The position numbers were made by a program, and so were the translations under genes. Under the pieces are notes generated by a model. That model searched no databases, had not been told where the DNA came from, and was given only the letters and a program-made list of their open reading frames with translations. From Flammeovirgaceae bacterium SG7u.111 (GTDB taxonomy: Bacteria; Bacteroidota; Bacteroidia; Cytophagales; Flammeovirgaceae), in the NCBI GenBank assembly GCA_034044135.1, contig CP139021.1:4789635-4853634 (forward strand): 64,000 bases of DNA. Reading direction: 5' to 3'. Positions 1 to 64,000 of this stretch are shown here, one piece after another (the first letter of the stretch is position 1; the number at the start of each line of letters is the position of its first letter).

Positions 1-104
1 ACTTCAATAGACTTTTTTCAAAAGAGATTACTTCAAGCCAAAACCAAAGCATGCCTTGTCCCTATCATTTGTTTCCTTATCCCATACCTTAAATTTCAAA
101 GATA

Positions 105-521
105 TCACTTCCGCTTACTCCGCATCGCCTTCACTTTTTTGGTTGCTTCATCCTGAACAAACGCTTCGTACTCTTCACTTTCCCTACCAAACATCGCCAC
201 CTTCCCTTCCGAATTACTATGGATGCCCCAACCGTAACGCTTGGTAAGCGGAGAAGATCGAAAGCAAGGCTGCCCTTTCGAGAAAAACTTTGCTCTGGCT
301 TCAGTTAGCTCCGCTTCTGTCAAATCATTGCGCTCGGCATAAATTCTAAAGAAAACATCGTCAGATGTAAATTGGTAGGGAGCATCTTTTAGTAACTCAA
401 ATTGCGTCCGAGCAACGGTAGGTTTTTCCCCTTTCAATGGTGGGACATTTCCCTCGTTAACCAGACAATCCTCCGCCACTTCTATGAAAGTATTCGAATA
501 ATTTGTGCTGTGGATTTTCAT
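105..521 (-). CDS. DUF6157 family protein
   Basis: A 138-residue cytoplasmic protein with no signal peptide or membrane segment. The opening MKIHSTNYSNTFIEVAEDC, the central FFSKGQPCFRSSPLTKRYGW and the basic tail VKAMRSKRK match what I recall of the DUF6157 family of small bacterial proteins of unknown function, and the length is typical. It is divergent from the sigma factor gene that follows, so it is probably not part of the pectin locus. No function can be assigned. Confidence 0.85.
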   Translation of the reverse strand: MKIHSTNYSNTFIEVAEDCLVNEGNVPPLKGEKPTVARTQFELLKDAPYQFTSDDVFFRIYAERNDLTEAELTEARAKFFSKGQPCFRSSPLTKRYGWGIHSNSEGKVAMFGRESEEYEAFVQDEATKKVKAMRSKRK

Positions 522-592
522 CGATTTGGAATTTAGTTTTTTTATCTTTTCCTTTATAATAAAAAAGCAGGTCTAACCCAAAGGTCTGGAAA

Positions 593-1294
593 ATGAAAAT
601 GAAAAACATTGGAAAGCTTAAATCTCTTACCAGCAAAGACTTAAACTTTACTACTCAAGGTATAAGCAAAGAACCGACTCGTTTCAGCAACATGGACGAC
701 CAGCAAATTTGGTCACTGTTCAAAAAAGGAGATGATGAAGCTTTGTGCTACATTTATAGAGTTTATGCAGAAACTTTGTACCGCTTTGGTTGTCAAATCA
801 CCAATGATCAAGAGTTGGTGAAAGATGCTATCCAAGATATTTTTGTTTTCCTAAAAAGAAACGGGAAAAAAACAACAGATGTCCTTTCCATCAAGTCCTA
901 CCTATACCGCTCCCTTCACCGCTCCATACACGACAAGCTAAAACAAAAAAATAGGTTTTTTTTAAAAGATACTTACCCTGCAGGTTTCGATATCAGTATT
1001 TCTACCGAAACCAAAATGGTTGAGAAGGAGCTATATGAAGAAAAAGTAAAATTTTTAGAGGATGAAATAAATAAGTTGACCTCTAAGCAGAAACAGGCGA
1101 TCGTCCATTATTATTATGAAGGATTTACCTACCAAGAAGTAGCTTATATTATGGGGCTTGCTGATAAGGATTCTGCCAGAAAACTCATTTACAGAGGATT
1201 AGATGCTATAAAAGTTAACCTAAAAAAGTACAAACACCTACTTTTACCAGTAGGCTTGTTACTGATAGGCTTAGCCTTTCAAAACTTTTTTTAA
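593..1294 (+). CDS. ECF sigma-70 factor of the pectin locus, with C-terminal hydrophobic tail
   Basis: A 233-residue ECF (FecI-like) RNA polymerase sigma factor. Region 2 covers roughly residues 40-105 (DEALCYIYRVYAETLYRFG, then KDAIQDIFVFL) and region 4 about residues 155-205 (LTSKQKQAIVHYYYEGFTYQEVA, a helix-turn-helix). Residues 213-233 form a hydrophobic tail (LLLPVGLLLIGLAFQNFF) that could tether it to the inner membrane. A start at Met34 (position 692) is also possible and would give a more usual N-terminus. It is followed by fecR, susC and susD on the same strand, the arrangement in which surface binding of a glycan releases the sigma factor to transcribe the locus. The role in pectin sensing is inferred from position. 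Confidence 0.9.
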   Translation: MKMKNIGKLKSLTSKDLNFTTQGISKEPTRFSNMDDQQIWSLFKKGDDEALCYIYRVYAETLYRFGCQITNDQELVKDAIQDIFVFLKRNGKKTTDVLSIKSYLYRSLHRSIHDKLKQKNRFFLKDTYPAGFDISISTETKMVEKELYEEKVKFLEDEINKLTSKQKQAIVHYYYEGFTYQEVAYIMGLADKDSARKLIYRGLDAIKVNLKKYKHLLLPVGLLLIGLAFQNFF

Positions 1295-1384
1295 AAAAAT
1301 AGTTTAAAAATAGCCCACTCCTGTTTTTTGCTCTCTCTTTATAAATAAAGGGCATACATCACATGCAACTTTAGTAAATTGAGA

Positions 1385-2419
1385 ATGAAATATAAAGACT
1401 ACACCATATTAGACTTTTTAAAAGATGACCTCTTCATTAAGTGGGCCAAACACGCCGATGAAGAAGCCACCGATTTTTGGAACAAATGGCTCCTCAAATA
1501 TCCCGAGAAAAAGGTGGTACTTATGGAAGCCAAATATTTGGTTCAAAACATGCACCTCAAAGAAGAGCATGCGCTGTCAGACTTTGATTATGTAGGCATC
1601 TTCGAAAATATTTTTAAAACTGAAGTTCATACAGATCATATAGCTTCTAGAAAGCCTAAGAGGTCCAAGACTTGGCTGAAAATAGCAGCAGTTTTCCTCC
1701 CATTAATTGCCGTTGCAGCTGTTTTTTACTTTAACCTTACCGAGAAACAGGCTGTAGTTCCCATACAAGAACCCATCGCCTTTGAAGAAAAAGCATACCC
1801 TAATGGAATAAAAGCGTCCTTGATCCTAAGCGACGAATCTAAAATCAAGGTAAATGCGGCGAGTACGGTGAAGTTTCCCAAAAAATTTGCAGATAACAAG
1901 CGGGAGTTTTACTTGGAAGGCGAAGCTTTTTTTGAAATTGCCAAGGATAGCACCAGGCCGTTTGTAATCACGAGCGGCAAGGTGAAAACTACTGTATTAG
2001 GAACCTCTTTCAATATAAGAGCAAATGAAACAGACCCAGATATCGTGATTACAGTCGCCACAGGGAAAGTCTCCGTCACTGATGAAAAAGGGAATGTGAT
2101 TATCTTGTACCCTTACGAGAAAGTAACTTATAACAAAGTATCAAGCAAAATTTCCAAAATAGAATGCAAAGACCTGGACAAGGAATTTGCTTGGAAAGAT
2201 GATAAGCTGATTTTTGAAAAAGCTTCGCTTACCGATGTTTTTGCAGAACTGGAAAAATGGTACGGGGTAAACATTGAAATAGAAGACGGAGAAATTAAGG
2301 GGACATACAGCGGGGTATTTAAAGATGCCACTTTAAAAAGAGTACTTGAAGGAATAAGCTATACATCCAATTTTAAATTTAAAACAACTGGTAACACTGT
2401 AACAATAAAAAAGAACTAA
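1385..2419 (+). CDS. FecR family anti-sigma factor
   Basis: A 344-residue inner-membrane anti-sigma factor. An N-terminal cytoplasmic part that would bind the sigma factor is followed by one membrane segment near residues 95-115 (KIAAVFLPLIAVAAVFYFNL). A periplasmic FecR domain (YLEGEAFFEIAKD, TVLGTSFNIRA) follows, then a C-terminal DUF4974/STN-like domain (FEKASLTDVFAELEKWYGV) that contacts the signalling domain of the receptor. I chose the ATG at 1385; an in-frame TTG lies six bases upstream. It is 90 bases downstream of the sigma factor gene and upstream of a SusC with a matching N-terminal signalling domain, so the three form a trans-envelope switch. Confidence 0.92.
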   Translation: MKYKDYTILDFLKDDLFIKWAKHADEEATDFWNKWLLKYPEKKVVLMEAKYLVQNMHLKEEHALSDFDYVGIFENIFKTEVHTDHIASRKPKRSKTWLKIAAVFLPLIAVAAVFYFNLTEKQAVVPIQEPIAFEEKAYPNGIKASLILSDESKIKVNAASTVKFPKKFADNKREFYLEGEAFFEIAKDSTRPFVITSGKVKTTVLGTSFNIRANETDPDIVITVATGKVSVTDEKGNVIILYPYEKVTYNKVSSKISKIECKDLDKEFAWKDDKLIFEKASLTDVFAELEKWYGVNIEIEDGEIKGTYSGVFKDATLKRVLEGISYTSNFKFKTTGNTVTIKKN

Positions 2420-2471
2420 TGGAAAGCATCTACAAATCCCAAACAAGAAGTCCATAAAGTAGGATAAAAAA

Positions 2472-2511
2472 ACCAGCCACAAATATAAGATGTGACTGGT
2501 CTGTACTTTTT
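2472..2511 (+). terminator. Hairpin with T run between fecR and susC
   Basis: Arms 2472-2481 and 2491-2500 pair over 10 positions with one mismatch (ACCAGCCACA against TGTGACTGGT), with a 9-base loop and a T run at 2507-2511. It could end the sigma/fecR transcript or attenuate read-through into susC, so that the regulatory pair and the transporter genes are expressed at different levels. Confidence 0.6.
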
Positions 2512-2602
2512 CCGATTGCTTCCCAATCTGTGGTAGGAGACAAGAAACAAAAGGAAAACCATCTTGATAAATTTCTTTACCAAAATTGAACATAGTAAAA
2601 AT

Positions 2603-5600
2603 ATGAAATCGAAAAGATTACGACAAGTTTTGCGTATGTCTAGGCAACTGTTTTTTATAGTTTTTCTGCAATTACTCCTTTGCGGATTGTTGTATGCAGA
2701 AAATGGAGTAGGTCAGAAGAGGAAATTGGAAGATATTTTCATATCGATCGAGCTCCAAGAAGCAACTCTCAAAGATGTGTTCCATAAGATACACCTTGAG
2801 ACAGACTTGGAATTTACCTACAACCACAAGGTTGTAAATGACAAGTCTAGGTTAAGTTTATCTTTCATCGACGAATCGCTGGAAAATATCCTAGGTTATA
2901 TAGCCAAGGAGAAAAAGTTAAAGTTTAAGAGGATAAACGAAAACATCCACGTCAACAACTATTATATCTTTGCCCCAACCCCTGAGGTAACAGCCGTTGA
3001 GGACATCTTACAAATGACCATCAAAGGCAAGGTCACTTCCGCTGAAGACAATGAACCGTTGCCAGGTGTAAACATTATCATCAAGGGCACGTCCAAGGGT
3101 ACAACCACTGGAATAGATGGAGATTTTTCATTGCAAGCTTCCAGCGAAGACGTCCTCCTTTTCAGCTACATCGGTTTCTTGCAACAAGAAATAGCGGTAG
3201 GAAGTCAATCAGTAATCAACGTTGTGTTGGAATCAGACTTGGAACAGCTGGAAGAAGTTGTGGTAATTGGGTATGGCACCGTGAAGAAAAGCGACCTTAC
3301 AGGATCGGTAGCTTCCATCAAAAGCGAAGATATTACTTCAATGCCAACCAACAACGTGTTGGAATCGATGCAGGGGAAAATATCAGGAATGGACTTGGTG
3401 CGAGAAAGCGGGCAAGTAGGTAGTGCTATTAAAATGACAGTGCGAGGCAACAGGTCGTTGACCGCCAGTAACTCCCCTCTTATTCTTGTAGACGGTGTGG
3501 CTTATGGAGCTGATGTGAACATCAACCCTAATGATGTCGAATCCATTGAAGTATTGAAAGATGCTTCTTCTACTGCGATTTATGGCTCGCGAGGTGCAAA
3601 CGGGGTAATTATGATTACCACCAAAAAAGGCAAATCTGGCAAACCTACTGTGACATTCAATGCCTATAAAGGAGTAAACACGTTGACAAACTATCCTTCC
3701 CTAACGAACACCGAACAATGGGTTGAACAAAAAAGAGAAGCTTATAGAGCAACAGGCGTTTGGAACTCTCCAGCCGATGATGCTACCATCTGGACTGGCG
3801 AAGAATTAGACAGAATAAATAGAGGAATCAGTACCGACTGGTATGATGTGATTTACAGTACTGGGCAAATCCAAGACTATCAAGTTGCACTAACAGGAGG
3901 CTCAGAAGCTACTAAGGTTTCTTTTTCATTAAACTACTACAATGAAGCTGGCGTCCTCAAAAATGACGAGTTGGACAGGTACAATGGAAGGGTAAACATT
4001 ACTCAAAAAATCAACGATAAAATGGAGCTGGGCGCTTCTCTTCTCTTAACGTATAGCTTGAGAAATGAAAGGCGTTCGATATTTGACCAGACCAAAAAAA
4101 TGCTACCAATCGGGATTCCATACAATGAAGACGGTTCGATAAGGCAATTCCCATTCGCTTCTACTGATGTAAACCCTTTGATGGATGAAGACGAGAATAA
4201 TTATAAGAACGAATCTATTTCGAATAGAACGTTCAGTACAGCCTACTTCAAATATGAAATAATACCCAACCTTGTATTCAATTCTAACTTAGGTATTGAT
4301 ATAGGCAACAGCAGACAAGGCATATTCGAAGGGCTAAATTCTACCGCAGTTTCCAAAAACCAAGGTCTTTCTAAGGCTTATAAAAGTCATGGAGTAAGCA
4401 GAAACATCACTTTTGAGAACACGCTATCTTATGCTAAAGATTTTGGAAAGCATAGCATTTCGGCTTTGTTCGGTCAAAGTTACCTGACTTATTATAGTGA
4501 GGTAACCAGTGCCGAAGGATTAGATTTAGCATTTGAGCAATCACAGTTTCATAACTTGGACGGACTCCAACAACAACAAGTAGTCTCTAGCTCTCTCACA
4601 GAATCTGGCCTGCTTTCCTATTTCACGAGGTTGAACTATAAGTTTGATGAAAAATATTTATTGACTTTTACCATGCGAGCAGACGGCTCCTCGGTTCTGG
4701 GAAATAACAATAAATGGGGCTACTTTCCGTCTGGTGCCTTTGCTTGGAGAATGAGCGAGGAAGGTTTCCTTTCAAACAACAATACAATCAGCAATTTGAA
4801 ATTGAGGGTAAGCTATGGGCTTTCTGGCAATACCGCTGTGTCACCTTATCAATCAACAGGTGGATTGTCCAAAACAATTTATGCCTTTGAAGAAAATGCC
4901 GCTTATGGCTATCGCCCGTATAATTTAGCCAACCAAGACTTGAAATGGGAAAAAACCACAGTACTGAATGGAGGCCTTGATTTAGGAATTTTATCTGATC
5001 GGATTTCCGGCTCCATTGATGTCTATAAAACATGGACCAATGATTTGTTGATGGAGCAGTTAATTCCTTCGCACACAGGGTATACCAAAGTAATTAGTAA
5101 TGTTGGAAAATCAGAAACAACAGGGCTAGATGTTACACTTAGCTCGGTCAATATAGACAAACCTGATTTCTCTTGGAACACTGACTTAACATTCTCTACC
5201 AACAAAGAAAAAATCACTTCGCTGAATTCAGACCAAGATGACGTAGCTAATGGATGGTTTATTGGGCAACCTACTCGAGTATTCTACGATTACGATAAAG
5301 TAGGAATTTGGCAACTCGATGAAGAAGCCCTTGCTGGCGAATACGGCCAAGAGCCTGGTGATATTAAAGTGAGAGATACCGATGATGACGGAGTGATCAC
5401 CGCTGAGAAGGACAGGATCATTATAGGGCAAGCGACCCCTAAGTGGACTGCGGGTCTAAACAACCAGATCAACTATAAAGGATTTGAGTTTTCTTTTTTC
5501 ATGATTGCAAGAATTGGGCAAACGATCAGTAGCGAGGCCGCAACGCAATTTTACCCAAGTGCTTACCAAAATTCCGCTTTAGTAGACTATTGGACTCCAG

Positions 5601-5899
5601 AAAACCCTACTAACTCATACCCAAGGCCTAATGCATCTAAAAGCGTATCCAATATGTTATATTTTAGCTCATTGGCATACCGAAAAGGGGATTTCTTGAA
5701 GGTAAAGACGATTACTTTCGGGTATAACCTACAGCCTTCACTATTGAACAAAATCGGTCTCGATAGAGTGAGGGTGTATTGCACCGCCAAAAACTACCTG
5801 ACCTTTAGCGAGTTTGACGATTACGATCCTGAACGTGGAGGCTCTAGCTCCTACCCTATGACCAAGCAACTTGTTTTTGGTACCAACATCACTTTTTAA
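2603..5899 (+). CDS. SusC/RagA TonB-dependent outer-membrane receptor with STN signalling domain
   Basis: A 1098-residue TonB-dependent transporter of the SusC family. A signal peptide occupies residues 1-32. An STN signalling domain follows (IELQEATLKDVFHKI to about residue 115), then a carboxypeptidase-regulatory-like domain (IKGKVTSAEDNEPLPGVNI, about 140-215), a plug beginning EEVVVIGYGTVKKSDLTGSV, and a long beta barrel ending in aromatic NITF. It imports oligosaccharides captured with SusD. The STN domain, absent from ordinary SusC, fits signalling to the upstream FecR. The start at 2603 was chosen because it gives a clean signal peptide; an upstream in-frame ATG at 2564 does not. susD begins 21 bases downstream. 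The substrate is inferred from the downstream enzymes as pectic oligosaccharides. Confidence 0.95.
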   Translation: MKSKRLRQVLRMSRQLFFIVFLQLLLCGLLYAENGVGQKRKLEDIFISIELQEATLKDVFHKIHLETDLEFTYNHKVVNDKSRLSLSFIDESLENILGYIAKEKKLKFKRINENIHVNNYYIFAPTPEVTAVEDILQMTIKGKVTSAEDNEPLPGVNIIIKGTSKGTTTGIDGDFSLQASSEDVLLFSYIGFLQQEIAVGSQSVINVVLESDLEQLEEVVVIGYGTVKKSDLTGSVASIKSEDITSMPTNNVLESMQGKISGMDLVRESGQVGSAIKMTVRGNRSLTASNSPLILVDGVAYGADVNINPNDVESIEVLKDASSTAIYGSRGANGVIMITTKKGKSGKPTVTFNAYKGVNTLTNYPSLTNTEQWVEQKREAYRATGVWNSPADDATIWTGEELDRINRGISTDWYDVIYSTGQIQDYQVALTGGSEATKVSFSLNYYNEAGVLKNDELDRYNGRVNITQKINDKMELGASLLLTYSLRNERRSIFDQTKKMLPIGIPYNEDGSIRQFPFASTDVNPLMDEDENNYKNESISNRTFSTAYFKYEIIPNLVFNSNLGIDIGNSRQGIFEGLNSTAVSKNQGLSKAYKSHGVSRNITFENTLSYAKDFGKHSISALFGQSYLTYYSEVTSAEGLDLAFEQSQFHNLDGLQQQQVVSSSLTESGLLSYFTRLNYKFDEKYLLTFTMRADGSSVLGNNNKWGYFPSGAFAWRMSEEGFLSNNNTISNLKLRVSYGLSGNTAVSPYQSTGGLSKTIYAFEENAAYGYRPYNLANQDLKWEKTTVLNGGLDLGILSDRISGSIDVYKTWTNDLLMEQLIPSHTGYTKVISNVGKSETTGLDVTLSSVNIDKPDFSWNTDLTFSTNKEKITSLNSDQDDVANGWFIGQPTRVFYDYDKVGIWQLDEEALAGEYGQEPGDIKVRDTDDDGVITAEKDRIIIGQATPKWTAGLNNQINYKGFEFSFFMIARIGQTISSEAATQFYPSAYQNSALVDYWTPENPTNSYPRPNASKSVSNMLYFSSLAYRKGDFLKVKTITFGYNLQPSLLNKIGLDRVRVYCTAKNYLTFSEFDDYDPERGGSSSYPMTKQLVFGTNITF

Positions 5900-5920
5900 G
5901 AACTCAAATCGATAGTAGTC

Positions 5921-7576
5921 ATGAAAAAATATATAATCACACTCTTATTAATTTCGGTTTTTGCTTCGTGTGAAGACGTACTCGAAGAAACCAACCGAAA
6001 TGCCACGAACGCAGATTTGCTGTACACCACAGAAAGTGGCTATGAAAGCCTTATTAATTCTTGCTATTCTTTTTCCCGTTTATGGTACGGGAAAACCGAA
6101 GGCGAAGCATTTACAGATTTAGGCACTGACTTATTTACCGCTGCTAGCGGATGTAGCGGTAGGCCTTTAGCCTATTATGCTTCTGATTTCCAAAGCAATG
6201 TAGATGTAATTAAATATATGTGGGAAGGGTTGTACAGTGCATTGAACACATGTAATACAGCTATTGCAAGGGTTGAAGAAGCTCCTCTTTCAGATGACCT
6301 CAAAAAATTACGCGAAGGAGAAGCACGGTTTTTACGCGCATTTTATTTGTGGCACATCACAGAAACATGGGGCGAAGCTATTTTATACACGGATGAAGTA
6401 AGCAGTGTAATCACTACAGCTACCCATACTTCTGTTGATGGTTTTTATGAACAAATTTTTACCGATCTCGATCTTTCCATCGGTTTATTAAACGGAACTG
6501 CTCCAAAAGAAAACGGACGTGTTACCCAAGTAGTAGCAAAAGCTTTTAAAGCAAGAATGCTTTTGACAAGAGGCCAGTTCAGTGAAGCATCTGCCTTGGC
6601 CAAAGAAGTGATCAATACGGGTGCATTTAACATGTACGGTACTTTTGCAGAGACTTTTGATATCAACAATAGCGAAGGCACTACTAATAACGAAGCAATT
6701 TGGTGGGTGAATTACAACGCAGACAACACCTTAAACCTTCATTTTGATGGAATAAGAGGTCTTTGGCTTTGGGAAGGTGGCAATCATGCACAAGCCTTTT
6801 CTGCTATGGTTTATTGGACATTTCCTGGGATGTGGGTTTCTCCTGACGTGAATAGGCCAAGTGTCCAAAATATGCCTACCCTAGCCTTCTTAGATATGTT
6901 TGACGAAACCGTCGACGAGAGATATGATGTCACTTTTCGTACGGTTTACCATGTAAATGACCTTTCTTCTGTAGGAGATACTGGACTGGAACTAGGAGAT
7001 ACCGCAGTAGTTTGTACCAAATACGCGGTGTCCCAAGAAGTAAAAGACAGCAAGCCTTACAAATTTGTAGATAGAAGTTCTGTGTACGATGAAAGTGGAA
7101 ATATCATCAACTCAAGAGAATACTTCGTCTCGATGTTCAAATTTCAAGACCCCACCCGTGCAACTGGTTGGGAATCAGAAAGCAAAAGAGATATGTATGT
7201 GATGCGCATCTCTGAAATGTACATGATTGTAGCTGAAGCGGAAATGATGCAAGGTAATATGACCGAAGCTGCTACTTATATAAATGCAGTTCGCGAAAAG
7301 AGGGCCATAGATGGCAAAGAACCTGAAATGAAAATTACCGAAGCAGACATCGACATCGACTTCATACTTGATGAAAGAGCAAGAGAGTTTGCAGGAGAGC
7401 ACTTGAGATGGTTTGACCTCAAAAGAACGGGTAAGCTTGTGGATAGGGTAAGAAAATACAACCCCGACGCAGCACCAAATATCCAAGATTTCCACAATGT
7501 GAGACCATTTCCTTTGGCAGAACTAGACGCCATCACAAACAAAGACGAGTTTAAACAAAACCAAGGATATAATTAA
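5921..7576 (+). CDS. SusD/RagB family glycan-binding lipoprotein
   Basis: A 551-residue outer-membrane lipoprotein with signal peptide MKKYIITLLLISVFASC, the lipidated Cys being residue 17. The N-terminal TPR-like SusD fold (YESLINSCYSF, EARFLRAFYLWHITETWGE) and the C-terminal SusD motif (FILDERAREFAGEHLRWFDLKRTGKL) are clear, and the chain ends in the usual NQGYN. SusD lids the SusC barrel and binds glycan at the cell surface. It is cotranscribed with susC (21-base gap) and followed by a terminator-like hairpin. Length is normal for the family. Confidence 0.95.
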   Translation: MKKYIITLLLISVFASCEDVLEETNRNATNADLLYTTESGYESLINSCYSFSRLWYGKTEGEAFTDLGTDLFTAASGCSGRPLAYYASDFQSNVDVIKYMWEGLYSALNTCNTAIARVEEAPLSDDLKKLREGEARFLRAFYLWHITETWGEAILYTDEVSSVITTATHTSVDGFYEQIFTDLDLSIGLLNGTAPKENGRVTQVVAKAFKARMLLTRGQFSEASALAKEVINTGAFNMYGTFAETFDINNSEGTTNNEAIWWVNYNADNTLNLHFDGIRGLWLWEGGNHAQAFSAMVYWTFPGMWVSPDVNRPSVQNMPTLAFLDMFDETVDERYDVTFRTVYHVNDLSSVGDTGLELGDTAVVCTKYAVSQEVKDSKPYKFVDRSSVYDESGNIINSREYFVSMFKFQDPTRATGWESESKRDMYVMRISEMYMIVAEAEMMQGNMTEAATYINAVREKRAIDGKEPEMKITEADIDIDFILDERAREFAGEHLRWFDLKRTGKLVDRVRKYNPDAAPNIQDFHNVRPFPLAELDAITNKDEFKQNQGYN

Positions 7577-7601
7577 GATTAACCAATCTAATGAATGAAA
7601 G

Positions 7602-7631
7602 CAGGCTCATGTAATGTGAGTCTGTTTTTTT
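7602..7631 (+). terminator. Terminator or attenuator after susD
   Basis: Arms 7602-7609 (CAGGCTCA) and 7617-7624 (TGAGTCTG) pair over 8 positions with one G-T wobble and are followed by seven T at 7625-7631. It probably reduces transcription into the enzyme genes downstream, giving more SusCD than enzymes. Confidence 0.7.
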
Positions 7632-7645
7632 AAAACAATGAAAAT

Positions 7646-8623
7646 ATGAAAAAACTAAACTTTTTTGTCTTTTGTATGGGGCTGAGCCTATCACTTTTCG
7701 GCCAACAAAAACCGATACCCAGAGACACAACCTACACAACTTTAATCACCTACAACAAGATTAAAAAGAATTATCCTGAGGCTGTCCCCGCACCCGACAA
7801 ACTGCCCAAAGGAGTGAAAGAAGAACGGGACGTAGTGTATACCACTTTGCCCGATACCCCATTTGGCTCTCGCGACCTGCACGTAGATGTTTTCCAACCC
7901 AAGAAAAAGGGGAAATACCCCGCACTTATTATGGTGCATGGCGGAGGCTGGCGCTCTGGAGATAAATCCATGCAAATCCCTATGGCGCAAAAGCTAGCGG
8001 CAAAAGGGTTTGTAACGGTTTGCGTGGAATACCAATTGTCGCTAGAAGCAAAATTCCCTGCAGCAGTTCACAACATCAAAGCAGCTATCCGCTGGATGCG
8101 TGCCAATGCAGAAAAATACAATATAGATCCAGACAAGATTGCCATTTCTGGCTGCTCCGCAGGTGGGCAATTAGCGGCACTGGTAGGTATGACCAATGGG
8201 GTGGAGAAAATGGAAGGAGACCACGGTCATCCAGAATTTTCCAGCGAAATTCAGGCTGTGGTTGACATTGACGGTGTAATTGATTTTATGGCACCTCTAT
8301 CACTGAATTTGGACAGAAGACCTGACTCTCCCGATGTGGAATGGCTAGGTGGAACGTTTTACGAAGTTCCCGGGACATGGAAAGACGCCTCTTCTATCTT
8401 TTGGGCAAATGAAAATTCAGCCCCGATCCTATTTCTGAACAGCGGCTACCCCCGCTTCCATGCAGGCCAAGATGAAATGATTGGCATGTTCAAGATTTGG
8501 GACATCTATACCGAAGTCCATAAATTTGACGTACAGGTTCATCCATTTTGGTTATTTGACCCTTGGGTTAACCCAACTGTTGATTATATTGCAGTATTTT
8601 TAACAAAAAGCCTTACCAAGTGA
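7646..8623 (+). CDS. Secreted alpha/beta hydrolase, probable carbohydrate esterase
   Basis: A 325-residue exported alpha/beta hydrolase with a signal peptide (about residues 1-19, ending SLFGQ). The oxyanion motif HGGGW and the nucleophile motif SGCSAGG (Ser inside GxSxG) mark the esterase/lipase fold-3 or BD-FAE-like group. Lying in a pectin locus directly before another hydrolase and a pectin methylesterase, it likely removes acetyl or other ester groups from pectin. That substrate is inferred from context. The stop codon overlaps the start of the next gene by four bases (GTGA), so the two are translationally coupled. Confidence 0.85.
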   Translation: MKKLNFFVFCMGLSLSLFGQQKPIPRDTTYTTLITYNKIKKNYPEAVPAPDKLPKGVKEERDVVYTTLPDTPFGSRDLHVDVFQPKKKGKYPALIMVHGGGWRSGDKSMQIPMAQKLAAKGFVTVCVEYQLSLEAKFPAAVHNIKAAIRWMRANAEKYNIDPDKIAISGCSAGGQLAALVGMTNGVEKMEGDHGHPEFSSEIQAVVDIDGVIDFMAPLSLNLDRRPDSPDVEWLGGTFYEVPGTWKDASSIFWANENSAPILFLNSGYPRFHAGQDEMIGMFKIWDIYTEVHKFDVQVHPFWLFDPWVNPTVDYIAVFLTKSLTK

Positions 8624-9564
8624 GATTTTTTAAAATAACACGCAGAATCATCCTTCTGCTCTTATCATTTCTCTATTTTACTACTGCCTCTGGGCAAGAA
8701 CGAATTATGCTTTGGAAAGAAGGGGCTTTACCCAATTCCAAAGGAGTAGAAGTAAAAGACAGCATCAATAACGAGCGACTATTCCAAGTTGACAAACCTT
8801 GGATCACTCCTTTTTTTACCTCCAACCAAGAGAACAAAGGAGCTGCCGTTTTGATCATTCCCGGTGGTGGTTATCACCATCTTTCTTTCAACATCAGTGG
8901 CTACCAAATGGCAAAATGGTTCAACACGTTGGGGATGAACGCCTTCGTGCTCAGCCATCGTTTACCACTTTCCCCCGATTTGGTTAAAAGAGAAATCGCA
9001 CCCTTGCAAGATGCCCAGCGGGCAATGCAGATCATCCGAGCCAATGCGGAAAAGTGGGGCATTGACACCACGAGAGTTGGTGTGTGGGGCGCTTCTGCAG
9101 GAGGACATTTAGCGGCTTCGCTTAGTACAATTCAAGAAGATTATACCCAGACTTCCAAAGGCCAACTTTATCACTCGTACCGACCAGATTTCACGATCTT
9201 GATCTCTCCTGTGATAGACTTGGGCGAGTTTGCCCACCGAGGAAGTAGGGATAATTTGTTGGGGGAAAATCCGTCAAAAGAACTTGTGCAGAAGTTCTCA
9301 CTTCAAAACCAAGTGAGCGAGTACACTCCTCCCACTTTTGTCTGCCATGCATTTAACGACACAGGGGTTTCTCCCCAAAACAGCATGCTATTTTTCAACG
9401 CATTAATGGACAAAGGAATCGCTTCTTCGTCTTTACATATTTTCCCACAAGGTGGGCACAATATCGCACTTAGAAACAACCCAGGCTCAACAAATTTATG
9501 GACACAGCTATGCGAAAGCTGGCTAATAGAAACTCATATTATCAATGAAAACATCAAAAAATAA
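8620..9564 (+). CDS. Secreted alpha/beta hydrolase, probable acetylesterase
   Basis: A 314-residue exported alpha/beta hydrolase. It starts at a GTG that overlaps the previous stop (GTGA), with a hydrophobic signal segment (IILLLLSFLYFTTASG). The motifs IPGGGYHH (oxyanion hole) and GVWGASAGGHLA (nucleophile Ser in GxSxG) are present, with a late HxxxD-type region (PQGGHNIALR) giving the likely catalytic His. It resembles the acetyl-xylan or pectin acetylesterase-like hydrolases common in Bacteroidota polysaccharide loci. Its 3' end overlaps the pectin methylesterase start by 20 bases. The substrate is not proven by sequence. Confidence 0.85.
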   Translation: MRFFKITRRIILLLLSFLYFTTASGQERIMLWKEGALPNSKGVEVKDSINNERLFQVDKPWITPFFTSNQENKGAAVLIIPGGGYHHLSFNISGYQMAKWFNTLGMNAFVLSHRLPLSPDLVKREIAPLQDAQRAMQIIRANAEKWGIDTTRVGVWGASAGGHLAASLSTIQEDYTQTSKGQLYHSYRPDFTILISPVIDLGEFAHRGSRDNLLGENPSKELVQKFSLQNQVSEYTPPTFVCHAFNDTGVSPQNSMLFFNALMDKGIASSSLHIFPQGGHNIALRNNPGSTNLWTQLCESWLIETHIINENIKK

Positions 9565-10558
9565 AACTTTACTAACCCTTACTTTATTACTATTGGGCAT
9601 CGGCTTTGGCTACGCACAACCCAAGGTCTACCCCAACAAATTTACCGTGGCAAAAGACGGCAGCGGGGACTTCCCTACCATCCAAGAAGCTATAAATGCG
9701 GTGAGGGACCATTCGGAACAAAAGGTGGTAATCCACATAAAAAATGGTACTTATCAGGAAAAAGTGGTTGTCCCTTCAGAAAAAAGGAACATCGCTTTTG
9801 TAGGAGAAGACATAGACAAAACAATCATTTCCTTCAATGATTATTCGGGAAAAGAGCGCCTTTACAAAGATAGGCGAGGATTCGACAAATTTACCACGTA
9901 CAATTCCTATACGCTGCTAGTACAGGGAAATGATTTTACCGCTGAAAACCTTACTATCCAAAATACCGCTGGGCGAGTAGGCCAGGCAGTAGCAGTACAC
10001 GTGGAAGCAGATCGAGTAGCCTTCAAAAACTGTAAGATTTTAGCAAACCAAGACACCTTGTATGTATCTAAAGACGGGACCAGAAACTTTTTCACAAATT
10101 GCTACATAGAAGGCACGACGGACTTCATTTTTGGGGCAGCTACCACTTTTTTTGAGGAGTGCACCATAGTTAGCAAAAAAAACTCTTTTGTTACGGCTGC
10201 ATCTACTAGAGATGTTCAGCCTTACGGTTTTATCTTCCTCAACTGCAAACTGCTCCGGCAAGGCGATTTAGTCAATAAAGTTTACCTAGGACGCCCTTGG
10301 AGACCTTATGCGAAAACAGTGTTCATCAACACAGAAATGGACGAACATATTTTAAAAGAGGGATGGGACAATTGGAGAAATCCGGAAAACGAAAAAACGG
10401 TGTTTTATGCAGAATACAACAGTAAATATATCAATGGGAAATCTGATTTTTCACAACGTGTAAGCTGGAGCAAGCAGCTGAGCAAAAAGGACATCAAACA
10501 GTTTGAATACGAAACCGTAATGGGTGGATGGTATCCTAGCTTTTATCAGCAAGATTAA
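9545..10558 (+). CDS. Pectin methylesterase (carbohydrate esterase family 8)
   Basis: A 337-residue secreted pectinesterase with a right-handed beta helix. After the signal peptide (about residues 1-24) come the family signature FTVAKDGSGDFPTIQEAI and the catalytic-site motifs: GQAVAVH (Gln), LANQDTLYV (Gln and the acid Asp), GTTDFIFGAA (nucleophile Asp) and YLGRPWRPYA (Arg that binds the galacturonate carboxylate). It removes methyl esters from homogalacturonan, releasing methanol and exposing the chain to the polygalacturonase encoded 43 bases downstream. All key residues seem intact and length is normal for bacterial CE8. It overlaps the upstream esterase gene by 20 bases. Confidence 0.96.
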   Translation: MKTSKNKTLLTLTLLLLGIGFGYAQPKVYPNKFTVAKDGSGDFPTIQEAINAVRDHSEQKVVIHIKNGTYQEKVVVPSEKRNIAFVGEDIDKTIISFNDYSGKERLYKDRRGFDKFTTYNSYTLLVQGNDFTAENLTIQNTAGRVGQAVAVHVEADRVAFKNCKILANQDTLYVSKDGTRNFFTNCYIEGTTDFIFGAATTFFEECTIVSKKNSFVTAASTRDVQPYGFIFLNCKLLRQGDLVNKVYLGRPWRPYAKTVFINTEMDEHILKEGWDNWRNPENEKTVFYAEYNSKYINGKSDFSQRVSWSKQLSKKDIKQFEYETVMGGWYPSFYQQD

Positions 10559-10601
10559 TGGAATCCTGAAGGCAAGAGCAAACTTTTAAAACAACTGAAA
10601 T

Positions 10602-12248
10602 ATGAAATTAAAGAAATTCACAACTCTATTTTTATGGGGCATTATCATCCTATTTTCCTATACAAATTCTTTTGCACAAGAAACGTATAATTGGGAGCAT
10701 TTACCAACCATCCAAGAACCTGATTTTAAATCAGATACATCCAATATATTGGACTTTGGCGCAAAGCCTGATGGCATCACGCTGAACACAGAACAGATAA
10801 ACAAAGCCATAGCCGATTGCAGCAAAAAAGGTGGCGGAGTTGTCCTCGTTCCCAGCGGATATTGGATCACAGGGCCAATCAAAATGCAGAGCAATGTAAA
10901 CTTGCACTTGGCAAAGAATGCCTTTTTGCAGTTCACCAAAGATTTTGACCAATACAAAATGGTGGAGGGAGTGTACGAAGGAAAACCTTCGGCAAGAAAC
11001 GAGTCCCCAATTATGGGAACTCAACTTGAAAATATTGCCATCACAGGTTTTGGTACCATCGACGGAAACGGCGATGTATGGCGAATGGTGAAAAAAGATA
11101 AGCTGACCGAATCGGAATGGAAGAAAAAAGTTGCTTCAGGAGGACTGCTGAGCGAAGATGGCAAAACGTGGTTTCCTTCCGAAAAAACTAAAAAAGCCCA
11201 TGAGGGAAATCGCACGAGCGTGATGGAAGCAGGTATGAAATTAAGCGATTTTGAAGACATAAAAGATTACCTCAGACCCAATATGTTGGTACTTACCGAG
11301 TGCAAAAAAGTCTTGCTTGAAGGGGTCACTTTTCAAAATTCTCCCGCTTGGAACCTCCATCCGCTTATTTGCGAAGACCTTACGCTTAGAAACTTATTTA
11401 TCAAAAACCCCGATTATGCCCAAAATGGAGACGGCATCGACATCGAATCTTGTAAAAACGTATTGATAGAAGGCTGCACAATCGACGTTGGGGACGATGC
11501 CATCTGCATAAAATCTGGAAAGGACAAGCCGGGAAGGGACAGAGGAGTTCCGACTGAAAATGTGATTGTTAGGAACAATATAGTCTATAAAGGGCACGGA
11601 GGCTTCGTAGTGGGAAGCGAGATGTCGGGCGGGGCTAAAAACATCTTCGTTTCCAACTGCTCGTTCATGGGAACTGATAAAGGCTTGCGCTTCAAAACGA
11701 CCAGAGGAAGAGGCGGCGTAGTAGAAAACATCTATATCAAGGATATCAACATGGTGGATATCGTGCATGAAGCCGTCATGTTCAATATGTATTACTGGAC
11801 GAAAACTCCCGGATCTAATGAAAAAATGACGATCCCTCCTGTCACCGAAGAGACGCCACAGTTCAAGGATATTTACATTGAAAACATTGTTTGCAATGGC
11901 GCAGAAAGAGGGATTTGTATAAAAGGGATTCCCGAAATGCCCGTGCAGAACATCAATATGAAAAACATCTTCATCACGACTGAAAAAGGTGTGGAAATCA
12001 CCTACGCCCAAGGTGTTTCTTTGCAAAACGCAACTATCCATACCAAAGACAAAAGCCCGCTCATCTACATAGAGTCAAGCGAAAAAGTAGTTGTAGACAA
12101 CTTGGCTTTTGGGAAAGGGATCGATACTGTATTTGAAATAAATGGGGAATCAACAAAAGGTATTCAGCTTTTGAATACGGATTTGCACAAGGAAATCAAG
12201 AAGGCGACTTTCCAGCATGAGGCTACTAAGCAAGCACTGCTAAAGTAA
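10602..12248 (+). CDS. Glycoside hydrolase family 28 polygalacturonase
   Basis: A 548-residue secreted GH28 enzyme with signal peptide residues 1-25 (ending NSFAQE). The N-terminal motif NILDFGAKPDGITLNTEQIN is the usual opening of the beta helix. The active-site set is visible between about residues 275 and 370: NGDGIDIE, DVGDDAICIKSG (paired Asp), GHGGFVVGSE (His) and LRFKTTRGRGG (Arg, Lys). It cleaves alpha-1,4 galacturonosyl links; exo or endo mode cannot be told from sequence. The long N-terminal part and an insert near residues 155-215 are typical of Bacteroidota members. Confidence 0.95.
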   Translation: MKLKKFTTLFLWGIIILFSYTNSFAQETYNWEHLPTIQEPDFKSDTSNILDFGAKPDGITLNTEQINKAIADCSKKGGGVVLVPSGYWITGPIKMQSNVNLHLAKNAFLQFTKDFDQYKMVEGVYEGKPSARNESPIMGTQLENIAITGFGTIDGNGDVWRMVKKDKLTESEWKKKVASGGLLSEDGKTWFPSEKTKKAHEGNRTSVMEAGMKLSDFEDIKDYLRPNMLVLTECKKVLLEGVTFQNSPAWNLHPLICEDLTLRNLFIKNPDYAQNGDGIDIESCKNVLIEGCTIDVGDDAICIKSGKDKPGRDRGVPTENVIVRNNIVYKGHGGFVVGSEMSGGAKNIFVSNCSFMGTDKGLRFKTTRGRGGVVENIYIKDINMVDIVHEAVMFNMYYWTKTPGSNEKMTIPPVTEETPQFKDIYIENIVCNGAERGICIKGIPEMPVQNINMKNIFITTEKGVEITYAQGVSLQNATIHTKDKSPLIYIESSEKVVVDNLAFGKGIDTVFEINGESTKGIQLLNTDLHKEIKKATFQHEATKQALLK

Positions 12249-12384
12249 TTCCTACACTTTGATTTTTTTATCGCCTCAGCGAACGCTTTTTTGGGCACTT
12301 CATGATAACTTTAAAGTGCCTTTTGGTTCAAAGCCTAAAGCATTTTTTAAAACAAAATTCAACTTATAAAACCCAGATTAACTA

Positions 12385-13626
12385 ATGAAAATGAAACCTA
12401 AGCTTCATAGCACAATCATCTTTGCATTCTGCATTACGATACTAATTGGTTGCAGCCCCTCAGAAAAGAAAGAAAAAAAGGAGGTTCCAGCCAAAGAAAA
12501 ATGGTCGCAGTTGATGACCGAGTCCGAGATAAAAAGAAATCCAGAGGCTTGGATGCTGGACTTCCATACGGAACCCCGATGGTCGTACGTAAACGGGCTT
12601 GTTTGCCTCTCCATTCTGAAAGTTTGGGAAGATACAGATGACCCCAAATATTTCGATTATGTAAAAGGATATGCCGATTCTTTGATAAATTCTGAAGGGG
12701 AAATTATGGGAAGATTCAGGAAAGAAGCGTTTAATATTGATGCCATCAACTCAGGCAAGATTTTATTTGCACTCTATGATAAAACAGGTGATGAACGCTA
12801 TAAAAAAGCAATTGATGCTCTTTATGACCAACTCCACGACCAGCCTAGGATAAGCGAAGGAGGTTTTTGGCATAAAAAAATCTACCCTAACCAAATGTGG
12901 CTAGATGGCATATACATGGGCAGCCCTTTTTATGCGCAATATGCCAAAACCTATGGTGATGACTCCATGTTCGACGATATCGCTCTTCAGTTTGAATTAA
13001 TGCACGAAAATGCTCGGGATAGCATAACGGGTTGGTATTACCACGGATGGAACCCTCGCAAAGATGTGTATTGGGCAGACCCTGAAACAGGACTTTCGAA
13101 GCACTTTTGGGGAAGAGGCGTAGGATGGTACTACATGGCGCTGATAGATGCACTTGACTTCTTCCCAAAAGACCATCCAAAACGCCAACAGTTGATAGAT
13201 GAATTTACAGAACTTTCAGCTACTGCCAAACGCTGGCAAAATGAAAAAACTGGGCTTTGGTACCAAGTATTAGACCAAGGTGACCGCAAAGGAAATTACC
13301 TAGAAGCAACTTGCTCGTCTATGTTTGCCTACGGACTGCTCAAAGGAATTGACCAAGGATATTTGGGAGATGAGTATGTTCCTACGGCTGAAAAGGCTTA
13401 CAAAGGGATAATCGACAACCTGATCATAAAACACTCGAACGAAGAAGTAGAATTGACCGAGTGCTGTGCTGGCGCAGGCTTAGGCCCTGCCGATAATTTA
13501 GTGCGCAATGGTACTTACGAATATTACATAAATGAGAAAAAAAGGTCGAACGATGGAAAAGGGACAGGTCCTTTCATCATGGCGAGCCTGTTATATGAAA
13601 ACATGGAAATCTTTAACAAAAAATAG
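12385..13626 (+). CDS. GH88/GH105-type unsaturated galacturonyl or rhamnogalacturonyl hydrolase (lipoprotein)
   Basis: A 413-residue lipoprotein (signal peptide ending LIGCSPS, Cys the lipid site) with the alpha/alpha barrel of the GH88/GH105 clan. Landmarks are NGLVCLSILKVWEDT at the start of the barrel, FWHKKIYPNQMWLDGIYMG (the Asp of the D-G pair is a likely catalytic acid) and HFWGRGVGWYYMALIDAL. These enzymes hydrolyse the 4,5-unsaturated uronic acid left by pectate or rhamnogalacturonan lyases. No lyase is encoded in this window, so one is expected elsewhere. The GH43 gene starts one base after its stop, so the two form a bicistron. Confidence 0.9.
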   Translation: MKMKPKLHSTIIFAFCITILIGCSPSEKKEKKEVPAKEKWSQLMTESEIKRNPEAWMLDFHTEPRWSYVNGLVCLSILKVWEDTDDPKYFDYVKGYADSLINSEGEIMGRFRKEAFNIDAINSGKILFALYDKTGDERYKKAIDALYDQLHDQPRISEGGFWHKKIYPNQMWLDGIYMGSPFYAQYAKTYGDDSMFDDIALQFELMHENARDSITGWYYHGWNPRKDVYWADPETGLSKHFWGRGVGWYYMALIDALDFFPKDHPKRQQLIDEFTELSATAKRWQNEKTGLWYQVLDQGDRKGNYLEATCSSMFAYGLLKGIDQGYLGDEYVPTAEKAYKGIIDNLIIKHSNEEVELTECCAGAGLGPADNLVRNGTYEYYINEKKRSNDGKGTGPFIMASLLYENMEIFNKK

Positions 13627-13627
13627 C

Positions 13628-15250
13628 ATGAAAAAATACCCTAAATTAACTTATTCAATACTTTTTGCTTTGTTTGCTTTCGTATCTACCCATACAGAAG
13701 CACAGTATGTATCCGAAGCTTGGTCGCCAGATTTGGGTGATGGAAATTACAAAAACCCTGTCATCCATGCGGATTATTCCGACCCTGATATTTGTAAGGC
13801 AGGAGATGATTTTTACATGACCTCTTCTTCTTTCAATTCCGTTCCCGCTTTGCCAATCCTACATTCAAAAGACTTGGTAAACTGGGAATTGATCAACTAC
13901 GCAATCCCTTCTTTCCCAGGTAGCTATTTCGATACTCCCCAACATGGAAATGGGGTTTGGGCACCCTGTATCCGCTACCACGAGGGCATGTTCTACATCT
14001 ACTGGGGCGATCCAGACCGAGGTATTTACATGGTACAAACCGATGACCCAGCGGGAGAATGGTCTGCGCCAATCTTGGTAAAAAAAGCATATGGAAACAT
14101 AGACTCCAGCCCGCTTTGGGATGATGATGGAAAGGTATACTTAGTCCATGCCTTCGCCCATAGCCGAGCGGGTATCAAGAGTACGCTCCAAGTGGTGGAG
14201 TTGAGCAAAGACGGTTCGCAAATTATGGACAAGGGAACAATCGTTTTCGATGGGCATAAAGACCATGAAACTATTGAAGGGCCTAAGTTTTACAAAAGAA
14301 ATGGGTACTACTACATTTTCGCACCAGCGGGTGGAGTTCCCACTGGTTGGCAACTTATATTGCGTTCTAAGAACGTGTATGGTCCTTATGAGGAAAAAAT
14401 CGTACTTGCCCAAGGCGAAACACCCATCAATGGTCCTCACCAAGGTGGTTGGGTAGAGCTGGAAAACGGTGAAAACTGGTTCTTCCATTTCCAAGACAAA
14501 GGAGCATATGGAAGAATTCTCCACTTGCAACCCGTAGAGTGGATTGACGATTGGCCCATCATGGGCAACGACAAAGATGGTGATGGTACAGGAGAACCTT
14601 TCCTTGTTCATAAAAAACCAAACTTGCCCACACAAAAAGTGGTAAATCCAATAGAATCGGATGAATTTGACTGTAAAACCTTAGGGCTACAATGGCAATG
14701 GAATGCCAATCCCCAACCAGGGTGGTACAGCCTAGCTGCTAAAGAAGGGCAGCTGAAGTTGAACACAAAACCAACTTCAGAATTAGCCAGTAATTTGTGG
14801 CTTTCTCCTAATATTCTTCTCCAAAAATTCCCCGCAGAAGAGTTCAAAAACACCGTCAAAATGGATGTGTCTAACCTGAAAGATGGCGAAGAAACTGGCT
14901 TATTGATTTTTGGACTGGACTATGCGTCTCTGGTAGCCAAGAAGAAAAAAGGAGAGGTTTACATCGAACAGCGAGTTTGCCTACAAGCGGAAAAAAATAA
15001 GGAGGAGAAAACACTTAACTCAGCTAAAATTGTTGGCACAACAGTTTGGTTAAGATCCGAAGTAAAAAAAGGAGCACTGGTCAACTTTTCTTATAGCACA
15101 GATGGGAAAGTTTTCAAACCAATTGGACAAGAGTTCACTGCCAAGGAAGGCAAATGGGTAGGAGCTAAATCAGGACTCTACGCCAAAAGAGACAAAGAAA
15201 CAGGGCTTGGAGGCTACGTTCTTATCGATTGGTTCCATGTTGAGAAATAG
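13628..15250 (+). CDS. Glycoside hydrolase family 43 with C-terminal beta-sandwich (xylosidase/arabinofuranosidase type)
   Basis: A 540-residue secreted enzyme. I start it at the ATG two bases after the GH105 stop, which gives a signal peptide (residues 1-25, ending HTEAQ); a longer in-frame start overlaps the previous gene. The five-bladed propeller carries the GH43 triad: base Asp in HADYSDPDICK, Asp in GNIDSSPLWDDDG and acid Glu in ETIEGPKFYKR. Residues from about 345 to the end form a concanavalin-like GH43 C-terminal domain. It probably removes xylose or arabinose side chains from xylogalacturonan or rhamnogalacturonan I; the exact sugar is not readable. Confidence 0.92.
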   Translation: MKKYPKLTYSILFALFAFVSTHTEAQYVSEAWSPDLGDGNYKNPVIHADYSDPDICKAGDDFYMTSSSFNSVPALPILHSKDLVNWELINYAIPSFPGSYFDTPQHGNGVWAPCIRYHEGMFYIYWGDPDRGIYMVQTDDPAGEWSAPILVKKAYGNIDSSPLWDDDGKVYLVHAFAHSRAGIKSTLQVVELSKDGSQIMDKGTIVFDGHKDHETIEGPKFYKRNGYYYIFAPAGGVPTGWQLILRSKNVYGPYEEKIVLAQGETPINGPHQGGWVELENGENWFFHFQDKGAYGRILHLQPVEWIDDWPIMGNDKDGDGTGEPFLVHKKPNLPTQKVVNPIESDEFDCKTLGLQWQWNANPQPGWYSLAAKEGQLKLNTKPTSELASNLWLSPNILLQKFPAEEFKNTVKMDVSNLKDGEETGLLIFGLDYASLVAKKKKGEVYIEQRVCLQAEKNKEEKTLNSAKIVGTTVWLRSEVKKGALVNFSYSTDGKVFKPIGQEFTAKEGKWVGAKSGLYAKRDKETGLGGYVLIDWFHVEK

Positions 15251-15258
15251 TACTTGCC

Positions 15259-15297
15259 GCAGAGCTGTTGTAATAATTTACAGCTCTGCAATTTTTT
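15259..15297 (+). terminator. Rho-independent terminator closing the pectin locus
   Basis: Perfect 10-bp stem (GCAGAGCTGT at 15259-15268 and ACAGCTCTGC at 15280-15289) followed by A-A-T6 at 15290-15297. It lies between the convergent GH43 and K+ channel genes. Confidence 0.85.
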
Positions 15298-15322
15298 ATG
15301 ATTTCAACCAGATAGCTCAACT

Positions 15323-16591
15323 CTAATCATCCCGATCTTTCCTGATCTTAGCCTGCGCCTTTATTTGTGCCCCTATCTCAGGATAGCGATGGACAATTCG
15401 CTCAAAATGTACTTTTCGTAGCTTGTATAAATCACAGTAGGTCACTGCCTTGATTGTAGCCGACCTAGTGGCGTCCAAAAACAGGGCAATCTCCCCGAAG
15501 AAATCCCCTTCATACAATCGGTCTATTTCCTTTCCGCTATCCCCTGAAAGTACTTGCAATTCCCCTTTCACCACAAAATACATCTCCTTTCCTTCGTCTC
15601 CATAGCTAAAAACCCGATCCTCTGGCGTCACTACCTCTGGCACCAAGTGCATAGAAATTTCCTTCACAAAGTCATCGGTACAAAACTGAAAAAGAGGGAT
15701 TTTATTGATAATCTCCTTTTTCAGATGGAGTGAAACCTCTTTTTGCAAATGATCTGGCAATCCTTCCAAAAAATCCATTTCATTAAAGCCCATCCGCTTT
15801 TTCCACAGATAGGTATAATAATCGCGAATTTTTCCTTGTAGGCTTATCGGCAGTTGACGGTATTGAATCAGTGCCGTCAGCTTCTCTATGTTATGTTGAT
15901 ATTGGGCTTTTGCAGGGTCTGTTTTTGATATAATACCCGCCACATTACCTATTACATAACCATAAACAGCCACCCCTAATATCTCTACAAAAATGGTAAA
16001 TATCATCTGTGTGTTATTATACTGATCGGGCGTAATATCACCATATCCCACCGTGGTAAGTGTGGTCACGCTCCAATAAAGTGCCCGGATGTAATTAGAA
16101 GTAGCATCAAACTCAGGTCGAATCCCCGAAATGTAAATCCAAGCACAACTGATCCAATGTGAAATATGAATCAACCAAATAAGCAGGTAACAAATCGCCA
16201 ATTCCGTAGCCCGCTTTACTTCGTAGTGCCTAAAACGCGACATTATCCTCAACGCCTTGAAGATTTTGACTAGCATAAAAAGTTGGAAAAACGGATTGTA
16301 GGCTAAATACTTGAAAGGAATAATTGCAATAATATCAAGAATAAGCCAGTAGCGTAAATATACGCTTAAGCTGTCTTCGTCTTCAAAAAGAGAAGCAGTC
16401 GTATCCTTCTTGGCATTTACAATGCTTACCACTATATCCGCCAAAAAAATCCCACCTACCAAATCGATAATATAATGAACCCATGTAGGCTCAAACCCAA
16501 AGATGGTATCAAGAGGGATGAAAATAGCTACAAAACTCGTACTTATCAGAATCAACAAGTTCCAAGCTTTTACTGAGTATTTCTTTATCAA
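15323..16591 (-). CDS. Voltage/cyclic-nucleotide-type potassium channel with CNB domain
   Basis: A 422-residue inner-membrane channel of the KCNH/CNG architecture. Six membrane segments span about residues 10-225, with a basic S4-like stretch (FKALRIMSRFRHYEVKRA) and a pore carrying the K+ selectivity filter TTVGYGDITP. A C-linker is followed by a cyclic nucleotide-binding domain (EMYFVVKGELQVLSGD, DFFGEIALFLDATRSATI, where the Arg normally contacts the phosphate). It probably conducts K+ and is gated by cAMP or voltage. It is on the opposite strand to the pectin locus and has no evident operon partner. Confidence 0.92.
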   Translation of the reverse strand: MIKKYSVKAWNLLILISTSFVAIFIPLDTIFGFEPTWVHYIIDLVGGIFLADIVVSIVNAKKDTTASLFEDEDSLSVYLRYWLILDIIAIIPFKYLAYNPFFQLFMLVKIFKALRIMSRFRHYEVKRATELAICYLLIWLIHISHWISCAWIYISGIRPEFDATSNYIRALYWSVTTLTTVGYGDITPDQYNNTQMIFTIFVEILGVAVYGYVIGNVAGIISKTDPAKAQYQHNIEKLTALIQYRQLPISLQGKIRDYYTYLWKKRMGFNEMDFLEGLPDHLQKEVSLHLKKEIINKIPLFQFCTDDFVKEISMHLVPEVVTPEDRVFSYGDEGKEMYFVVKGELQVLSGDSGKEIDRLYEGDFFGEIALFLDATRSATIKAVTYCDLYKLRKVHFERIVHRYPEIGAQIKAQAKIRKDRDD

Positions 16592-16765
16592 CTATTCTTT
16601 TTTTTCTTCTTAACTAAAAACAAGACTTACGCATGATAGCACAAAACTAAAAGACATATCGGTTTAAAATGCTTATCAATGCCTTAAAAACAATTGTAGC
16701 AGAATCCAAAAATTCTACCTTATAACTTCTACCTTCTAAGATAGGATTTTCAGGTTAGAATAAAA

Positions 16766-19183
16766 TCACTCGGACTTCAACATCAAAATATGCTTACTTT
16801 TCTCCCTAATCTCCCCTTCATTCATCATCATTTTCCTGAACTTACCATTTACAAATAGCTCTGCCTGATCGCTGTAATGTGGACTCATAAAATTACCAGA
16901 CTGCCCCGTAGGCAACACACAAATAGCATTTTCAATATCATCAAAATCGATGATGATCCGCATTGCTGGACCTACTTTCACCTTATGCTCCAAGTCGGTA
17001 GAGATTGTAATTACCTGATTATTAATCGTCTCATTACTGCCATCCATGGGAAAAGGACCTACGTTAAAGAATTTATCGAGCGGGGCTTGGCTACCCAGCA
17101 CATGTCCATGTTCCAATGTGTGCGAAAGCCCCCAAAGCCAAATCTCAGGATCTTGTCCTATCCCGTTCACCAACTGAAGCAAAGCAGAATCTAATGCAGC
17201 AATAACAGTTGCGCCTCTAGTTTCCTTTTCTGCTGTTTTCGAATTATCCCACCAAAGCGCTGCCTCATTATGGATAAGCTTATCCAAGCTCCTTTTCATA
17301 AAATGCGTGGAACGGAACGTGGAAAAATCTTTTTCACCCAATTCATCTTCAAAAGTCAGTTGAACTATCCACCCCAACCACTGGTAATAAATAGTTGGTG
17401 CAGCAATATCTATCTCACAAGCCCCGTCCCAATTTGCCAAAAGGTTCAATGCCCTTTCATGCGTATCACTCTTGCCAAAAGCTCCTTCTTGCCCCGCTAT
17501 TTTCAATAGTTCCTCACATATTTCAATCGTTACGGGAGAGGTATTATCGTTGATCATGTTTTTCATTTCATCTACGCCCCAGCCTTCTGCTTTTTCCAGC
17601 ATTTGCCGTATTTTCAAGCCCCTATCTTCGGGTACATAGTACCCGTGGTAAAGCCTACCTGCCACCGTATCGGGCTGGTTATTTGCCGAATAGACAAAGC
17701 CCGACTCCGGGTTTTCCAACTTCGGATTGTAGCTAAAGTCAAGAAAGCTTTTATAGTCATCCTCCCCACTTTCCCCACCTAAAAACATCTTAGGATGCAC
17801 ATGTGTGGGCCTATCGGGAATGGATGCCGCAGCCCACCAAGCAATATTTCCTTCTGCATCTCCGTACATCACATTTAACCCAGGCGCACGCAATTCAGAT
17901 ACCCCTTCCTTAAACTCAGCCATGTTTTTTGCATGAGAAAAACTATAAGCGACACCCAACAAATTAGCAGGCTTTTGAGTAAATGTCCACCAACAAGCCA
18001 CCGGGTTCTTCTCTAGTTCGCCTACCGCATCCACCACCTTGTTTACTATAGGGCCATGCGATGATTTTTTTATTTCAAATACAATATCATCACCCCCTTT
18101 CACTTTTATGGTGTCTTTTCTTATCACTAAAGGAATCCATTCTCCTTCCTGCCTCACCAAGTTCTCGTCGTCCGGGTGTTGTTTTTCTACATAAAAATCA
18201 ATGTCATCATTCTCAAACATAGTCAGCCCCCAAGCATGCCTGCGCGTATGCCCTACCAAGGGAAAAGGAAAGCCGCCCAGATGGTTGCCATATACGGAAA
18301 AGCCTGCTCCTTCCAAGTGCGCTTCGTACCACACCGCCGGCTGCGAATAACCAATATGTGTATCGTTACTGAAAAGTACTTTCCCACTCTTTGTCCGCTT
18401 GCCACTTAGCACCCAACCGTTGCTCCCCATAATCAGCGGCACGGGCAGCTTCTCCAACATTTGGGTAATGCTTTCACCAGCAGTTGCTTCCAAAATCACT
18501 GAATCTGGCAAGTCAGGATTGTTTATAGGAATAAGCTCCGCTCCCTCGGGCCAGTCTACTGCCAAAGAGTTCAAATATTCAGGACCTAAGTCCCTATGTA
18601 TTTTTGTAACCAAAGGGTCAACTTTAAATGCTGCCGCAAAAGAAAATGCCATATACCCGGTAATATTATACACATCCTCCACTGTAAACTCCTCTTCGGG
18701 AATCCCCATAATCGCATACTCCGCCGGCAACGTGTTGTTAGCCATGTACTGGTTTATCCCATCCAAATATGCGAGTGTATATACCTCCTCGGGTTTATCA
18801 ATTTCTCCGAAATACAGGTCCACCGCTTGCTTGCTATTTTCAGCGATCCCAAGTGTCCTGAAAAACTGATCCGTTTTTACAAAATCTGCCCCCAATATTT
18901 CCGAAAGCCTGCCCCCTCCTACTCTCCGCAGCATTTCCATCTGGAAAAGCCTGTCTTGCGCATGTACATAGCCCAAGCTTCGGTACAAATCCTCTAAGTC
19001 TTCCCCATAAATATGTGGGACCCCATACTCATCGTACAGCACCTCCGTAGTGGAATGGAGGTTAGAAATAGCCACCTCCCCATCGTACTGAGGCTTTTGC
19101 ATTTGTAAATAAACAAACAGAGCAATAGCCCCAACGGTAAGGAGCAATACAATTCCTAGGAAAATTCTTTTGATAAGTTTCAT
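16766..19183 (-). CDS. Penicillin acylase family (Ntn-hydrolase) protein
   Basis: An 805-residue member of the penicillin amidase/acylase family (peptidase family S45). An N-terminal anchor or uncleaved signal (ILLLTVGAIALFVYLQ-like, residues 5-27) is followed by the A-chain region (YDEYGVPHIYGEDLEDLYRSLGYVHAQDRLFQMEMLRR). The autocatalytic site is MGSNGWVLSG, whose Ser becomes the N-terminal nucleophile of the B chain. The family makes a precursor that cleaves itself into two chains in the periplasm. The natural substrate may be an acyl amide such as a homoserine lactone or a peptide; it cannot be read from the sequence. Confidence 0.93.
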   Translation of the reverse strand: MKLIKRIFLGIVLLLTVGAIALFVYLQMQKPQYDGEVAISNLHSTTEVLYDEYGVPHIYGEDLEDLYRSLGYVHAQDRLFQMEMLRRVGGGRLSEILGADFVKTDQFFRTLGIAENSKQAVDLYFGEIDKPEEVYTLAYLDGINQYMANNTLPAEYAIMGIPEEEFTVEDVYNITGYMAFSFAAAFKVDPLVTKIHRDLGPEYLNSLAVDWPEGAELIPINNPDLPDSVILEATAGESITQMLEKLPVPLIMGSNGWVLSGKRTKSGKVLFSNDTHIGYSQPAVWYEAHLEGAGFSVYGNHLGGFPFPLVGHTRRHAWGLTMFENDDIDFYVEKQHPDDENLVRQEGEWIPLVIRKDTIKVKGGDDIVFEIKKSSHGPIVNKVVDAVGELEKNPVACWWTFTQKPANLLGVAYSFSHAKNMAEFKEGVSELRAPGLNVMYGDAEGNIAWWAAASIPDRPTHVHPKMFLGGESGEDDYKSFLDFSYNPKLENPESGFVYSANNQPDTVAGRLYHGYYVPEDRGLKIRQMLEKAEGWGVDEMKNMINDNTSPVTIEICEELLKIAGQEGAFGKSDTHERALNLLANWDGACEIDIAAPTIYYQWLGWIVQLTFEDELGEKDFSTFRSTHFMKRSLDKLIHNEAALWWDNSKTAEKETRGATVIAALDSALLQLVNGIGQDPEIWLWGLSHTLEHGHVLGSQAPLDKFFNVGPFPMDGSNETINNQVITISTDLEHKVKVGPAMRIIIDFDDIENAICVLPTGQSGNFMSPHYSDQAELFVNGKFRKMMMNEGEIREKSKHILMLKSE

Positions 19184-19435
19184 GTAATAAGTGGTGTTGT
19201 AAAAGCAATCAAAAAAGCATATCCAACAGCAAGGAGCTTATTGGAGAATAAACCTACAACAAAATGGAAAGTTTGGCGAGAAAGGGGATGAATTTCTACC
19301 AACCGCTCATTAAATAGGCAACCTTTTCCCTACCTTTGATAGTTTCATATGATACTATCACGTTGATTATATTACCCGCTCACCAGACTCAAAATAGGAA
19401 GAAGAATTTCAAAAATAATACATCAACTTTATACC

Positions 19436-19948
19436 CTATTCTACATCAAGAATCAGATTATACCTTCCTTTGACATAGAATTTGAAAGGATGTATTTTAG
19501 CTTCCATCGCTTGACCTATTTTTTCTTTGTCTCTGAAGGAATAACACTTTTCTTCAAAGCGAATGGAATCACTCCCCTTAAGCGATTCCAACAAAATGTA
19601 GTCTACATTTGCGAGATAATTCCCCGCATAGTAACACATTGTATTTTGAGATAAAATGCTAATGCTATACGTTAGAGAGTCAATAACGTCTATGTCTTCT
19701 ACATTAGTAACTGACTGGTCATAAGGACTCGAACCAAAAGGTCCTATTTTTTTTAGCGGATAAATAGTATCGAGTATATTCAAATAGATTGAAGGAGATT
19801 TTGTGGGTGAGAAGGGATCTTTTAATTTGACCTGAAAACAAATTTCATCATCCGTTTTATTTCTTACGTATATGTTGATGGCAGGATGACAACTCAAAAG
19901 TAAAAAGGATAAAGAAATTAATAAAACTATTTTCTGTTTCATTTTCAA
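19436..19948 (-). CDS. Hypothetical lipoprotein, paralogue A
   Basis: A 170-residue predicted lipoprotein of unknown function: a basic start, a hydrophobic stretch and a lipobox ending LLSC at about residue 20. The mature part starts HPAINIYVRNKTDDEICFQVKL and resembles the protein encoded just upstream (HIPYTIYVRNKSKKNVVLKFKL). Both share ILDTIYPLKKI/QLDTIYSLKKI, PYDQSV/PYSKSV plus VEDIDVIDSLTY/IEGIDKFDSVTY, and an ending in a D-x-E tail. The two genes are 24 bases apart and lie downstream of dnaX on the same strand, so they arose by tandem duplication. I recognise no family. Confidence 0.75.
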   Translation of the reverse strand: MKMKQKIVLLISLSFLLLSCHPAINIYVRNKTDDEICFQVKLKDPFSPTKSPSIYLNILDTIYPLKKIGPFGSSPYDQSVTNVEDIDVIDSLTYSISILSQNTMCYYAGNYLANVDYILLESLKGSDSIRFEEKCYSFRDKEKIGQAMEAKIHPFKFYVKGRYNLILDVE

Positions 19949-19972
19949 TGATTTACATAAAAAGGCTCATCT

Positions 19973-20461
19973 TCATTCTATATCAAAAACCCAATTATAC
20001 CGAGACTTGAAAGTAACAGAAAGTCGATGATTTTTATCCTTAACTTCATTTACAACTTCATCTTTATAATTATAATCCAAATAAATACTATCAACTCCTA
20101 TTGATGAACTTAACACAATGTATTCCACATTCGGACGATATTTTTTAGAAAAATAAAACATCGTTATCTCTGGCATAACATTTATGTTGTAAGTCACTGA
20201 ATCAAATTTATCTATGCCTTCGATATCCATAACCGACTTACTATAAGGGTTCGGCCTTACTAAACGATTGATTTTCTTCAAAGAGTAAATAGTATCCAAT
20301 TGGTTAAAATGAAAATCAGGCTCTAAATTCAGTTCATTCTTCAATTTGAATTTTAGAACAACATTTTTTTTGGACTTATTTCTAACATAAATAGTATATG
20401 GAATATGGCAACTTGATAGTAAGCAAAGAAGAGCAATCAACAAATAAAAAATGTTTTTCAT
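19973..20461 (-). CDS. Hypothetical lipoprotein, paralogue B
   Basis: A 162-residue predicted lipoprotein with signal segment MKNIFYLLIALLCLLSSC; an alternative in-frame ATG 18 bases upstream (20479) adds MLNFLN and would put the start only 10 bases after the dnaX stop. The mature region is a beta-rich sequence that aligns along its length with its neighbour at 19436-19948, so the two are tandem paralogues. The IYVRNKS opening suggests an extracellular or outer-membrane beta-sandwich, but no function can be given. Confidence 0.75.
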   Translation of the reverse strand: MKNIFYLLIALLCLLSSCHIPYTIYVRNKSKKNVVLKFKLKNELNLEPDFHFNQLDTIYSLKKINRLVRPNPYSKSVMDIEGIDKFDSVTYNINVMPEITMFYFSKKYRPNVEYIVLSSSIGVDSIYLDYNYKDEVVNEVKDKNHRLSVTFKSRYNWVFDIE

Positions 20462-20488
20462 GTTCAAAAAATTCAACATTAATACTTC

Positions 20489-22173
20489 CTAATCCACCTC
20501 CAACCCAAGCTTGTCCCTTAGCTCACTCAGAAGAGGAAATTTTTCGAGGAGGTACTCGTACTTTTCGTGGGAGGTGTAAGGTTCTAGCGTTCCTTTTGCC
20601 GCTTCGCCCACCGTGGCTTCAAACTCTATCACATCGTTTTTCAGCCTGGAGCTTAGCATCTGGTAGAGCATGGGAGTGAGCAGCCTGAACCGCTCTAGCA
20701 AGAGGCGGTTATTGAGCTTCACCACAATCTTGAACTCCCCTTGGAGGGAAAGTTCACCCTCATCCATTATGTACTGCTGTTGCTTATCGTTTACCTTCTT
20801 TTTTACCTCTTCTTTTATCTCGTTCCAGTGGGTCTGGAGTTTGTTAAGATCAAAAGGAGTTCGTCGGTTGCCCCGTTCACCTTCACGCTTGGCGCGCTCT
20901 TCGGCTTCTTGTTTTCGCTTCTGGTCATCCGCTTTTATCTTCTGCTTTACCTGGTCTATACTGGCGGGAACATTCGCCGTGGGCTTCACCGAAATACGGT
21001 TTTTCTTCCAAGCTAGCAGTTTGCTGCCTGTGAGGGGCTTTTCGTCGCTAACACTTTTTGCTACGCTATTTTTTTTTTACCCTGCATCTCCGCAGCCAAC
21101 TTTATCGCATTGTTGATGTGGCTCATCTTCATGAGCGCCACCTCCACATGGAGCCGTTGGTTTTTGCTGCTTTTGTAGTTCAGGTCGCATTGGCTACCTA
21201 TGTTGAGGGCAGTCATCAGGAAGGAAAGCTTGGCATCGACTGCTTGCTTTTTGTATTGTTCCCGCACATTGTCGGCAACTTCCAGCAGCTTGCTCGTTTC
21301 AGGGTCTTTGCAGACCATCAGGTTGCGCAAGTGCTCGCACAAGCCCGTAATGAACAAGTGCCCGTCAAAGCCCTTGCGGAGAATCTCATCAAAAATCGAC
21401 CATGCCTGCGTAAGGTCTTCGCCCATCAGCGCTTCGGTGATCTTGAAAAAGTAATCGTAATCGAGGATGTTGAGGTTTTCCAGCGTGCCTTTGTAGGTCA
21501 CATTCTTGTCGGTAGAAAACGTCACAATCATATCAAAAAGCGAAAGCGCATCACGAAGCGCACCGTCGGCTTTTTGGGCAATGAGGAACAACGCCTCAGG
21601 CTCGGCAGTAATGCCCTCTTTTTGGGCAATCCGTGCCAAGTGGTCGGCTATGTCCTGTACAGAGATTCGGTTGAAATCGAAAATCTGGCAACGCGACAAA
21701 ATCGTAGGAATCACCTTGTGCTTTTCCGTAGTCGCCAAAATGAAAATGGCATACGGCGGCGGCTCCTCCAGCGTCTTCAAAAACGCATTGAAGGCCGCAT
21801 TGGAAAGCATGTGCACCTCATCTATAATATACACCTTGTACTTGCCCGACTGAGGCGGGTAGCGCACTTGGTCAACTAAGTTCCGAATATCTTCGACAGA
21901 GTTGTTAGATGCGGCATCAAGTTCATAGATATTAAATGAGTTGGACTGATCGAGCACCGTTTCTTCGGTCTGCTCTTCGTGGTTGATCTTCCGTGCAAGA
22001 ATCCGTGCACAAGTAGTCTTGCCCACGCCCCTTGGCCCGCAAAAAAGAAACGCTTGCGCCAAGTGGTTGCTCTCGATCGCATTTTGCAGTGTGGTAGTGA
22101 TATGCGACTGCCCTACCACATCTTCAAAAGACACGGGACGGTACTTCCTAGCCGATACTACAAAATTTTCCAT
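20489..22173 (-). CDS. dnaX: DNA polymerase III subunit tau/gamma, expressed through a -1 shift at an A10 run
   Basis: The clamp-loader ATPase. The zero frame runs from 22173 to a TAG at 21061 and gives a 370-residue gamma-like product. It has Walker A (GPRGVGKTTCA), Walker B (YIIDEVHMLS), the sensor region (FILATTEKHKVIPTILSRCQIFDF) and an alpha-helical collar domain. Just before that stop is a run of ten A. The -1 frame then continues without interruption to 20489 and encodes a Lys/Glu-rich tail and a C-terminal domain (QGEFKIVVKLNNRLLLERF), so slippage gives a tau-like product of 561 residues. This is the arrangement known in E. coli (ribosomal -1 frameshift) and Thermus (transcriptional slippage). 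A sequencing miscount in the homopolymer is the alternative explanation. Confidence 0.88.
21061..21080 (-). promoter_or_regulatory. Slippage site in dnaX: A10 run followed by an in-frame stop
   Basis: On the coding strand the codons read GGT AAA AAA AAA ATA GCG TAG. The ten A (21069-21078) contain the A-AAA-AAA heptamer in the correct phase for -1 slipping, and the zero-frame stop follows two codons later. In the -1 frame the next codons are open (AAT AGC GTA GCA). Downstream, GTTAGC and GCTAGC can pair as a 6-bp stem around a smaller loop, a possible stimulator; that pairing is a suggestion only. Confidence 0.7.
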
Positions 22174-22824
22174 GGCGCAAGTTAGTAATTCCCACCAAAT
22201 TTAGGGAAGCCCAAAGAGGGAAATTTGACATTGTAAAAACAGTGAGGAGACATTTTTTGCACAACCCATTGGTAATCAGAAAGAGTTGGCGATAATTTTT
22301 CTTGGGCGCACTCTCGCAATGCCCGTCCCGGGTGGTCAAGCCACCCCACACACCAGCCATTTCGGTCTTGCCCTACCCTCTTTCCCCAGTGCGCACAAAT
22401 CGTTTTGCCGCCAGCCGTTCCCCATACCTTTCTCCTTTATCACTAATCTTGGTACATCATCGAACTACTCTCTCAAGGAAGAACCTAGCTTTTTCATCCT
22501 AACTCCCAACCGTCCACCTAAACGATGTTACAAATCCATTTTTTATAGGATAATATTACCCATATATCTAAACAATATTTGGCGAAAGGCGCATGGCCCA
22601 ATAGATAAGGCAAGGTATTACCAAAAGGTTAAATGAATGTAAAATACCAAAGAAACTACTTTATTAGAATAATACAATTATTTTGGGTAAATTATCCAAT
22701 TTTAAAAAACTACAAAACATTTAATTATACAAATATTTTATTGCACTTTTCCATAAAAACCTATGATAAACCTGTAAATCTTAAAAAAAAATAGATTTTA
22801 ATCTGAAATTAAACACTCCATTTG
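22174..22824. other. 650-bp intergenic region upstream of dnaX
   Basis: No convincing gene. The dnaX-proximal part (22300-22400) is GC-richer than its surroundings and includes a small hairpin (GGTGG-tcaag-CCACC near 22331). The rest, 22500-22824, is very AT-rich with frequent stops in all frames. It ends at the promoter of the candidate small RNA. Confidence 0.6.
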
Positions 22825-22854
22825 TTGCGTGGAATAAATAATTTAGTACATTTG
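22825..22854 (+). promoter_or_regulatory. Bacteroidota-type promoter for a candidate small RNA
   Basis: TTG at 22825-22827 and TACATTTG at 22847-22854, separated by 19 bases, match the Bacteroidota -33/-7 consensus (TTG, 19-21 bases, TAnnTTTG). No + strand gene follows for about 9 kb, so the promoter should serve the structured segment directly downstream. Confidence 0.7.
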
Positions 22855-22860
22855 TATCGA

Positions 22861-22956
22861 AGCAAATATTTAGTGTTTTGCACTAAATAATTCTTTTTCA
22901 TAGCTGGTTGAAAGAATCACAAGGGGTAGATGAACATCTACCCTTGTGTCTTTTCT
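22861..22956 (+). ncRNA. Candidate stand-alone small RNA of three consecutive hairpins
   Basis: A roughly 95-base segment that starts about 7 bases after a consensus promoter and ends in a terminator. Hairpin 1 is a perfect 9-bp stem (TATTTAGTG 22867-22875 with CACTAAATA 22881-22889, loop TTTTG). Hairpin 2 has a 7-bp stem (ATTCTTT 22890-22896 with AAAGAAT 22911-22917). Hairpin 3 (22918-22948) is a 14-bp stem with one bulged G. It contains no open reading frame of note and lies between two - strand genes. I do not recognise it as 6S RNA, tmRNA, RNase P RNA or SRP RNA; its size and shape suggest a trans-acting regulator. The exact start is an estimate. Confidence 0.6.
22918..22956 (+). terminator. 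Terminator hairpin of the candidate small RNA
   Basis: Arms 22918-22932 and 22935-22948 pair with one bulged G (CACAAGGGGTAGATG against CATCTACCCTTGTG) and are followed by TCTTTTCT at 22949-22956. On the other strand no T run follows, so it is oriented mainly for + strand transcription. Confidence 0.7.
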
Positions 22957-23011
22957 AGGGGCCAAGTTTTATAAACCAAAGCACCCCTAAATAAACCAAT
23001 CAGGAATCCAA

Positions 23012-24232
23012 TCAATTTGACTTACTTCCATCTCTCAAATCTTCAGGTCGGCTGTATTGCGGATCGGAGAGCAGATCATAATCCGTCAGGCTCAATACAA
23101 ATGCTTTCAGGGCCACTTTATCATCCTTATTTAACCTAACACCACCTCTTTTCACCTGCTTCATGAGTGGGTGCGCATTTTGTGTATCCACCAATCCATC
23201 CGAATAAAAATCTATTACTTCATCTAGCGATGTGTAGCGGCCATCGTGCATGTAGGGGCTTCGCACAGCAGCATTAATGAGCGATGGTGCTCGGTAAGCT
23301 CCTTTGTCTTTCACATCAGCCGTAATGGCAAAGCGGTCTTTGGAGTCGAAAAATGATTTATCTTTAGCATTGTTGTAAAACAGATTGGTGGTCATCAGTA
23401 CCGAACCGCCATGACAGTGAAAGCAATCACCCTCTTCTGAAAAAAACAATTCCATTCCCCTTGTTTCCAAAGCAGTAAGTTCGGCTTCTTCCCGCATGTA
23501 CTGATGGAACTTACTTCGGTACGAAACGATGCTCCGCACAAACTGGGCAATCGCCTTGCTTATCCTATCGATATTGACCTCTTCACTTCCAAAAGCATCT
23601 CGGAACATAGGCTTGTAGCTATCAATCCCTGCAATGGTTTTTACCGTTTGCTCTATGCTCCCGTTCATTTCGTGAGGCGCAGCTATGCTCATCCACACCA
23701 AAGATTCTATGTTTTGATAATGAAAACTACTGTCCGCCGGAACTTGATAACTGGACGAACCTAGCAATTCATTGTCTTCATGCACAAACCCGTTCCACAA
23801 ATACCCTTTATGGTTATAGACCAAGTTTACCAGAGCCATCCCTGTGTGCGAAGTCTGCTTTCCTTCGGGGTACGTTGCCGAAGGCAGTCCTTTTGGATAA
23901 ACCTGATCAGCCTCTACTGGGGCAAAATCGAAGCCTTTTTCCTGATTGTGGCATGAACTACAGCTCATGAGCGAGTCGGGGTGCGTCCTGCCCGAAAGGC
24001 GACCATCGTAGAATAGATACCTCCCCAGCTTCACTCCTTCTACCGTCATCGGGTTATCGGAAGGAATGTTCAAGTTACGAGGGAAATAATCCATATCGGG
24101 AAACTCATAGGGAGTGGGCAAATAAAACTCCGTTTCCCCAGTGCTTGGGTTCACATCTTGTTGGCAAGCATTGAATATCGCCAACCCAAAAAACAACGTT
24201 GAACAAAAAAGTAACAATCTAGCAGTTTTCAT
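23012..24232 (-). CDS. Di-heme cytochrome c peroxidase/MauG family protein, probable MbnH-type partner
   Basis: A 406-residue lipoprotein (signal ending IFNAC) of the bacterial di-heme cytochrome c peroxidase/MauG superfamily. Two c-type heme motifs are visible: CSSCH (about residue 92) and CFHCH (about residue 272). The regions YRAPSLINAAVRSPYMHDGRYTS and LSGRTHPDSLMSCS are typical of the family. It is encoded 41 bases downstream of an MbnP-like gene on the same strand. In characterised MbnPH pairs the di-heme enzyme oxidises a Trp of MbnP to kynurenine, allowing copper binding. The same role here is inferred from pairing and family, not proven. Confidence 0.85.
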   Translation of the reverse strand: MKTARLLLFCSTLFFGLAIFNACQQDVNPSTGETEFYLPTPYEFPDMDYFPRNLNIPSDNPMTVEGVKLGRYLFYDGRLSGRTHPDSLMSCSSCHNQEKGFDFAPVEADQVYPKGLPSATYPEGKQTSHTGMALVNLVYNHKGYLWNGFVHEDNELLGSSSYQVPADSSFHYQNIESLVWMSIAAPHEMNGSIEQTVKTIAGIDSYKPMFRDAFGSEEVNIDRISKAIAQFVRSIVSYRSKFHQYMREEAELTALETRGMELFFSEEGDCFHCHGGSVLMTTNLFYNNAKDKSFFDSKDRFAITADVKDKGAYRAPSLINAAVRSPYMHDGRYTSLDEVIDFYSDGLVDTQNAHPLMKQVKRGGVRLNKDDKVALKAFVLSLTDYDLLSDPQYSRPEDLRDGSKSN

Positions 24233-24273
24233 TTATAGAATAGTTGAGGTTGGTAGGAATAATTTGATAATAA

Positions 24274-25092
24274 TCAGAAGGCCATTGGAGGCAAGATGGA
24301 AAAAACATCTTTTCCATTTTCGCAAGCCAAGCCCATCGCTTCTTGGTTTTGCATGATCTTGCCCCCTATTTGGTCCAGATCATAGATAGTAGGATTTTCA
24401 AACCATTTATCTACATTCATCACTAGCGTGATCGAATTATTTTTCTCTTTTTCAAACTGGAATCCCTCCAAAGGAAGCGTGACTTCAAACCAATTTTGGA
24501 CAAAACCAATGACTTCTCCTTGTCCATTCCTCCTCTGCCCCACTCCCAAATGCAAGTTGAAAGCATCTCGCTCTTGGCTGGCATTTTCCCAAAAGCCATT
24601 GAGCTTCATGTAATGATAGCCGCCCTCTTTACCTCCCAAATGCATGGGCCAGAGCATGTCGCTTTCGGGTGGGTCGGTAAACTGGTAAGGCTTGTTTTTT
24701 TCACCCCTCAAACCAAAAGTAAAAGCAATAGCAGTATAATTCCCTTCAGGTAACTCATCGGCAATTTCCCAGCTTAGGCTTTCTGGAATATCCGTATCTA
24801 CGTAATGGGAAAAGCCTTTTGAATCTAGCCGAAGCTCCTCCCCACTTTCCTTCACCAATTGTACATCTGAAATAAACCACTGAATCTCATTTACTTCGTA
24901 GCGATTTCCAGCTGCATTGATATACATCAACGTATCTACCACCAGCGGCTTTCCCTCTACCCAGTGCTCAAATTCTAAAACCACCCCCATTTCTTGCTTG
25001 GCAACCTCTTGCTTCACTTGGGCGCATTGCATGCAGAATAGAAGGGGGAATAATATAAATAAGGCAATCGAACAATTTTTAAATGAAAACAT
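24274..25092 (-). CDS. MbnP-like copper-binding lipoprotein
   Basis: A 272-residue lipoprotein (Met at 25092, or an upstream in-frame Met at 25101) with lipobox LLFCMQC. The mature domain fits the MbnP family: VLEFEHWVEGKPL near the N-terminus, NEIQWFISDVQL, GFSHYVDTDIPESLSWEI, a LWPMHLGGKEGGYHYMKLNG segment (several His and Met) and AFNLHLGVGQRR. MbnP proteins bind copper in the periplasm after Trp oxidation by MbnH. Several Trp remain as candidates for modification. It forms a two-gene unit with the di-heme enzyme downstream. Confidence 0.85.
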   Translation of the reverse strand: MFSFKNCSIALFILFPLLFCMQCAQVKQEVAKQEMGVVLEFEHWVEGKPLVVDTLMYINAAGNRYEVNEIQWFISDVQLVKESGEELRLDSKGFSHYVDTDIPESLSWEIADELPEGNYTAIAFTFGLRGEKNKPYQFTDPPESDMLWPMHLGGKEGGYHYMKLNGFWENASQERDAFNLHLGVGQRRNGQGEVIGFVQNWFEVTLPLEGFQFEKEKNNSITLVMNVDKWFENPTIYDLDQIGGKIMQNQEAMGLACENGKDVFSILPPMAF

Positions 25093-25278
25093 GGCTCTCA
25101 TTTTAGTAGGTTAAAAAAGTGATGGAGGTGATTCACTTATCTCATCAACTCAAGGTCCTGCTTATCGGCAAAAACCTTCTCATAGATCACACATAAAATT
25201 ACCAAAGGGTTGGGTGGGAAATTGGGGAATTTGACCAAAAAGGTGATTTGTACCACAAAGGAATGAGTTTGTGCTATT

Positions 25279-25320
25279 AAAAAACCGCCTGCCGTGTATT
25301 TCTACACAACTAGGCGGCAT
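25279..25320 (-). terminator. Terminator of the glycogen debranching enzyme gene
   Basis: Read on the - strand, CCGCCT and AGGCGG (25312-25317 and 25285-25290) form an outer stem, with an inner TGTGTA/TACACG stem, followed by T6 (25279-25284 on the + strand as A6). It lies 33-74 bases after the stop at 25353. Confidence 0.75.
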
Positions 25321-25352
25321 TGCTAACTAACTTAAGATGTTCGTTGAATTAT

Positions 25353-27416
25353 TTAGCTCCAGCTATAAGACTTGAAAAGCTTAACCCTAGAGGAACTACT
25401 GTTCCTGAAAGCTGAGATTCTTGAAAATGGATTGGAAAACCTCATTCCTTCTTCATCTGACTCTCTATCAAAAAAACCTTTTGGGGTTTCTTCTTGAACA
25501 AGCTCTACTTTTTTCTTTTTCTTGAACACCTCATTGCCCACTCCCGCTCTTAGCAATTCTCCAATTGCCCTAGCACTTGCTACCTTTCTGGCAGGCATCA
25601 CCTTCTCGTTGTATTCAAATACATCCGATACACTCCCGAGGCAATGCTCGCCAAGATGTGGTTCAAACGATCTGAAAACCTCTCTGGCATGGTACTCGCC
25701 CCGCTCTTCGTCTAGCCTTACGGTAGCATCTATGTACAAGCCCAACAACCATGTGAGAGCTACTTTGGGCAGGTCTTCGTCCCATTGCGACGCATTGAAT
25801 CCCGACATTAGCCCTGCACTTGTATAAAGTCTACCGTTAATGTGTTTATAAATTTTTCGAGCTTTCAGCCCTTCTAGCACAGGAAATGGCAATGCGATAG
25901 CCAATAGCTGACCCACCCTAAACCTTTCGTCCTTATCTTCTCCCTCTACCGAATCGTAAAGGTAATCTTCCGAAGTATTCCAGAATGTTTTTACAAAACT
26001 TTTCTTCACCTCACCAGCCATACTCCGGTACGTACCCGAGCTTTGGTTCTTATTGGTAAGATCAAGCAAATAGCTATATGCCTTGAGTGCATTATACCAG
26101 AGAGCATTTATCTCTACCAACTTCCCACTTCTTGTTTCCTTGTCGTCGTAGCTCAAACAGCTCATACCGCTCTTTACCACGCTGGCTGTTACCAGCCCGT
26201 CCATATCTACCCTCAAGCCCGAATGAACCCCGGCCCTAAACCATTCTATCACCTTGCGCATAACGTGCATTATCTCCTTGCGCACAAAATCTATATCGCC
26301 CGTAAACTTGCAATACTCATATGCAGCGTTAAACAGCCACAAGGGGGCATCTATAGCCAAGGTAGCATCTACGCCTTGTTTCCTGCTCAAAAAATCCTCT
26401 TCTATTTTTTGAGCCCAATAGCTCAGTATGTTTTTGGCATCTCCGTAGCGACCCGAAGCTAAGCACAGACCGGGAAGCGCCATTAACGAGTCTCTCGCCG
26501 TTTCTCCAGACCAATGGTAGCCAGAAAGAATATTCCGTTGATTTTTGCCAGCATACACTATAAACTGGTCTCCAGCTAACACAAGCTGCTCCATAAATTC
26601 GTCATCGTAATTGAGGCTTGTGGTCAGCACTTGTCTTCTTGCCCGTTCTTTTTCCATCAAAGAAAATGCATTTTGAAAAGCAACATTTTCTAAAGAAACT
26701 GTAATTCCAAGTTTCTCTCCTGGAGCTAGGTTCAAACTAAAACTTCCCGGTGTGAACAGGTCTTCACAGTTCCCTTCTTGCCCAGGCTCACCTTCAAGGT
26801 ATTCAAACTGATAATACCAATCGGGCTTATGTTTAAAAGAAGCCCCAGGCACATTCACAAACAAACCTGGCACTTGGTCACTGGCATGATACTCTAGCTG
26901 TCCAAGCTTAAAATCGGCTACTGGGCTCATTGTATCAGCAGCATTTCGCAACTCGCTCACGTCCCTTGCCCCTATGAGCGGGCAAAGCTCCATGGTAAAG
27001 CTATTTGGAGCTTCGAGTACTTCATAGATAATCACCACCGTGTTTTCCCCAGAAATAGCGGCAAATGTTTTCTTAAGCGTGATATCTCCAACCTTGTAGG
27101 TAAGCGAAGGGAACAAGCTCCGCTTAAATTGTTGCATAAACAGATGCCCATTTGGATAAACTGCATTGAGGTACTTGTTGGAAGCAAGCTCTATCCGTTT
27201 ATCACCCATCACTATCGTTTCATCAAGCTTCGATAGCATGTTCAAGGGTTCATCGAAACCAGGCACTGCCGCAACTAGCAGTCCGTGGTACCTTCTTCTG
27301 TTTGCCCCGGTCACAGTGGAGCTAGTCCAGCCTCCAAGACCGTTGCTTTCAACCCACTCAGATTCTGTAGCACGGTTGAAATCTCTTAAAACTTTTTGGT
27401 TAACAGTTAAATTCAT
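25353..27416 (-). CDS. Glycogen debranching enzyme (amylo-alpha-1,6-glucosidase)
   Basis: A 687-residue cytoplasmic enzyme of the bacterial/archaeal glycogen debranching type. The N-terminal domain begins WVESNGLGGWTSSTVTGANRRRYHGLLVAA, the hallmark of the family. The C-terminal alpha/alpha barrel includes ILSGYHWSGETARDSLMALPGLCLASGRY and GVDATLAIDAPLWLFNAAYEYCKF, which hold the likely catalytic acids. The chain ends with a basic, Ser-rich tail of about 40 residues. It hydrolyses alpha-1,6 branch points of glycogen. It has its own terminator, and the next gene upstream is an insertion sequence 665 bases away. Confidence 0.93.
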   Translation of the reverse strand: MNLTVNQKVLRDFNRATESEWVESNGLGGWTSSTVTGANRRRYHGLLVAAVPGFDEPLNMLSKLDETIVMGDKRIELASNKYLNAVYPNGHLFMQQFKRSLFPSLTYKVGDITLKKTFAAISGENTVVIIYEVLEAPNSFTMELCPLIGARDVSELRNAADTMSPVADFKLGQLEYHASDQVPGLFVNVPGASFKHKPDWYYQFEYLEGEPGQEGNCEDLFTPGSFSLNLAPGEKLGITVSLENVAFQNAFSLMEKERARRQVLTTSLNYDDEFMEQLVLAGDQFIVYAGKNQRNILSGYHWSGETARDSLMALPGLCLASGRYGDAKNILSYWAQKIEEDFLSRKQGVDATLAIDAPLWLFNAAYEYCKFTGDIDFVRKEIMHVMRKVIEWFRAGVHSGLRVDMDGLVTASVVKSGMSCLSYDDKETRSGKLVEINALWYNALKAYSYLLDLTNKNQSSGTYRSMAGEVKKSFVKTFWNTSEDYLYDSVEGEDKDERFRVGQLLAIALPFPVLEGLKARKIYKHINGRLYTSAGLMSGFNASQWDEDLPKVALTWLLGLYIDATVRLDEERGEYHAREVFRSFEPHLGEHCLGSVSDVFEYNEKVMPARKVASARAIGELLRAGVGNEVFKKKKKVELVQEETPKGFFDRESDEEGMRFSNPFSRISAFRNSSSSRVKLFKSYSWS

Positions 27417-28060
27417 GTCAGGACGTAATTAAAGGATTCACATATAATGGATACTCTTGTTAGTCGGATTGGTTCTTTTATATGAATCTGTAAACAGGGA
27501 AGCTAGAAAATAGCCCGCCCCAAAAAATAAGCTTATGCACCAGATAAGAAACATACCATAATAAAACCTATAAAAAGGTTTTCCAATGGCAAAAGCTAAG
27601 GTTTATGAAAGTAATGTGCTAATGAATCGATTTTACACCAAAGTGATGCAAAACTTAATATTTGATGGTCTGAAAAACTTTATTACTTGAATATACAACA
27701 TCTAAATCAATTAGAAAAACAAGGTGAGTTTATGTGTAATGACACTTAATTTTTTCCTAACACATTAATTTATAGCTATATACATCCCTAACACATAAAT
27801 AAGGACAATTGTTCATAAGGTTACCTCAAAAACAACGTGTTAATTTTCCATGAAAAATACAGAAGATTCTTAGTTAGTTGACATATTTTTTTTACCCGCC
27901 TTTTTAAAAACAGATTTCAAATAGTGTAAAACCAAAACTTATACTCCTCATCAACAGACTATTAATATTTCAACCTCAAAACAGCCGCTAGCTTTTTTAC
28001 AGGCTAAAAACAATAATAAGTTTACACGATATTAAAAAGAGAAGAAATTCTAGAAAAAAC
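27417..28060. other. 640-bp AT-rich intergenic region
   Basis: Between the debranching enzyme start and the insertion sequence. All frames have frequent stops and there is no structure beyond a short hairpin near 27567-27582 (AAACCT/AGGTTT). No consensus TAnnTTTG promoter was found on either strand. Confidence 0.6.
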
Positions 28061-28063
28061 TAA

Positions 28064-28930
28064 GATCATGTTTAAAAATTTTAAATAGGCATTTTTTTGA
28101 TCCTATTAAGTATTATTTGGCAGTTTTGCCATAAAACCCAAGCTTCTTGGCTTTTGGTAGTTTTTTCATAGTCTTTGGACAGCCTCCGGAAGAAATTGAA
28201 CGTGCCGAATGTCCTCTCGGTGACCCATCTCCACTTGATGGGCACAAAGCCCCTGGGGGTTGGGGGACAAGAGGATATCTCGACCTCTACGCCCCTTATG
28301 TTGTCCTCTACCCATCCGGTGAACTTCTTTTTATAGGCCTGGTCTGCCAGGATCTTTTCCATCCTGTGCAGGTAGCCCAAGAGGGGCTCCACCACCCGTT
28401 GCCCTATCGTGCCGTCATGCTCGTTGGCGCCAGTGGCGACCACTCCCCATACCAGCCCGAGCGTATCGGTGATGACGTGCCTTTTTCTCCCGTTCACCTT
28501 CTTGTTGCCGTCCAGCCCCGTGTCCTGCCCGATAAAAGGCGCGCACTTTACCGACTGGCTATCAATGGAAAGCATGCTCGGGGTCGCCTTCTTGCCCTTC
28601 CTCTTGCGCTCTAGTTGGTTGAGTGCCGCGTTCAGCCGAAAAAGCGTGTTGTCCCCCTGCCACTTGCGGAAATAATAGTATACCACATTCCAAGGAGGGC
28701 GTCCCTCGCCCGAGAGGCTGCGCCACTGCTGTCCGCTGCGCATGCAGTACAAGATCGAGTCCACCACGTCCCTGAGGTCATATTTGCGTTTCCTTTCCAC
28801 GGGAAGATATTCTTTTATATATTGCCATTGCCGGGAGGTCAAGCGGGTATATCCTGTTTCCATAAACTTTGTTGTTTCGTCACTACAAAGTTTTAGCCTG
28901 CCCGGCTCTTTTCAAAATTTAAACATGCTC
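28064..28930 (-). mobile_element. IS5-family insertion sequence, copy 1 (IS1031-like group), 867 bp
   Basis: The ends are GATCATGTTTAAA (28064) and TTTAAACATGCTC (28930), an inverted repeat with one mismatch, flanked on both sides by TAA (28061-28063 and 28931-28933) as target duplication. A 3-bp TNA duplication and a single DDE transposase fit the IS1031 group of the IS5 family. The element is clearly GC-richer than the host DNA around it. A second, divergent member of the same lineage is at 44703-45566. Confidence 0.9.
28081..28863 (-). CDS. IS5-family DDE transposase, copy 1
   Basis: A 260-residue transposase: N-terminal helix-turn-helix (LTSRQWQYIKEYLPV, DUF4096-like) and a DDE catalytic domain with likely acids in SIDSQSVKCAPF (D), KILADQAYKKKF (D) and WVTERTFGTFNFFRR (E). 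The reading frame is intact and full length for the group, so the element may still be mobile. It is roughly three quarters identical in protein to the copy at 44770-45558. Confidence 0.93.
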   Translation of the reverse strand: METGYTRLTSRQWQYIKEYLPVERKRKYDLRDVVDSILYCMRSGQQWRSLSGEGRPPWNVVYYYFRKWQGDNTLFRLNAALNQLERKRKGKKATPSMLSIDSQSVKCAPFIGQDTGLDGNKKVNGRKRHVITDTLGLVWGVVATGANEHDGTIGQRVVEPLLGYLHRMEKILADQAYKKKFTGWVEDNIRGVEVEISSCPPTPRGFVPIKWRWVTERTFGTFNFFRRLSKDYEKTTKSQEAWVLWQNCQIILNRIKKMPI

Positions 28931-29004
28931 TAAACTAAGCCATTCATACGACAAAGCATTTCTTTGTTACAAGATGGTGACAATTTTTCGTTTTTATTTT
29001 TCAC

Positions 29005-29033
29005 ACAAAAAAGCCAGACTTTCCGGCCTGGCT
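29005..29033 (-). terminator. Terminator of the PIN-PhoH gene
   Basis: On the - strand AGCCAG (29033-29028) pairs with CTGGCT (29017-29012) around a CCGG-containing loop and is followed by T6-7. It sits about 30 bases after the stop at 29062, between that gene and the insertion sequence. Confidence 0.7.
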
Positions 29034-29061
29034 CATTCATTATCAAAAATAACAGGAAATT

Positions 29062-30402
29062 CTATAAAAGCTCATTGGCTAAGTTGGCTAGCTCGGAACG
29101 TTCTCCTTTTTCCAGCTTCACATGCGCTGCCAACGGATGCCCATGAATCCTATCGATAAGGTAGGACAAGCCATTACTTTGGGTATCGAGGTAAGGGGTG
29201 TCTATTTGGTAGATGTCCCCCGTAAAAACAATCTTGGTATTTTCCCCTGCCCTACTGATAATGGTTTTCACCTCGTGAGGCGTGAGGTTTTGTGCCTCAT
29301 CTACTATGAAAAAAATATTGGACAAACTCCGCCCACGGATGTAGGCAAGCGGCGTAATCACCAACTTGTCATTTTCAAGCATCTCGTTGATGCGCTTATA
29401 CTCCTTATCCCCTTCTCTAAACTGATTTCGAATAAACTTTAGGTTATCGTAAAGCGGCTCCATATAAGGATTGATCTTCGATTTTATATCGCCGGGCAAA
29501 AAACCGATATCCTTATTACTGAGTGGAACAATAGGTCTTGCCAAAAAGATTTGATGGAACTCGGTTCTTTGTTCCACTGCAGCAGCCAGCGCCAAAAGAG
29601 TTTTTCCCGTTCCGGCTACACCTTGCAACGTTACCAACTTCACTGCGGGGTTTAGCAGCGCATGGAGGGCGAATACCTGCTCTGCATTTCGAGGCTTTAT
29701 CCCATAAGCATTTCGCTTTTCCACCCGCTCTATCAGCTTTGAATCTGGGTTAAAATAAGCCAACGCCGAGGAGCTTGTATTTTTGATGATAAAATACTGA
29801 TTGACCTCTGGAGGATGTACAAATGGAAAATCTTTTGATTCGCAAGTCCCTGCCTGATACAGTGTATCTACCGCATCGGTAGTTGCATTTTCAACCAAAA
29901 GCTTTCCTGAATACAGTTCACTTACATCCCTGATCTTTCCTGTTTCATAGTCCGCTGCGGTTAAGTCTAGCGATTTGGCTTTTATTCGTAAGTTGATGTC
30001 TTTACTTACCAGAATCACCTTCCTGTCAGAATATTTATTGGATAGGCCAATGGCTACATTTAATATTCGGTGATCGGCTTTGTTTGCCCCAAAAAGCTCA
30101 CAAGCGTCAGGCTTGCTCTTTTCTTCCATAATCACCTTAATTTTCCCCGTACCCTTCTTGCCCAATGACACCCATTCGTGCAACGTTTCTTTATCTGAAA
30201 CCCCATCCATGAACCGGGTAAACTCACGGGCATTAAAATTCAAGGTATCGTTCCCCTTTTTGAAGTGATCTAATTCTTCTAATACAGAAATGGGGATGGC
30301 AATATCATTTTCTTCGAAGTTCGTAACCGAAGCGTGGTCATACAGGATAACCGAGGTGTCTAGCACAAAAATCTTTGGGTGTGCTTTTTTCTTTCTAGGC
30401 AT
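29062..30402 (-). CDS. PIN domain-PhoH ATPase fusion protein
   Basis: A 446-residue cytoplasmic protein. Residues 10-130 form a PIN ribonuclease domain (FVLDTSVILYDHASV, PISVLEELDHFKK) with the usual acids. Residues 235-446 form the PhoH P-loop ATPase, with Walker A (LQGVAGTGKTLLALAAA) and Walker B (IFFIVDEAQNLTPHEVKTI). Such PIN-PhoH proteins (YlaK/PhoH2 type) are thought to act as RNA helicase-nucleases. The start at 30402 gives the expected short basic lead (MPRKKKAHPK). Confidence 0.93.
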   Translation of the reverse strand: MPRKKKAHPKIFVLDTSVILYDHASVTNFEENDIAIPISVLEELDHFKKGNDTLNFNAREFTRFMDGVSDKETLHEWVSLGKKGTGKIKVIMEEKSKPDACELFGANKADHRILNVAIGLSNKYSDRKVILVSKDINLRIKAKSLDLTAADYETGKIRDVSELYSGKLLVENATTDAVDTLYQAGTCESKDFPFVHPPEVNQYFIIKNTSSSALAYFNPDSKLIERVEKRNAYGIKPRNAEQVFALHALLNPAVKLVTLQGVAGTGKTLLALAAAVEQRTEFHQIFLARPIVPLSNKDIGFLPGDIKSKINPYMEPLYDNLKFIRNQFREGDKEYKRINEMLENDKLVITPLAYIRGRSLSNIFFIVDEAQNLTPHEVKTIISRAGENTKIVFTGDIYQIDTPYLDTQSNGLSYLIDRIHGHPLAAHVKLEKGERSELANLANELL

Positions 30403-30541
30403 ATTTATGAGTTAGTTTTTATAAATAAGCAAGTCAAAACTTGCTGAAAATGCAATTCAACCAACCTCCATCCAAACCGTCATACTACTTACCAAGTATA
30501 CCAATTACTCCGTCCAATAAAGAAAGAAACCCTTCTTTTTT

Positions 30542-31543
30542 CTAACGTTCGTACACCCGACCTTTCCATATTACTTTTATTGGCAAAAAATAAAAAATGA
30601 CCATTAGGAAAGACAAAACCATCACATAAGGCTCATAAAAGAGCAGGGCAACCATATTTCTCCACTGCCCAAACCGAACCAGCCCCGACCCTATCACCAA
30701 AGCTTGTATGCCAGTTTTCAGTATAAAAACAAGCAAAGCAAGTTCAAAATTCACAAATGAAAAAAACAGAATGGCAGGAAAATAAAGCGCTTGGAGAAAA
30801 AGCACAACAAGCATATAAAATGGAAGCTTCATCGCTCCTTTCATCCACCGCTTCCGCTGGTGCAACAAGGAAAGCAAACCTTCAATAGGTTGTGTAAAAG
30901 CCATCACTCCAGTTTGCATAATGTTTTTGAAGCGAAAACCTTTCCCCACTACTGCTTTGAACATGGCATAATCTTCGATAATGGAAAATGGAAGGCTTTC
31001 GTAGCCACCTACAGCAAAGTATGCCTTACGGCTCAGCAGCATATTGTTCCCCATTGAAGTAACCGGCAGACCCAAATCCGATACGATTTTTATCATTTGC
31101 TGGGCATATAGCCAATCGACCGCCTGCAACTTTCCCCACAGCATGTTGCTCCTTATCATCGTAAAACCTGTTACCACTCCATATCCTTTCTGGGCAACAT
31201 TTACCATGTCAGTCGCCCAACTTGCAGGCACTTCTACGTCTGCATCGGTAAAAAGGAAAAACTCTCCCTTTGCTTTCTTAGCCAATTGGGCAAGCACATT
31301 TGCCTTCCCTTTTGCCTTGCCAAGTTGCTCATGAATATCAACCAAATGGAACCCAGGTTTTCCTTCTACATACATCTGCACCTTGCTAAAAGTATCGTCC
31401 TCAGAAGCATCGTTCCCTATCCATACATCAAACATTCCTTTCGGATAATCCAGTTTTTCCATCGCCCTAAGGCAGGCAAGTATATTCTCCGATTCATTTC
31501 GGGCAGCTATCAAAATACTTACAAAAGGAAGGGAGTTCTCCAA
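30542..31543 (-). CDS. Family 2 glycosyltransferase, membrane-bound
   Basis: A 333-residue GT2 enzyme. The GT-A fold is marked by VSILIAARNESENILACL, the nucleotide-binding WIGNDASEDDT and the metal-binding FFLFTDADVEVP (DxD-like). A QRKRWMKGA motif of processive or hydrophobic-acceptor GT2 enzymes follows at about residue 230. Three hydrophobic segments fill the C-terminal 100 residues (FYMLVVLFLQALYFPAILFF and following). It probably transfers a sugar to a lipid or polymer at the inner membrane. No partner gene suggests the product. Confidence 0.88.
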   Translation of the reverse strand: MENSLPFVSILIAARNESENILACLRAMEKLDYPKGMFDVWIGNDASEDDTFSKVQMYVEGKPGFHLVDIHEQLGKAKGKANVLAQLAKKAKGEFFLFTDADVEVPASWATDMVNVAQKGYGVVTGFTMIRSNMLWGKLQAVDWLYAQQMIKIVSDLGLPVTSMGNNMLLSRKAYFAVGGYESLPFSIIEDYAMFKAVVGKGFRFKNIMQTGVMAFTQPIEGLLSLLHQRKRWMKGAMKLPFYMLVVLFLQALYFPAILFFSFVNFELALLVFILKTGIQALVIGSGLVRFGQWRNMVALLFYEPYVMVLSFLMVIFYFLPIKVIWKGRVYER

Positions 31544-31810
31544 AGCTTAAGGTTTCGTGTTTCTAAAAAAAATTTACAAAAAATAGGGCTGTATTGGGGA
31601 AAAACAAAATATTGATCGCTAAGAAAAAGTTTATTTATTGAATGAATAGCATAAATTTTGCCTTATACTCATTCCCTTCTACTAAGCCACTAACCCTTAA
31701 AAACCTTTTAACTGAAACCCAGACAGCTTTTTTTGCGGAAAACTGTCAAAAAAACATATGTATCAACCGCTTGATTCACAAGCATTTTATTAAATTGAAC
31801 GGATTATTTA

Positions 31811-32731
31811 ATGGCTATGAAATCCTTACCTCAATATTTCTTTCAACTCGGGGCACTTTCCCTTACCATGATGGCATGCTGGTCAGGTTTTATGGCCCTC
31901 GCCAGCGACTATCTCAACATTGGTCCAGCAGAAGCATCAATGTCCGAAGTTGAATCTATGCTTCTCGTGCTTGCAGTCTGCGTCCTTCAAACAGTTCTTT
32001 CTACCGCACTTATCAGCCAATCTTCTTGGAAAGGATTCAAGCTTATCATTACCTTTTTTATAGTAATGTTCGGCATCCAATTTCTGCTTACCCAAGCAGA
32101 AAACTACTTTCTCCACGGTAACGTAACGCTGCCCGATGGGCTCATTGAAGGAATATTGATAGCAGGTGGCGCACTTTCCCTCATCTATTCTATAGCCGCT
32201 GTGGTTATTATGGGCTTCCACCGCATCAAAAACTCCGAGCGCTATTTTAGGGCACAAAGAGAAAGGCGAAGCTATAGTGCAAAATTTTACTTTAGACTTC
32301 TTTTTTCAGCGGCGGTCATCTATCCAGCCATCTACTTTCTTGCTGGATATTTTATCTTGTGGCAGTTCGAAGCTGCTCGCCTTTACTATGCCAACAGCAG
32401 TAACAAGCTTCCATTTTTAGAGCATATGCAGCAACTTTTTTCCCAGAGCTCTGGCTCTCTTTATTTCCTACAAGTAATTAGAGGAGCAATTTGGACAATT
32501 ATAGGCATGCTTCTTTTTAACATGCTAAAAAGCCATGTCACCATCAAAGCAATCCTCATTGCACTTACTTTCTCCCTTTTCATGGGACTTCAACTCCTCA
32601 TCCCCAATCCATTTATGCCGACCCCCGTACGCCATGCCCACCTCCTCGAACTCCTGCCGTCTAACTTCATTTGGGGTATTGTTTTAGTATGGTTTGCCCT
32701 CAGGCCTAGCAAGAAAAAAGCTCTCTATTAG
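31811..32731 (+). CDS. Hypothetical multi-pass membrane protein
   Basis: A 306-residue integral membrane protein with about seven hydrophobic segments (for example FFQLGALSLTMMACWSGFMA, LIITFFIVMFGIQFLL, AVIYPAIYFLAGYFILW and IWGIVLVWFALR). A positively charged loop after the fourth (HRIKNSERYFRAQRERR) suggests that loop is cytoplasmic. An alternative start is the second Met (31817). I recognise no family. It is monocistronic, followed by a very strong terminator. Confidence 0.7.
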   Translation: MAMKSLPQYFFQLGALSLTMMACWSGFMALASDYLNIGPAEASMSEVESMLLVLAVCVLQTVLSTALISQSSWKGFKLIITFFIVMFGIQFLLTQAENYFLHGNVTLPDGLIEGILIAGGALSLIYSIAAVVIMGFHRIKNSERYFRAQRERRSYSAKFYFRLLFSAAVIYPAIYFLAGYFILWQFEAARLYYANSSNKLPFLEHMQQLFSQSSGSLYFLQVIRGAIWTIIGMLLFNMLKSHVTIKAILIALTFSLFMGLQLLIPNPFMPTPVRHAHLLELLPSNFIWGIVLVWFALRPSKKKALY

Positions 32732-32755
32732 AAGAGGACATGCACATAGAAAGCC

Positions 32756-32804
32756 AAACCCTAAAAAGCCACTGAAGATGGACTTCAGTGGCTTTTTAGG
32801 GTTT
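32756..32804 (+). terminator. Very long perfect terminator hairpin
   Basis: A perfect 22-bp inverted repeat: arms 32756-32777 (AAACCCTAAAAAGCC continuing to GAAG) and 32783-32804, loop ATGGA. The A-rich and T-rich ends let it work on both strands, though only the + strand gene ends here. Confidence 0.85.
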
Positions 32805-32822
32805 ACAAGGAAGGAAAATTAT

Positions 32823-32830
32823 TATATTTG
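32823..32830 (+). promoter_or_regulatory. Possible -7 promoter element (TATATTTG) of the prolyl oligopeptidase gene
   Basis: TATATTTG matches the Bacteroidota TAnnTTTG element and lies 129 bases before the ATG at 32959. No good TTG is seen at the expected -33 distance, so the call rests on the -7 motif and on its place between a terminator and the next gene. Confidence 0.45.
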
Positions 32831-32958
32831 CTTAAAGCTTTTTTCATACTTACCAACAAGTAGCTTTTCACCGACTCTCCTACCTTCACCACCTTATTTT
32901 CAACTCCAAAGATTTAACTACTAGACTCAATTATTCTCTAACCACAAGAATTAAAAAC

Positions 32959-35079
32959 ATGAAAAATCTATTGCTAATAATCAACATTTCGTGCCTTATA
33001 CTTTCGTGTACGCCTACAAGTGAACAAGAATCAAAAATGGAATACCCAAAAACCAAGAAAATAGACCAAACAGACGATTTTTTCGGAGTTCAGGTCACCG
33101 ACCCTTATCGCTGGCTAGAACAAACAGATGCACCAGAAGTAAAAGAATGGGTTGAAGCTGAAAACAAAGTCACATTTAGTTACTTGGGAAAAATACCTTA
33201 CCGTGAAAAACTAAAAAGCAGGCTACAAACACTCTGGGATTACGAAAAACTTTCTGCACCACGCAAAAGAGGAGATTACACTTATTATTATAAGAATGAT
33301 GGTCTACAAAATCAGTCGGTACTTTATCGCACAAAAGACGATGCCGAAGAAGTTTTTCTTGACCCTAATAAACTTTCTGAAGATGGCACTACATCACTGT
33401 CAGGCAGTTCATTTACCAAAGATGGGAGTTTGTTTGCTTACTCTATTTCTCAAGGTGGATCGGACTGGAGAGAGATTTACATAAAAAATACTGATACAGG
33501 CGAATTGCTAGAAGACAAAATTATAGATGCAAAGTTTACAGGAATTACATGGAAAGGAAACGAGGGGTTTTATTACAGTAGTTACGACAGACCCAAAGAG
33601 GGAAACAAACTAGTAGCCAAGACTCAATTCCATAAATTGTATTACCACAAATTGGGCACTCCACAAAGCGAAGACGTCTTGATTTTTGGAGGAGAAGAAA
33701 CTCCACGCAGATACATTGGGGCTAGTATTACAAAAGATGAGCGCTTTCTAGTAATTTCAGCTTCAGAGAGCACCAGTGGCAACGAACTGTACATTCAAGA
33801 GCTGAGTAAGGAAAATAGTGAAATCATACCTATTGTGACCAACTTCGAAAACGAACATTCGCTGATTGCAAACGATGATGATAAATTGATGATATACACC
33901 AACCTCAATGCACCTAACAACAAAGTAGTTGAAACTAGCATTGATAACCCAAGCCCTGATACTTGGAAAGAGCTAATTCCCGAAACTGAAAATGTACTTT
34001 CTGTTTCAACAGCGGGAGGTAAAATATTTGCCAGCTATTTGGTAGATGCAAAAAGTGAAATAAAGCAGTTTGACAAAAACGGAACACTAGAAAGAACCAT
34101 CGGTCTTCCAGGGATTGGTTCGGCAGGTGGCTTTTATGGAGAAGAGGAAGACACGGAGTTGTATTATACGTTCACCTCTTTTATCGACCCCTCAACTATT
34201 TACAAATACAATATTGCCAGCGGTGAATCTGAACTTTATTGGCAGCCAGAAATTGATTTTGACTTCGGCAACTACGAAACCAAGCAAGTTTTTTATACAA
34301 GTAAAGACGGGACAAAAGTACCTATGTTTATCACCCACAAAAAAGGCATTGAGCTAAACGGTAAAAACCCAACTTACCTATATGCTTATGGAGGTTTCAA
34401 TATCAGTTTAACACCTAGATTTAGCACAGCAAGGTTGGTATGGTTGGAACACGGCGGAATTTATGCGCAGCCAAACCTACGCGGCGGAGGGGAATACGGA
34501 GAAGAATGGCACAAGGCAGGTACAAAAATGCAAAAACAAAATGTGTTTGACGATTTTATTGCTGCTGCTGAATACCTTGAAAAAGAAAAGTATACTTCTA
34601 GTAAATACTTGGCTATTGCCGGCGGATCAAATGGAGGTTTGCTAGTGGGGGCAACTATGACCCAACGCCCTAACCTAGCGAAAGTAGCTTTCCCCGCTGT
34701 AGGGGTAATGGACATGTTGCGTTACCATAAATTCACCGCAGGTGCAGGCTGGGCCTATGATTACGGTACTGCCGATGATTCTAAAGAAATGTTTGAATAC
34801 CTAAAAGGCTACTCGCCTGTTCACAATGTGGAGGCTGGAACTGCCTACCCAGCAACTATGGTCACCACAGCTGATCACGACGACCGTGTAGTGCCAGGGC
34901 ATTCATTCAAGTTTGCTGCAGAGTTACAAGAGAAACAAGCAGGCAGCAATCCGGTTCTCATCAGAATTGAAACCAAAGCTGGGCATGGAGCGGGTAAGCC
35001 TACCTCAAAAATCATTGAAGAAAACGCCGATAAATGGGCTTTTGCCTTTTACAATATGGGGTTTGAGAAGCTTCCCTAA
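32959..35079 (+). CDS. Prolyl oligopeptidase (S9A family), lipoprotein
   Basis: A 706-residue serine peptidase with a lipoprotein signal (MKNLLLIINISCLILSC). The N-terminal seven-bladed propeller is preceded by TKKIDQTDDFFGVQVTDPYRWLEQTD, the standard S9A opening. The C-terminal alpha/beta hydrolase domain carries the triad: Ser in GGSNGGLLVG (about residue 557), Asp in DHDDRVVPGHS (about 643) and His in TKAGHGAGKP (about 680). It cleaves short proline-containing peptides on the carboxyl side of Pro, here probably in the periplasm or at the outer membrane. Confidence 0.95.
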   Translation: MKNLLLIINISCLILSCTPTSEQESKMEYPKTKKIDQTDDFFGVQVTDPYRWLEQTDAPEVKEWVEAENKVTFSYLGKIPYREKLKSRLQTLWDYEKLSAPRKRGDYTYYYKNDGLQNQSVLYRTKDDAEEVFLDPNKLSEDGTTSLSGSSFTKDGSLFAYSISQGGSDWREIYIKNTDTGELLEDKIIDAKFTGITWKGNEGFYYSSYDRPKEGNKLVAKTQFHKLYYHKLGTPQSEDVLIFGGEETPRRYIGASITKDERFLVISASESTSGNELYIQELSKENSEIIPIVTNFENEHSLIANDDDKLMIYTNLNAPNNKVVETSIDNPSPDTWKELIPETENVLSVSTAGGKIFASYLVDAKSEIKQFDKNGTLERTIGLPGIGSAGGFYGEEEDTELYYTFTSFIDPSTIYKYNIASGESELYWQPEIDFDFGNYETKQVFYTSKDGTKVPMFITHKKGIELNGKNPTYLYAYGGFNISLTPRFSTARLVWLEHGGIYAQPNLRGGGEYGEEWHKAGTKMQKQNVFDDFIAAAEYLEKEKYTSSKYLAIAGGSNGGLLVGATMTQRPNLAKVAFPAVGVMDMLRYHKFTAGAGWAYDYGTADDSKEMFEYLKGYSPVHNVEAGTAYPATMVTTADHDDRVVPGHSFKFAAELQEKQAGSNPVLIRIETKAGHGAGKPTSKIIEENADKWAFAFYNMGFEKLP

Positions 35080-35136
35080 ATAAAAGTGCGACGAGTTTCA
35101 AAAAACGAAATGACATAACCCATTCCCACAAAACAA

Positions 35137-35165
35137 AAAAGCCCGGTGCATCACACCGGGCCTTT
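35137..35165 (+). terminator. Terminator of the prolyl oligopeptidase gene
   Basis: Perfect 8-bp GC-rich stem GCCCGGTG (35141-35148) and CACCGGGC (35154-35161), with A6 before and CTTT after. Confidence 0.75.
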
Positions 35166-35344
35166 CCCAAACCTCTCTAATAACTTTAAACTCTAACTTA
35201 TTTCTGCTTTTTTCTTCTTGCTTGGTACAAACATATAGGTTCTTGTCCCATTCATTATCATCAATACCCTTGAGCTAGTATTTTTCCTGTTGAGCAGGAA
35301 TATTAAGCGATAAAGCAGAATGGTTATTTTTTTAAGGTGAGTCC

Positions 35345-35387
35345 AAAAAAAGCAAACCCCTTTGTGCTGTACAGCACAAAGGGGTTT
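35345..35387 (-). terminator. Terminator of ppk1
   Basis: A perfect 17-bp inverted repeat (35354-35370 and 35371-35387, AAACCCCTTTGTGCTGT and its complement). On the - strand it is followed by GC and T7 (A7 at 35345-35351 on the + strand). It lies 24 bases after the ppk1 stop. Confidence 0.85.
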
Positions 35388-35410
35388 CAAATTCAATGCT
35401 TCTTTTCAGG

Positions 35411-37531
35411 TCAGATCAACTCCACATCATCTACATTTCGTTCCGAAATCTTGAAGAATTCCTTGTGCGAGTTGAAAGGTTTGTTTTTACCCGAATCTAT
35501 CTTCACATAGCTGCCATCTTCTTGCATCTCGTACGAGTTCACATTGTCTTTCATATTGAAATCCAAGATCGTGATTGCTTCTCTGATACTTCGCTTATCG
35601 ATGTAGCGGAACAACGACTCAATCCTTCTGTCAAAGCTTCGTACCATCGCATCGGCACTTCCTCCATAAATAATCGGGTCGCCATTGTTGTGGAAATAGA
35701 AGATACGAGAGTGTTCCAAATAGTCACCTACAATAGACCGTACAATAATATTTTCACTGAGCCCTTTCCTGCCCGGGCGAAGCGAACAAATCCCTCGTAC
35801 TATCAGTTTTATGGAAACACCCGCTTGCGATGCCTTATACAAAGCATTGATAAACTTCTTGTCTTGCAGGGAATTCACTTTTATATATACCCCACTTGGC
35901 AAACCTTTTTTCGCATTTTCCGCCTCTTGCTCTATCAGCTGTATCAGCTTGTTCCGCATCTCTACTGGTGCGGTAAGGAGATACTTATATTGCTTAGGAT
36001 ATGAATGCCCGGTAATAGCGTTGAAAAACTCCGATACATCGTTAGCATACTGATCTTTGGTCGTGATCAAGCTCATATCGGTATAAAGCCTGCTCGTGTC
36101 CTCGTTGTAGTTACCGCTCGACATGTGCACGTACCTCGTTACCTTATCCCCATCTTTTCTTACAATCAACAGCACCTTGGTATGAGTTTTCAACTGGCTC
36201 ATTCCATGGATAATAAAACACCCTGCTTCTTCGAGTTTCTGCGCTTCTTTAATGTTATTTTCCTCATCAAAACGAGCTTTCAACTCAAACAACACCGAAA
36301 CGTGCTTACCATTTTCGGCCGCTTTTTTCAGTGCTGTGGTAATCCTCGAATCTTTCGCCAGCCTATAAATAGTGATCTTGATGGCCAACACATCAGGATC
36401 TTCCGCCGAAGCTTCTATGAGCGTAAGCAACGGTTCAATACTATTGTAGGGATGGTGCAACAGCACATCATTCTTCTTAAAAAGCTGGAAGATCGACTCC
36501 GTATTGTTCTCCGGGATAGAAAGCGGACGCACAGGTTTCTTCGGAGGCGGTTGCAAGTGCTTGAATGAGCTATGCTTTATCACCTGCCAAAGCGAAGTAT
36601 AATCTATTACCGAATGAATTTCGAAGATATTAAACTCATCTATGTCCCATTTGCCAGAAAGCTGCTTTATCAGCCATTTAGATGCACCAGGCTCTATTTC
36701 TAGCCTTACTACCCTGCCCGTCCGGCGGCTCTGGAGCTTGTATTTAATTTCTTCTATAAAATCAGTTTCCAAATCCTCACTTTCCTCTAGGGTAAAGTCA
36801 CCGTTTCGGGTAATTCGGAAAAGGTTGATCGATTGGATATCAACATTTCTGTAGAGACGATGAATTTTTTCTCGAATAATAGATTCAATAGGCACAAAAA
36901 TCACCTGATCGTCCCTGTAAATCTCGAAAAATCGGGGAAGGTTTGGCGGCACTTGCACAAACGAAAGCTTGTTTTGCGCCTTGCCATCAACGTTATCCCT
37001 TGTCACTATCCCAAATATCAATACCTTGTTCATTAAGGTTGGGAAAATGCGGTAGGTATCCGTCATCATCGGGGTGAGCATTGGGAAGATTACCTTGTTG
37101 AAGTAGGCAAAAGAAGAATCTTTTTCCTCATCGGTAAGCTGATCTACGTTTAGTATTTTAAACCCGTTTTTCGCAAACTCAGGCACTAAGTTTTTGAGAA
37201 AATACTCATCTTGATCTTTCACAAACTGCTGAACACCTTCCAGCAACGTAAGCCTAAAGGGTTCTTCCGACAACCCCGAATAATCTACCCTGTGCTTGTT
37301 ATAGTCTATGTAATTGTAAAGGCTACCTACCCTTACCATAAAAAACTCATCGAGATTAGATGCCGTGATGGCCATGAACTTAAGCCGTTCAAAAACCGTC
37401 CGCTTGGTATTCCTTGCCTGATCCAACACTCGGAAATTGAACTGTAACCAGCTCAAATCCCTGCTTATCAGGTCACTTTTATTTATCAAGGCATTTACTC
37501 TTTCCTTAAATATACTCTTAGTCACGGTCAT
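35411..37531 (-). CDS. ppk1: Polyphosphate kinase 1
   Basis: A 706-residue enzyme that makes polyphosphate from ATP. The N-terminal domain begins LISRDLSWLQFNFRVLDQA and continues KFMAITASNLDEFFMVRVG. The two phospholipase-D-like catalytic domains contain the HxK-type motif HTKVLLIVRK, whose His is the likely phosphorylated residue, and RYVHMSSGNYNEDTSRLYTD. The C-terminal region YFHNNGDPIIYGGSADAM with RIESLFR completes the family set. I start at 37531 (MTVTKSIFKERV); an in-frame upstream start at 37591 adds 20 residues unlike the family. Confidence 0.95.
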   Translation of the reverse strand: MTVTKSIFKERVNALINKSDLISRDLSWLQFNFRVLDQARNTKRTVFERLKFMAITASNLDEFFMVRVGSLYNYIDYNKHRVDYSGLSEEPFRLTLLEGVQQFVKDQDEYFLKNLVPEFAKNGFKILNVDQLTDEEKDSSFAYFNKVIFPMLTPMMTDTYRIFPTLMNKVLIFGIVTRDNVDGKAQNKLSFVQVPPNLPRFFEIYRDDQVIFVPIESIIREKIHRLYRNVDIQSINLFRITRNGDFTLEESEDLETDFIEEIKYKLQSRRTGRVVRLEIEPGASKWLIKQLSGKWDIDEFNIFEIHSVIDYTSLWQVIKHSSFKHLQPPPKKPVRPLSIPENNTESIFQLFKKNDVLLHHPYNSIEPLLTLIEASAEDPDVLAIKITIYRLAKDSRITTALKKAAENGKHVSVLFELKARFDEENNIKEAQKLEEAGCFIIHGMSQLKTHTKVLLIVRKDGDKVTRYVHMSSGNYNEDTSRLYTDMSLITTKDQYANDVSEFFNAITGHSYPKQYKYLLTAPVEMRNKLIQLIEQEAENAKKGLPSGVYIKVNSLQDKKFINALYKASQAGVSIKLIVRGICSLRPGRKGLSENIIVRSIVGDYLEHSRIFYFHNNGDPIIYGGSADAMVRSFDRRIESLFRYIDKRSIREAITILDFNMKDNVNSYEMQEDGSYVKIDSGKNKPFNSHKEFFKISERNVDDVELI

Positions 37532-37864
37532 TAAGCTTTTATATATGGTTTTCCCTTTTTCAAATGGGGATAAAAAATCATGAATAAACAACAGTTAGGC
37601 TTCACTGCACAAAATACATTATTAAACTCAATTTTTCCATTTCTACCAAGTTCTATTTCGCATGGCTAACTCGCTTTAAAATTAGAATGACCTTTCGACA
37701 AAAAAAAGAAAATATCATTAAGAGACTGTTCATACTACATATTCTTTTCCATTCCTTTTATTCTTCTGCCAATTCATGCTTACATTCGTACGATAAACTT
37801 CCCACCAACCCCACTGCATTTTTTAATACTATTGACAACGCTTGTAAGTAACCTATGAATTACC

Positions 37865-39289
37865 ATGAAAACCTTATTCTTCATTATTATCTCTACCATG
37901 CTAAGTTCCATCCAATTTGCCGAAGCACAAAAACTCTCCAAAACACTGCCTTCCGAAAAGGAAAGCAACATTAAGCTGGAGTACGATCAAAAAAACGGAA
38001 CCTATAATTTCTCTCCCAGAGACGAGACACTTCCAACAACATCATCGTTCCAATATACTTCTGTAAATGGATTTTTTATAGCCGATGTGTTTTTAGGAAA
38101 GAAACCTTCCAATGGAAAAATAGGCTTTCGGGTCACCCCTTCAACTAATAGCTCCGCACCCATTGCCGGTTTTTTAGTAGAAGGAAACAAAGTTTCCATA
38201 GTAGATACCGAAGGAAAATCACACGATATCCAACAAGAAAACACCGACTTTTTACGCATAGAAAAACGCGACAGCATATTAAATTTTTACCTGAAGGGAG
38301 AAAATGACTTACTTGAAAAAGTAGGAAAAGTCAACTCTTCCACAGTAGATATAAATATTGGGCTTTATATTGAAGACATCCAAGGCGAAGCATCTTTCTA
38401 TAACTTCAGGCTGAGCCAGCCCATTTACAACCCAACAGGAAGCCGTAGCTTAACAAGCCGCTTGGAAATACTGGATATCAATACCTTGCGGCGAAATATT
38501 GTATACGAAAACTTCCAGCATTTTGAAGCCCCAAACTGGAGTAGGGATGGCAAAACACTTATTTTCAATCAAGAAGGGCGGTTATACAAAATTCCCATAA
38601 ACGGGGGGAAGCCTAAGCTTATAAAAACAGGAGACGCACAAAAGCTCAACAACGACCATGGACTTTCGCCAGATGGAAAAATGCTCGCCATCAGCCATCA
38701 CGACGGGGAATTTAGAACTGCAGACAACTCTACGGTGTATGTATTACCTTCCAAAGGAGGAAGGCCGAAAAAAGTAACCACGAACAACCCATCTTATTGG
38801 CATGGCTGGTCGCCCGATGGCAAAACACTTGCCTATGTAGGTAGAAGAAATGGGCAATACGATATTTATACCATCCCCGTGGAAGGCGGTGAAGAAACTC
38901 GCCTCACAACAGCAGAAGGCTTGGATGATGGCCCTGATTATTCTCCTGATGGCAAGTATATTTTCTTCAATTCTGACCGGACAGGCAGTATGGATATTTG
39001 GAGGATGGATACCGATGGACAAAACCAAACCCAGATTACCGATGACCCTTTCCAAAACTGGTTTCCACACCCTTCGCCCGATGGCAAATGGATCGTTTTC
39101 CTTTCTTACCCTCCTGAAGTAGGCGCTGGCCTCCACCCTCCCAACCTCAAAGTAATGCTTCGTATGATGCCTTTGGAGGGCGGTCCAATAAAAGTTTTGG
39201 CTTATCTTTATGGCGGGCAGGGAACTATAAATGTCCCGTCTTGGTCGCCCGATGGGCAAAAATTTGCGTTCGTTTCTTATTCTTATTGA
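37865..39289 (+). CDS. Secreted TolB-like beta-propeller (PD40 repeat) protein
   Basis: A 474-residue exported protein with signal peptide [21 protein letters not shown]. The first ~190 residues form a beta-sandwich-like domain ([18 protein letters not shown]). Residues 200-474 contain at least six PD40/WD40-like repeats of the WSPDGK type ([54 protein letters not shown]), which fold as a propeller. Such proteins bind partners or ligands in the periplasm; I see no catalytic residues. It lies 123 bases before the M28 peptidase gene and may be cotranscribed with it. Confidence 0.88.
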
Positions 39290-39412
39290 TGTATGAAAAC
39301 CCTTTTTCTGACAACAACTGGTGCGATCATCCGCTCGTGCCCTACATTTTATGTTAAAAAAGTCTCATGTATACGCTCAACTAATCACCTATTTCATCCT
39401 ATTACTTTTTGT

Positions 39413-40678
39413 ATGAAAACACTTTTTCTAATTTCCCTTTCCCTGCTTGCCTTTACACAACCTCTCTTTTCCCAAAACCTTCCCTTGGCAAAGCAACAAG
39501 TAGATACGCTCTGCTCTCCAGCAATGCTCGGGAGAGGCTATAATTCCGAAGGAGATAAAAAAGCTGCCGAGTACATCCGCAACGAGTTCAAAAGCATCGG
39601 TTTGGAAGACATAGCCGAAGACTATTACCAAAAATTTCAGCTCAATGTGAACACTTTCCCCAACCAAGTGTACCTCAAGCTAGGTAAAAAAACATTGATC
39701 CCCGGCAGAGATTTCATCCCCGACCCCTCTTCGGGCAATGCTTGGGGCAAAGGAAAGCTCATCCAGCTCGACACCCTCATTTTCTCCGATTCGGTGGCTC
39801 AAGAGAAGTTTTTACAGCAAGATTTGATAGGCAACGTCTTGGTGTACGACGAAAAGTTTGATGCAGCCGTGTACAAACTTCCCCGCAAGCCAATGGTCAA
39901 ACTTATGCAAGCGGCGGCGGTAATTGTACTCGTAGATAAACTCACCTTTGGTGTAGGCAGGCAACAAATGAGGTTTGGAAAGTTCAAAGTACTGAAATCA
40001 AGCTTCGATGCCAAAGCCAAGAAAGTACACTACCAACTGGTGGCAGAGCTCAAAGAGCGATACATCACCCAAAACGTGATGGGGATGGTGGAAGGAACGG
40101 CAAAGCCCGACTCCTTTCTGATTGTAAGCGCACACTACGACCACCTCGGCACACTCGGTGAAAATGTGTATTTCCCAGGCGGAAACGACAATGCCAGCGG
40201 CACCGCACTCCTCTTACAAATGGCAAAGCATTTTAAGGAAACCCCCCCTGCTTTTTCCATCATTTTCATTGCTTTTGGGGCAGAAGAAGCGGGGCTGGTA
40301 GGCTCGCAATACTACGTCCATTACCCCATAGTTCCGCTCGACAAAACCGCTTTTATGCTCAACCTTGACCTCATAGGCACGGGCGAAGAAGGAGTGATGG
40401 TGGTAAATGGGTTGATATTTCAAGATGAATTCAAGCTGCTGGAAGAAGTGAATAAAAAGGGCGGCTACCTTTCGGAAATCAAAAAACGGGGAAAAGCCGC
40501 CAATTCCGACCATTATCCCTTCTCCGAAAACGGAGTTAAATCCTTCTTTTTCTACCTCATGGGAGATTGGAAAAATTATCACGACATTTACGACGACAAC
40601 CAAGTGCCGCTCACGAAGTTTCCCGAAACCTTCAAGCTCTGCGTCGACTTTTTGGATGCTTTGCAAGAGCGTAGTTAA
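39413..40678 (+). CDS. Secreted M28 family zinc aminopeptidase
   Basis: A 421-residue exported peptidase (signal peptide MKTLFLISLSLLAFTQPLFS). I chose the ATG at 39413 because it gives a clean signal; an in-frame ATG at 39293 adds 40 residues with no signal character. The two-zinc site of M28 is complete: SAHYDHLG (His, Asp), GNDNASGTALL (bridging Asp), FGAEEAGLVGS (general base Glu plus ligand), LNLDLIG (Asp) and NSDHYPF (His). A PA-like insert may be present at about residues 120-200. It would release N-terminal amino acids from peptides in the periplasm. Confidence 0.92.
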   Translation: MKTLFLISLSLLAFTQPLFSQNLPLAKQQVDTLCSPAMLGRGYNSEGDKKAAEYIRNEFKSIGLEDIAEDYYQKFQLNVNTFPNQVYLKLGKKTLIPGRDFIPDPSSGNAWGKGKLIQLDTLIFSDSVAQEKFLQQDLIGNVLVYDEKFDAAVYKLPRKPMVKLMQAAAVIVLVDKLTFGVGRQQMRFGKFKVLKSSFDAKAKKVHYQLVAELKERYITQNVMGMVEGTAKPDSFLIVSAHYDHLGTLGENVYFPGGNDNASGTALLLQMAKHFKETPPAFSIIFIAFGAEEAGLVGSQYYVHYPIVPLDKTAFMLNLDLIGTGEEGVMVVNGLIFQDEFKLLEEVNKKGGYLSEIKKRGKAANSDHYPFSENGVKSFFFYLMGDWKNYHDIYDDNQVPLTKFPETFKLCVDFLDALQERS

Positions 40679-40747
40679 CCCAAGGGCTATGGCATACAGC
40701 CTTTTTGTTAAGAACTACAACCATTAAAAAACTATTCAAAACCCTAG

Positions 40748-43384
40748 ATGTCGAAAACGAAAATTACCCAACTTTTTAACCAGTGGAAAAAAGCAAGGCA
40801 AAACGCCGAGCAGCATTCCCTCCATCAAGAACACTTGGTAGAGGCGATTGCCCTTTCCCAGAACCTTCGTTTTCAAGCCCAAGCTTCGCCAAAAGATAGT
40901 TTCGAGCTTTTCTCCACTTTTTCCGAACCCATTGCAAGCGTTTTATTTTCAGGAGAAAAAGGAAAAGAACCTGATACAAAATCCCCAATTACATTTGAAA
41001 TAAAAGAAGAAAAAAGCGGCAAAGAATTCGGGAAGCTTTACCACGCTTTTTGCGAGGAAATAGAAGAACAAAAGGAATTAGAAATAGCTAAAAAAAAGTA
41101 CGAAGAAGCACTTAAAAAGAACAAAAAAAACTTGCTCAAAGCTGCGGAAAAACTAGAAGTCTCCGACAGAAAGTTTTCCAAAAACCGTCAAGAGCTTGCG
41201 CAGTTTTACGGCGACATGCCCTTGGGAAAACCCTCCAAAAAACAGCTTTTCAGCCATGTAGCCAATTGCTTGAATTGCCTTCCCTTGCTAAAGGGAATCG
41301 GTTGGAAGTCCACCACTTTTCCCGCTCTTCTTGAGTTGGTCATCACCCTTTCCGAGCAAGCGGATGAACGCACAAAAGCAGCCAGTTTAGCCCTAGAAAA
41401 GTTGGTTCGAACGCTAACCAAAGGCTATGAAGAAAGTGAAAAAGCTACGTTCGTTTCCTCTTATATCGCCCTGCAAGAAAATGCTCAATTTGAGCTACAT
41501 CCTACATTTCTGGAAGCGATAACCCATTTTTCCCCATCGAAAAAAAAGGAAAACCAAAAAGCTTTATTTGTGGGAAATTTGCCCTATTCAACTTTCAAGA
41601 AAACGACCCAACTTACTGACCAGCTTACATCCTTGCTTTTGGCAGGAAAAACCGAAGTGATTTTTTGGGTGGAAAATGGGAAAGAGGATAAGAAAAAAAG
41701 TAGCACAAACGCAGCGCAAGCAGGGCTTTTCCAAACTACCCACCCGAACACGATTCGTTTCAAACAGTTGCTTTCTAGCGAATACGATGCTGTGCATTTC
41801 AATGCTTCAACCCAAAAAACTTTTCCCTTTCCAATTCCGTCCGAGGAAATTTCTTTCGGTAAAGTACTTGGAAAAGCGCAAAATGAGCAGTTTTCCCAAA
41901 CGCTCAATTCCCTTTCTTTTTTGGAGGAAAGGGTAAAAAAAGATGGCTCGTTTCAACTCGTTTTACCCAAGGTTTTCGCTACTGCTAAGGCATTTGAAGG
42001 GCTAAGAAATTGGCTGTGCGCAAAGTTCCAAAATTTGTGGTTGCTCCCCTTACAATTCGATGCAGCGGGCAACCCAAACGAGGATTTTTATTTGCTTTGT
42101 GAGGGAAATGGGAGTGGAAAGCCTAAAGCTACTTTAAGAGTTTTCTCGGAAAAAGCACCAACCTTGCACCAAGTTTTTGGGCAATGGAAAACCTTGCAAA
42201 GGTCCAGTCTCAACGAGCAGCCGATTGACCAACCTTGGGTGGTGGAAAAAGGAAGCGATTTCGAGAATTTGTTCCCACTTTTTGAGAAAGGAAACCCCTC
42301 GGCTATTTTCAAAAACCTAGCAAAACCCACCGAAACAGAGCCACCTTTTAGCCTTTCTTCAAGTGAAGCCTCCGTCATGGTTCAGCCTTTCATTCCTGCT
42401 TTTTCCAAGGGGAAAGTGGAAAAACCAATTCCTCATATTTTCATTTCCCAAACGGAGAAAGGTTTTATTCCTTTCGCTGGGCTTGCACCGTTTTCTAAAG
42501 AATACAAGGGGAAAGTTTTTGGTTTCTCTCTGGAGAAAAACATACAAAAAGAAGCGGTAAAAGCTTTCGAAAAACATTACGAGGCGTTAAAAACAAAACA
42601 GCTCAACAAGGTAAGAACTGGACTAACTCAAGACATTGAGCAAATGCTAAAGGAGCTGGACACTTTTACCAAAAACCTGCCCGTCATCCACAAATTCACC
42701 CTCAAAATGGTAGGTGATTTTGCAGAACTTGGCACAAACTTTAGCTTCGCAAACAGCGGCGAACTTGCCGAAACCGTTGCCCTTTTGGACGCCAAAACCA
42801 AACAACTTTACAAAAGCGCCCAAGAGCGGAAAACGCTATTTGAAAAGGTACTGAGAAAAACCGATAGGCTTCAAAAACTGCTAAAACAACTTGAAAATGA
42901 GGAAAAAGAAATAGAACACGCTATTGGGAAAATTGACGAGGAACGCCTTTTTTATTATACCTACGCTATTCTGAACCATCTGGAATTTGCCGAGGAATAC
43001 GGGGAAAAGCTTTCCAAAAACTTGGCAAAAATCCCGCTGTACGATGAGTTTCGGGAGTTTGCCAAAAGAGGCAAAAGCTTGTTCGAGCTCCACAGTGTTC
43101 AAGTAGAACCAGACTTACTACCCGCCCCCATTTTTGAAGACTTGGAAAAAGACGAACCCCTGCTCAAGCTCAACAAAAAAGAAGGCTGGATTTCCCTAGG
43201 AAACGGAAAAGCGCTGGTCATAGAAAACCCCGCTGTGTTCAATTGGCAACTTGATGGGAAAACCGCACTTTCTTACCTTTTAGGCAGGTTAAAAATAGCT
43301 CTAAAGCAAGTAGAAAAACCTAGTGAAGAGGAGTTGGTGAACGCAGTGCAGCGCTTGGTTTATGTTTGTGAGCAGGCAAATTAA
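40748..43384 (+). CDS. Type ISP restriction-modification-like protein with decayed methyltransferase motif
   Basis: An 878-residue soluble protein with no signal. The C-terminal part matches the pattern of the type ISP specificity region: LFYYTYAILNHLEF at about 732, then IPLYDEFREF and KSLFELHS, where family members read RIP...DF...G..L..LH..YE, then FNWQLDGKTALSYLL. Around residue 276 is ALFVGNLPYS, in the place of the N6-adenine methyltransferase motif IV (family GNPPY), with Pro changed to Leu. ERVKKDGSFQLVLPKVF and FEGLRNWLCAKF at about 395-425 match the region after motif IV. I see no AdoMet motif I, no nuclease and no helicase motifs. A Lys/Glu-rich coiled coil covers about 85-140. It is probably a domesticated or inactive relative. 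The start fits (ATG, MSKTKITQLF). Confidence 0.6.
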   Translation: MSKTKITQLFNQWKKARQNAEQHSLHQEHLVEAIALSQNLRFQAQASPKDSFELFSTFSEPIASVLFSGEKGKEPDTKSPITFEIKEEKSGKEFGKLYHAFCEEIEEQKELEIAKKKYEEALKKNKKNLLKAAEKLEVSDRKFSKNRQELAQFYGDMPLGKPSKKQLFSHVANCLNCLPLLKGIGWKSTTFPALLELVITLSEQADERTKAASLALEKLVRTLTKGYEESEKATFVSSYIALQENAQFELHPTFLEAITHFSPSKKKENQKALFVGNLPYSTFKKTTQLTDQLTSLLLAGKTEVIFWVENGKEDKKKSSTNAAQAGLFQTTHPNTIRFKQLLSSEYDAVHFNASTQKTFPFPIPSEEISFGKVLGKAQNEQFSQTLNSLSFLEERVKKDGSFQLVLPKVFATAKAFEGLRNWLCAKFQNLWLLPLQFDAAGNPNEDFYLLCEGNGSGKPKATLRVFSEKAPTLHQVFGQWKTLQRSSLNEQPIDQPWVVEKGSDFENLFPLFEKGNPSAIFKNLAKPTETEPPFSLSSSEASVMVQPFIPAFSKGKVEKPIPHIFISQTEKGFIPFAGLAPFSKEYKGKVFGFSLEKNIQKEAVKAFEKHYEALKTKQLNKVRTGLTQDIEQMLKELDTFTKNLPVIHKFTLKMVGDFAELGTNFSFANSGELAETVALLDAKTKQLYKSAQERKTLFEKVLRKTDRLQKLLKQLENEEKEIEHAIGKIDEERLFYYTYAILNHLEFAEEYGEKLSKNLAKIPLYDEFREFAKRGKSLFELHSVQVEPDLLPAPIFEDLEKDEPLLKLNKKEGWISLGNGKALVIENPAVFNWQLDGKTALSYLLGRLKIALKQVEKPSEEELVNAVQRLVYVCEQAN

Positions 43385-43523
43385 TACCGTCGTGGTCGTG
43401 AGAAGAATCAATCAAACAATTCCTTCCAACCAAAGTTTCCCTATCATACCAGCACACTTGGTTTTCATTCAACCTTAAACCATCACCCATAAACCGAAAA
43501 ACTTCATCTTCTAACTCTAGCTC

Positions 43524-44624
43524 ATGAATTCATACATCAACGCTGTGGGGAAAGCGACGGCTCCTTACAGGGTAAAACAAGCACACATTGCCGATTTTAT
43601 GTGTGAAACGCTCCAGCTATCCCCCGAAAAACAGCGCGAACTAAAAGTACTTTACCGGGCAACGGGCATCAATTACCGCTACTCTGCCATCAAGGATTTT
43701 GGAAACTCCAGAGGCAATTTTTCCTTTTTCCCCAATGAAAAAAATGCAAACCAACCAGGCGTTTCCAGCCGAATGGATCTTTATAAAGAAACTGCTCCAA
43801 AGATGGCATTTGAAGCTATTTCAAATTGCTTTGAGGGCTTTGAAGGCTACGGTTTAAAAGATATTACCCACATTATCACCATCAGTTGTACTGGACTTTA
43901 TGCTCCAGGTTTGGGTATCGAAATAATTAACCATTTTGGACTCAACAAAACCATCCAACGCACAGGGGTAAATTTCATGGGCTGCTACGGAGCATTCAAT
44001 GGGCTAAAAGTTGCTGATAACATCTGTCGAGCCAATCCTGAAGCAAACGTTCTCATGGTTTCGGTAGAGCTTTGTTCTATCCATTTCCAAGACAGCACTG
44101 CACCTGATGACCTCTTGGCAGCCTCCCTTTTTGCTGATGGATCGGCAGCAGCGCTTCTTTCTTCCAAGGCAATTTCTGGCTCGCTGAAAGTCGAGAGTTT
44201 CCACTGCGACCTAAACACGGAGGGAATAGACGAAATGGCGTGGGATATTGGCGATACGGGCTTCAATATGCGGCTTTCCCAGTATATTCCCGAGCTAGTA
44301 GGCGATGGTATTCCAAGCTTGGTAGAAAACCTGTTTTCGGGGCACAACATTCGACTAGATGATATTTCTCACTATGCTATACACCCTGGGGGGAAAAGAA
44401 TTCTGCAAAAAACAGAGGAAGTTTTGGAGATTAAGCGGGAGAAAAACAAGTTTGCACATGAAGTGCTGCGGGAATACGGCAACATGTCGTCTGCCACGGT
44501 GCTTTTTGTGCTGGATGCCGTGCTCCAAGAGATTGGAAAAACGGAAAAGAAAGGCAATGTACTGAGTATGGCATTTGGACCAGGGCTGACCCTTGAGTCA
44601 GCTTTCTTTAAATATGTACCGTAG
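43524..44624 (+). CDS. Type III polyketide synthase
   Basis: A 366-residue chalcone-synthase-like enzyme with the full catalytic triad: Cys in VNFMGCYGAFNGLK (about residue 155), His in SHYAIHPGGKRIL (about 290) and Asn in REYGNMSSATVLFVLD (about 323). The ketosynthase-fold motif TISCTGLYAPGLG is also present. Such enzymes extend an acyl-CoA with malonyl-CoA and cyclise it to a pyrone, resorcinol or phloroglucinol. No tailoring methyltransferase or oxidase is adjacent: the gene is followed by an insertion sequence 78 bases downstream, which may have separated it from partners. Confidence 0.93.
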   Translation: MNSYINAVGKATAPYRVKQAHIADFMCETLQLSPEKQRELKVLYRATGINYRYSAIKDFGNSRGNFSFFPNEKNANQPGVSSRMDLYKETAPKMAFEAISNCFEGFEGYGLKDITHIITISCTGLYAPGLGIEIINHFGLNKTIQRTGVNFMGCYGAFNGLKVADNICRANPEANVLMVSVELCSIHFQDSTAPDDLLAASLFADGSAAALLSSKAISGSLKVESFHCDLNTEGIDEMAWDIGDTGFNMRLSQYIPELVGDGIPSLVENLFSGHNIRLDDISHYAIHPGGKRILQKTEEVLEIKREKNKFAHEVLREYGNMSSATVLFVLDAVLQEIGKTEKKGNVLSMAFGPGLTLESAFFKYVP

Positions 44625-44702
44625 AGTGTAGAGGTTAGATGAATTGACAAACTCGGCTCACAAGTACAACTAGCAACAAGAAACCAGTAACCCCAGCAGT
44701 AA

Positions 44703-45566
44703 GAGCATGTTTAAATTTTGAAAAAAGCTGGGCAGCCCAAAACTTTGTAGTGACCAAACAACAAAGTTTATGGAAACCGACCAAAGCCGATTGACTGCCC
44801 AGCAATGGGAATATATCAAAGAATGCCTACCTGTGCAAAGAAAGCGTAAATATGATTTGCGCGACGTGGTGGATGGCATATTTTATATCTTGCGCACGGG
44901 GATGCAATGGCGGAACCTCTCCGGTGGATACCCCCCATGGCAGAGTGTCTATTATTATTTCCGCAGATGGAAACAGGACAACACCTTGGAGCGTATCAAC
45001 GCCCAGTTGAACAAGAAATGGAGAGTGGGGGAAAACAAAAAGGAGACCCCCAGTATGCTATCCATTGACAGCCAGTCGGTAAGGCGTGCGCCTTTCATAG
45101 GCCAGGACACCGGCATAGACGGTAACAAGAAGGTGGACGGCAGGAAAAGGCACGTGGTCACCGACACGTTGGGGTTGGTATGGGGCGTGCTCGCCGGCCC
45201 GGCCAACGAGCCTGATGGGGCGGCAGGGCAACGGGTGGCCGACCCCTTGCTGGGCTACCTGGATAGGATTAAGAAGATACTGGCCGACCATGCCTACAAA
45301 GAAGGCTTCATGGGCTGGGTGGAGGAAAATATCAGGGGTGTGGGGGTCGAGATTTCCTCTTGCCCACCGACCGCCAAGGGCTTCGTGCCCATCAAGTGGA
45401 GGTGGGTCACGGAAAGGACTTTCGGGACGCTCAATTTCTTCAGGAGGCTGTCCAAGGACTATGAAAAGACCACAAAAAGCCAAGAAGCTTGGGTGCTATG
45501 GCAAAACTGCCAAATAATACTCAACAGGCTCAAAAGAAAACATGAATTAAATTTTTAAACATGCTC
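44703..45566 (+). mobile_element. IS5-family insertion sequence, copy 2 (IS1031-like group), 864 bp
   Basis: The ends are GAGCATGTTTAAA (44703) and TTTAAACATGCTC (45566), a perfect terminal inverted repeat. Flanking TAA at 44700-44702 and 45567-45569 is the target duplication. It has the same ends, duplication and transposase type as copy 1 at 28064-28930 but is clearly divergent, so the two are separate arrivals or old relatives. It is GC-richer than neighbouring host genes. Confidence 0.92.
44770..45558 (+). CDS. IS5-family DDE transposase, copy 2
   Basis: A 262-residue intact transposase with the same domains as copy 1: helix-turn-helix (LTAQQWEYIKECLPV) and catalytic acids in SIDSQSVRRAPF, KILADHAYKEGF and WVTERTFGTLNFFRR. 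The last third is nearly identical to copy 1, while the segment at about residues 75-90 differs in length and sequence. Confidence 0.93.
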   Translation: METDQSRLTAQQWEYIKECLPVQRKRKYDLRDVVDGIFYILRTGMQWRNLSGGYPPWQSVYYYFRRWKQDNTLERINAQLNKKWRVGENKKETPSMLSIDSQSVRRAPFIGQDTGIDGNKKVDGRKRHVVTDTLGLVWGVLAGPANEPDGAAGQRVADPLLGYLDRIKKILADHAYKEGFMGWVEENIRGVGVEISSCPPTAKGFVPIKWRWVTERTFGTLNFFRRLSKDYEKTTKSQEAWVLWQNCQIILNRLKRKHELNF

Positions 45567-45605
45567 TAACAGAAATTATTCAAAAAAGCTATCTAAAAAA
45601 ACAAT

Positions 45606-46163
45606 ATGTCAGCAACACCATCTACCATGATTCCCTTGGGCTCAACCGCCCCTGATTTCACGCTTCCCGACACGGTGAGCGGCAAAGACATTGCCCTTTC
45701 TGAGCTTCAACCAGAAGTAGCAACAGTGATTATTTTCATCTGCAACCATTGCCCCTATGTGATTCACATAGCCCCTAAATTTGCCGAACTGGCAAAGGCT
45801 TACCAAGCAAAAGGAGTGAAATTCGTAGCCATTAGTTCGAACGATGTGGTAAATTACCCGCAAGACTCTCCTGAGAAAATGACGGAATTTGCCAAGGAAT
45901 ACGACTTGTCTTTCCCTTACCTCTACGACGAAAGCCAAGAAGTAGCCAAGGCGTACAAAGCAGCTTGCACGCCCGACCTTTTCGTGTTCGACAAAGACCT
46001 CAAATGCACCTACCGAGGGCAGTTCGATGCTTCCCGCCCCAAAAATGTTTTGCCTGTTACAGGTGAAGACTTGATAAATGCGTTGGATTTGATGTTGGAT
46101 GGAAAAGCTGTTCCCGAAACACAAATTCCTAGCATAGGCTGCAATATAAAGTGGAAGGCTTAG
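45606..46163 (+). CDS. Thioredoxin-fold peroxiredoxin-like protein (PRX_like1 type)
   Basis: A 185-residue cytoplasmic protein of the AhpC/TSA thioredoxin-fold superfamily. It starts MIPLGSTAPDFTLPDTVSGK and has the motif IFICNHCPYVIHI, where the CxxC-like N-H-C-P replaces the classic redox pair with a single Cys preceded by another Cys two residues away. The later KAACTPDLFVFDKD carries the cis-Pro expected of the fold. It matches the PRX_like1 group, whose function is poorly defined. It lies 37 bases after the insertion sequence and 40 bases before a small gene. Confidence 0.9.
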   Translation: MSATPSTMIPLGSTAPDFTLPDTVSGKDIALSELQPEVATVIIFICNHCPYVIHIAPKFAELAKAYQAKGVKFVAISSNDVVNYPQDSPEKMTEFAKEYDLSFPYLYDESQEVAKAYKAACTPDLFVFDKDLKCTYRGQFDASRPKNVLPVTGEDLINALDLMLDGKAVPETQIPSIGCNIKWKA

Positions 46164-46203
46164 TGGGGTTGCGGGTTGGAATTATTTATTAAAAACATCA
46201 GAA

Positions 46204-46425
46204 ATGGAAATCTATATAACTTCAAATGGCGAGATGGTTAATTTGCCTCAGGGCTTTGACCTAAAGATAGACGAGCTATCTAATGGTGTTTATGAAATCA
46301 ATATATCTGATAAAAATGGGCGAAGCGTTAGCGGGCAATGCACCGATACTGAGTTAGATTCATTGGTGCAGAAAGCAATTGAAAGCCTGAAAAAAGTGAG
46401 AGGGTATATTTCTGATACCAAATGA
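46204..46425 (+). CDS. Small hypothetical protein
   Basis: A 73-residue acidic protein with a beta-rich N-terminal half (MEIYITSNGEMVNLPQGFDL, GVYEINISDKNGRS) and a helical C-terminus (ELDSLVQKAIESLKKVRGYI). Codon use and amino-acid make-up look like a real gene. It follows the thioredoxin-fold gene by 40 bases and ends just before a terminator. I recognise no family. Confidence 0.65.
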   Translation: MEIYITSNGEMVNLPQGFDLKIDELSNGVYEINISDKNGRSVSGQCTDTELDSLVQKAIESLKKVRGYISDTK

Positions 46426-46453
46426 AGCCTATTCCTTCAGAATTCGTCTTAAA

Positions 46454-46488
46454 AAAACCAGCTCAAAGTGATTCTGTGAGCTGGTTTT
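46454..46488. terminator. Bidirectional terminator between convergent genes
   Basis: A perfect 12-bp stem, AAAACCAGCTCA (46454-46465) and TGAGCTGGTTTT (46477-46488), with A/T tracts on both sides. It serves the small gene on the + strand and the M20 dipeptidase on the - strand. Confidence 0.85.
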
Positions 46489-46508
46489 CTAATTTCTAAC
46501 CCCTTCTA

Positions 46509-47870
46509 CTACTTACTCATTTCCGCCAAGTACTTGTAGAAAAGTGGAACGGTTTCGATGCCCTTGAAGTAGTTGAACAAGCCGAAATGCTCATTGGGCG
46601 AGTGGATGGCATCTGAGCTCAAACCGAAGCCCATCATCATCGAATCTAGCCCCAATTGTTTTTTGAACATCGCTACAATTGGAATACTTCCTCCATCTCT
46701 TTGGGGGATCGGCTTCTTGCCAAAGGTATCTTCATACGCCTTGCTTGCTGCTTGGTATGCAACCGATTCGGTAGAAATAACCACTGGCTCGCCGCCATGG
46801 TGCGCCGTAACTTTCACGCTTACACTTGGCGGGGCAATTGACTTAAAATGCTTGGTGAACAGCTCGGTGATCTCATCCGAAACCTGATGAGGGACTAATC
46901 GCATAGAGATTTTGGCGTAAGCCTTCGCCCCTATTACTGTTTTAGCTCCTTCACCCATGTAGCCGCCCCAAATGCCGTTTACATCCAAAGTAGGGCGGAT
47001 CGAAATACGCTCGCGCGTGCTGTAGCCTTTCTCTCCGAACACATCGGGAATCCCAATTTCTTTTTTGAAATCTTCCACGTCGAACGGTGCTTTGCCCATT
47101 TCGTCCCGCAGCTCTTGGCTTAGTTCCTCCACTTTGTCGTAAAATCCGGGGATAGTCACATGTTCGTTTTCACCTTTGAGCGAAGCGATCATCTCCGCCA
47201 AAATGTTGATAGGATTGGCTACCGCTCCGCCATACAGCCCAGAGTGCAAGTCACGGTTCGGGCCGGTAACTTCTACCTCCATGTAGCTCAAACCTCTCAA
47301 GCCTACCGAGATAGATGGAATATCGTTGGCGATCATTCCTGTGTCCGAAATAAGGATCACATCTGCCGCTATTTTCTCTTTGTTAGCAACCACGAATTCT
47401 TCTAGGTGCGATGAACCTATTTCCTCCTCACCCTCTAGCATAAACTTTACGTTACAAGCCAAAGAGTTAGTCTGCATCATGGTCTCGAAGGCTTTTACGT
47501 GCAAATACATTTGCCCCTTGTCGTCGCATGCGCCACGGGCATATATTTTCTCATCTCGTATCTCAGGCTCGAAAGGAGGGGACGTCCAAAGCTCCAATGG
47601 GTCGGCAGGCTGCACATCGTAGTGACCATATACCAACACGGTGGGCAAAGAAGGATCGAATATTTTTTCGCCATAGACGATTGGGTGACCGGGCGTTTCG
47701 CAAAGCTCTACCTTTTCCGCCCCAGCAGCTTCCAGTTTTTCTTTCAAAAACTCCGCTGCTTTTTTCACATCTCCGGCATACGCCTTATTGGTACTGACAG
47801 ATGGAATTCGCAGTAAATCAAATAGTTCGGCAATGAAGCGCTGCTTATTTTCCTCTATGTATTGTTGCAT
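46509..47870 (-). CDS. M20 family dipeptidase
   Basis: A 453-residue cytoplasmic metallopeptidase of the M20 (ArgE/CPG2/carnosinase-like) group. The metal and catalytic motifs are complete: VYGHYDVQPAD (His, Asp), RGACDDKGQ (bridging Asp), EGEEEIGSS (general base Glu and ligand), LISDTGM (Asp) and IHSPNEHFG (last His). I start at 47870 (MQQYIEENKQRF), the normal N-terminus. The frame remains open upstream to 47939, but that extension (MAHPTSICYISN) is encoded by the palindromic repeat and is unlikely to be translated. Confidence 0.93.
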   Translation of the reverse strand: MQQYIEENKQRFIAELFDLLRIPSVSTNKAYAGDVKKAAEFLKEKLEAAGAEKVELCETPGHPIVYGEKIFDPSLPTVLVYGHYDVQPADPLELWTSPPFEPEIRDEKIYARGACDDKGQMYLHVKAFETMMQTNSLACNVKFMLEGEEEIGSSHLEEFVVANKEKIAADVILISDTGMIANDIPSISVGLRGLSYMEVEVTGPNRDLHSGLYGGAVANPINILAEMIASLKGENEHVTIPGFYDKVEELSQELRDEMGKAPFDVEDFKKEIGIPDVFGEKGYSTRERISIRPTLDVNGIWGGYMGEGAKTVIGAKAYAKISMRLVPHQVSDEITELFTKHFKSIAPPSVSVKVTAHHGGEPVVISTESVAYQAASKAYEDTFGKKPIPQRDGGSIPIVAMFKKQLGLDSMMMGFGLSSDAIHSPNEHFGLFNYFKGIETVPLFYKYLAEMSK

Positions 47871-47884
47871 ATTTTGTTTGGTTG

Positions 47885-48096
47885 TTTTTTGAATAATCCG
47901 AATGTTGGAAATATAGCAAATTGAGGTGGGATGCGCCAAGTTAACTTTGAAAATGATTTTTTTGGGGTGTGGGTACGCCGTCCGAGATTTGTAATCTCGG
48001 ACGGCTTATCGTAAGACTTGCAGTCCGACCTTTAGTAAATCGGATTTCAAATCCTGTGATAGGGCTTCGGAGTTACAAACTACGAAGAGCGAGGCT
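47885..48096. repeat. Palindrome-rich direct repeat, copy 1
   Basis: About 210 bp shared with 49508-49716 at roughly 90% identity. The right half holds a row of palindromes: CCGTCCGAGATT-TGT-AATCTCGGACGG (47978-48004), GACTTGCAGTC, GGATTT-C-AAATCC and CTTCGGAGTT-ACA-AACTACGAAG. The left half is plain sequence just upstream of the dipeptidase gene. The row of hairpins with tiny loops resembles REP/BIME-type elements. Confidence 0.85.
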
Positions 48097-48153
48097 ATTT
48101 GTATTAGGAGGCTTGGCTTTTCTACTAATGCGTATATCCGCAATTTCACGAAT

Positions 48154-48240
48154 TTATCCGCCATTGTTCAATTGATATTTTGTACCTTTTCGCTCTCCCT
48201 TTTTGATTAAAATTTCTTTTTCTGTTAGTTGTTCTAAATC
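48154..48240 (-). pseudogene. 3' remnant of a winged-helix (Fic-type C-terminus) gene
   Basis: Twenty-eight codons plus stop read DLEQLTEKEILIKKGERKGT and end in NNGG on the - strand, preceded directly by an in-frame TGA. The sequence resembles the C-terminal winged helix found in Fic-family and related regulators (pattern D-L-x-x-L-x-x-K-G-I-L-x-x-x-G-x-x-x-G-T-x-Y). Nothing upstream continues the gene, so it is a fragment. The assignment to Fic is tentative. Confidence 0.5.
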
Positions 48241-48318
48241 TCAGACATCGGAGCTATAGTAGGACTTACAGTTCATTCTTAGGTATTTGCTTCTAGTAGG
48301 CGTAGAAGGCTAAAAACG

Positions 48319-49383
48319 TTAATCATCACTATCTGAGCTGTTGTTTTTATACATTGTTGCAGCTAACTCTTTCTCAATTTCCTCTATAGTCGGCAATTCA
48401 GGTTTTAAGTCAGTTGGTATAGAGTTCACAATTTCATATTCCGCTACACCAATTGGTTGGCTTGTTCCTCGAAGTGCATATTCAGCGATCACTTCAGATT
48501 TACTTTTACAAAGGAGTAGTCCAATCGTAGGGTTTTCATTTTCGCTTTTCATTAAGTCATCAACCGCAGAAAGATAAAGATTCATTTTTCCTGCATATTC
48601 TGCTCTAAATTTCACTGATTTCAGCTCAACGACGACATAGCACTTCAGCTTAATATGATAGAAAAGCAAGTCAATATAGAAATCCTCTCCATCAATTTTC
48701 AATGGCACTTGCCTGCCAACAAATGAAAAGCCACCGCCCAGTTCAAGTAAAAATGATGTAATGTGTTTAATTAACTGTTCTTCTATATCCTTCTCTAACG
48801 CTTTTTCATTTAAAGTCAGAAAATCAAATTTATATGGATCTTTCAGGGTTTCAATCGCTAATTCTGATTGTGGAGTTGGTAAAGTCTTTGGAAAGTTTGT
48901 AATTGCTTTTCCCGAGCGGTTATAGAAATCTAAATCTATTTGATGAGCAAGAACAGTCCTAGACCAATTGTTTTCAATCGTTTTATTGATATAAAATATT
49001 GCCTCGGCACTATTCTCAGCTTTAGTTATAATCAACACATTGTGTCCCCAGGGAATTTGTCCAACAAGTTGCTGGACTTTTTCAATTTCAAGTTCTGATT
49101 TGGCATAAAACTCATACCATTTTCTCATTGAAAATAGGTTTGAGCGAGAAAACCCTTGTTGATTTGGAAAGTGATTCCTTAAATCTTTCGATGCATTTTC
49201 AACAACAGATGTTCCCCATTTTCCAAGATTGATTTTCTCAGAGATTGATTTACCAATTCTCCAATACAAATCTAAAAGTGTCTGGTTTACAGAAATCGAC
49301 GCTTTAATCTGAGACTTTTGAATTTCAGACTTTAATTCTTCAATCCACTTTTTATATTCTCCTGTATTTTGGGTTAATTCCAT
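48319..49383 (-). CDS. DUF1016 (YhcG-type) PDDEXK nuclease family protein
   Basis: A 354-residue protein with the two DUF1016 domains. The N-terminal part has TLLDLYWRIGKSISE and FPNQQGFSRSNLFSMRKWYEFY. The C-terminal PD-(D/E)xK nuclease fold has GEDFYIDLLFYH (Asp) and CYVVVELKSVKF (E-x-K), so the active site looks intact. Family members are found with restriction systems and mobile DNA, and several are thought to act on DNA in defence or recombination. It sits alone between two copies of a palindromic direct repeat. TATCTTTG at 49400-49407 could be a -7 promoter element but lacks a matching -33. Confidence 0.9.
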   Translation of the reverse strand: MELTQNTGEYKKWIEELKSEIQKSQIKASISVNQTLLDLYWRIGKSISEKINLGKWGTSVVENASKDLRNHFPNQQGFSRSNLFSMRKWYEFYAKSELEIEKVQQLVGQIPWGHNVLIITKAENSAEAIFYINKTIENNWSRTVLAHQIDLDFYNRSGKAITNFPKTLPTPQSELAIETLKDPYKFDFLTLNEKALEKDIEEQLIKHITSFLLELGGGFSFVGRQVPLKIDGEDFYIDLLFYHIKLKCYVVVELKSVKFRAEYAGKMNLYLSAVDDLMKSENENPTIGLLLCKSKSEVIAEYALRGTSQPIGVAEYEIVNSIPTDLKPELPTIEEIEKELAATMYKNNSSDSDD

Positions 49384-49507
49384 TTTGCAAGACTTTCCTC
49401 AAAGATAAATTTAATCAAGCTAAACCTTTGTAGATCGAATTAGCTCCAATATTCAGTTATCGCAACAATTACTTTGCCCCTTCTTGTGTGGGCATTATCG
49501 CCATGGT

Positions 49508-49716
49508 TTTTTTGAATAATCCGAATGTTGGAAATATAGCAAATTGAGGTGGGATGCGCCAAGTTAACTTTGAAAATGATTTTGGGGAGGGGGCACGCTG
49601 TCCGAGATTTGTAATCTCGGACGGTTTATCGTAGGACTTGCAGTCCGACCTTTAGTAAATCGGATTTCAAATCCTGTGATAGGGCTTCGGAGTTACGGAC
49701 TTTGGAGAGCGGGTCG
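49508..49716. repeat. Palindrome-rich direct repeat, copy 2
   Basis: The second copy of the repeat at 47885-48096, same orientation. It begins TTTTTTGAATAATCCG and carries the same palindromes with a few base changes (for example CTGTCCGAGATT-TGT-AATCTCGGACGG). Directly after it come two more hairpin-forming pieces, AACTGGT/ACCAGTT and GTTGG-TAA-CCAAC (49718-49751). The pair encloses the DUF1016 gene and the winged-helix remnant. Confidence 0.85.
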
Positions 49717-49751
49717 AACTGGTGCATCAGATACCAGTTGGTAACCAACGT

Positions 49752-51033
49752 CTACTTATTTTTTAATCCTCTAATCCTGACATAAACTTTAAATATCGGG
49801 TCGATAAAAGAATACCTCCCATTTGAAAGTTTTTTTAAAACTGGTTTCGTATTCCCATTTTTCACCAATGAGTTAACTATATTGGCTGGTGAATTAATTC
49901 CTAATTCTTTCGCTGTTTTATAAATATCTTTTGTTGAAATTACAGTATTAAGTTCCTCTGCAAATAAAACTAGCAACACCTCTTTATTACCTGAATAATC
50001 TATTGTTTCTAAATAGAGTGTTTCATATAAATTTGGTAGTCTACCCTCTGCAATTCTCTTAAAAACAGATTGAACTGTTTCAATATTTATCTTCCTTTGC
50101 CCTCTCTCATGCGCCAAATAAAATGACTCTTTCCCTATTAAATGTACAAAATAAGGAAAGCCTCCTGCTAATTTTACTATATAATCTCTTGCTATATCCT
50201 CTATCTCAAAATAATGAGAAACACGATTTTCAGCTTTTTTAAATATTTCTAGCAACTCATAATCGAGCATTTGGTCAATTCTAATAGGATACGAGAATCT
50301 TGATATAGATTCATGATCTGAAATTAATTTAGTGAAAGAATCAGAAATGCCTACAACACAAAACTTAAAGAAGTCATTGGTACAGGCTTTAAGTAAGAGA
50401 ACCAAACCCTGTTTTATCTTCTATTAGATCAAACTCATCTATAAAAACGATAAATCCTTTCTTATGGAAATTTTCTTTTTGAATCTGACCAAGTAGTTTT
50501 CTGAAATTCTGAATGACATCATCGGATTCTTTAATTTCATATTTAACATCCCTTCCCTCCTTTGCGGTAAAGTCAACTAAATTCTTAATGCCTAATTTAC
50601 CACTTTGAGAAAAACTTTCAGTAACCCCTTTTTTTATCTTGTTTCCTTTATCGGTATGGTCAAATAGCTCTTCACTGTTTTCGTCTCCAAATAATATTCT
50701 CTTTATTAAGTCTTGTGTATTTTTTATCGATTTATCGCAAGTAATAAAATGTGTTAAGAAATTAAATTTCAAATGTGCTGTTTCAATGTACCTGTCTAAA
50801 TATAGAATTTGTTGCAAAGTATCATCACCTTCAGCAATAAGTTGAACTTGTTTTGCAACTGAAGTCTTACCAATACCTCTAATACCAAAAATCGGGATAA
50901 AACTTCTTATGTCGCTTAAAGCACGGACTGCAGTTTTAATCTCTTCTTTTCGTCCAGCAAAAAATGCAGGATTATCAATTTCTCTTGATGGGAAGAAAGC
51001 ATCTTCAATATCTTCTCGTGTAATATTATTCAT
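49752..51033 (-). pseudogene. P-loop ATPase gene broken by a +1 frameshift
   Basis: Two reading frames make one ATPase of about 426 residues. The first (51033 to 50389) has Walker A GIRGIGKTSVAKQ and Walker B GFIVFIDEFDLIEDKTG, then stops at TAA. The second (in frame from 50405 to 49752) continues with LLKACTNDFFKFCVVGISDS, the sensor region, and a C-terminal winged helix. Removing one A near 50394 joins them as GFGSL-LKACTND. This resembles AAA ATPases with an ORC/KAP-like layout. It is probably a pseudogene or a sequence error; +1 recoding at CTT-ACT-TAA is less likely. Confidence 0.75.
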
Positions 51034-51243
51034 AGCCCTTATGGTATTTAACTCTCAACACCTAGATATATGATGTCGCACATTTTTCAATCATCAGATG
51101 CTATTTGCACGCTCAACTAAAGATAAGTCTTCAGCCCCCCTTTTTGAGGCACATCCTCTGTAAATCTACAAAACAATTCTTTTTTATCAAAGTACTTTAT
51201 GTTAAAAGCAAGGTGTTAATTCTATTTTCATAAATCGTCCACC

Positions 51244-51320
51244 CCAAACTAAAAAAATAGTTTGGATTGCTTGCTTTTAACCAAACTAATCCTTTAGTTT
51301 GAACTATTGATTTAGTTTGG
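51244..51320. promoter_or_regulatory. Operator array for the BlaI-family repressor
   Basis: Three sites share the core TAGTTTGG or its complement. Site 1 is a perfect palindrome, CCAAACTA-a6-TAGTTTGG (51244-51265). Site 2 is CAAACTAA-tcct-TTAGTTTG (51282-51301). Site 3 is a half-site TTAGTTTGG (51312-51320). All lie within 100 bases of the blaI-like start at 51342, as expected for autoregulation by a dimeric winged-helix repressor. Confidence 0.75.
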
Positions 51321-51341
51321 TTGATTAAACACGCTTAATAA

Positions 51342-51704
51342 ATGAAAGAATTAACAAAAGCAGAAGAGGAGATTATGCACGTATTGTGGAGGCTGGACTC
51401 CGCATTTGTGAAGGACATTATTCCCGAATTGCCCGAGCCAACGCCTGCCTACAATACGGTTTCAACGATTGTCAGGATCTTGCAAGAAAAGGGGTTTGTG
51501 GGGCATGAGAAACACGGGCAATCTCACAAGTACCATCCTTTGGTTACCAAAGAAGCATATACCAAGTCCTTTATGAAAGGCTTTGTTTCAAAGTACTTCA
51601 GCGGATCGTATCAGCAAATGGTCTCCTTTTTCACCAAAGAGGACAATCTCAGTTTCAATGAGTTAGAGCAGCTATTGAAAGAACTTAAAGAAAAGAAATC
51701 ATGA
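51342..51704 (+). CDS. BlaI/MecI/CopY family transcriptional repressor
   Basis: A 120-residue winged-helix repressor: MKELTKAEEEIMHVLWRLDSAFVKDI, PTPAYNTVSTIVRILQEKGFVGHEKHG (recognition helix and wing) and a dimerising C-terminal helix pair (FSGSYQQMVSFFTKEDN). Its stop overlaps the start of the M56 peptidase gene by four bases (ATGA), so the two are coupled. In the classical systems the M56 sensor protease triggers cleavage of the repressor. The operator array upstream suggests it represses its own operon. Confidence 0.95.
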   Translation: MKELTKAEEEIMHVLWRLDSAFVKDIIPELPEPTPAYNTVSTIVRILQEKGFVGHEKHGQSHKYHPLVTKEAYTKSFMKGFVSKYFSGSYQQMVSFFTKEDNLSFNELEQLLKELKEKKS

Positions 51705-53209
51705 TAAATTACTTGATAGAACTCTCGGTCATCCATAGTATGCTTTTTCTGGGGTATTGGCTTTTCCTGAGAAAGGAGCGGCAATATGCCAATATGAGGT
51801 TTACCCTGCTAGGGTCCACATTTTTGGCGCTGACCATTCCTTTGCTCAAGCTTCCAAAGCTATTGCTGGGCAGTACTGAACCTCTTGCCGCTATTCCAAT
51901 ACAAGCTATCTCGCTAGATGCTATAACCATTGCCCCAAGTTCAGAAACTTCCTTTTGGAGTTTTGACCAACTTATCTGGGTATATGCAACCATCAGCGGC
52001 TTTTTCCTAGTCAAATTCGCAAAGAATGTGCGCTACTTAATGCGCTTGGAGCGAGGCAGTACCTATGAGAAATTTAATGGGATGTACATACGCAGAACAC
52101 AGAACATAAAGGGGAGTTTCTCTTTTTTCAATTGGATATTCCTGAGCAATGATATTGATAAAAGCGAAGAAGATTATCAGGTAATCTTGAAGCATGAAAA
52201 GGCGCATGTTTCTATGAGGCACAGCTACGATTTGGTATTCTTCGAGCTATTCAAAGTGTGTTTTTGGTGGCTGCCTTCTGCTTGGCTTATCATAAAAGAA
52301 ATGAAGAAAATACATGAATATCAGGCTGATGCCCATGTTCTCAAATCTTTTGATCTGGACCAATATTCGACAATCCTGATCACTTCTACTTTAAAATTAA
52401 ATGGACTGGTGGGGTTAGCCAGCTCTTTTCACGATGGTTTAATAATAAAACGACTAAAAGCGATGAAACAAAATGCAAAAAATGTACGCCCATGGAAATG
52501 GGGAATCTTGAGTTCCATGTTCTTAATACTATTGGTAGTTTTCGCATGCAGCGAAGAGGCTGACATAGCTGCTAACGAGACGGGCAGCCTAAAGTCTAGC
52601 ATGGAAGAAGTATTTACAGTGGTGGAAGAGGTTCCGCAATACCCTGGTGGGATAGATGCTCTTTATAAACATGTAGCTACTAACATAACTTACCCCAAAG
52701 AGGCAAGGGTGACTGGTGTAGAAGGTGTGGTAGATGTCCAGTTCGTAGTAGAAAGGAATGGTTCTCTGTCAGAAGTAAAAGTGGTTAAAGGTATAGGCGC
52801 AGGTTGCGACGAGGAAGCGGTCAATGTATTGCAAAATGCTGCTCCGTTCAAGCCTGGCAGCCAACGAGGCAGAACGGTACGGGTACGGATGGTTATGCCG
52901 ATAGAATTTAAGCTGGATCCTGAAAAAACGAACAAGGATAACAGCGCACAGGGAATGGTTATCGTAAACGAGGTCCAACAGAAAAATGAGACCCTCAAGA
53001 TAAACTCAAAGTTTGAAGATGGAGAATGGTCTGGTACTATCTACGATGCAAATGGCAATGTACTTCCTGGTGCTAGCATAGTGGTGGCTGGGACTACAAG
53101 AGGAACGGTATCTGACTTAGATGGCTCTTTTAAAGTGAAAGCCGATAAGTCCAAAGACCTACATATAAGTTTTGTGGGGTATGAAACCGTGAAACTGGAA
53201 AGTAAATAA
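51701..53209 (+). CDS. BlaR1-like M56 membrane metallopeptidase fused to TonB and carboxypeptidase-regulatory domains
   Basis: A 502-residue sensor/signal protein. Membrane segments at about residues 5-20, 35-55, 90-110 and 265-285 enclose the M56 zinc protease with HEKAHVSMRHSYD (HExxH) and KIHEYQADAHVL (the downstream ligands). After the last membrane segment (LILLVVFAC) comes a periplasmic TonB C-terminal domain (YPGGIDALYKHVATNITYPK, VVDVQFVVERNGSLSE) and then a carboxypeptidase-regulatory-like beta sandwich (GTIYDANGNVLPGASIVVAG to GYETVKL). The last two replace the penicillin-binding sensor of classical BlaR1, so the signal is probably not a beta-lactam. It overlaps the repressor gene by 4 bases. 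Confidence 0.93.
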   Translation: MINYLIELSVIHSMLFLGYWLFLRKERQYANMRFTLLGSTFLALTIPLLKLPKLLLGSTEPLAAIPIQAISLDAITIAPSSETSFWSFDQLIWVYATISGFFLVKFAKNVRYLMRLERGSTYEKFNGMYIRRTQNIKGSFSFFNWIFLSNDIDKSEEDYQVILKHEKAHVSMRHSYDLVFFELFKVCFWWLPSAWLIIKEMKKIHEYQADAHVLKSFDLDQYSTILITSTLKLNGLVGLASSFHDGLIIKRLKAMKQNAKNVRPWKWGILSSMFLILLVVFACSEEADIAANETGSLKSSMEEVFTVVEEVPQYPGGIDALYKHVATNITYPKEARVTGVEGVVDVQFVVERNGSLSEVKVVKGIGAGCDEEAVNVLQNAAPFKPGSQRGRTVRVRMVMPIEFKLDPEKTNKDNSAQGMVIVNEVQQKNETLKINSKFEDGEWSGTIYDANGNVLPGASIVVAGTTRGTVSDLDGSFKVKADKSKDLHISFVGYETVKLESK

Positions 53210-53224
53210 AACATGCAAAAAAAT

Positions 53225-53260
53225 AAAAAAGACAGAGAACCTAGGTTCTCTGTCTTTTTT
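53225..53260. terminator. Bidirectional terminator, perfect palindrome
   Basis: An 18-bp-per-arm perfect palindrome (AAAAAAGACAGAGAACCT and its complement) centred on CCTAGG, with A/T ends on both strands. It serves the M56 gene on the + strand and the hydroxylase gene on the - strand, whose stop codon lies at its right edge. Confidence 0.9.
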
Positions 53261-53906
53261 ATACTTTTTCAGCTTTATAGTTCTTAGCTCCTACCCTCGG
53301 CATGGTTCGGAATAGGAAATCCCACATAGGAGATGTTACACCATAGGCTCTATCGCTTTCTTTATAATGATGGATACCGTGGTGGATCCAAAGTACTTTC
53401 AAAAAGTTTTTGGGCGGACGGAATGCGTGGACGATGTAATGGAAACATAGGTAAGTTGCATAACCAGAAAGGAAACCTGGGTAAAAAGCAAATACATAAT
53501 TGCCCAAAGTCAGTTTGAATGCAAAAAACAAGAGCGTTGCCAATACGACACTTATAACCGGAGGCATAGCCAAACGAGCCTTGTCTTTAGGATATTCATG
53601 GTGAACTCCATGAAAGTTATACTGAATGCTTGATTTCACTTTATTGTCAGGCTCCATATGGAAAATGAACCTATGGATACAGTATTCGACCAGGGTGAAT
53701 AACACAAATCCGATGATAAAGATGATAACAGCTAACAAAGGAGTTACCAAACCTTCCACCAATCCATACCCTAATGCAACTGCTGCTGCACTGTAAAAAA
53801 TAATAAGGGGAACAGAGATATGTGTACGTGTGAGACTTTCTAATACTGGATTTTTAAAAAGCTGTTTTTTACCAGTATTCTTGGGTTTTACAGTTGAGTG
53901 TTCCAT
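53259..53906 (-). CDS. Fatty acid hydroxylase/sterol desaturase family membrane protein
   Basis: A 215-residue integral membrane di-iron enzyme with about four membrane segments. The histidine motifs of the superfamily are present: HRFIFH, HGVHHEYP, HYIVHAF and HHGIHHYKESD. The layout is closest to the Scs7-like lipid hydroxylases that 2-hydroxylate fatty acids of sphingolipids, and Cytophagales make sphingolipids. The substrate is inferred. It is probably monocistronic, with a terminator directly at its end. Confidence 0.92.
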   Translation of the reverse strand: MEHSTVKPKNTGKKQLFKNPVLESLTRTHISVPLIIFYSAAAVALGYGLVEGLVTPLLAVIIFIIGFVLFTLVEYCIHRFIFHMEPDNKVKSSIQYNFHGVHHEYPKDKARLAMPPVISVVLATLLFFAFKLTLGNYVFAFYPGFLSGYATYLCFHYIVHAFRPPKNFLKVLWIHHGIHHYKESDRAYGVTSPMWDFLFRTMPRVGAKNYKAEKV

Positions 53907-54005
53907 TTCAAAAATATGAAGTATGAGTCCTAAAAGAATATAATATCTAAGCTAGTATATCAGCATGCATTTGGCTAGTAGGGCGTTGACTACAAAAGAA
54001 ATATC

Positions 54006-54062
54006 GGAATAGTAAAAATCATATAAAACAGCAGCAAAATAGTTGACATTTTTTACTATTCC
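54006..54062. repeat. 13-bp perfect inverted repeat with 31-base spacer
   Basis: GGAATAGTAAAAA (54006-54018) and TTTTTACTATTCC (54050-54062) are exact complements. The element lies between bshC and the hydroxylase gene, both on the - strand. It may be a weak terminator of bshC or an operator upstream of the hydroxylase gene; the spacer makes an ordinary terminator less likely. Confidence 0.6.
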
Positions 54063-54134
54063 AAACTCTAGTTATTTGACAAACAACATCTCAAAAAAGA
54101 CAATGTTTAGATTTTCCTTAAAATTTTTACTTGT

Positions 54135-55691
54135 TTAAACATCATATTCCAATACATGATATTGGTAGTTCAATGGCTCGAAAGTCTCTAACAACTCAGA
54201 TAAAAAGTTGGGGTTATTGAGGTAAAAAGCCAAAAGGTTATCATATCGTTCTTGTGGACCTCCGCCCGGAAAGAGTTTTTCCTTGAGGCCAGTAAGTTGG
54301 TTTATAGCTATTTCTTGGTTCTTCTCCTCTGCTTTTTTAAGCCTACGCTGTATGTTATCAATCTGTTTTCCCACTTTGGTAGACTCGCCTTTTATATAAC
54401 CTTCCAAGGATTTATCTACATTTACCGCTTTGGCGAGAATAGCTTCAAACACCTTTTCCATATCCGCTATTTCGGTACCTAGCTCTAAGTTTTCCTCGCT
54501 GTTCCTAAGCAAATAATCTGTTTTGAGCTGGTGCTCGTCCAAGAACAGTTCTTCGGTGGATAGGGCTAGTTTATTTACCTTTTTGGAATTGGCTTTATTG
54601 ATGACCAAGGCAAAGTTACGGGGAACAAGAAGCGGGAAGGGGATTTGGTAATGATCGAACACGCCTTTGAGTTGCAACCAGTACACCAGTTCTGAAGGAC
54701 CGCCTGTATAGGATAGGTTGGGCAAGATCACTTCTTGGTAAACCGGCCTGAGTACTACATTGGGGCTAAATTTCTCAGGGCTTTGCTCTATCAGCTGGTT
54801 GATTTCCTCTTCGCTAAAACATCGGTCTGTATTGAGGACTTCATATCCTTTTTCCGTTTTTTCAATTCTCTCCCTAACACCGTCTTCCAAATAGAAGAAA
54901 TTTATTTCCCTAGGAAAAACTTGGGTTTTATAGCCCAGCTCGTCTAGCTTGGCCGAAGTATTTTCTACCGTCTGCTTGGCATTATGGTTCTTCAGGTCGT
55001 CGAAAATCACTTCCCTAAATTCTTTTTTAAGCTGAGGGTCGTCCGCATCTATCACCACCAACCCTTTTTCACCAAAAAGACCGCTTACAATCTCCCTAGT
55101 TGCATCTGCCAGTGTATCGTTACCCAAATATGCTTTTTTGAAAAGCTCGGGCACCTCCCCTATTTCCTCAATGAGCGCAGAAAGCGAAGATGGGCTGAGC
55201 CTGCCCACCGCTCCTGCGGCATCGGCATTTTCCCAAACCAACTTCTTTCCAAAAAGATTAAAATAACTGATCTCCTCAAAATCATGGTCTTCCGTAGCCA
55301 TCCAATAGACCGGCACGAAATTGAACTCAGGAAATTGCTTTTTGAGCTCTTCTGCCAAGTTGATTACCGTCACTATTTTGTAAATGAAATAGAGCGGACC
55401 GGTGAAAATATTCAACTGATGGCCAGTGGTTACGGTGAAAGTATTCTCCTTAAGCAAGGCATCAATTTGCACACTTGGACCGCTAAGGTTAGCATACTGC
55501 GCAGTGAGCGCTTGGTGTAAAACCTGCCTTTTATTCGTACTAAATTTCTTTTCTTCTAATTGCTTTTTAAACCCTTCAAGATCGGGAGAATTACCATAAA
55601 AAGGTTTTACGGCAGCATCTTGATTGATATAATCCAAAAATGTTTTGCTAAAGGTATTCGCCTTTTCAAAAGGCAGCTTTGTGATTTTCAT
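54135..55691 (-). CDS. bshC: Bacillithiol biosynthesis cysteine-adding enzyme BshC
   Basis: A 518-residue cytoplasmic enzyme that adds cysteine to glucosaminyl-malate in the last step of bacillithiol synthesis. Family landmarks are KFSTNKRQVLHQALTAQYANL, FTVTTGHQLNIFTGPLYFIYKIVTVI, FVPVYWMATEDHDFEEISYF, LRPVYQEVILPNLSYTGGPSELVYWLQLK and the terminal coiled coil with LFPGGGPQERYDN. The start at 55691 (MKITKLPFEKAN) is the normal N-terminus; an upstream in-frame start adds 49 unrelated residues. bshA and bshB are not in this window. Confidence 0.95.
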   Translation of the reverse strand: MKITKLPFEKANTFSKTFLDYINQDAAVKPFYGNSPDLEGFKKQLEEKKFSTNKRQVLHQALTAQYANLSGPSVQIDALLKENTFTVTTGHQLNIFTGPLYFIYKIVTVINLAEELKKQFPEFNFVPVYWMATEDHDFEEISYFNLFGKKLVWENADAAGAVGRLSPSSLSALIEEIGEVPELFKKAYLGNDTLADATREIVSGLFGEKGLVVIDADDPQLKKEFREVIFDDLKNHNAKQTVENTSAKLDELGYKTQVFPREINFFYLEDGVRERIEKTEKGYEVLNTDRCFSEEEINQLIEQSPEKFSPNVVLRPVYQEVILPNLSYTGGPSELVYWLQLKGVFDHYQIPFPLLVPRNFALVINKANSKKVNKLALSTEELFLDEHQLKTDYLLRNSEENLELGTEIADMEKVFEAILAKAVNVDKSLEGYIKGESTKVGKQIDNIQRRLKKAEEKNQEIAINQLTGLKEKLFPGGGPQERYDNLLAFYLNNPNFLSELLETFEPLNYQYHVLEYDV

Positions 55692-55861
55692 AAAAAATTG
55701 TTGCTCAAAGTAATGTTTAGTACCCAAGAAGAAACTTTGGTTGTTGAATTGGAAACCGGTTTCCCAAAATTTCCAAAGGTAAAAGCCTCGACCTTTAAAA
55801 AAGGTTTCAAAAAAAGGAAAAAATCCCCACGCCCCCAAAACCTAGAAGCAATTGGCTGGAA

Positions 55862-55902
55862 ATAAAAAGTAAAAGCTGGGCGTAGAAACATGCCCAGCTT
55901 TT
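55862..55902 (-). terminator. Terminator of the NADH dehydrogenase gene
   Basis: A perfect 11-bp stem (AAAAGCTGGGC 55871-55881 and GCCCAGCTTTT 55892-55902). On the - strand it runs into ACTTTTTATT. It lies 31 bases after the stop at 55933. Confidence 0.8.
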
Positions 55903-55932
55903 GCATAAACTGTATTGGTATGAGGGAAAGAA

Positions 55933-57279
55933 TTAGGCAATAACCGAAGCTGCCGCTTCAGATTTACCTTCTGCCTCTTCCACTTCCTTCATTTTGTTTT
56001 TGTTCCGGTTATACGGACGAATAATCAACCTGATGCCTCGGTCATAATTGATATAGTTCCACAGCCAATTGATCAGTACAATAGCCTTATTTTTGAACCC
56101 GACCAAGAAAAGTAAGTGAACGAACATCCACATAGACCAGGCAAAAAAGCCTTGGACTTTAAAGTTAGGAAGCTCAACCACAGCCTTGTTCCTTCCCACC
56201 GTTGCCATTGAACCTTTATCCGTATACTTAAACGGTTTGGGATCTTTTCCTTTAAGCCATTTATAAATATTCTTTGCCACGTTACTTCCTTGCTGAATAG
56301 CCACCTGCGCTACCATAGGATGCCCCTGAGGGGTATCATCGTTGATCATAAGTGCTACATCACCTATGGCAAACACATTATCATGCCCTTTGATGCGATT
56401 AAACTCATCGACCAAAATCCTGTTTTGCTTTCCTACTTGGCCTACATCCAAACCTTTGAGCACATTGCCCTTCACCCCTGCCGACCAAATCAGTGTTTTT
56501 CCTAATACTGTCTTGCCTAAGTTGGTTTCCACCTTGTCCCCATCAAAATCCGTTACTTGGGTATTGAGCCACACATTCACTCCCAGTTTCTCCAAATATT
56601 TCTGGGCCTTTTCCGAAGACTGGTCAGACAAGCCTGGCAACAGCCTTTTTCCAGCTTCCATCAAATGGATTTGCATTCGTCGCACATCTAGCTCTGGATA
56701 ATCATTGGGCAATACGTGCCCTTTCAGCTCACCCAATGCACCTGCTAATTCCACACCAGTTGGACCGCCGCCCACTATCACGAAGTTCATCCGGCTCTCC
56801 CGCTTTTTGAGATCGGCATCGAGCAAGGCTTTTTCAAAATTCTGTAACATCAGACTGCGCAAATCCAACGCTTGTACCACTGTTTTGAGTGGCATGCCGT
56901 AATGCTTCACTTTATCTAGCCCGAAGAAGTTGGTGCTTGAACCTGTGGCTATGATCAAATAATCAAAAGAAAGCTCACCGATATTTGTCTTGATGACGTT
57001 CTCTTCTGCATTCACCTCTTCTACTTCAGCCAAGCGAAAATAGAAATTAGGATAGTTCTTGAAGATTTTGCGGATAGGAAAAGCAATTGCATCGGGCTCA
57101 AGCCCAGCAGTGGCTACTTGGTACAACAATGGCTGAAAAGTATGGTAATTGTTGCGGTCGAGCAATATAATTTGTACATCTTTCCCCTTGAGACCTCTGG
57201 CAATCTCTATCCCTCCAAATCCACCTCCAATGATCACCACCCTAGGGATGTTCATGTCTGGCACATCTATTTTTTGCAT
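55933..57279 (-). CDS. ndh: Type II NADH:quinone dehydrogenase
   Basis: A 448-residue single-subunit flavoprotein that oxidises NADH and reduces menaquinone without pumping protons. Two Rossmann motifs are visible: FAD site RVVIIGGGFGGIEIARGL (N-terminus) and NADH site MNFVIVGGGPTGVELAGAL (about residue 160), plus FAIGDVALM for the FAD tail. Two amphipathic or membrane segments near the C-terminus (FFAWSMWMFVHLLFLVGF and KAIVLINWLWNYINYD) attach it to the inner membrane. The start at 57279 (MQKIDVPDMNIPR) was preferred over an upstream in-frame start at 57309. Confidence 0.95.
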   Translation of the reverse strand: MQKIDVPDMNIPRVVIIGGGFGGIEIARGLKGKDVQIILLDRNNYHTFQPLLYQVATAGLEPDAIAFPIRKIFKNYPNFYFRLAEVEEVNAEENVIKTNIGELSFDYLIIATGSSTNFFGLDKVKHYGMPLKTVVQALDLRSLMLQNFEKALLDADLKKRESRMNFVIVGGGPTGVELAGALGELKGHVLPNDYPELDVRRMQIHLMEAGKRLLPGLSDQSSEKAQKYLEKLGVNVWLNTQVTDFDGDKVETNLGKTVLGKTLIWSAGVKGNVLKGLDVGQVGKQNRILVDEFNRIKGHDNVFAIGDVALMINDDTPQGHPMVAQVAIQQGSNVAKNIYKWLKGKDPKPFKYTDKGSMATVGRNKAVVELPNFKVQGFFAWSMWMFVHLLFLVGFKNKAIVLINWLWNYINYDRGIRLIIRPYNRNKNKMKEVEEAEGKSEAAASVIA

Positions 57280-57589
57280 CTGATATGGTTTAGTAAGTAT
57301 TAGATTCAACTATATAACGTATCACATTATTTAAACCTATTTTCACCCTCCAATTGTTTCATTTTTAAGGTAAAATAATAAACGTAACAATTGTTATAAC
57401 GGGAACGTAGCCAGTATTAGGGTAACAAATTCTATTCGAATAAAAGTAAGTAGCATGATATGCGAATACCTTATAAAACTATAAAAGCTTCTAAAATTTT
57501 ACTTATTTCGCATTAAACATATTTTTGATAAACTACCCTGAGCTCAGGCTACAAATTACATCTAAGATAACTCACTTAAAACAAGCGTT

Positions 57590-58267
57590 TTGAAACAAAA
57601 AAAAGAGATTTACAGAAAGCTCCAACAAAAAGGCATAGCAATAGAAAACGCATGTGAGGTTGGTGTATATATGCCCGAAACTTCTAATATTATTGATTTT
57701 ATAGAAGATGGGCAACCTTGTATGTTAGTAGAGCCAGATCCTGCAAGTATCAAAAAAATAAAAGAATTGTTTGGCGATAAGAAAAACGTTCAGTTGTATC
57801 CATATGCCATGTATGATTATAATGGCAAACTCTCTTTGTCTCAAGCAGATGCCTCCACTTTTGTATCTGAGTTAGAAGCAAGCCCTGCGCTCATCAATGA
57901 TAAATACCAAGTTGACAGTTCGAAAAATTTTGAGGTTGAGTGTAAAAAGTTCAGTGAAATAGATCCAAAAAACATTGATCTGATCAGCATAGACATTGAA
58001 GGTTCAGAATGGTATGTGCTCAAACATATGACAAGCAGGCCTAAAGTGATTTCAGTAGAAACTCATGGAAAGTTCTATGTAAACCCTTATATGGGGAAAA
58101 TAAACCAATGGATACAAGACAATGGATACCTCATTTGGTACAAAGATGGAAGCGACACGGTTTTTGTCAAAAATGAATTATTTGAAATCACCCTTTCTGA
58201 CAAATTGGCCTTGCAGCTAAAAAATCTGAAAATTTCCTTACGTAGGGCAAAAAAGGTTTTTAGATAA
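57590..58267 (+). CDS. FkbM family methyltransferase
   Basis: A 225-residue AdoMet-dependent methyltransferase of the FkbM type. It has the AdoMet-binding opening NACEVGVYMPETSNIIDF (E-V-G), the acidic MLVEPDPASIKKI and the catalytic-fold motif IDLISIDIEGSEWYVLKHM. The start is a TTG at 57590; no ATG is suitable, and the frame is closed upstream. TATTTTTG at 57520-57527 may be the -7 promoter element, 63 bases upstream, with a poor -33. FkbM enzymes methylate hydroxyl groups of sugars or lipids; the substrate is unknown here. Confidence 0.88.
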   Translation: MKQKKEIYRKLQQKGIAIENACEVGVYMPETSNIIDFIEDGQPCMLVEPDPASIKKIKELFGDKKNVQLYPYAMYDYNGKLSLSQADASTFVSELEASPALINDKYQVDSSKNFEVECKKFSEIDPKNIDLISIDIEGSEWYVLKHMTSRPKVISVETHGKFYVNPYMGKINQWIQDNGYLIWYKDGSDTVFVKNELFEITLSDKLALQLKNLKISLRRAKKVFR

Positions 58268-58832
58268 AAGAGACTATGAAGTTGTTCAATGGCTGAAACT
58301 GCACAAGATCCCCCAAGTCAAACAACGTTCGCTTTAGTAGCCTAAACTATATTTTAAGCCGAGAAGGCTTTACAAGCTAAACCGTGATATAAACTCTGAA
58401 GAATCAAAAAGATGCTTATTGAAAAATAGCTCGCCAGATCAGGCTAATTACACCCATTAGTTAAGCCCATCAACATACCCCTCCATTGCTAACTTTGTGG
58501 AGCTTCTGTAAAAACAAGATACATTCCCAGCCAATAAGTCAACTATTTTTTGGATTGCCCTGTCGATTTGTTTCTTTCCCAAAGGTGTAGTCAAGGCTAT
58601 ACTCTAATCAGTTAGGAGAATAAATGCGTATATAACACATTTATTAAGAATCGATCTAAACAAAACCTAAAGTTTTTTGTTCCATTTCCATGCTATTATT
58701 TATTTTAGCAAACAAGGTATATTAGCATGTCTTACAACAATGTATCCTGCCTTTTTTAAAAAATTCCTAATCTTTTTTTCTTTAACTAAACAGGAGACTT
58801 ATACCCAATTTAAACCCATTTGAACCAAAACC
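58268..58832. other. 565-bp intergenic region with a possible gene remnant
   Basis: Mostly AT-rich and non-coding. On the - strand 58594 to 58457 is open for 45 codons from a TTG (TTPLGKKQIDRAIQKIVDLL then AGNVSCFYRSSTKLAMEGY) and reads like protein, but no family is recognised and it has no ATG, so it is probably a remnant. A small hairpin (GGCTAAT/ATTAGTTAAGCC) overlaps its end. No SulP promoter with TAnnTTTG was found. Confidence 0.5.
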
Positions 58833-60401
58833 ATGAAAAAAGAATATTTTGAAAATTTGAAATATGACATCCCCGCAGGGCTGGTTGTCTTCCTCGTTGC
58901 TGTACCACTGTGCTTGGGAATTGCCCTTGCCTCTGGTACACCATTTACATCTGGAATTATTGCCGGAATGATAGGCGGATTGGTCATCCCGCTGATTAGC
59001 CGGTCTCAAATGAGCGTAGCTGGCCCTGCTGCCGGACTTACAGCAGTAGTGCTAGCAGGTGTAGAGAAACTTGGAAGTTTCGAAGTATTCCTTGTGGCAG
59101 TAGTGATAGCTGGTATCCTTCAAATCATCTTAGGTTTATTAAAAGCAGGTTTTTTTGCCTACTTCTTCCCTTCCTCGGTTATCAGGGGCATGTTGTCTGC
59201 AATAGGTTTGATACTGATACTGAAACAACTCCCTCATGCCATTGGCTATGATGTAGAGATTTTTGGGAAAGACAGCTTCCAGGCCACCAGTGATGAAAAC
59301 ACCCTGACTCTTTTGTTAGAATCCCTTGTTCATGTGGAGTGGGGGGCATTTATTATTAGTTTCATTTCACTTGGTATCCTTATTTTATGGGAAAAAGTAA
59401 CCTTCCTAAAAAATATGCGCTGGCTGCCAGGTGCTCTTGTTGTAGTTGTGCTAGGCATAATATTCAACGAATTTTTTGGATTGGTTGCCCCTCAACTAAA
59501 ATTAGCGCCAAGTCATTTGGTTTCACTTCCGGTATCGGATAGTTTGGGTGAGATGGTCTCTGGTTTTAACACCCCAGACTGGTCGGCAATAATGAACAAA
59601 GATGTATGGATATTAGCAGTAACTATTGGGCTTATAGCCAGTGTTGAAACCTTGTTAACCATTGAGGCTGTCGATAAAATTGATCCATACAAAAGAAAGT
59701 CGCCACTAAACAGAGAGCTACTCGCACAGGGTGTTGGCAATACCATTTCAGGGCTGATAGGTGGTATTCCACTTACCTCCGTAATTGTTCGGAGTTCTGC
59801 TGGTATTAACTCTGGTGGCAGAACCAAAATGACTGCTTTTTCACATGGTGTATTCATGCTGATATCAGTAGTATTTTTTGCAAAGTACCTGAACCTTGTC
59901 CCTCTGGCTTCATTGGCAGCGATCTTACTCCAAGTTGGCTACAAATTAGCTAAACCGTCTGTTTTCAAGGTTATCTACAAAAAAGGATGGGAACAATTTG
60001 CCCCTTTCCTTATCACTGTTGTCGCTATTTTGCTTACAGATTTATTGATAGGTATTACTATAGGTATAGTAGTAGGGCTTGTATTTGTAATCCGAACCAA
60101 CTTCCATTCGCCTATGGCTATTATCAAGGAAAAGAACCTTGTGCTTATCAAACTGATGAGAGATGTTTCCTTTTTGAATAAAGCTGTGATCAACGAAACT
60201 TTGGAGAACATAGAAAGTGGTTCAAACGTAATAATAGATGGAACAAACGCTATGTTTATAGACAATGACGTAATTGAGCTTCTACAAGAATTCGTAGACC
60301 AAGCGGATCAGAAAAATTTGAAAATAGAGCTTAAAAACCTTCACAGTACCAAGTTTTCAAACCAGCCATTAGAACTGACTCATTCAAATACAAAAGACTA
60401 A
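58833..60401 (+). CDS. SulP family anion (bicarbonate/sulfate) transporter with STAS domain
   Basis: A 522-residue inner-membrane transporter. About 12 hydrophobic segments follow the SulP opening YDIPAGLVVFLVAVPLCLGIALASG, and the segment MSVAGPAAGLTAVVLAG is the substrate-site region of the family. Residues 445-510 form a shortened cytoplasmic STAS domain (VIIDGTNAMFIDNDVIELL). A beta-carbonic anhydrase gene starts seven bases after its stop, which points to bicarbonate as substrate. The pair would supply bicarbonate for carboxylases or pH control. Confidence 0.93.
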   Translation: MKKEYFENLKYDIPAGLVVFLVAVPLCLGIALASGTPFTSGIIAGMIGGLVIPLISRSQMSVAGPAAGLTAVVLAGVEKLGSFEVFLVAVVIAGILQIILGLLKAGFFAYFFPSSVIRGMLSAIGLILILKQLPHAIGYDVEIFGKDSFQATSDENTLTLLLESLVHVEWGAFIISFISLGILILWEKVTFLKNMRWLPGALVVVVLGIIFNEFFGLVAPQLKLAPSHLVSLPVSDSLGEMVSGFNTPDWSAIMNKDVWILAVTIGLIASVETLLTIEAVDKIDPYKRKSPLNRELLAQGVGNTISGLIGGIPLTSVIVRSSAGINSGGRTKMTAFSHGVFMLISVVFFAKYLNLVPLASLAAILLQVGYKLAKPSVFKVIYKKGWEQFAPFLITVVAILLTDLLIGITIGIVVGLVFVIRTNFHSPMAIIKEKNLVLIKLMRDVSFLNKAVINETLENIESGSNVIIDGTNAMFIDNDVIELLQEFVDQADQKNLKIELKNLHSTKFSNQPLELTHSNTKD

Positions 60402-60407
60402 TATAAA

Positions 60408-61046
60408 ATGGAAACATACCAAAAATTATTATTACAAAACAAGGCTTGGGTTCAAGAAAAACTACAGCTCGCTCCTGATTATTTCAAACACTTGGCTAGT
60501 ATCCAAAACCCAGAGTTCTTGTGGATAGGCTGTGCAGACAGTCGTGTTCCAGCAAATGAAATAACTGGAACCGAACCTGGAGAGGTATTCGTACACCGCA
60601 ACATAGCCAATATGGTGGTGCATACCGACCTTAATATGCTGAGCGTGTTGCAATATGCCGTTCAAGTATTGAAAGTGAAACATGTGATAGTATGTGGGCA
60701 TTATGGCTGCGGAGGTGTAAAAGCTGCTATGACCAACCAAAATTTTGGGTTGATAAATAAGTGGTTAAGAAACATCAAGGATATTTATAGGATACACCAA
60801 GATGAGCTACTAGGAATAGGAGACCTCAAAAAAAGGGAAAACCGCTTAGTAGAGCTCAATGTACAAGAACAGGTACTCAACCTTGCCAAAACATCAATTA
60901 TTCAAAGTGCATGGCATGAAAACAATGCCCCTACACTTCATGGTTGGGTCTACGGGCTAGAGGATGGCCTTCTGAACGATTTATGCATAAAACCACCTAA
61001 TTCGGAAATGGATAAGATCTTCCTTTTCGACCATGACGATAAATAA
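60408..61046 (+). CDS. can: Beta-class carbonic anhydrase
   Basis: A 212-residue zinc enzyme that interconverts CO2 and bicarbonate. The zinc ligands and catalytic dyad are clear: [14 protein letters not shown] (Cys, Asp-Arg dyad) and [15 protein letters not shown] (His, Cys). The motif [11 protein letters not shown] is also typical, and the length is normal. It is translated from the same transcript as the SulP transporter (gap of six bases), so it likely acts on the anion carried by that protein. Confidence 0.95.
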
Positions 61047-61065
61047 GAAGTAAAAGCATAAGTAC

Positions 61066-61108
61066 AAAAACGGAGCAGCGATATGAATGGCGGCTCCGTT
61101 TTTTTTTG
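61066..61108. terminator. Bidirectional terminator after the carbonic anhydrase gene
   Basis: AAAAACGGAGC (61066-61076) pairs with GCTCCGTTTTT (61093-61103) around a 16-base loop, with further T to 61108. It separates the convergent carbonic anhydrase and DUF3857 genes. Confidence 0.8.
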
Positions 61109-61124
61109 TTATGTTCAAGCTTTT

Positions 61125-63062
61125 TCAACTCGCTTTTTTCAATACTATTTGTGCATTTAGCTTTTCGCTTAAAAGTGTATAGAATTGCTGCAGGGCTTTA
61201 TAATGAACTGGAGGCACATTTCTATCTGTAATATTTAGGTAAACCATGATATTAAAACCATATTCCTTTTGGGTGGTTTTATAAAGCAATTTTCCATAGT
61301 TATTCGGCAGCTTCAAAGCCACATCGGCAGGAACTTCTACGACGCTGTACCCCGCTGGTAAAATAACATCAAAACTATAGCTATACTTTTGGGAAATAGT
61401 CTGCTCAACTGGCAACCTTCTTTTTTCTTGTTTATAAGGGTTTTCATTAAACACGTCAATAATATTAGGTTGAAGGTAAATCACCTCATCATCCTCTTCA
61501 AAAAGCTGCTCTAAAACCAACTCAGAAGCTATGCTTAAATGCTTGGAGTCATCTTCAAGGTTTTCTACTTTCATCTCCTTTACATCAGCGATATCTGGTT
61601 TTATAAGACCAGACAAAAATACATCCTGTCCTTTTTTTCCTATCAATTGCCTTTTGTACATTTCAGAATAAGCAGAATAAGATGCTTGTACCTTAACCTT
61701 GGGAGCTTCTACATCACTATAATCTACGCTAACCCTTACCGATTCCCCCACCCCTTTCTTTTGTTCAATATCAACCCACCTAGGTTGGGATTTGCTAAGC
61801 AAATACCCTTTTAGATTTAGGTCGTTCTCATCTAGTAAATTGTAAGGACGGGCAGCATTGGTAGCATTTAAAATGAAACCTTCTTCACCTATTTTCACAT
61901 AGGCAAGCATATCTGAAAATTGCGATATCATAGGATACGCTTCAGTAACCCGCCCATGCGTACGGGTACTTATCAGCAAGGGATCTGCTTCCAAACCAGC
62001 TTCACGCAGCAATAAAACCAACAAAAGGTTAATCTCTGTAGTCATCCCTTCCTTTGTTTCCAGCAGTTCATTGAGCTTTTGCTGAGTCATAGTTCCATAA
62101 TAGCCATTTTTTGAGTAGTTCCCTCTCACATAATCATAAATAGCTATCATCTTATCTTTGGAAGGCTTCCCGTTGAGTTTCGGTATTGTTTCCAATATAT
62201 TTCTAGCAACCCCTCTTTTGTTGAGGTAACGGGTAACCTCCTCTTTTTTGATAACATCTTCTGCCAACTGCTCCCAAGAGTTCATCAAGTGAGTTTGAGA
62301 ACCACTAATCCCGTTATCGTAATAGGATGCTAATTGGAAGCTTACCCATTCTGCATAATCCATGTAATTCCCTACAAACTCCTCATCTTTAAGAGCATCC
62401 ATATTCTTAAGTATCCAATGGTTGGTTGTTTGATGCCCATATTTTTTGATCAACTTCGACCCATTGAACAATAACCTATACTCCAACCCTTGAGGAATAA
62501 CCACTTCAAGTTCGCTGTGCAGGGTTGGTATCTCATTCTGGAATTGCCATTTTTCAAGCACAGCAAACACCTTGGATAGCATTACAGATTCATATTCAAT
62601 AATACAGCCTTCTTCTATAGCTGGGAAAGTAAACCTTTTTTGATTATAGAATTCGTTTACTTCTACATCAAAAATATCTTTTTTAGCTACCGGCACTTTG
62701 GTTACATTCCCTTTTTTATCTATCAATAAAGTCTGCGCTTTTAGCTTAGTAATACTTTCAAGGTTATCATTCGAATAATAATTGAGCCTGATATCAGCCT
62801 CATCAAACCCATTTTTATTTAGGATTTTCACCCTTTTAATTCGTGTGTATAGCACCCCGCTTGGGATAAATGTCACTTTCATCTTATCTACCAATACAAC
62901 TGCATTGGCGGCGCTATCATAATTGCATACTTTCAATGCGGTTTCATCTTTGTTGGGCTTGCCCCATTTGTAAGTTATCGGCTGTCCGTGTATTGTTTTT
63001 GAAAAGAAAATAAATGAGAGAAGCAATATTGAGCACAAAATTGCTGGTCGAGTAAAATTCAT
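61125..63062 (-). CDS. DUF3857/transglutaminase-like exported protein, catalytic Cys missing
   Basis: A 645-residue exported protein with signal peptide MNFTRPAILCSILLLSFIFF (start at 63062; an upstream in-frame start adds 20 residues). The N-terminal DUF3857 domain (TYKWGKPNKDETALKV, GVLYTRIKRVKILNKNGFDEADI) is followed by a transglutaminase-like core (IYDYVRGNYSKNGYYGTMTQ, LNELLETKEGMTTEINLLL). The usual G-x-C of the catalytic site reads KEGMTTEIN, so the nucleophilic Cys is replaced by Thr and the domain is probably a non-enzymatic binding fold. Such proteins are widespread in Bacteroidota with unknown roles. Confidence 0.9.
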   Translation of the reverse strand: MNFTRPAILCSILLLSFIFFSKTIHGQPITYKWGKPNKDETALKVCNYDSAANAVVLVDKMKVTFIPSGVLYTRIKRVKILNKNGFDEADIRLNYYSNDNLESITKLKAQTLLIDKKGNVTKVPVAKKDIFDVEVNEFYNQKRFTFPAIEEGCIIEYESVMLSKVFAVLEKWQFQNEIPTLHSELEVVIPQGLEYRLLFNGSKLIKKYGHQTTNHWILKNMDALKDEEFVGNYMDYAEWVSFQLASYYDNGISGSQTHLMNSWEQLAEDVIKKEEVTRYLNKRGVARNILETIPKLNGKPSKDKMIAIYDYVRGNYSKNGYYGTMTQQKLNELLETKEGMTTEINLLLVLLLREAGLEADPLLISTRTHGRVTEAYPMISQFSDMLAYVKIGEEGFILNATNAARPYNLLDENDLNLKGYLLSKSQPRWVDIEQKKGVGESVRVSVDYSDVEAPKVKVQASYSAYSEMYKRQLIGKKGQDVFLSGLIKPDIADVKEMKVENLEDDSKHLSIASELVLEQLFEEDDEVIYLQPNIIDVFNENPYKQEKRRLPVEQTISQKYSYSFDVILPAGYSVVEVPADVALKLPNNYGKLLYKTTQKEYGFNIMVYLNITDRNVPPVHYKALQQFYTLLSEKLNAQIVLKKAS

Positions 63063-63389
63063 AGCATGGAATAGTTTTTTATTAAAAATAGAAAAAACAG
63101 AATAAAAAAAGTATACAATCAAAAATTGCAGAAAAAAAAGTAGGTTTTTAGATTAGGCTGGAGTGATGACATCTAGGTAAAACGTGTGGAACTCGCTGTA
63201 TTGTATTTTTGGACAAATCAATATTTGTTAAACTCTTGTAAGTTCGAGAAGAAACTAGTCCTACTACGGACTGGTGCTAAACATAAAAAGGGCGTTAGAA
63301 AAGAGAAAATAGTTCGGAAAACCAAGGGCGTAAGTGGTTGAATGAATAACAATTGACAACTCGAAAGCGCCCTACTAACAAACAAAGCG
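63063..63389. other. 327-bp divergent intergenic region
   Basis: Between divergent genes. It holds no gene; a short reading frame on the - strand (63218-63466) overlaps the next gene and is not protein-like. Near 63250 is the inverted pair AGTCC-tactac-GGACT. No full TAnnTTTG promoter was found. Confidence 0.5.
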
Positions 63390-64000
63390 ATGAATAGAGT
63401 AGCACCAACCAAAGCCACGAAGACCTCCTTCCTTTTAGTGATGTTGATATTTATGTTCACCCTCACAGGTTTTGCCCAAAAGCGAAAGTTTAAAATCTCC
63501 CAATCATATGTAGGGATAGAGCTAATGGGCGGCTATAGAGCCACGGGAACAAATACCTCTCAAGAAGTGAGCGGTGGTACCATTGGCCTAGTTACCGGAA
63601 AGGACTTTATAATGGTTTCGATCAGAGGGATTGGCATCTACCAGTCTGCGCTGAACCCCCAAACAAACATGAGCATCTTTGAAAGCCAGGCCGCCGTAAA
63701 TATGCACGTGCTGAAAATGCTGGGAGCTGGCAAGTCATTTATTGACTTCTACCCACTAGCAGGTATTTCGGTAAGCAAGTATAAGTTTGGTTCACCAGAT
63801 GCCGCAAATACTACCCAACCTCAAAAAACGACTGATTTTAATGGTTTGAGTTATAACCTCGGCGGTGGAGTTGTTTTCAAACTTAAAAACCGCTTCAAAT
63901 TTGTACATCTCTTTGCAGAAGTATCCAACCAACACCTCCTGAGTGCCAGTGGAAACACAGATGGATTCGGGCTTGACAAATCTTTTTCTGGAAATATTGG
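63390..64000 (+). CDS. Outer-membrane beta-barrel-like protein, cut by the window end
   Basis: An open frame from ATG 63390 to the window end, 203 codons with no stop. Signal peptide about residues 1-30 (MLIFMFTLTGFAQ). The rest alternates hydrophobic and polar residues with many Gly and aromatic positions (SYVGIELMGGYRATG, FIDFYPLAGISVSKYKFG, LSYNLGGGVVFKLKNRFKF), as in small outer-membrane barrels. The function is unknown and the C-terminus is not seen. Confidence 0.75.
   Translation, partial: MNRVAPTKATKTSFLLVMLIFMFTLTGFAQKRKFKISQSYVGIELMGGYRATGTNTSQEVSGGTIGLVTGKDFIMVSIRGIGIYQSALNPQTNMSIFESQAAVNMHVLKMLGAGKSFIDFYPLAGISVSKYKFGSPDAANTTQPQKTTDFNGLSYNLGGGVVFKLKNRFKFVHLFAEVSNQHLLSASGNTDGFGLDKSFSGNI

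Follow-up and report, generated by a model that had tools for sequence, protein, structure and literature searches.

A putative small RNA family of the Cytophagales with a conserved core complementary to start codons

Locus architecture

The region described here lies between two genes in a window of 64,000 nucleotides, the whole stretch of DNA that was analysed, from Flammeovirgaceae bacterium SG7u.111. The flanking genes are dnaX (21061–22173, − strand) and the gene of a MauG-like di-haem peroxidase (23012–24232, − strand). The dnaX gene is split: the N-terminal ORF (21061–22173) ends just past a run of ten A (about 21069–21078), and the tau-like C-terminal part is in another frame (20489–20989, − strand). 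Some dnaX genes make both gamma and tau via programmed frameshift or slippage, and the layout in the window resembles these. On the other side, the MauG/MbnH-like di-haem enzyme gene adjoins a gene for an MbnP-like copper-binding protein (23012–25101, − strand). The features between the flanking genes are as follows.

22825–22854, + strand: putative sigma-A type promoter of Bacteroidota (TTG 22825–22827, 19 bases, TACATTTG 22847–22854), read directly and with a box that recurs in homologues
22859–22956, + strand: predicted small RNA of about 92–98 nt, placed by the position of the box and the terminator
22867–22889, + strand: hairpin 1, 9 bp (22867–22875 with 22881–22889), with covariation over 19 homologues
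22890–22917, + strand: optional hairpin 2, 7 bp (ATTCTTT 22890–22896 with AAAGAAT 22911–22917), not conserved in paralogues
22899–22914, + strand: invariant core, the putative seed, CATAGCTGGTTGAAAG, with the start codon AUG at the end of its complement; target evidence comes from relatives
22899–22909, + strand: minimal seed CATAGCTGGTT, within the core
22918–22956, + strand: intrinsic terminator, stem 22918–22932 / 22935–22948 with one bulged G, then TCTTTTCT

The 5' end of the predicted RNA was set 5 nt past the −7 box. The letters of TTG-19 bases-TACATTTG are those of the original prediction, and the coordinates bear out its stems of 9 and 7 bp and its 14-bp terminator-like stem, the last with one bulged G and a T-rich tail. 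The region was also said to hold no reading frame, which is correct for the core: it has neither a start codon nor a frame, and a small protein was rejected for this reason. The statement that no + strand gene is present within 9 kb is wrong, as the nearest long upstream + strand ORF ends at 15250, about 7.6 kb upstream. The promoter had been called almost ideal. The string alone is not significant (7 sites in the window against about 3.6 expected from shuffles), but it recurs in homologues; thus, the case rests on the relatives.

Compared with dinucleotide shuffles, the predicted folding of the stretch is better by 3.75 SD. In the predicted fold, pairing of GAAAGA with the U-tract competes with the 7-bp middle stem. 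Hairpin 2, if formed, would show the core in its loop. According to the Rfam search, no match at the gathering threshold is present across the window, and only noise was obtained at E<=10 for the sRNA region; the earlier impression that the RNA is not of a housekeeping type known to Rfam agrees with this. The likeness of AUAGCUGGUU to helix 35a of 23S rRNA was considered weak.

Distribution of the gene family

Using blastn with the 186-base region, matches were obtained in 16 of the 58 related genomes, and the homologues have in common the promoter, the hairpin, TTTYCATAGCTGGTTGAAAG and the terminator. A 20-base motif was searched for in 291 genomes of the order and detected in 42 (reversed control, 0); the 16-base core CATAGCTGGTTGAARG was detected in 81 of 390 Cytophagales genomes (reversed control, 2). 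The core is usually present in single copy, as in the window's genome, and 9–12 copies per genome are found in Microscilla-like genomes. The matches in the named collection are almost all from Cytophagales (Flexithrix, Bernardetia, Thermoflexibacter, Microscilla, Sporocytophaga, Splendidivirga and Agaribacillus). Outside the order, matches at two mismatches were no more frequent than in the control. The exact core search gave none in three large families (f11, f13 and f19), except for one f11 genome.

No match to the core was found in the plasmids searched. The viral contigs contain 16 exact 16-mers, and the hairpin and terminator accompany the core in only one of them (L398). On this phage contig, which carries a terminase gene with Shedu-like and Schlafen-like genes nearby, the sRNA copy with hairpin, core and terminator occupies 7080–7165. 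Tandem clusters of 2–3 core copies with a spacing of 190–510 bases were seen at three places (G033:C62:19152–19932, G113:C42:53934–54690 and G149:C104:9381–9584). In a genome of another order (L089), TTTTCATAGTTGGTTGAAGG followed by a terminator is located around 1500; it may be a distant relative or a chance match. The core sequence is absent from the literature searched, and no Cytophagales sRNA was found there either. The comparisons support a previously undescribed sRNA family of the order Cytophagales, with what appears to be a real gene at 22825–22956.

Conservation of the promoter, hairpins and core

Hairpin 1 was analysed over 19 homologues: 96% of the cells are paired and 8 of the 12 pairs have two-sided changes (0 of 500 shuffles). 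The letters of the terminator stem also vary in relatives with the pairing kept. The exact TAnnTTTG box is present in 56 of 80 distinct copies with a terminator, compared with 3 of 29 core matches without one. The promoter, hairpin 1 with its compensatory changes, the core and the terminator are thus kept in relatives whose flanking genes differ, and the stand-alone sRNA gene of the original prediction is supported; the covariation that it had called for is seen at hairpin 1. Its three hairpins are upheld in part: hairpin 1 and the terminator are conserved, whereas the middle one is optional and its loop sequence is conserved instead. As the middle stem is absent from many paralogues, it is probably dispensable.

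Two architectures were observed. In the window type, the TAnnTTTG box ends about 40–50 nt 5' of the core and the hairpin fills the gap, so that the core of the window copy is preceded by the 5' hairpin and is not at the 5' end. In the second type (Microscilla-like and Sporocytophaga-like genomes), the box ends 3–8 nt 5' of CATAGC, which would place the 5' end of the RNA at the core or immediately 5' of it. Many paralogue RNAs would thus start almost at CATAGC, with the core as the seed and then the terminator; the paralogues of the f15 and f16 genomes have such a single-stranded 5' seed followed by the terminator. This arrangement is expected for a 5' seed and supports the sRNA reading.

The conserved object is the core itself, which is far more constant than the rest of the RNA. 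CATAGCTGGTT is constant in the 80 collected copies because it was used as the search string; the blastn homologues and the near-miss sites provide less biased checks of conservation. The near-miss sites are without terminators, with few exceptions (L089). In the 80 copies, the bases 3' of CATAGCTGGTT are G/A, A, and then mostly AAG or AGG.

Gene neighbourhood

At 16 loci, drawn from several families and including duplicate records of one genome, a DEAD-box RNA helicase gene lies 5' of the sRNA gene in the same orientation. The distance is about 110–310 nt (L026–L030, L044, L050, L051, L057, L063, L068 and others). In other families, the window included, the neighbours differ and the helicase gene is not adjacent. 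Since the neighbours differ between families, cis-regulation is unlikely.

Complement of the core at start codons

ATG forms the end of CTTTCAACCAGCTATG, the complement of the core. Exact matches to all 16 bases of this complement occur twice in G127, a Cytophagaceae-like genome; at both sites, the ATG is the likely start of an ORF with a signal-peptide-like N-terminus. Complements with one mismatch are located at the starts of a GIY-YIG-like gene in the same genome and of a comF-like gene in another (G114). The target scan was performed by patterns, and start codons were judged via open reading frames, not annotation. The word TTAACCAGCTATG gave 17 matches in 34 genomes of RNA-carrying families (199 Mb; a few of these genomes are without the exact core), compared with a mean of 2.6 for its 31 sister words in TTAASSWSSTATG. 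It gave 0 matches in the 114 Mb of 22 RNA-negative genomes, where the chance of finding none is about 5e-4.

The start codons of plausible ORFs account for 12 of the 17 matches; for the control loci with sister words, the figure is at most 4 of 27. The excess at start codons corresponds to P = 0.0006–0.004 once orthologues are collapsed; these values are somewhat optimistic, because TTAACCAGCTATG was picked after the first targets had been seen. Among the 12 sites are four comF orthologues, a RAYT transposase, a GxxExxY protein, a four-helix-bundle protein, a ThuA-domain protein and exported proteins. Several of these family names were read from the N-termini; ThuA was assigned by Pfam, and one four-helix-bundle gene by TIGR02436. 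The predicted target duplexes have energies of −21 to −29 kcal/mol. As far as sequence comparison can establish them, the gene family, its covarying 5' hairpin and the excess of start-codon complements in RNA-carrying genomes are demonstrated.

The window's own genome has no full core complement at a start codon, which speaks against the masking of start codons, as does the position of the window's core behind a 5' hairpin. Near-complements in this genome and in its family relatives are mostly not at start codons. Some wobble sites in the window's genome may be starts (L356, L368, L373, L374 and L376), with no excess over the control. The window's own copy may have start-codon targets of this kind.

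Alternative explanations

The constancy of the core could have another origin. It may be a protein-binding site, and the RNA a decoy or cofactor, e.g. of an RRM-1 protein or the DEAD-box helicase, rather than an antisense RNA. We consider this unlikely. The core is indeed far more constant than the rest of the RNA, multi-copy RNAs can act as sponges, the helicase gene precedes the sRNA gene in several families, and all seven RNA-positive genomes tested, as well as the window's genome, encode an RRM-1 protein. However, RRM-1 genes are also present in 2 of 4 RNA-negative genomes, the window and many other loci have neighbours other than the helicase, and the excess of exact complements at starts, found in RNA-positive genomes only, is left unexplained. 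A similarly low probability is given to the explanation that this excess is an accident of shared leaders, with AACCAGCTATG being part of the sequence 5' of genes that are multi-copy or inherited vertically, irrespective of the RNA. Several of the matched genes look multi-copy (RAYT transposase, GxxExxY, four-helix bundle and GIY-YIG), and the whole leader is common to the comF orthologues. On the other hand, similarly designed words occur less often and seldom coincide with starts, and TTAACCAGCTATG is absent from RNA-negative genomes. Moreover, most four-helix-bundle genes in the same genomes are without the site, and thus the site is no fixed part of that family.

Two further explanations concern the gene itself. 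A cis-acting leader, attenuator or riboswitch would suit Bernardetia-like and some other genomes, where a gene in the same orientation starts 13–170 nt past the core. Such an element is highly improbable, as the downstream gene of the window is convergent, the downstream genes vary between families, and the terminator at the end of the copies has a T-run of its own. Least probable of all is a repeat or mobile element (REP-like), or a set of chance hairpins: multiple copies in some genomes and the copy on phage contig L398 would fit, but the window's genome has one copy, the promoter is at defined distances, the hairpin covaries and the terminators differ in sequence. A REP-type repeat in particular was rejected in view of the few copies, the own promoter and the changing hairpins.

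Proposed mechanism and comparison with known systems

To our knowledge, few trans-acting sRNAs are known in Bacteroidota, mainly from Bacteroides. Bacteroidota do not rely on Shine–Dalgarno pairing, and RbpB, which binds the FopS/GibS sRNAs, is a protein of the RRM-1 class. The locus has the general features of a trans-acting sRNA: its own promoter, an intrinsic terminator, no reading frame and a conserved stand-alone gene. Complementarity of the conserved seed to mRNA initiation regions is seen as a statistical excess in relatives. The gene probably encodes a stand-alone, trans-acting, base-pairing sRNA of a Cytophagales-specific family that masks start codons. The sRNA would be made from its own sigma-A promoter and end at the intrinsic terminator. 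Its invariant 5'-CAUAGCUGGUUGAAAG is predicted to pair with sites resembling 5'-CUUUCAACCAGCUAUG, in which the AUG serves as the start codon. By covering the start signal of certain mRNAs, to which the core is complementary, such pairing would probably block initiation and switch off the translation of these mRNAs. Both the transcription of the sRNA and the repression of its targets are deduced from sequence. An RRM-1 protein may be a partner of the sRNA.

A broader picture is offered tentatively, as slightly less than an even chance: an ancient regulon of the Cytophagales in which a single, almost invariant seed is directed against start codons. It would consist of a core sRNA, in many cases encoded next to a DEAD-box helicase gene, and a growing set of paralogues that share the seed, differ in their terminators and are occasionally phage-borne; together they would mask the AACCAGCUAUG starts of exported, comF-like and mobile-element-like genes. 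If the sRNA assignment is true, an order-wide Cytophagales family exists outside Rfam and the literature searched. It would also provide a ready target rule, AACCAGCUAUG at the start codon, testable in cultivable Sporocytophaga, Flexithrix or Thermoflexibacter.

The best explanation is that the Cytophagales sRNA works like FopS and GibS of Bacteroides, in which ribosomes are kept from the initiation region by a single-stranded seed that pairs with it (PMC11697453, PMC7366714); homology is not claimed, and FopS is compared by description only. FopS of B. thetaiotaomicron is multi-copy (14), with a single-stranded conserved 5' seed, an intrinsic terminator and canonical Bacteroidota promoters (PMC11697453). 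It also binds near start codons, and a phage copy is reported, as for the Cytophagales sRNA (PMC11697453). It differs in its described hosts, the Bacteroidaceae, and in its susC-type target mRNAs (PMC11697453); the Cytophagales sRNA belongs to another order and has other predicted targets. The core gene of the Cytophagales sRNA has an extra 5' hairpin and a single copy in the window's genome, and it gave no Rfam match. FopS and GibS have many paralogues; the window's genome has the one copy, and some relatives have up to 12. GibS of B. thetaiotaomicron is intergenic and about 145 nt long with a terminator, and its conserved unstructured seed pairs across start codons (PMC7366714). It has two seeds in the 5' portion and no reported 5' hairpin before the seed, and is known only within Bacteroides (PMC7366714). 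Rfp18 of Flavobacterium psychrophilum differs more in detail: its pairing is predicted via the third stem-loop, its targets are proteases, and it belongs to the genus Flavobacterium (PMC9723704). Like the present RNA, however, it is a conserved Bacteroidota sRNA with stem-loops, and its deletion alters the mRNA levels of predicted pairing targets (PMC9723704).
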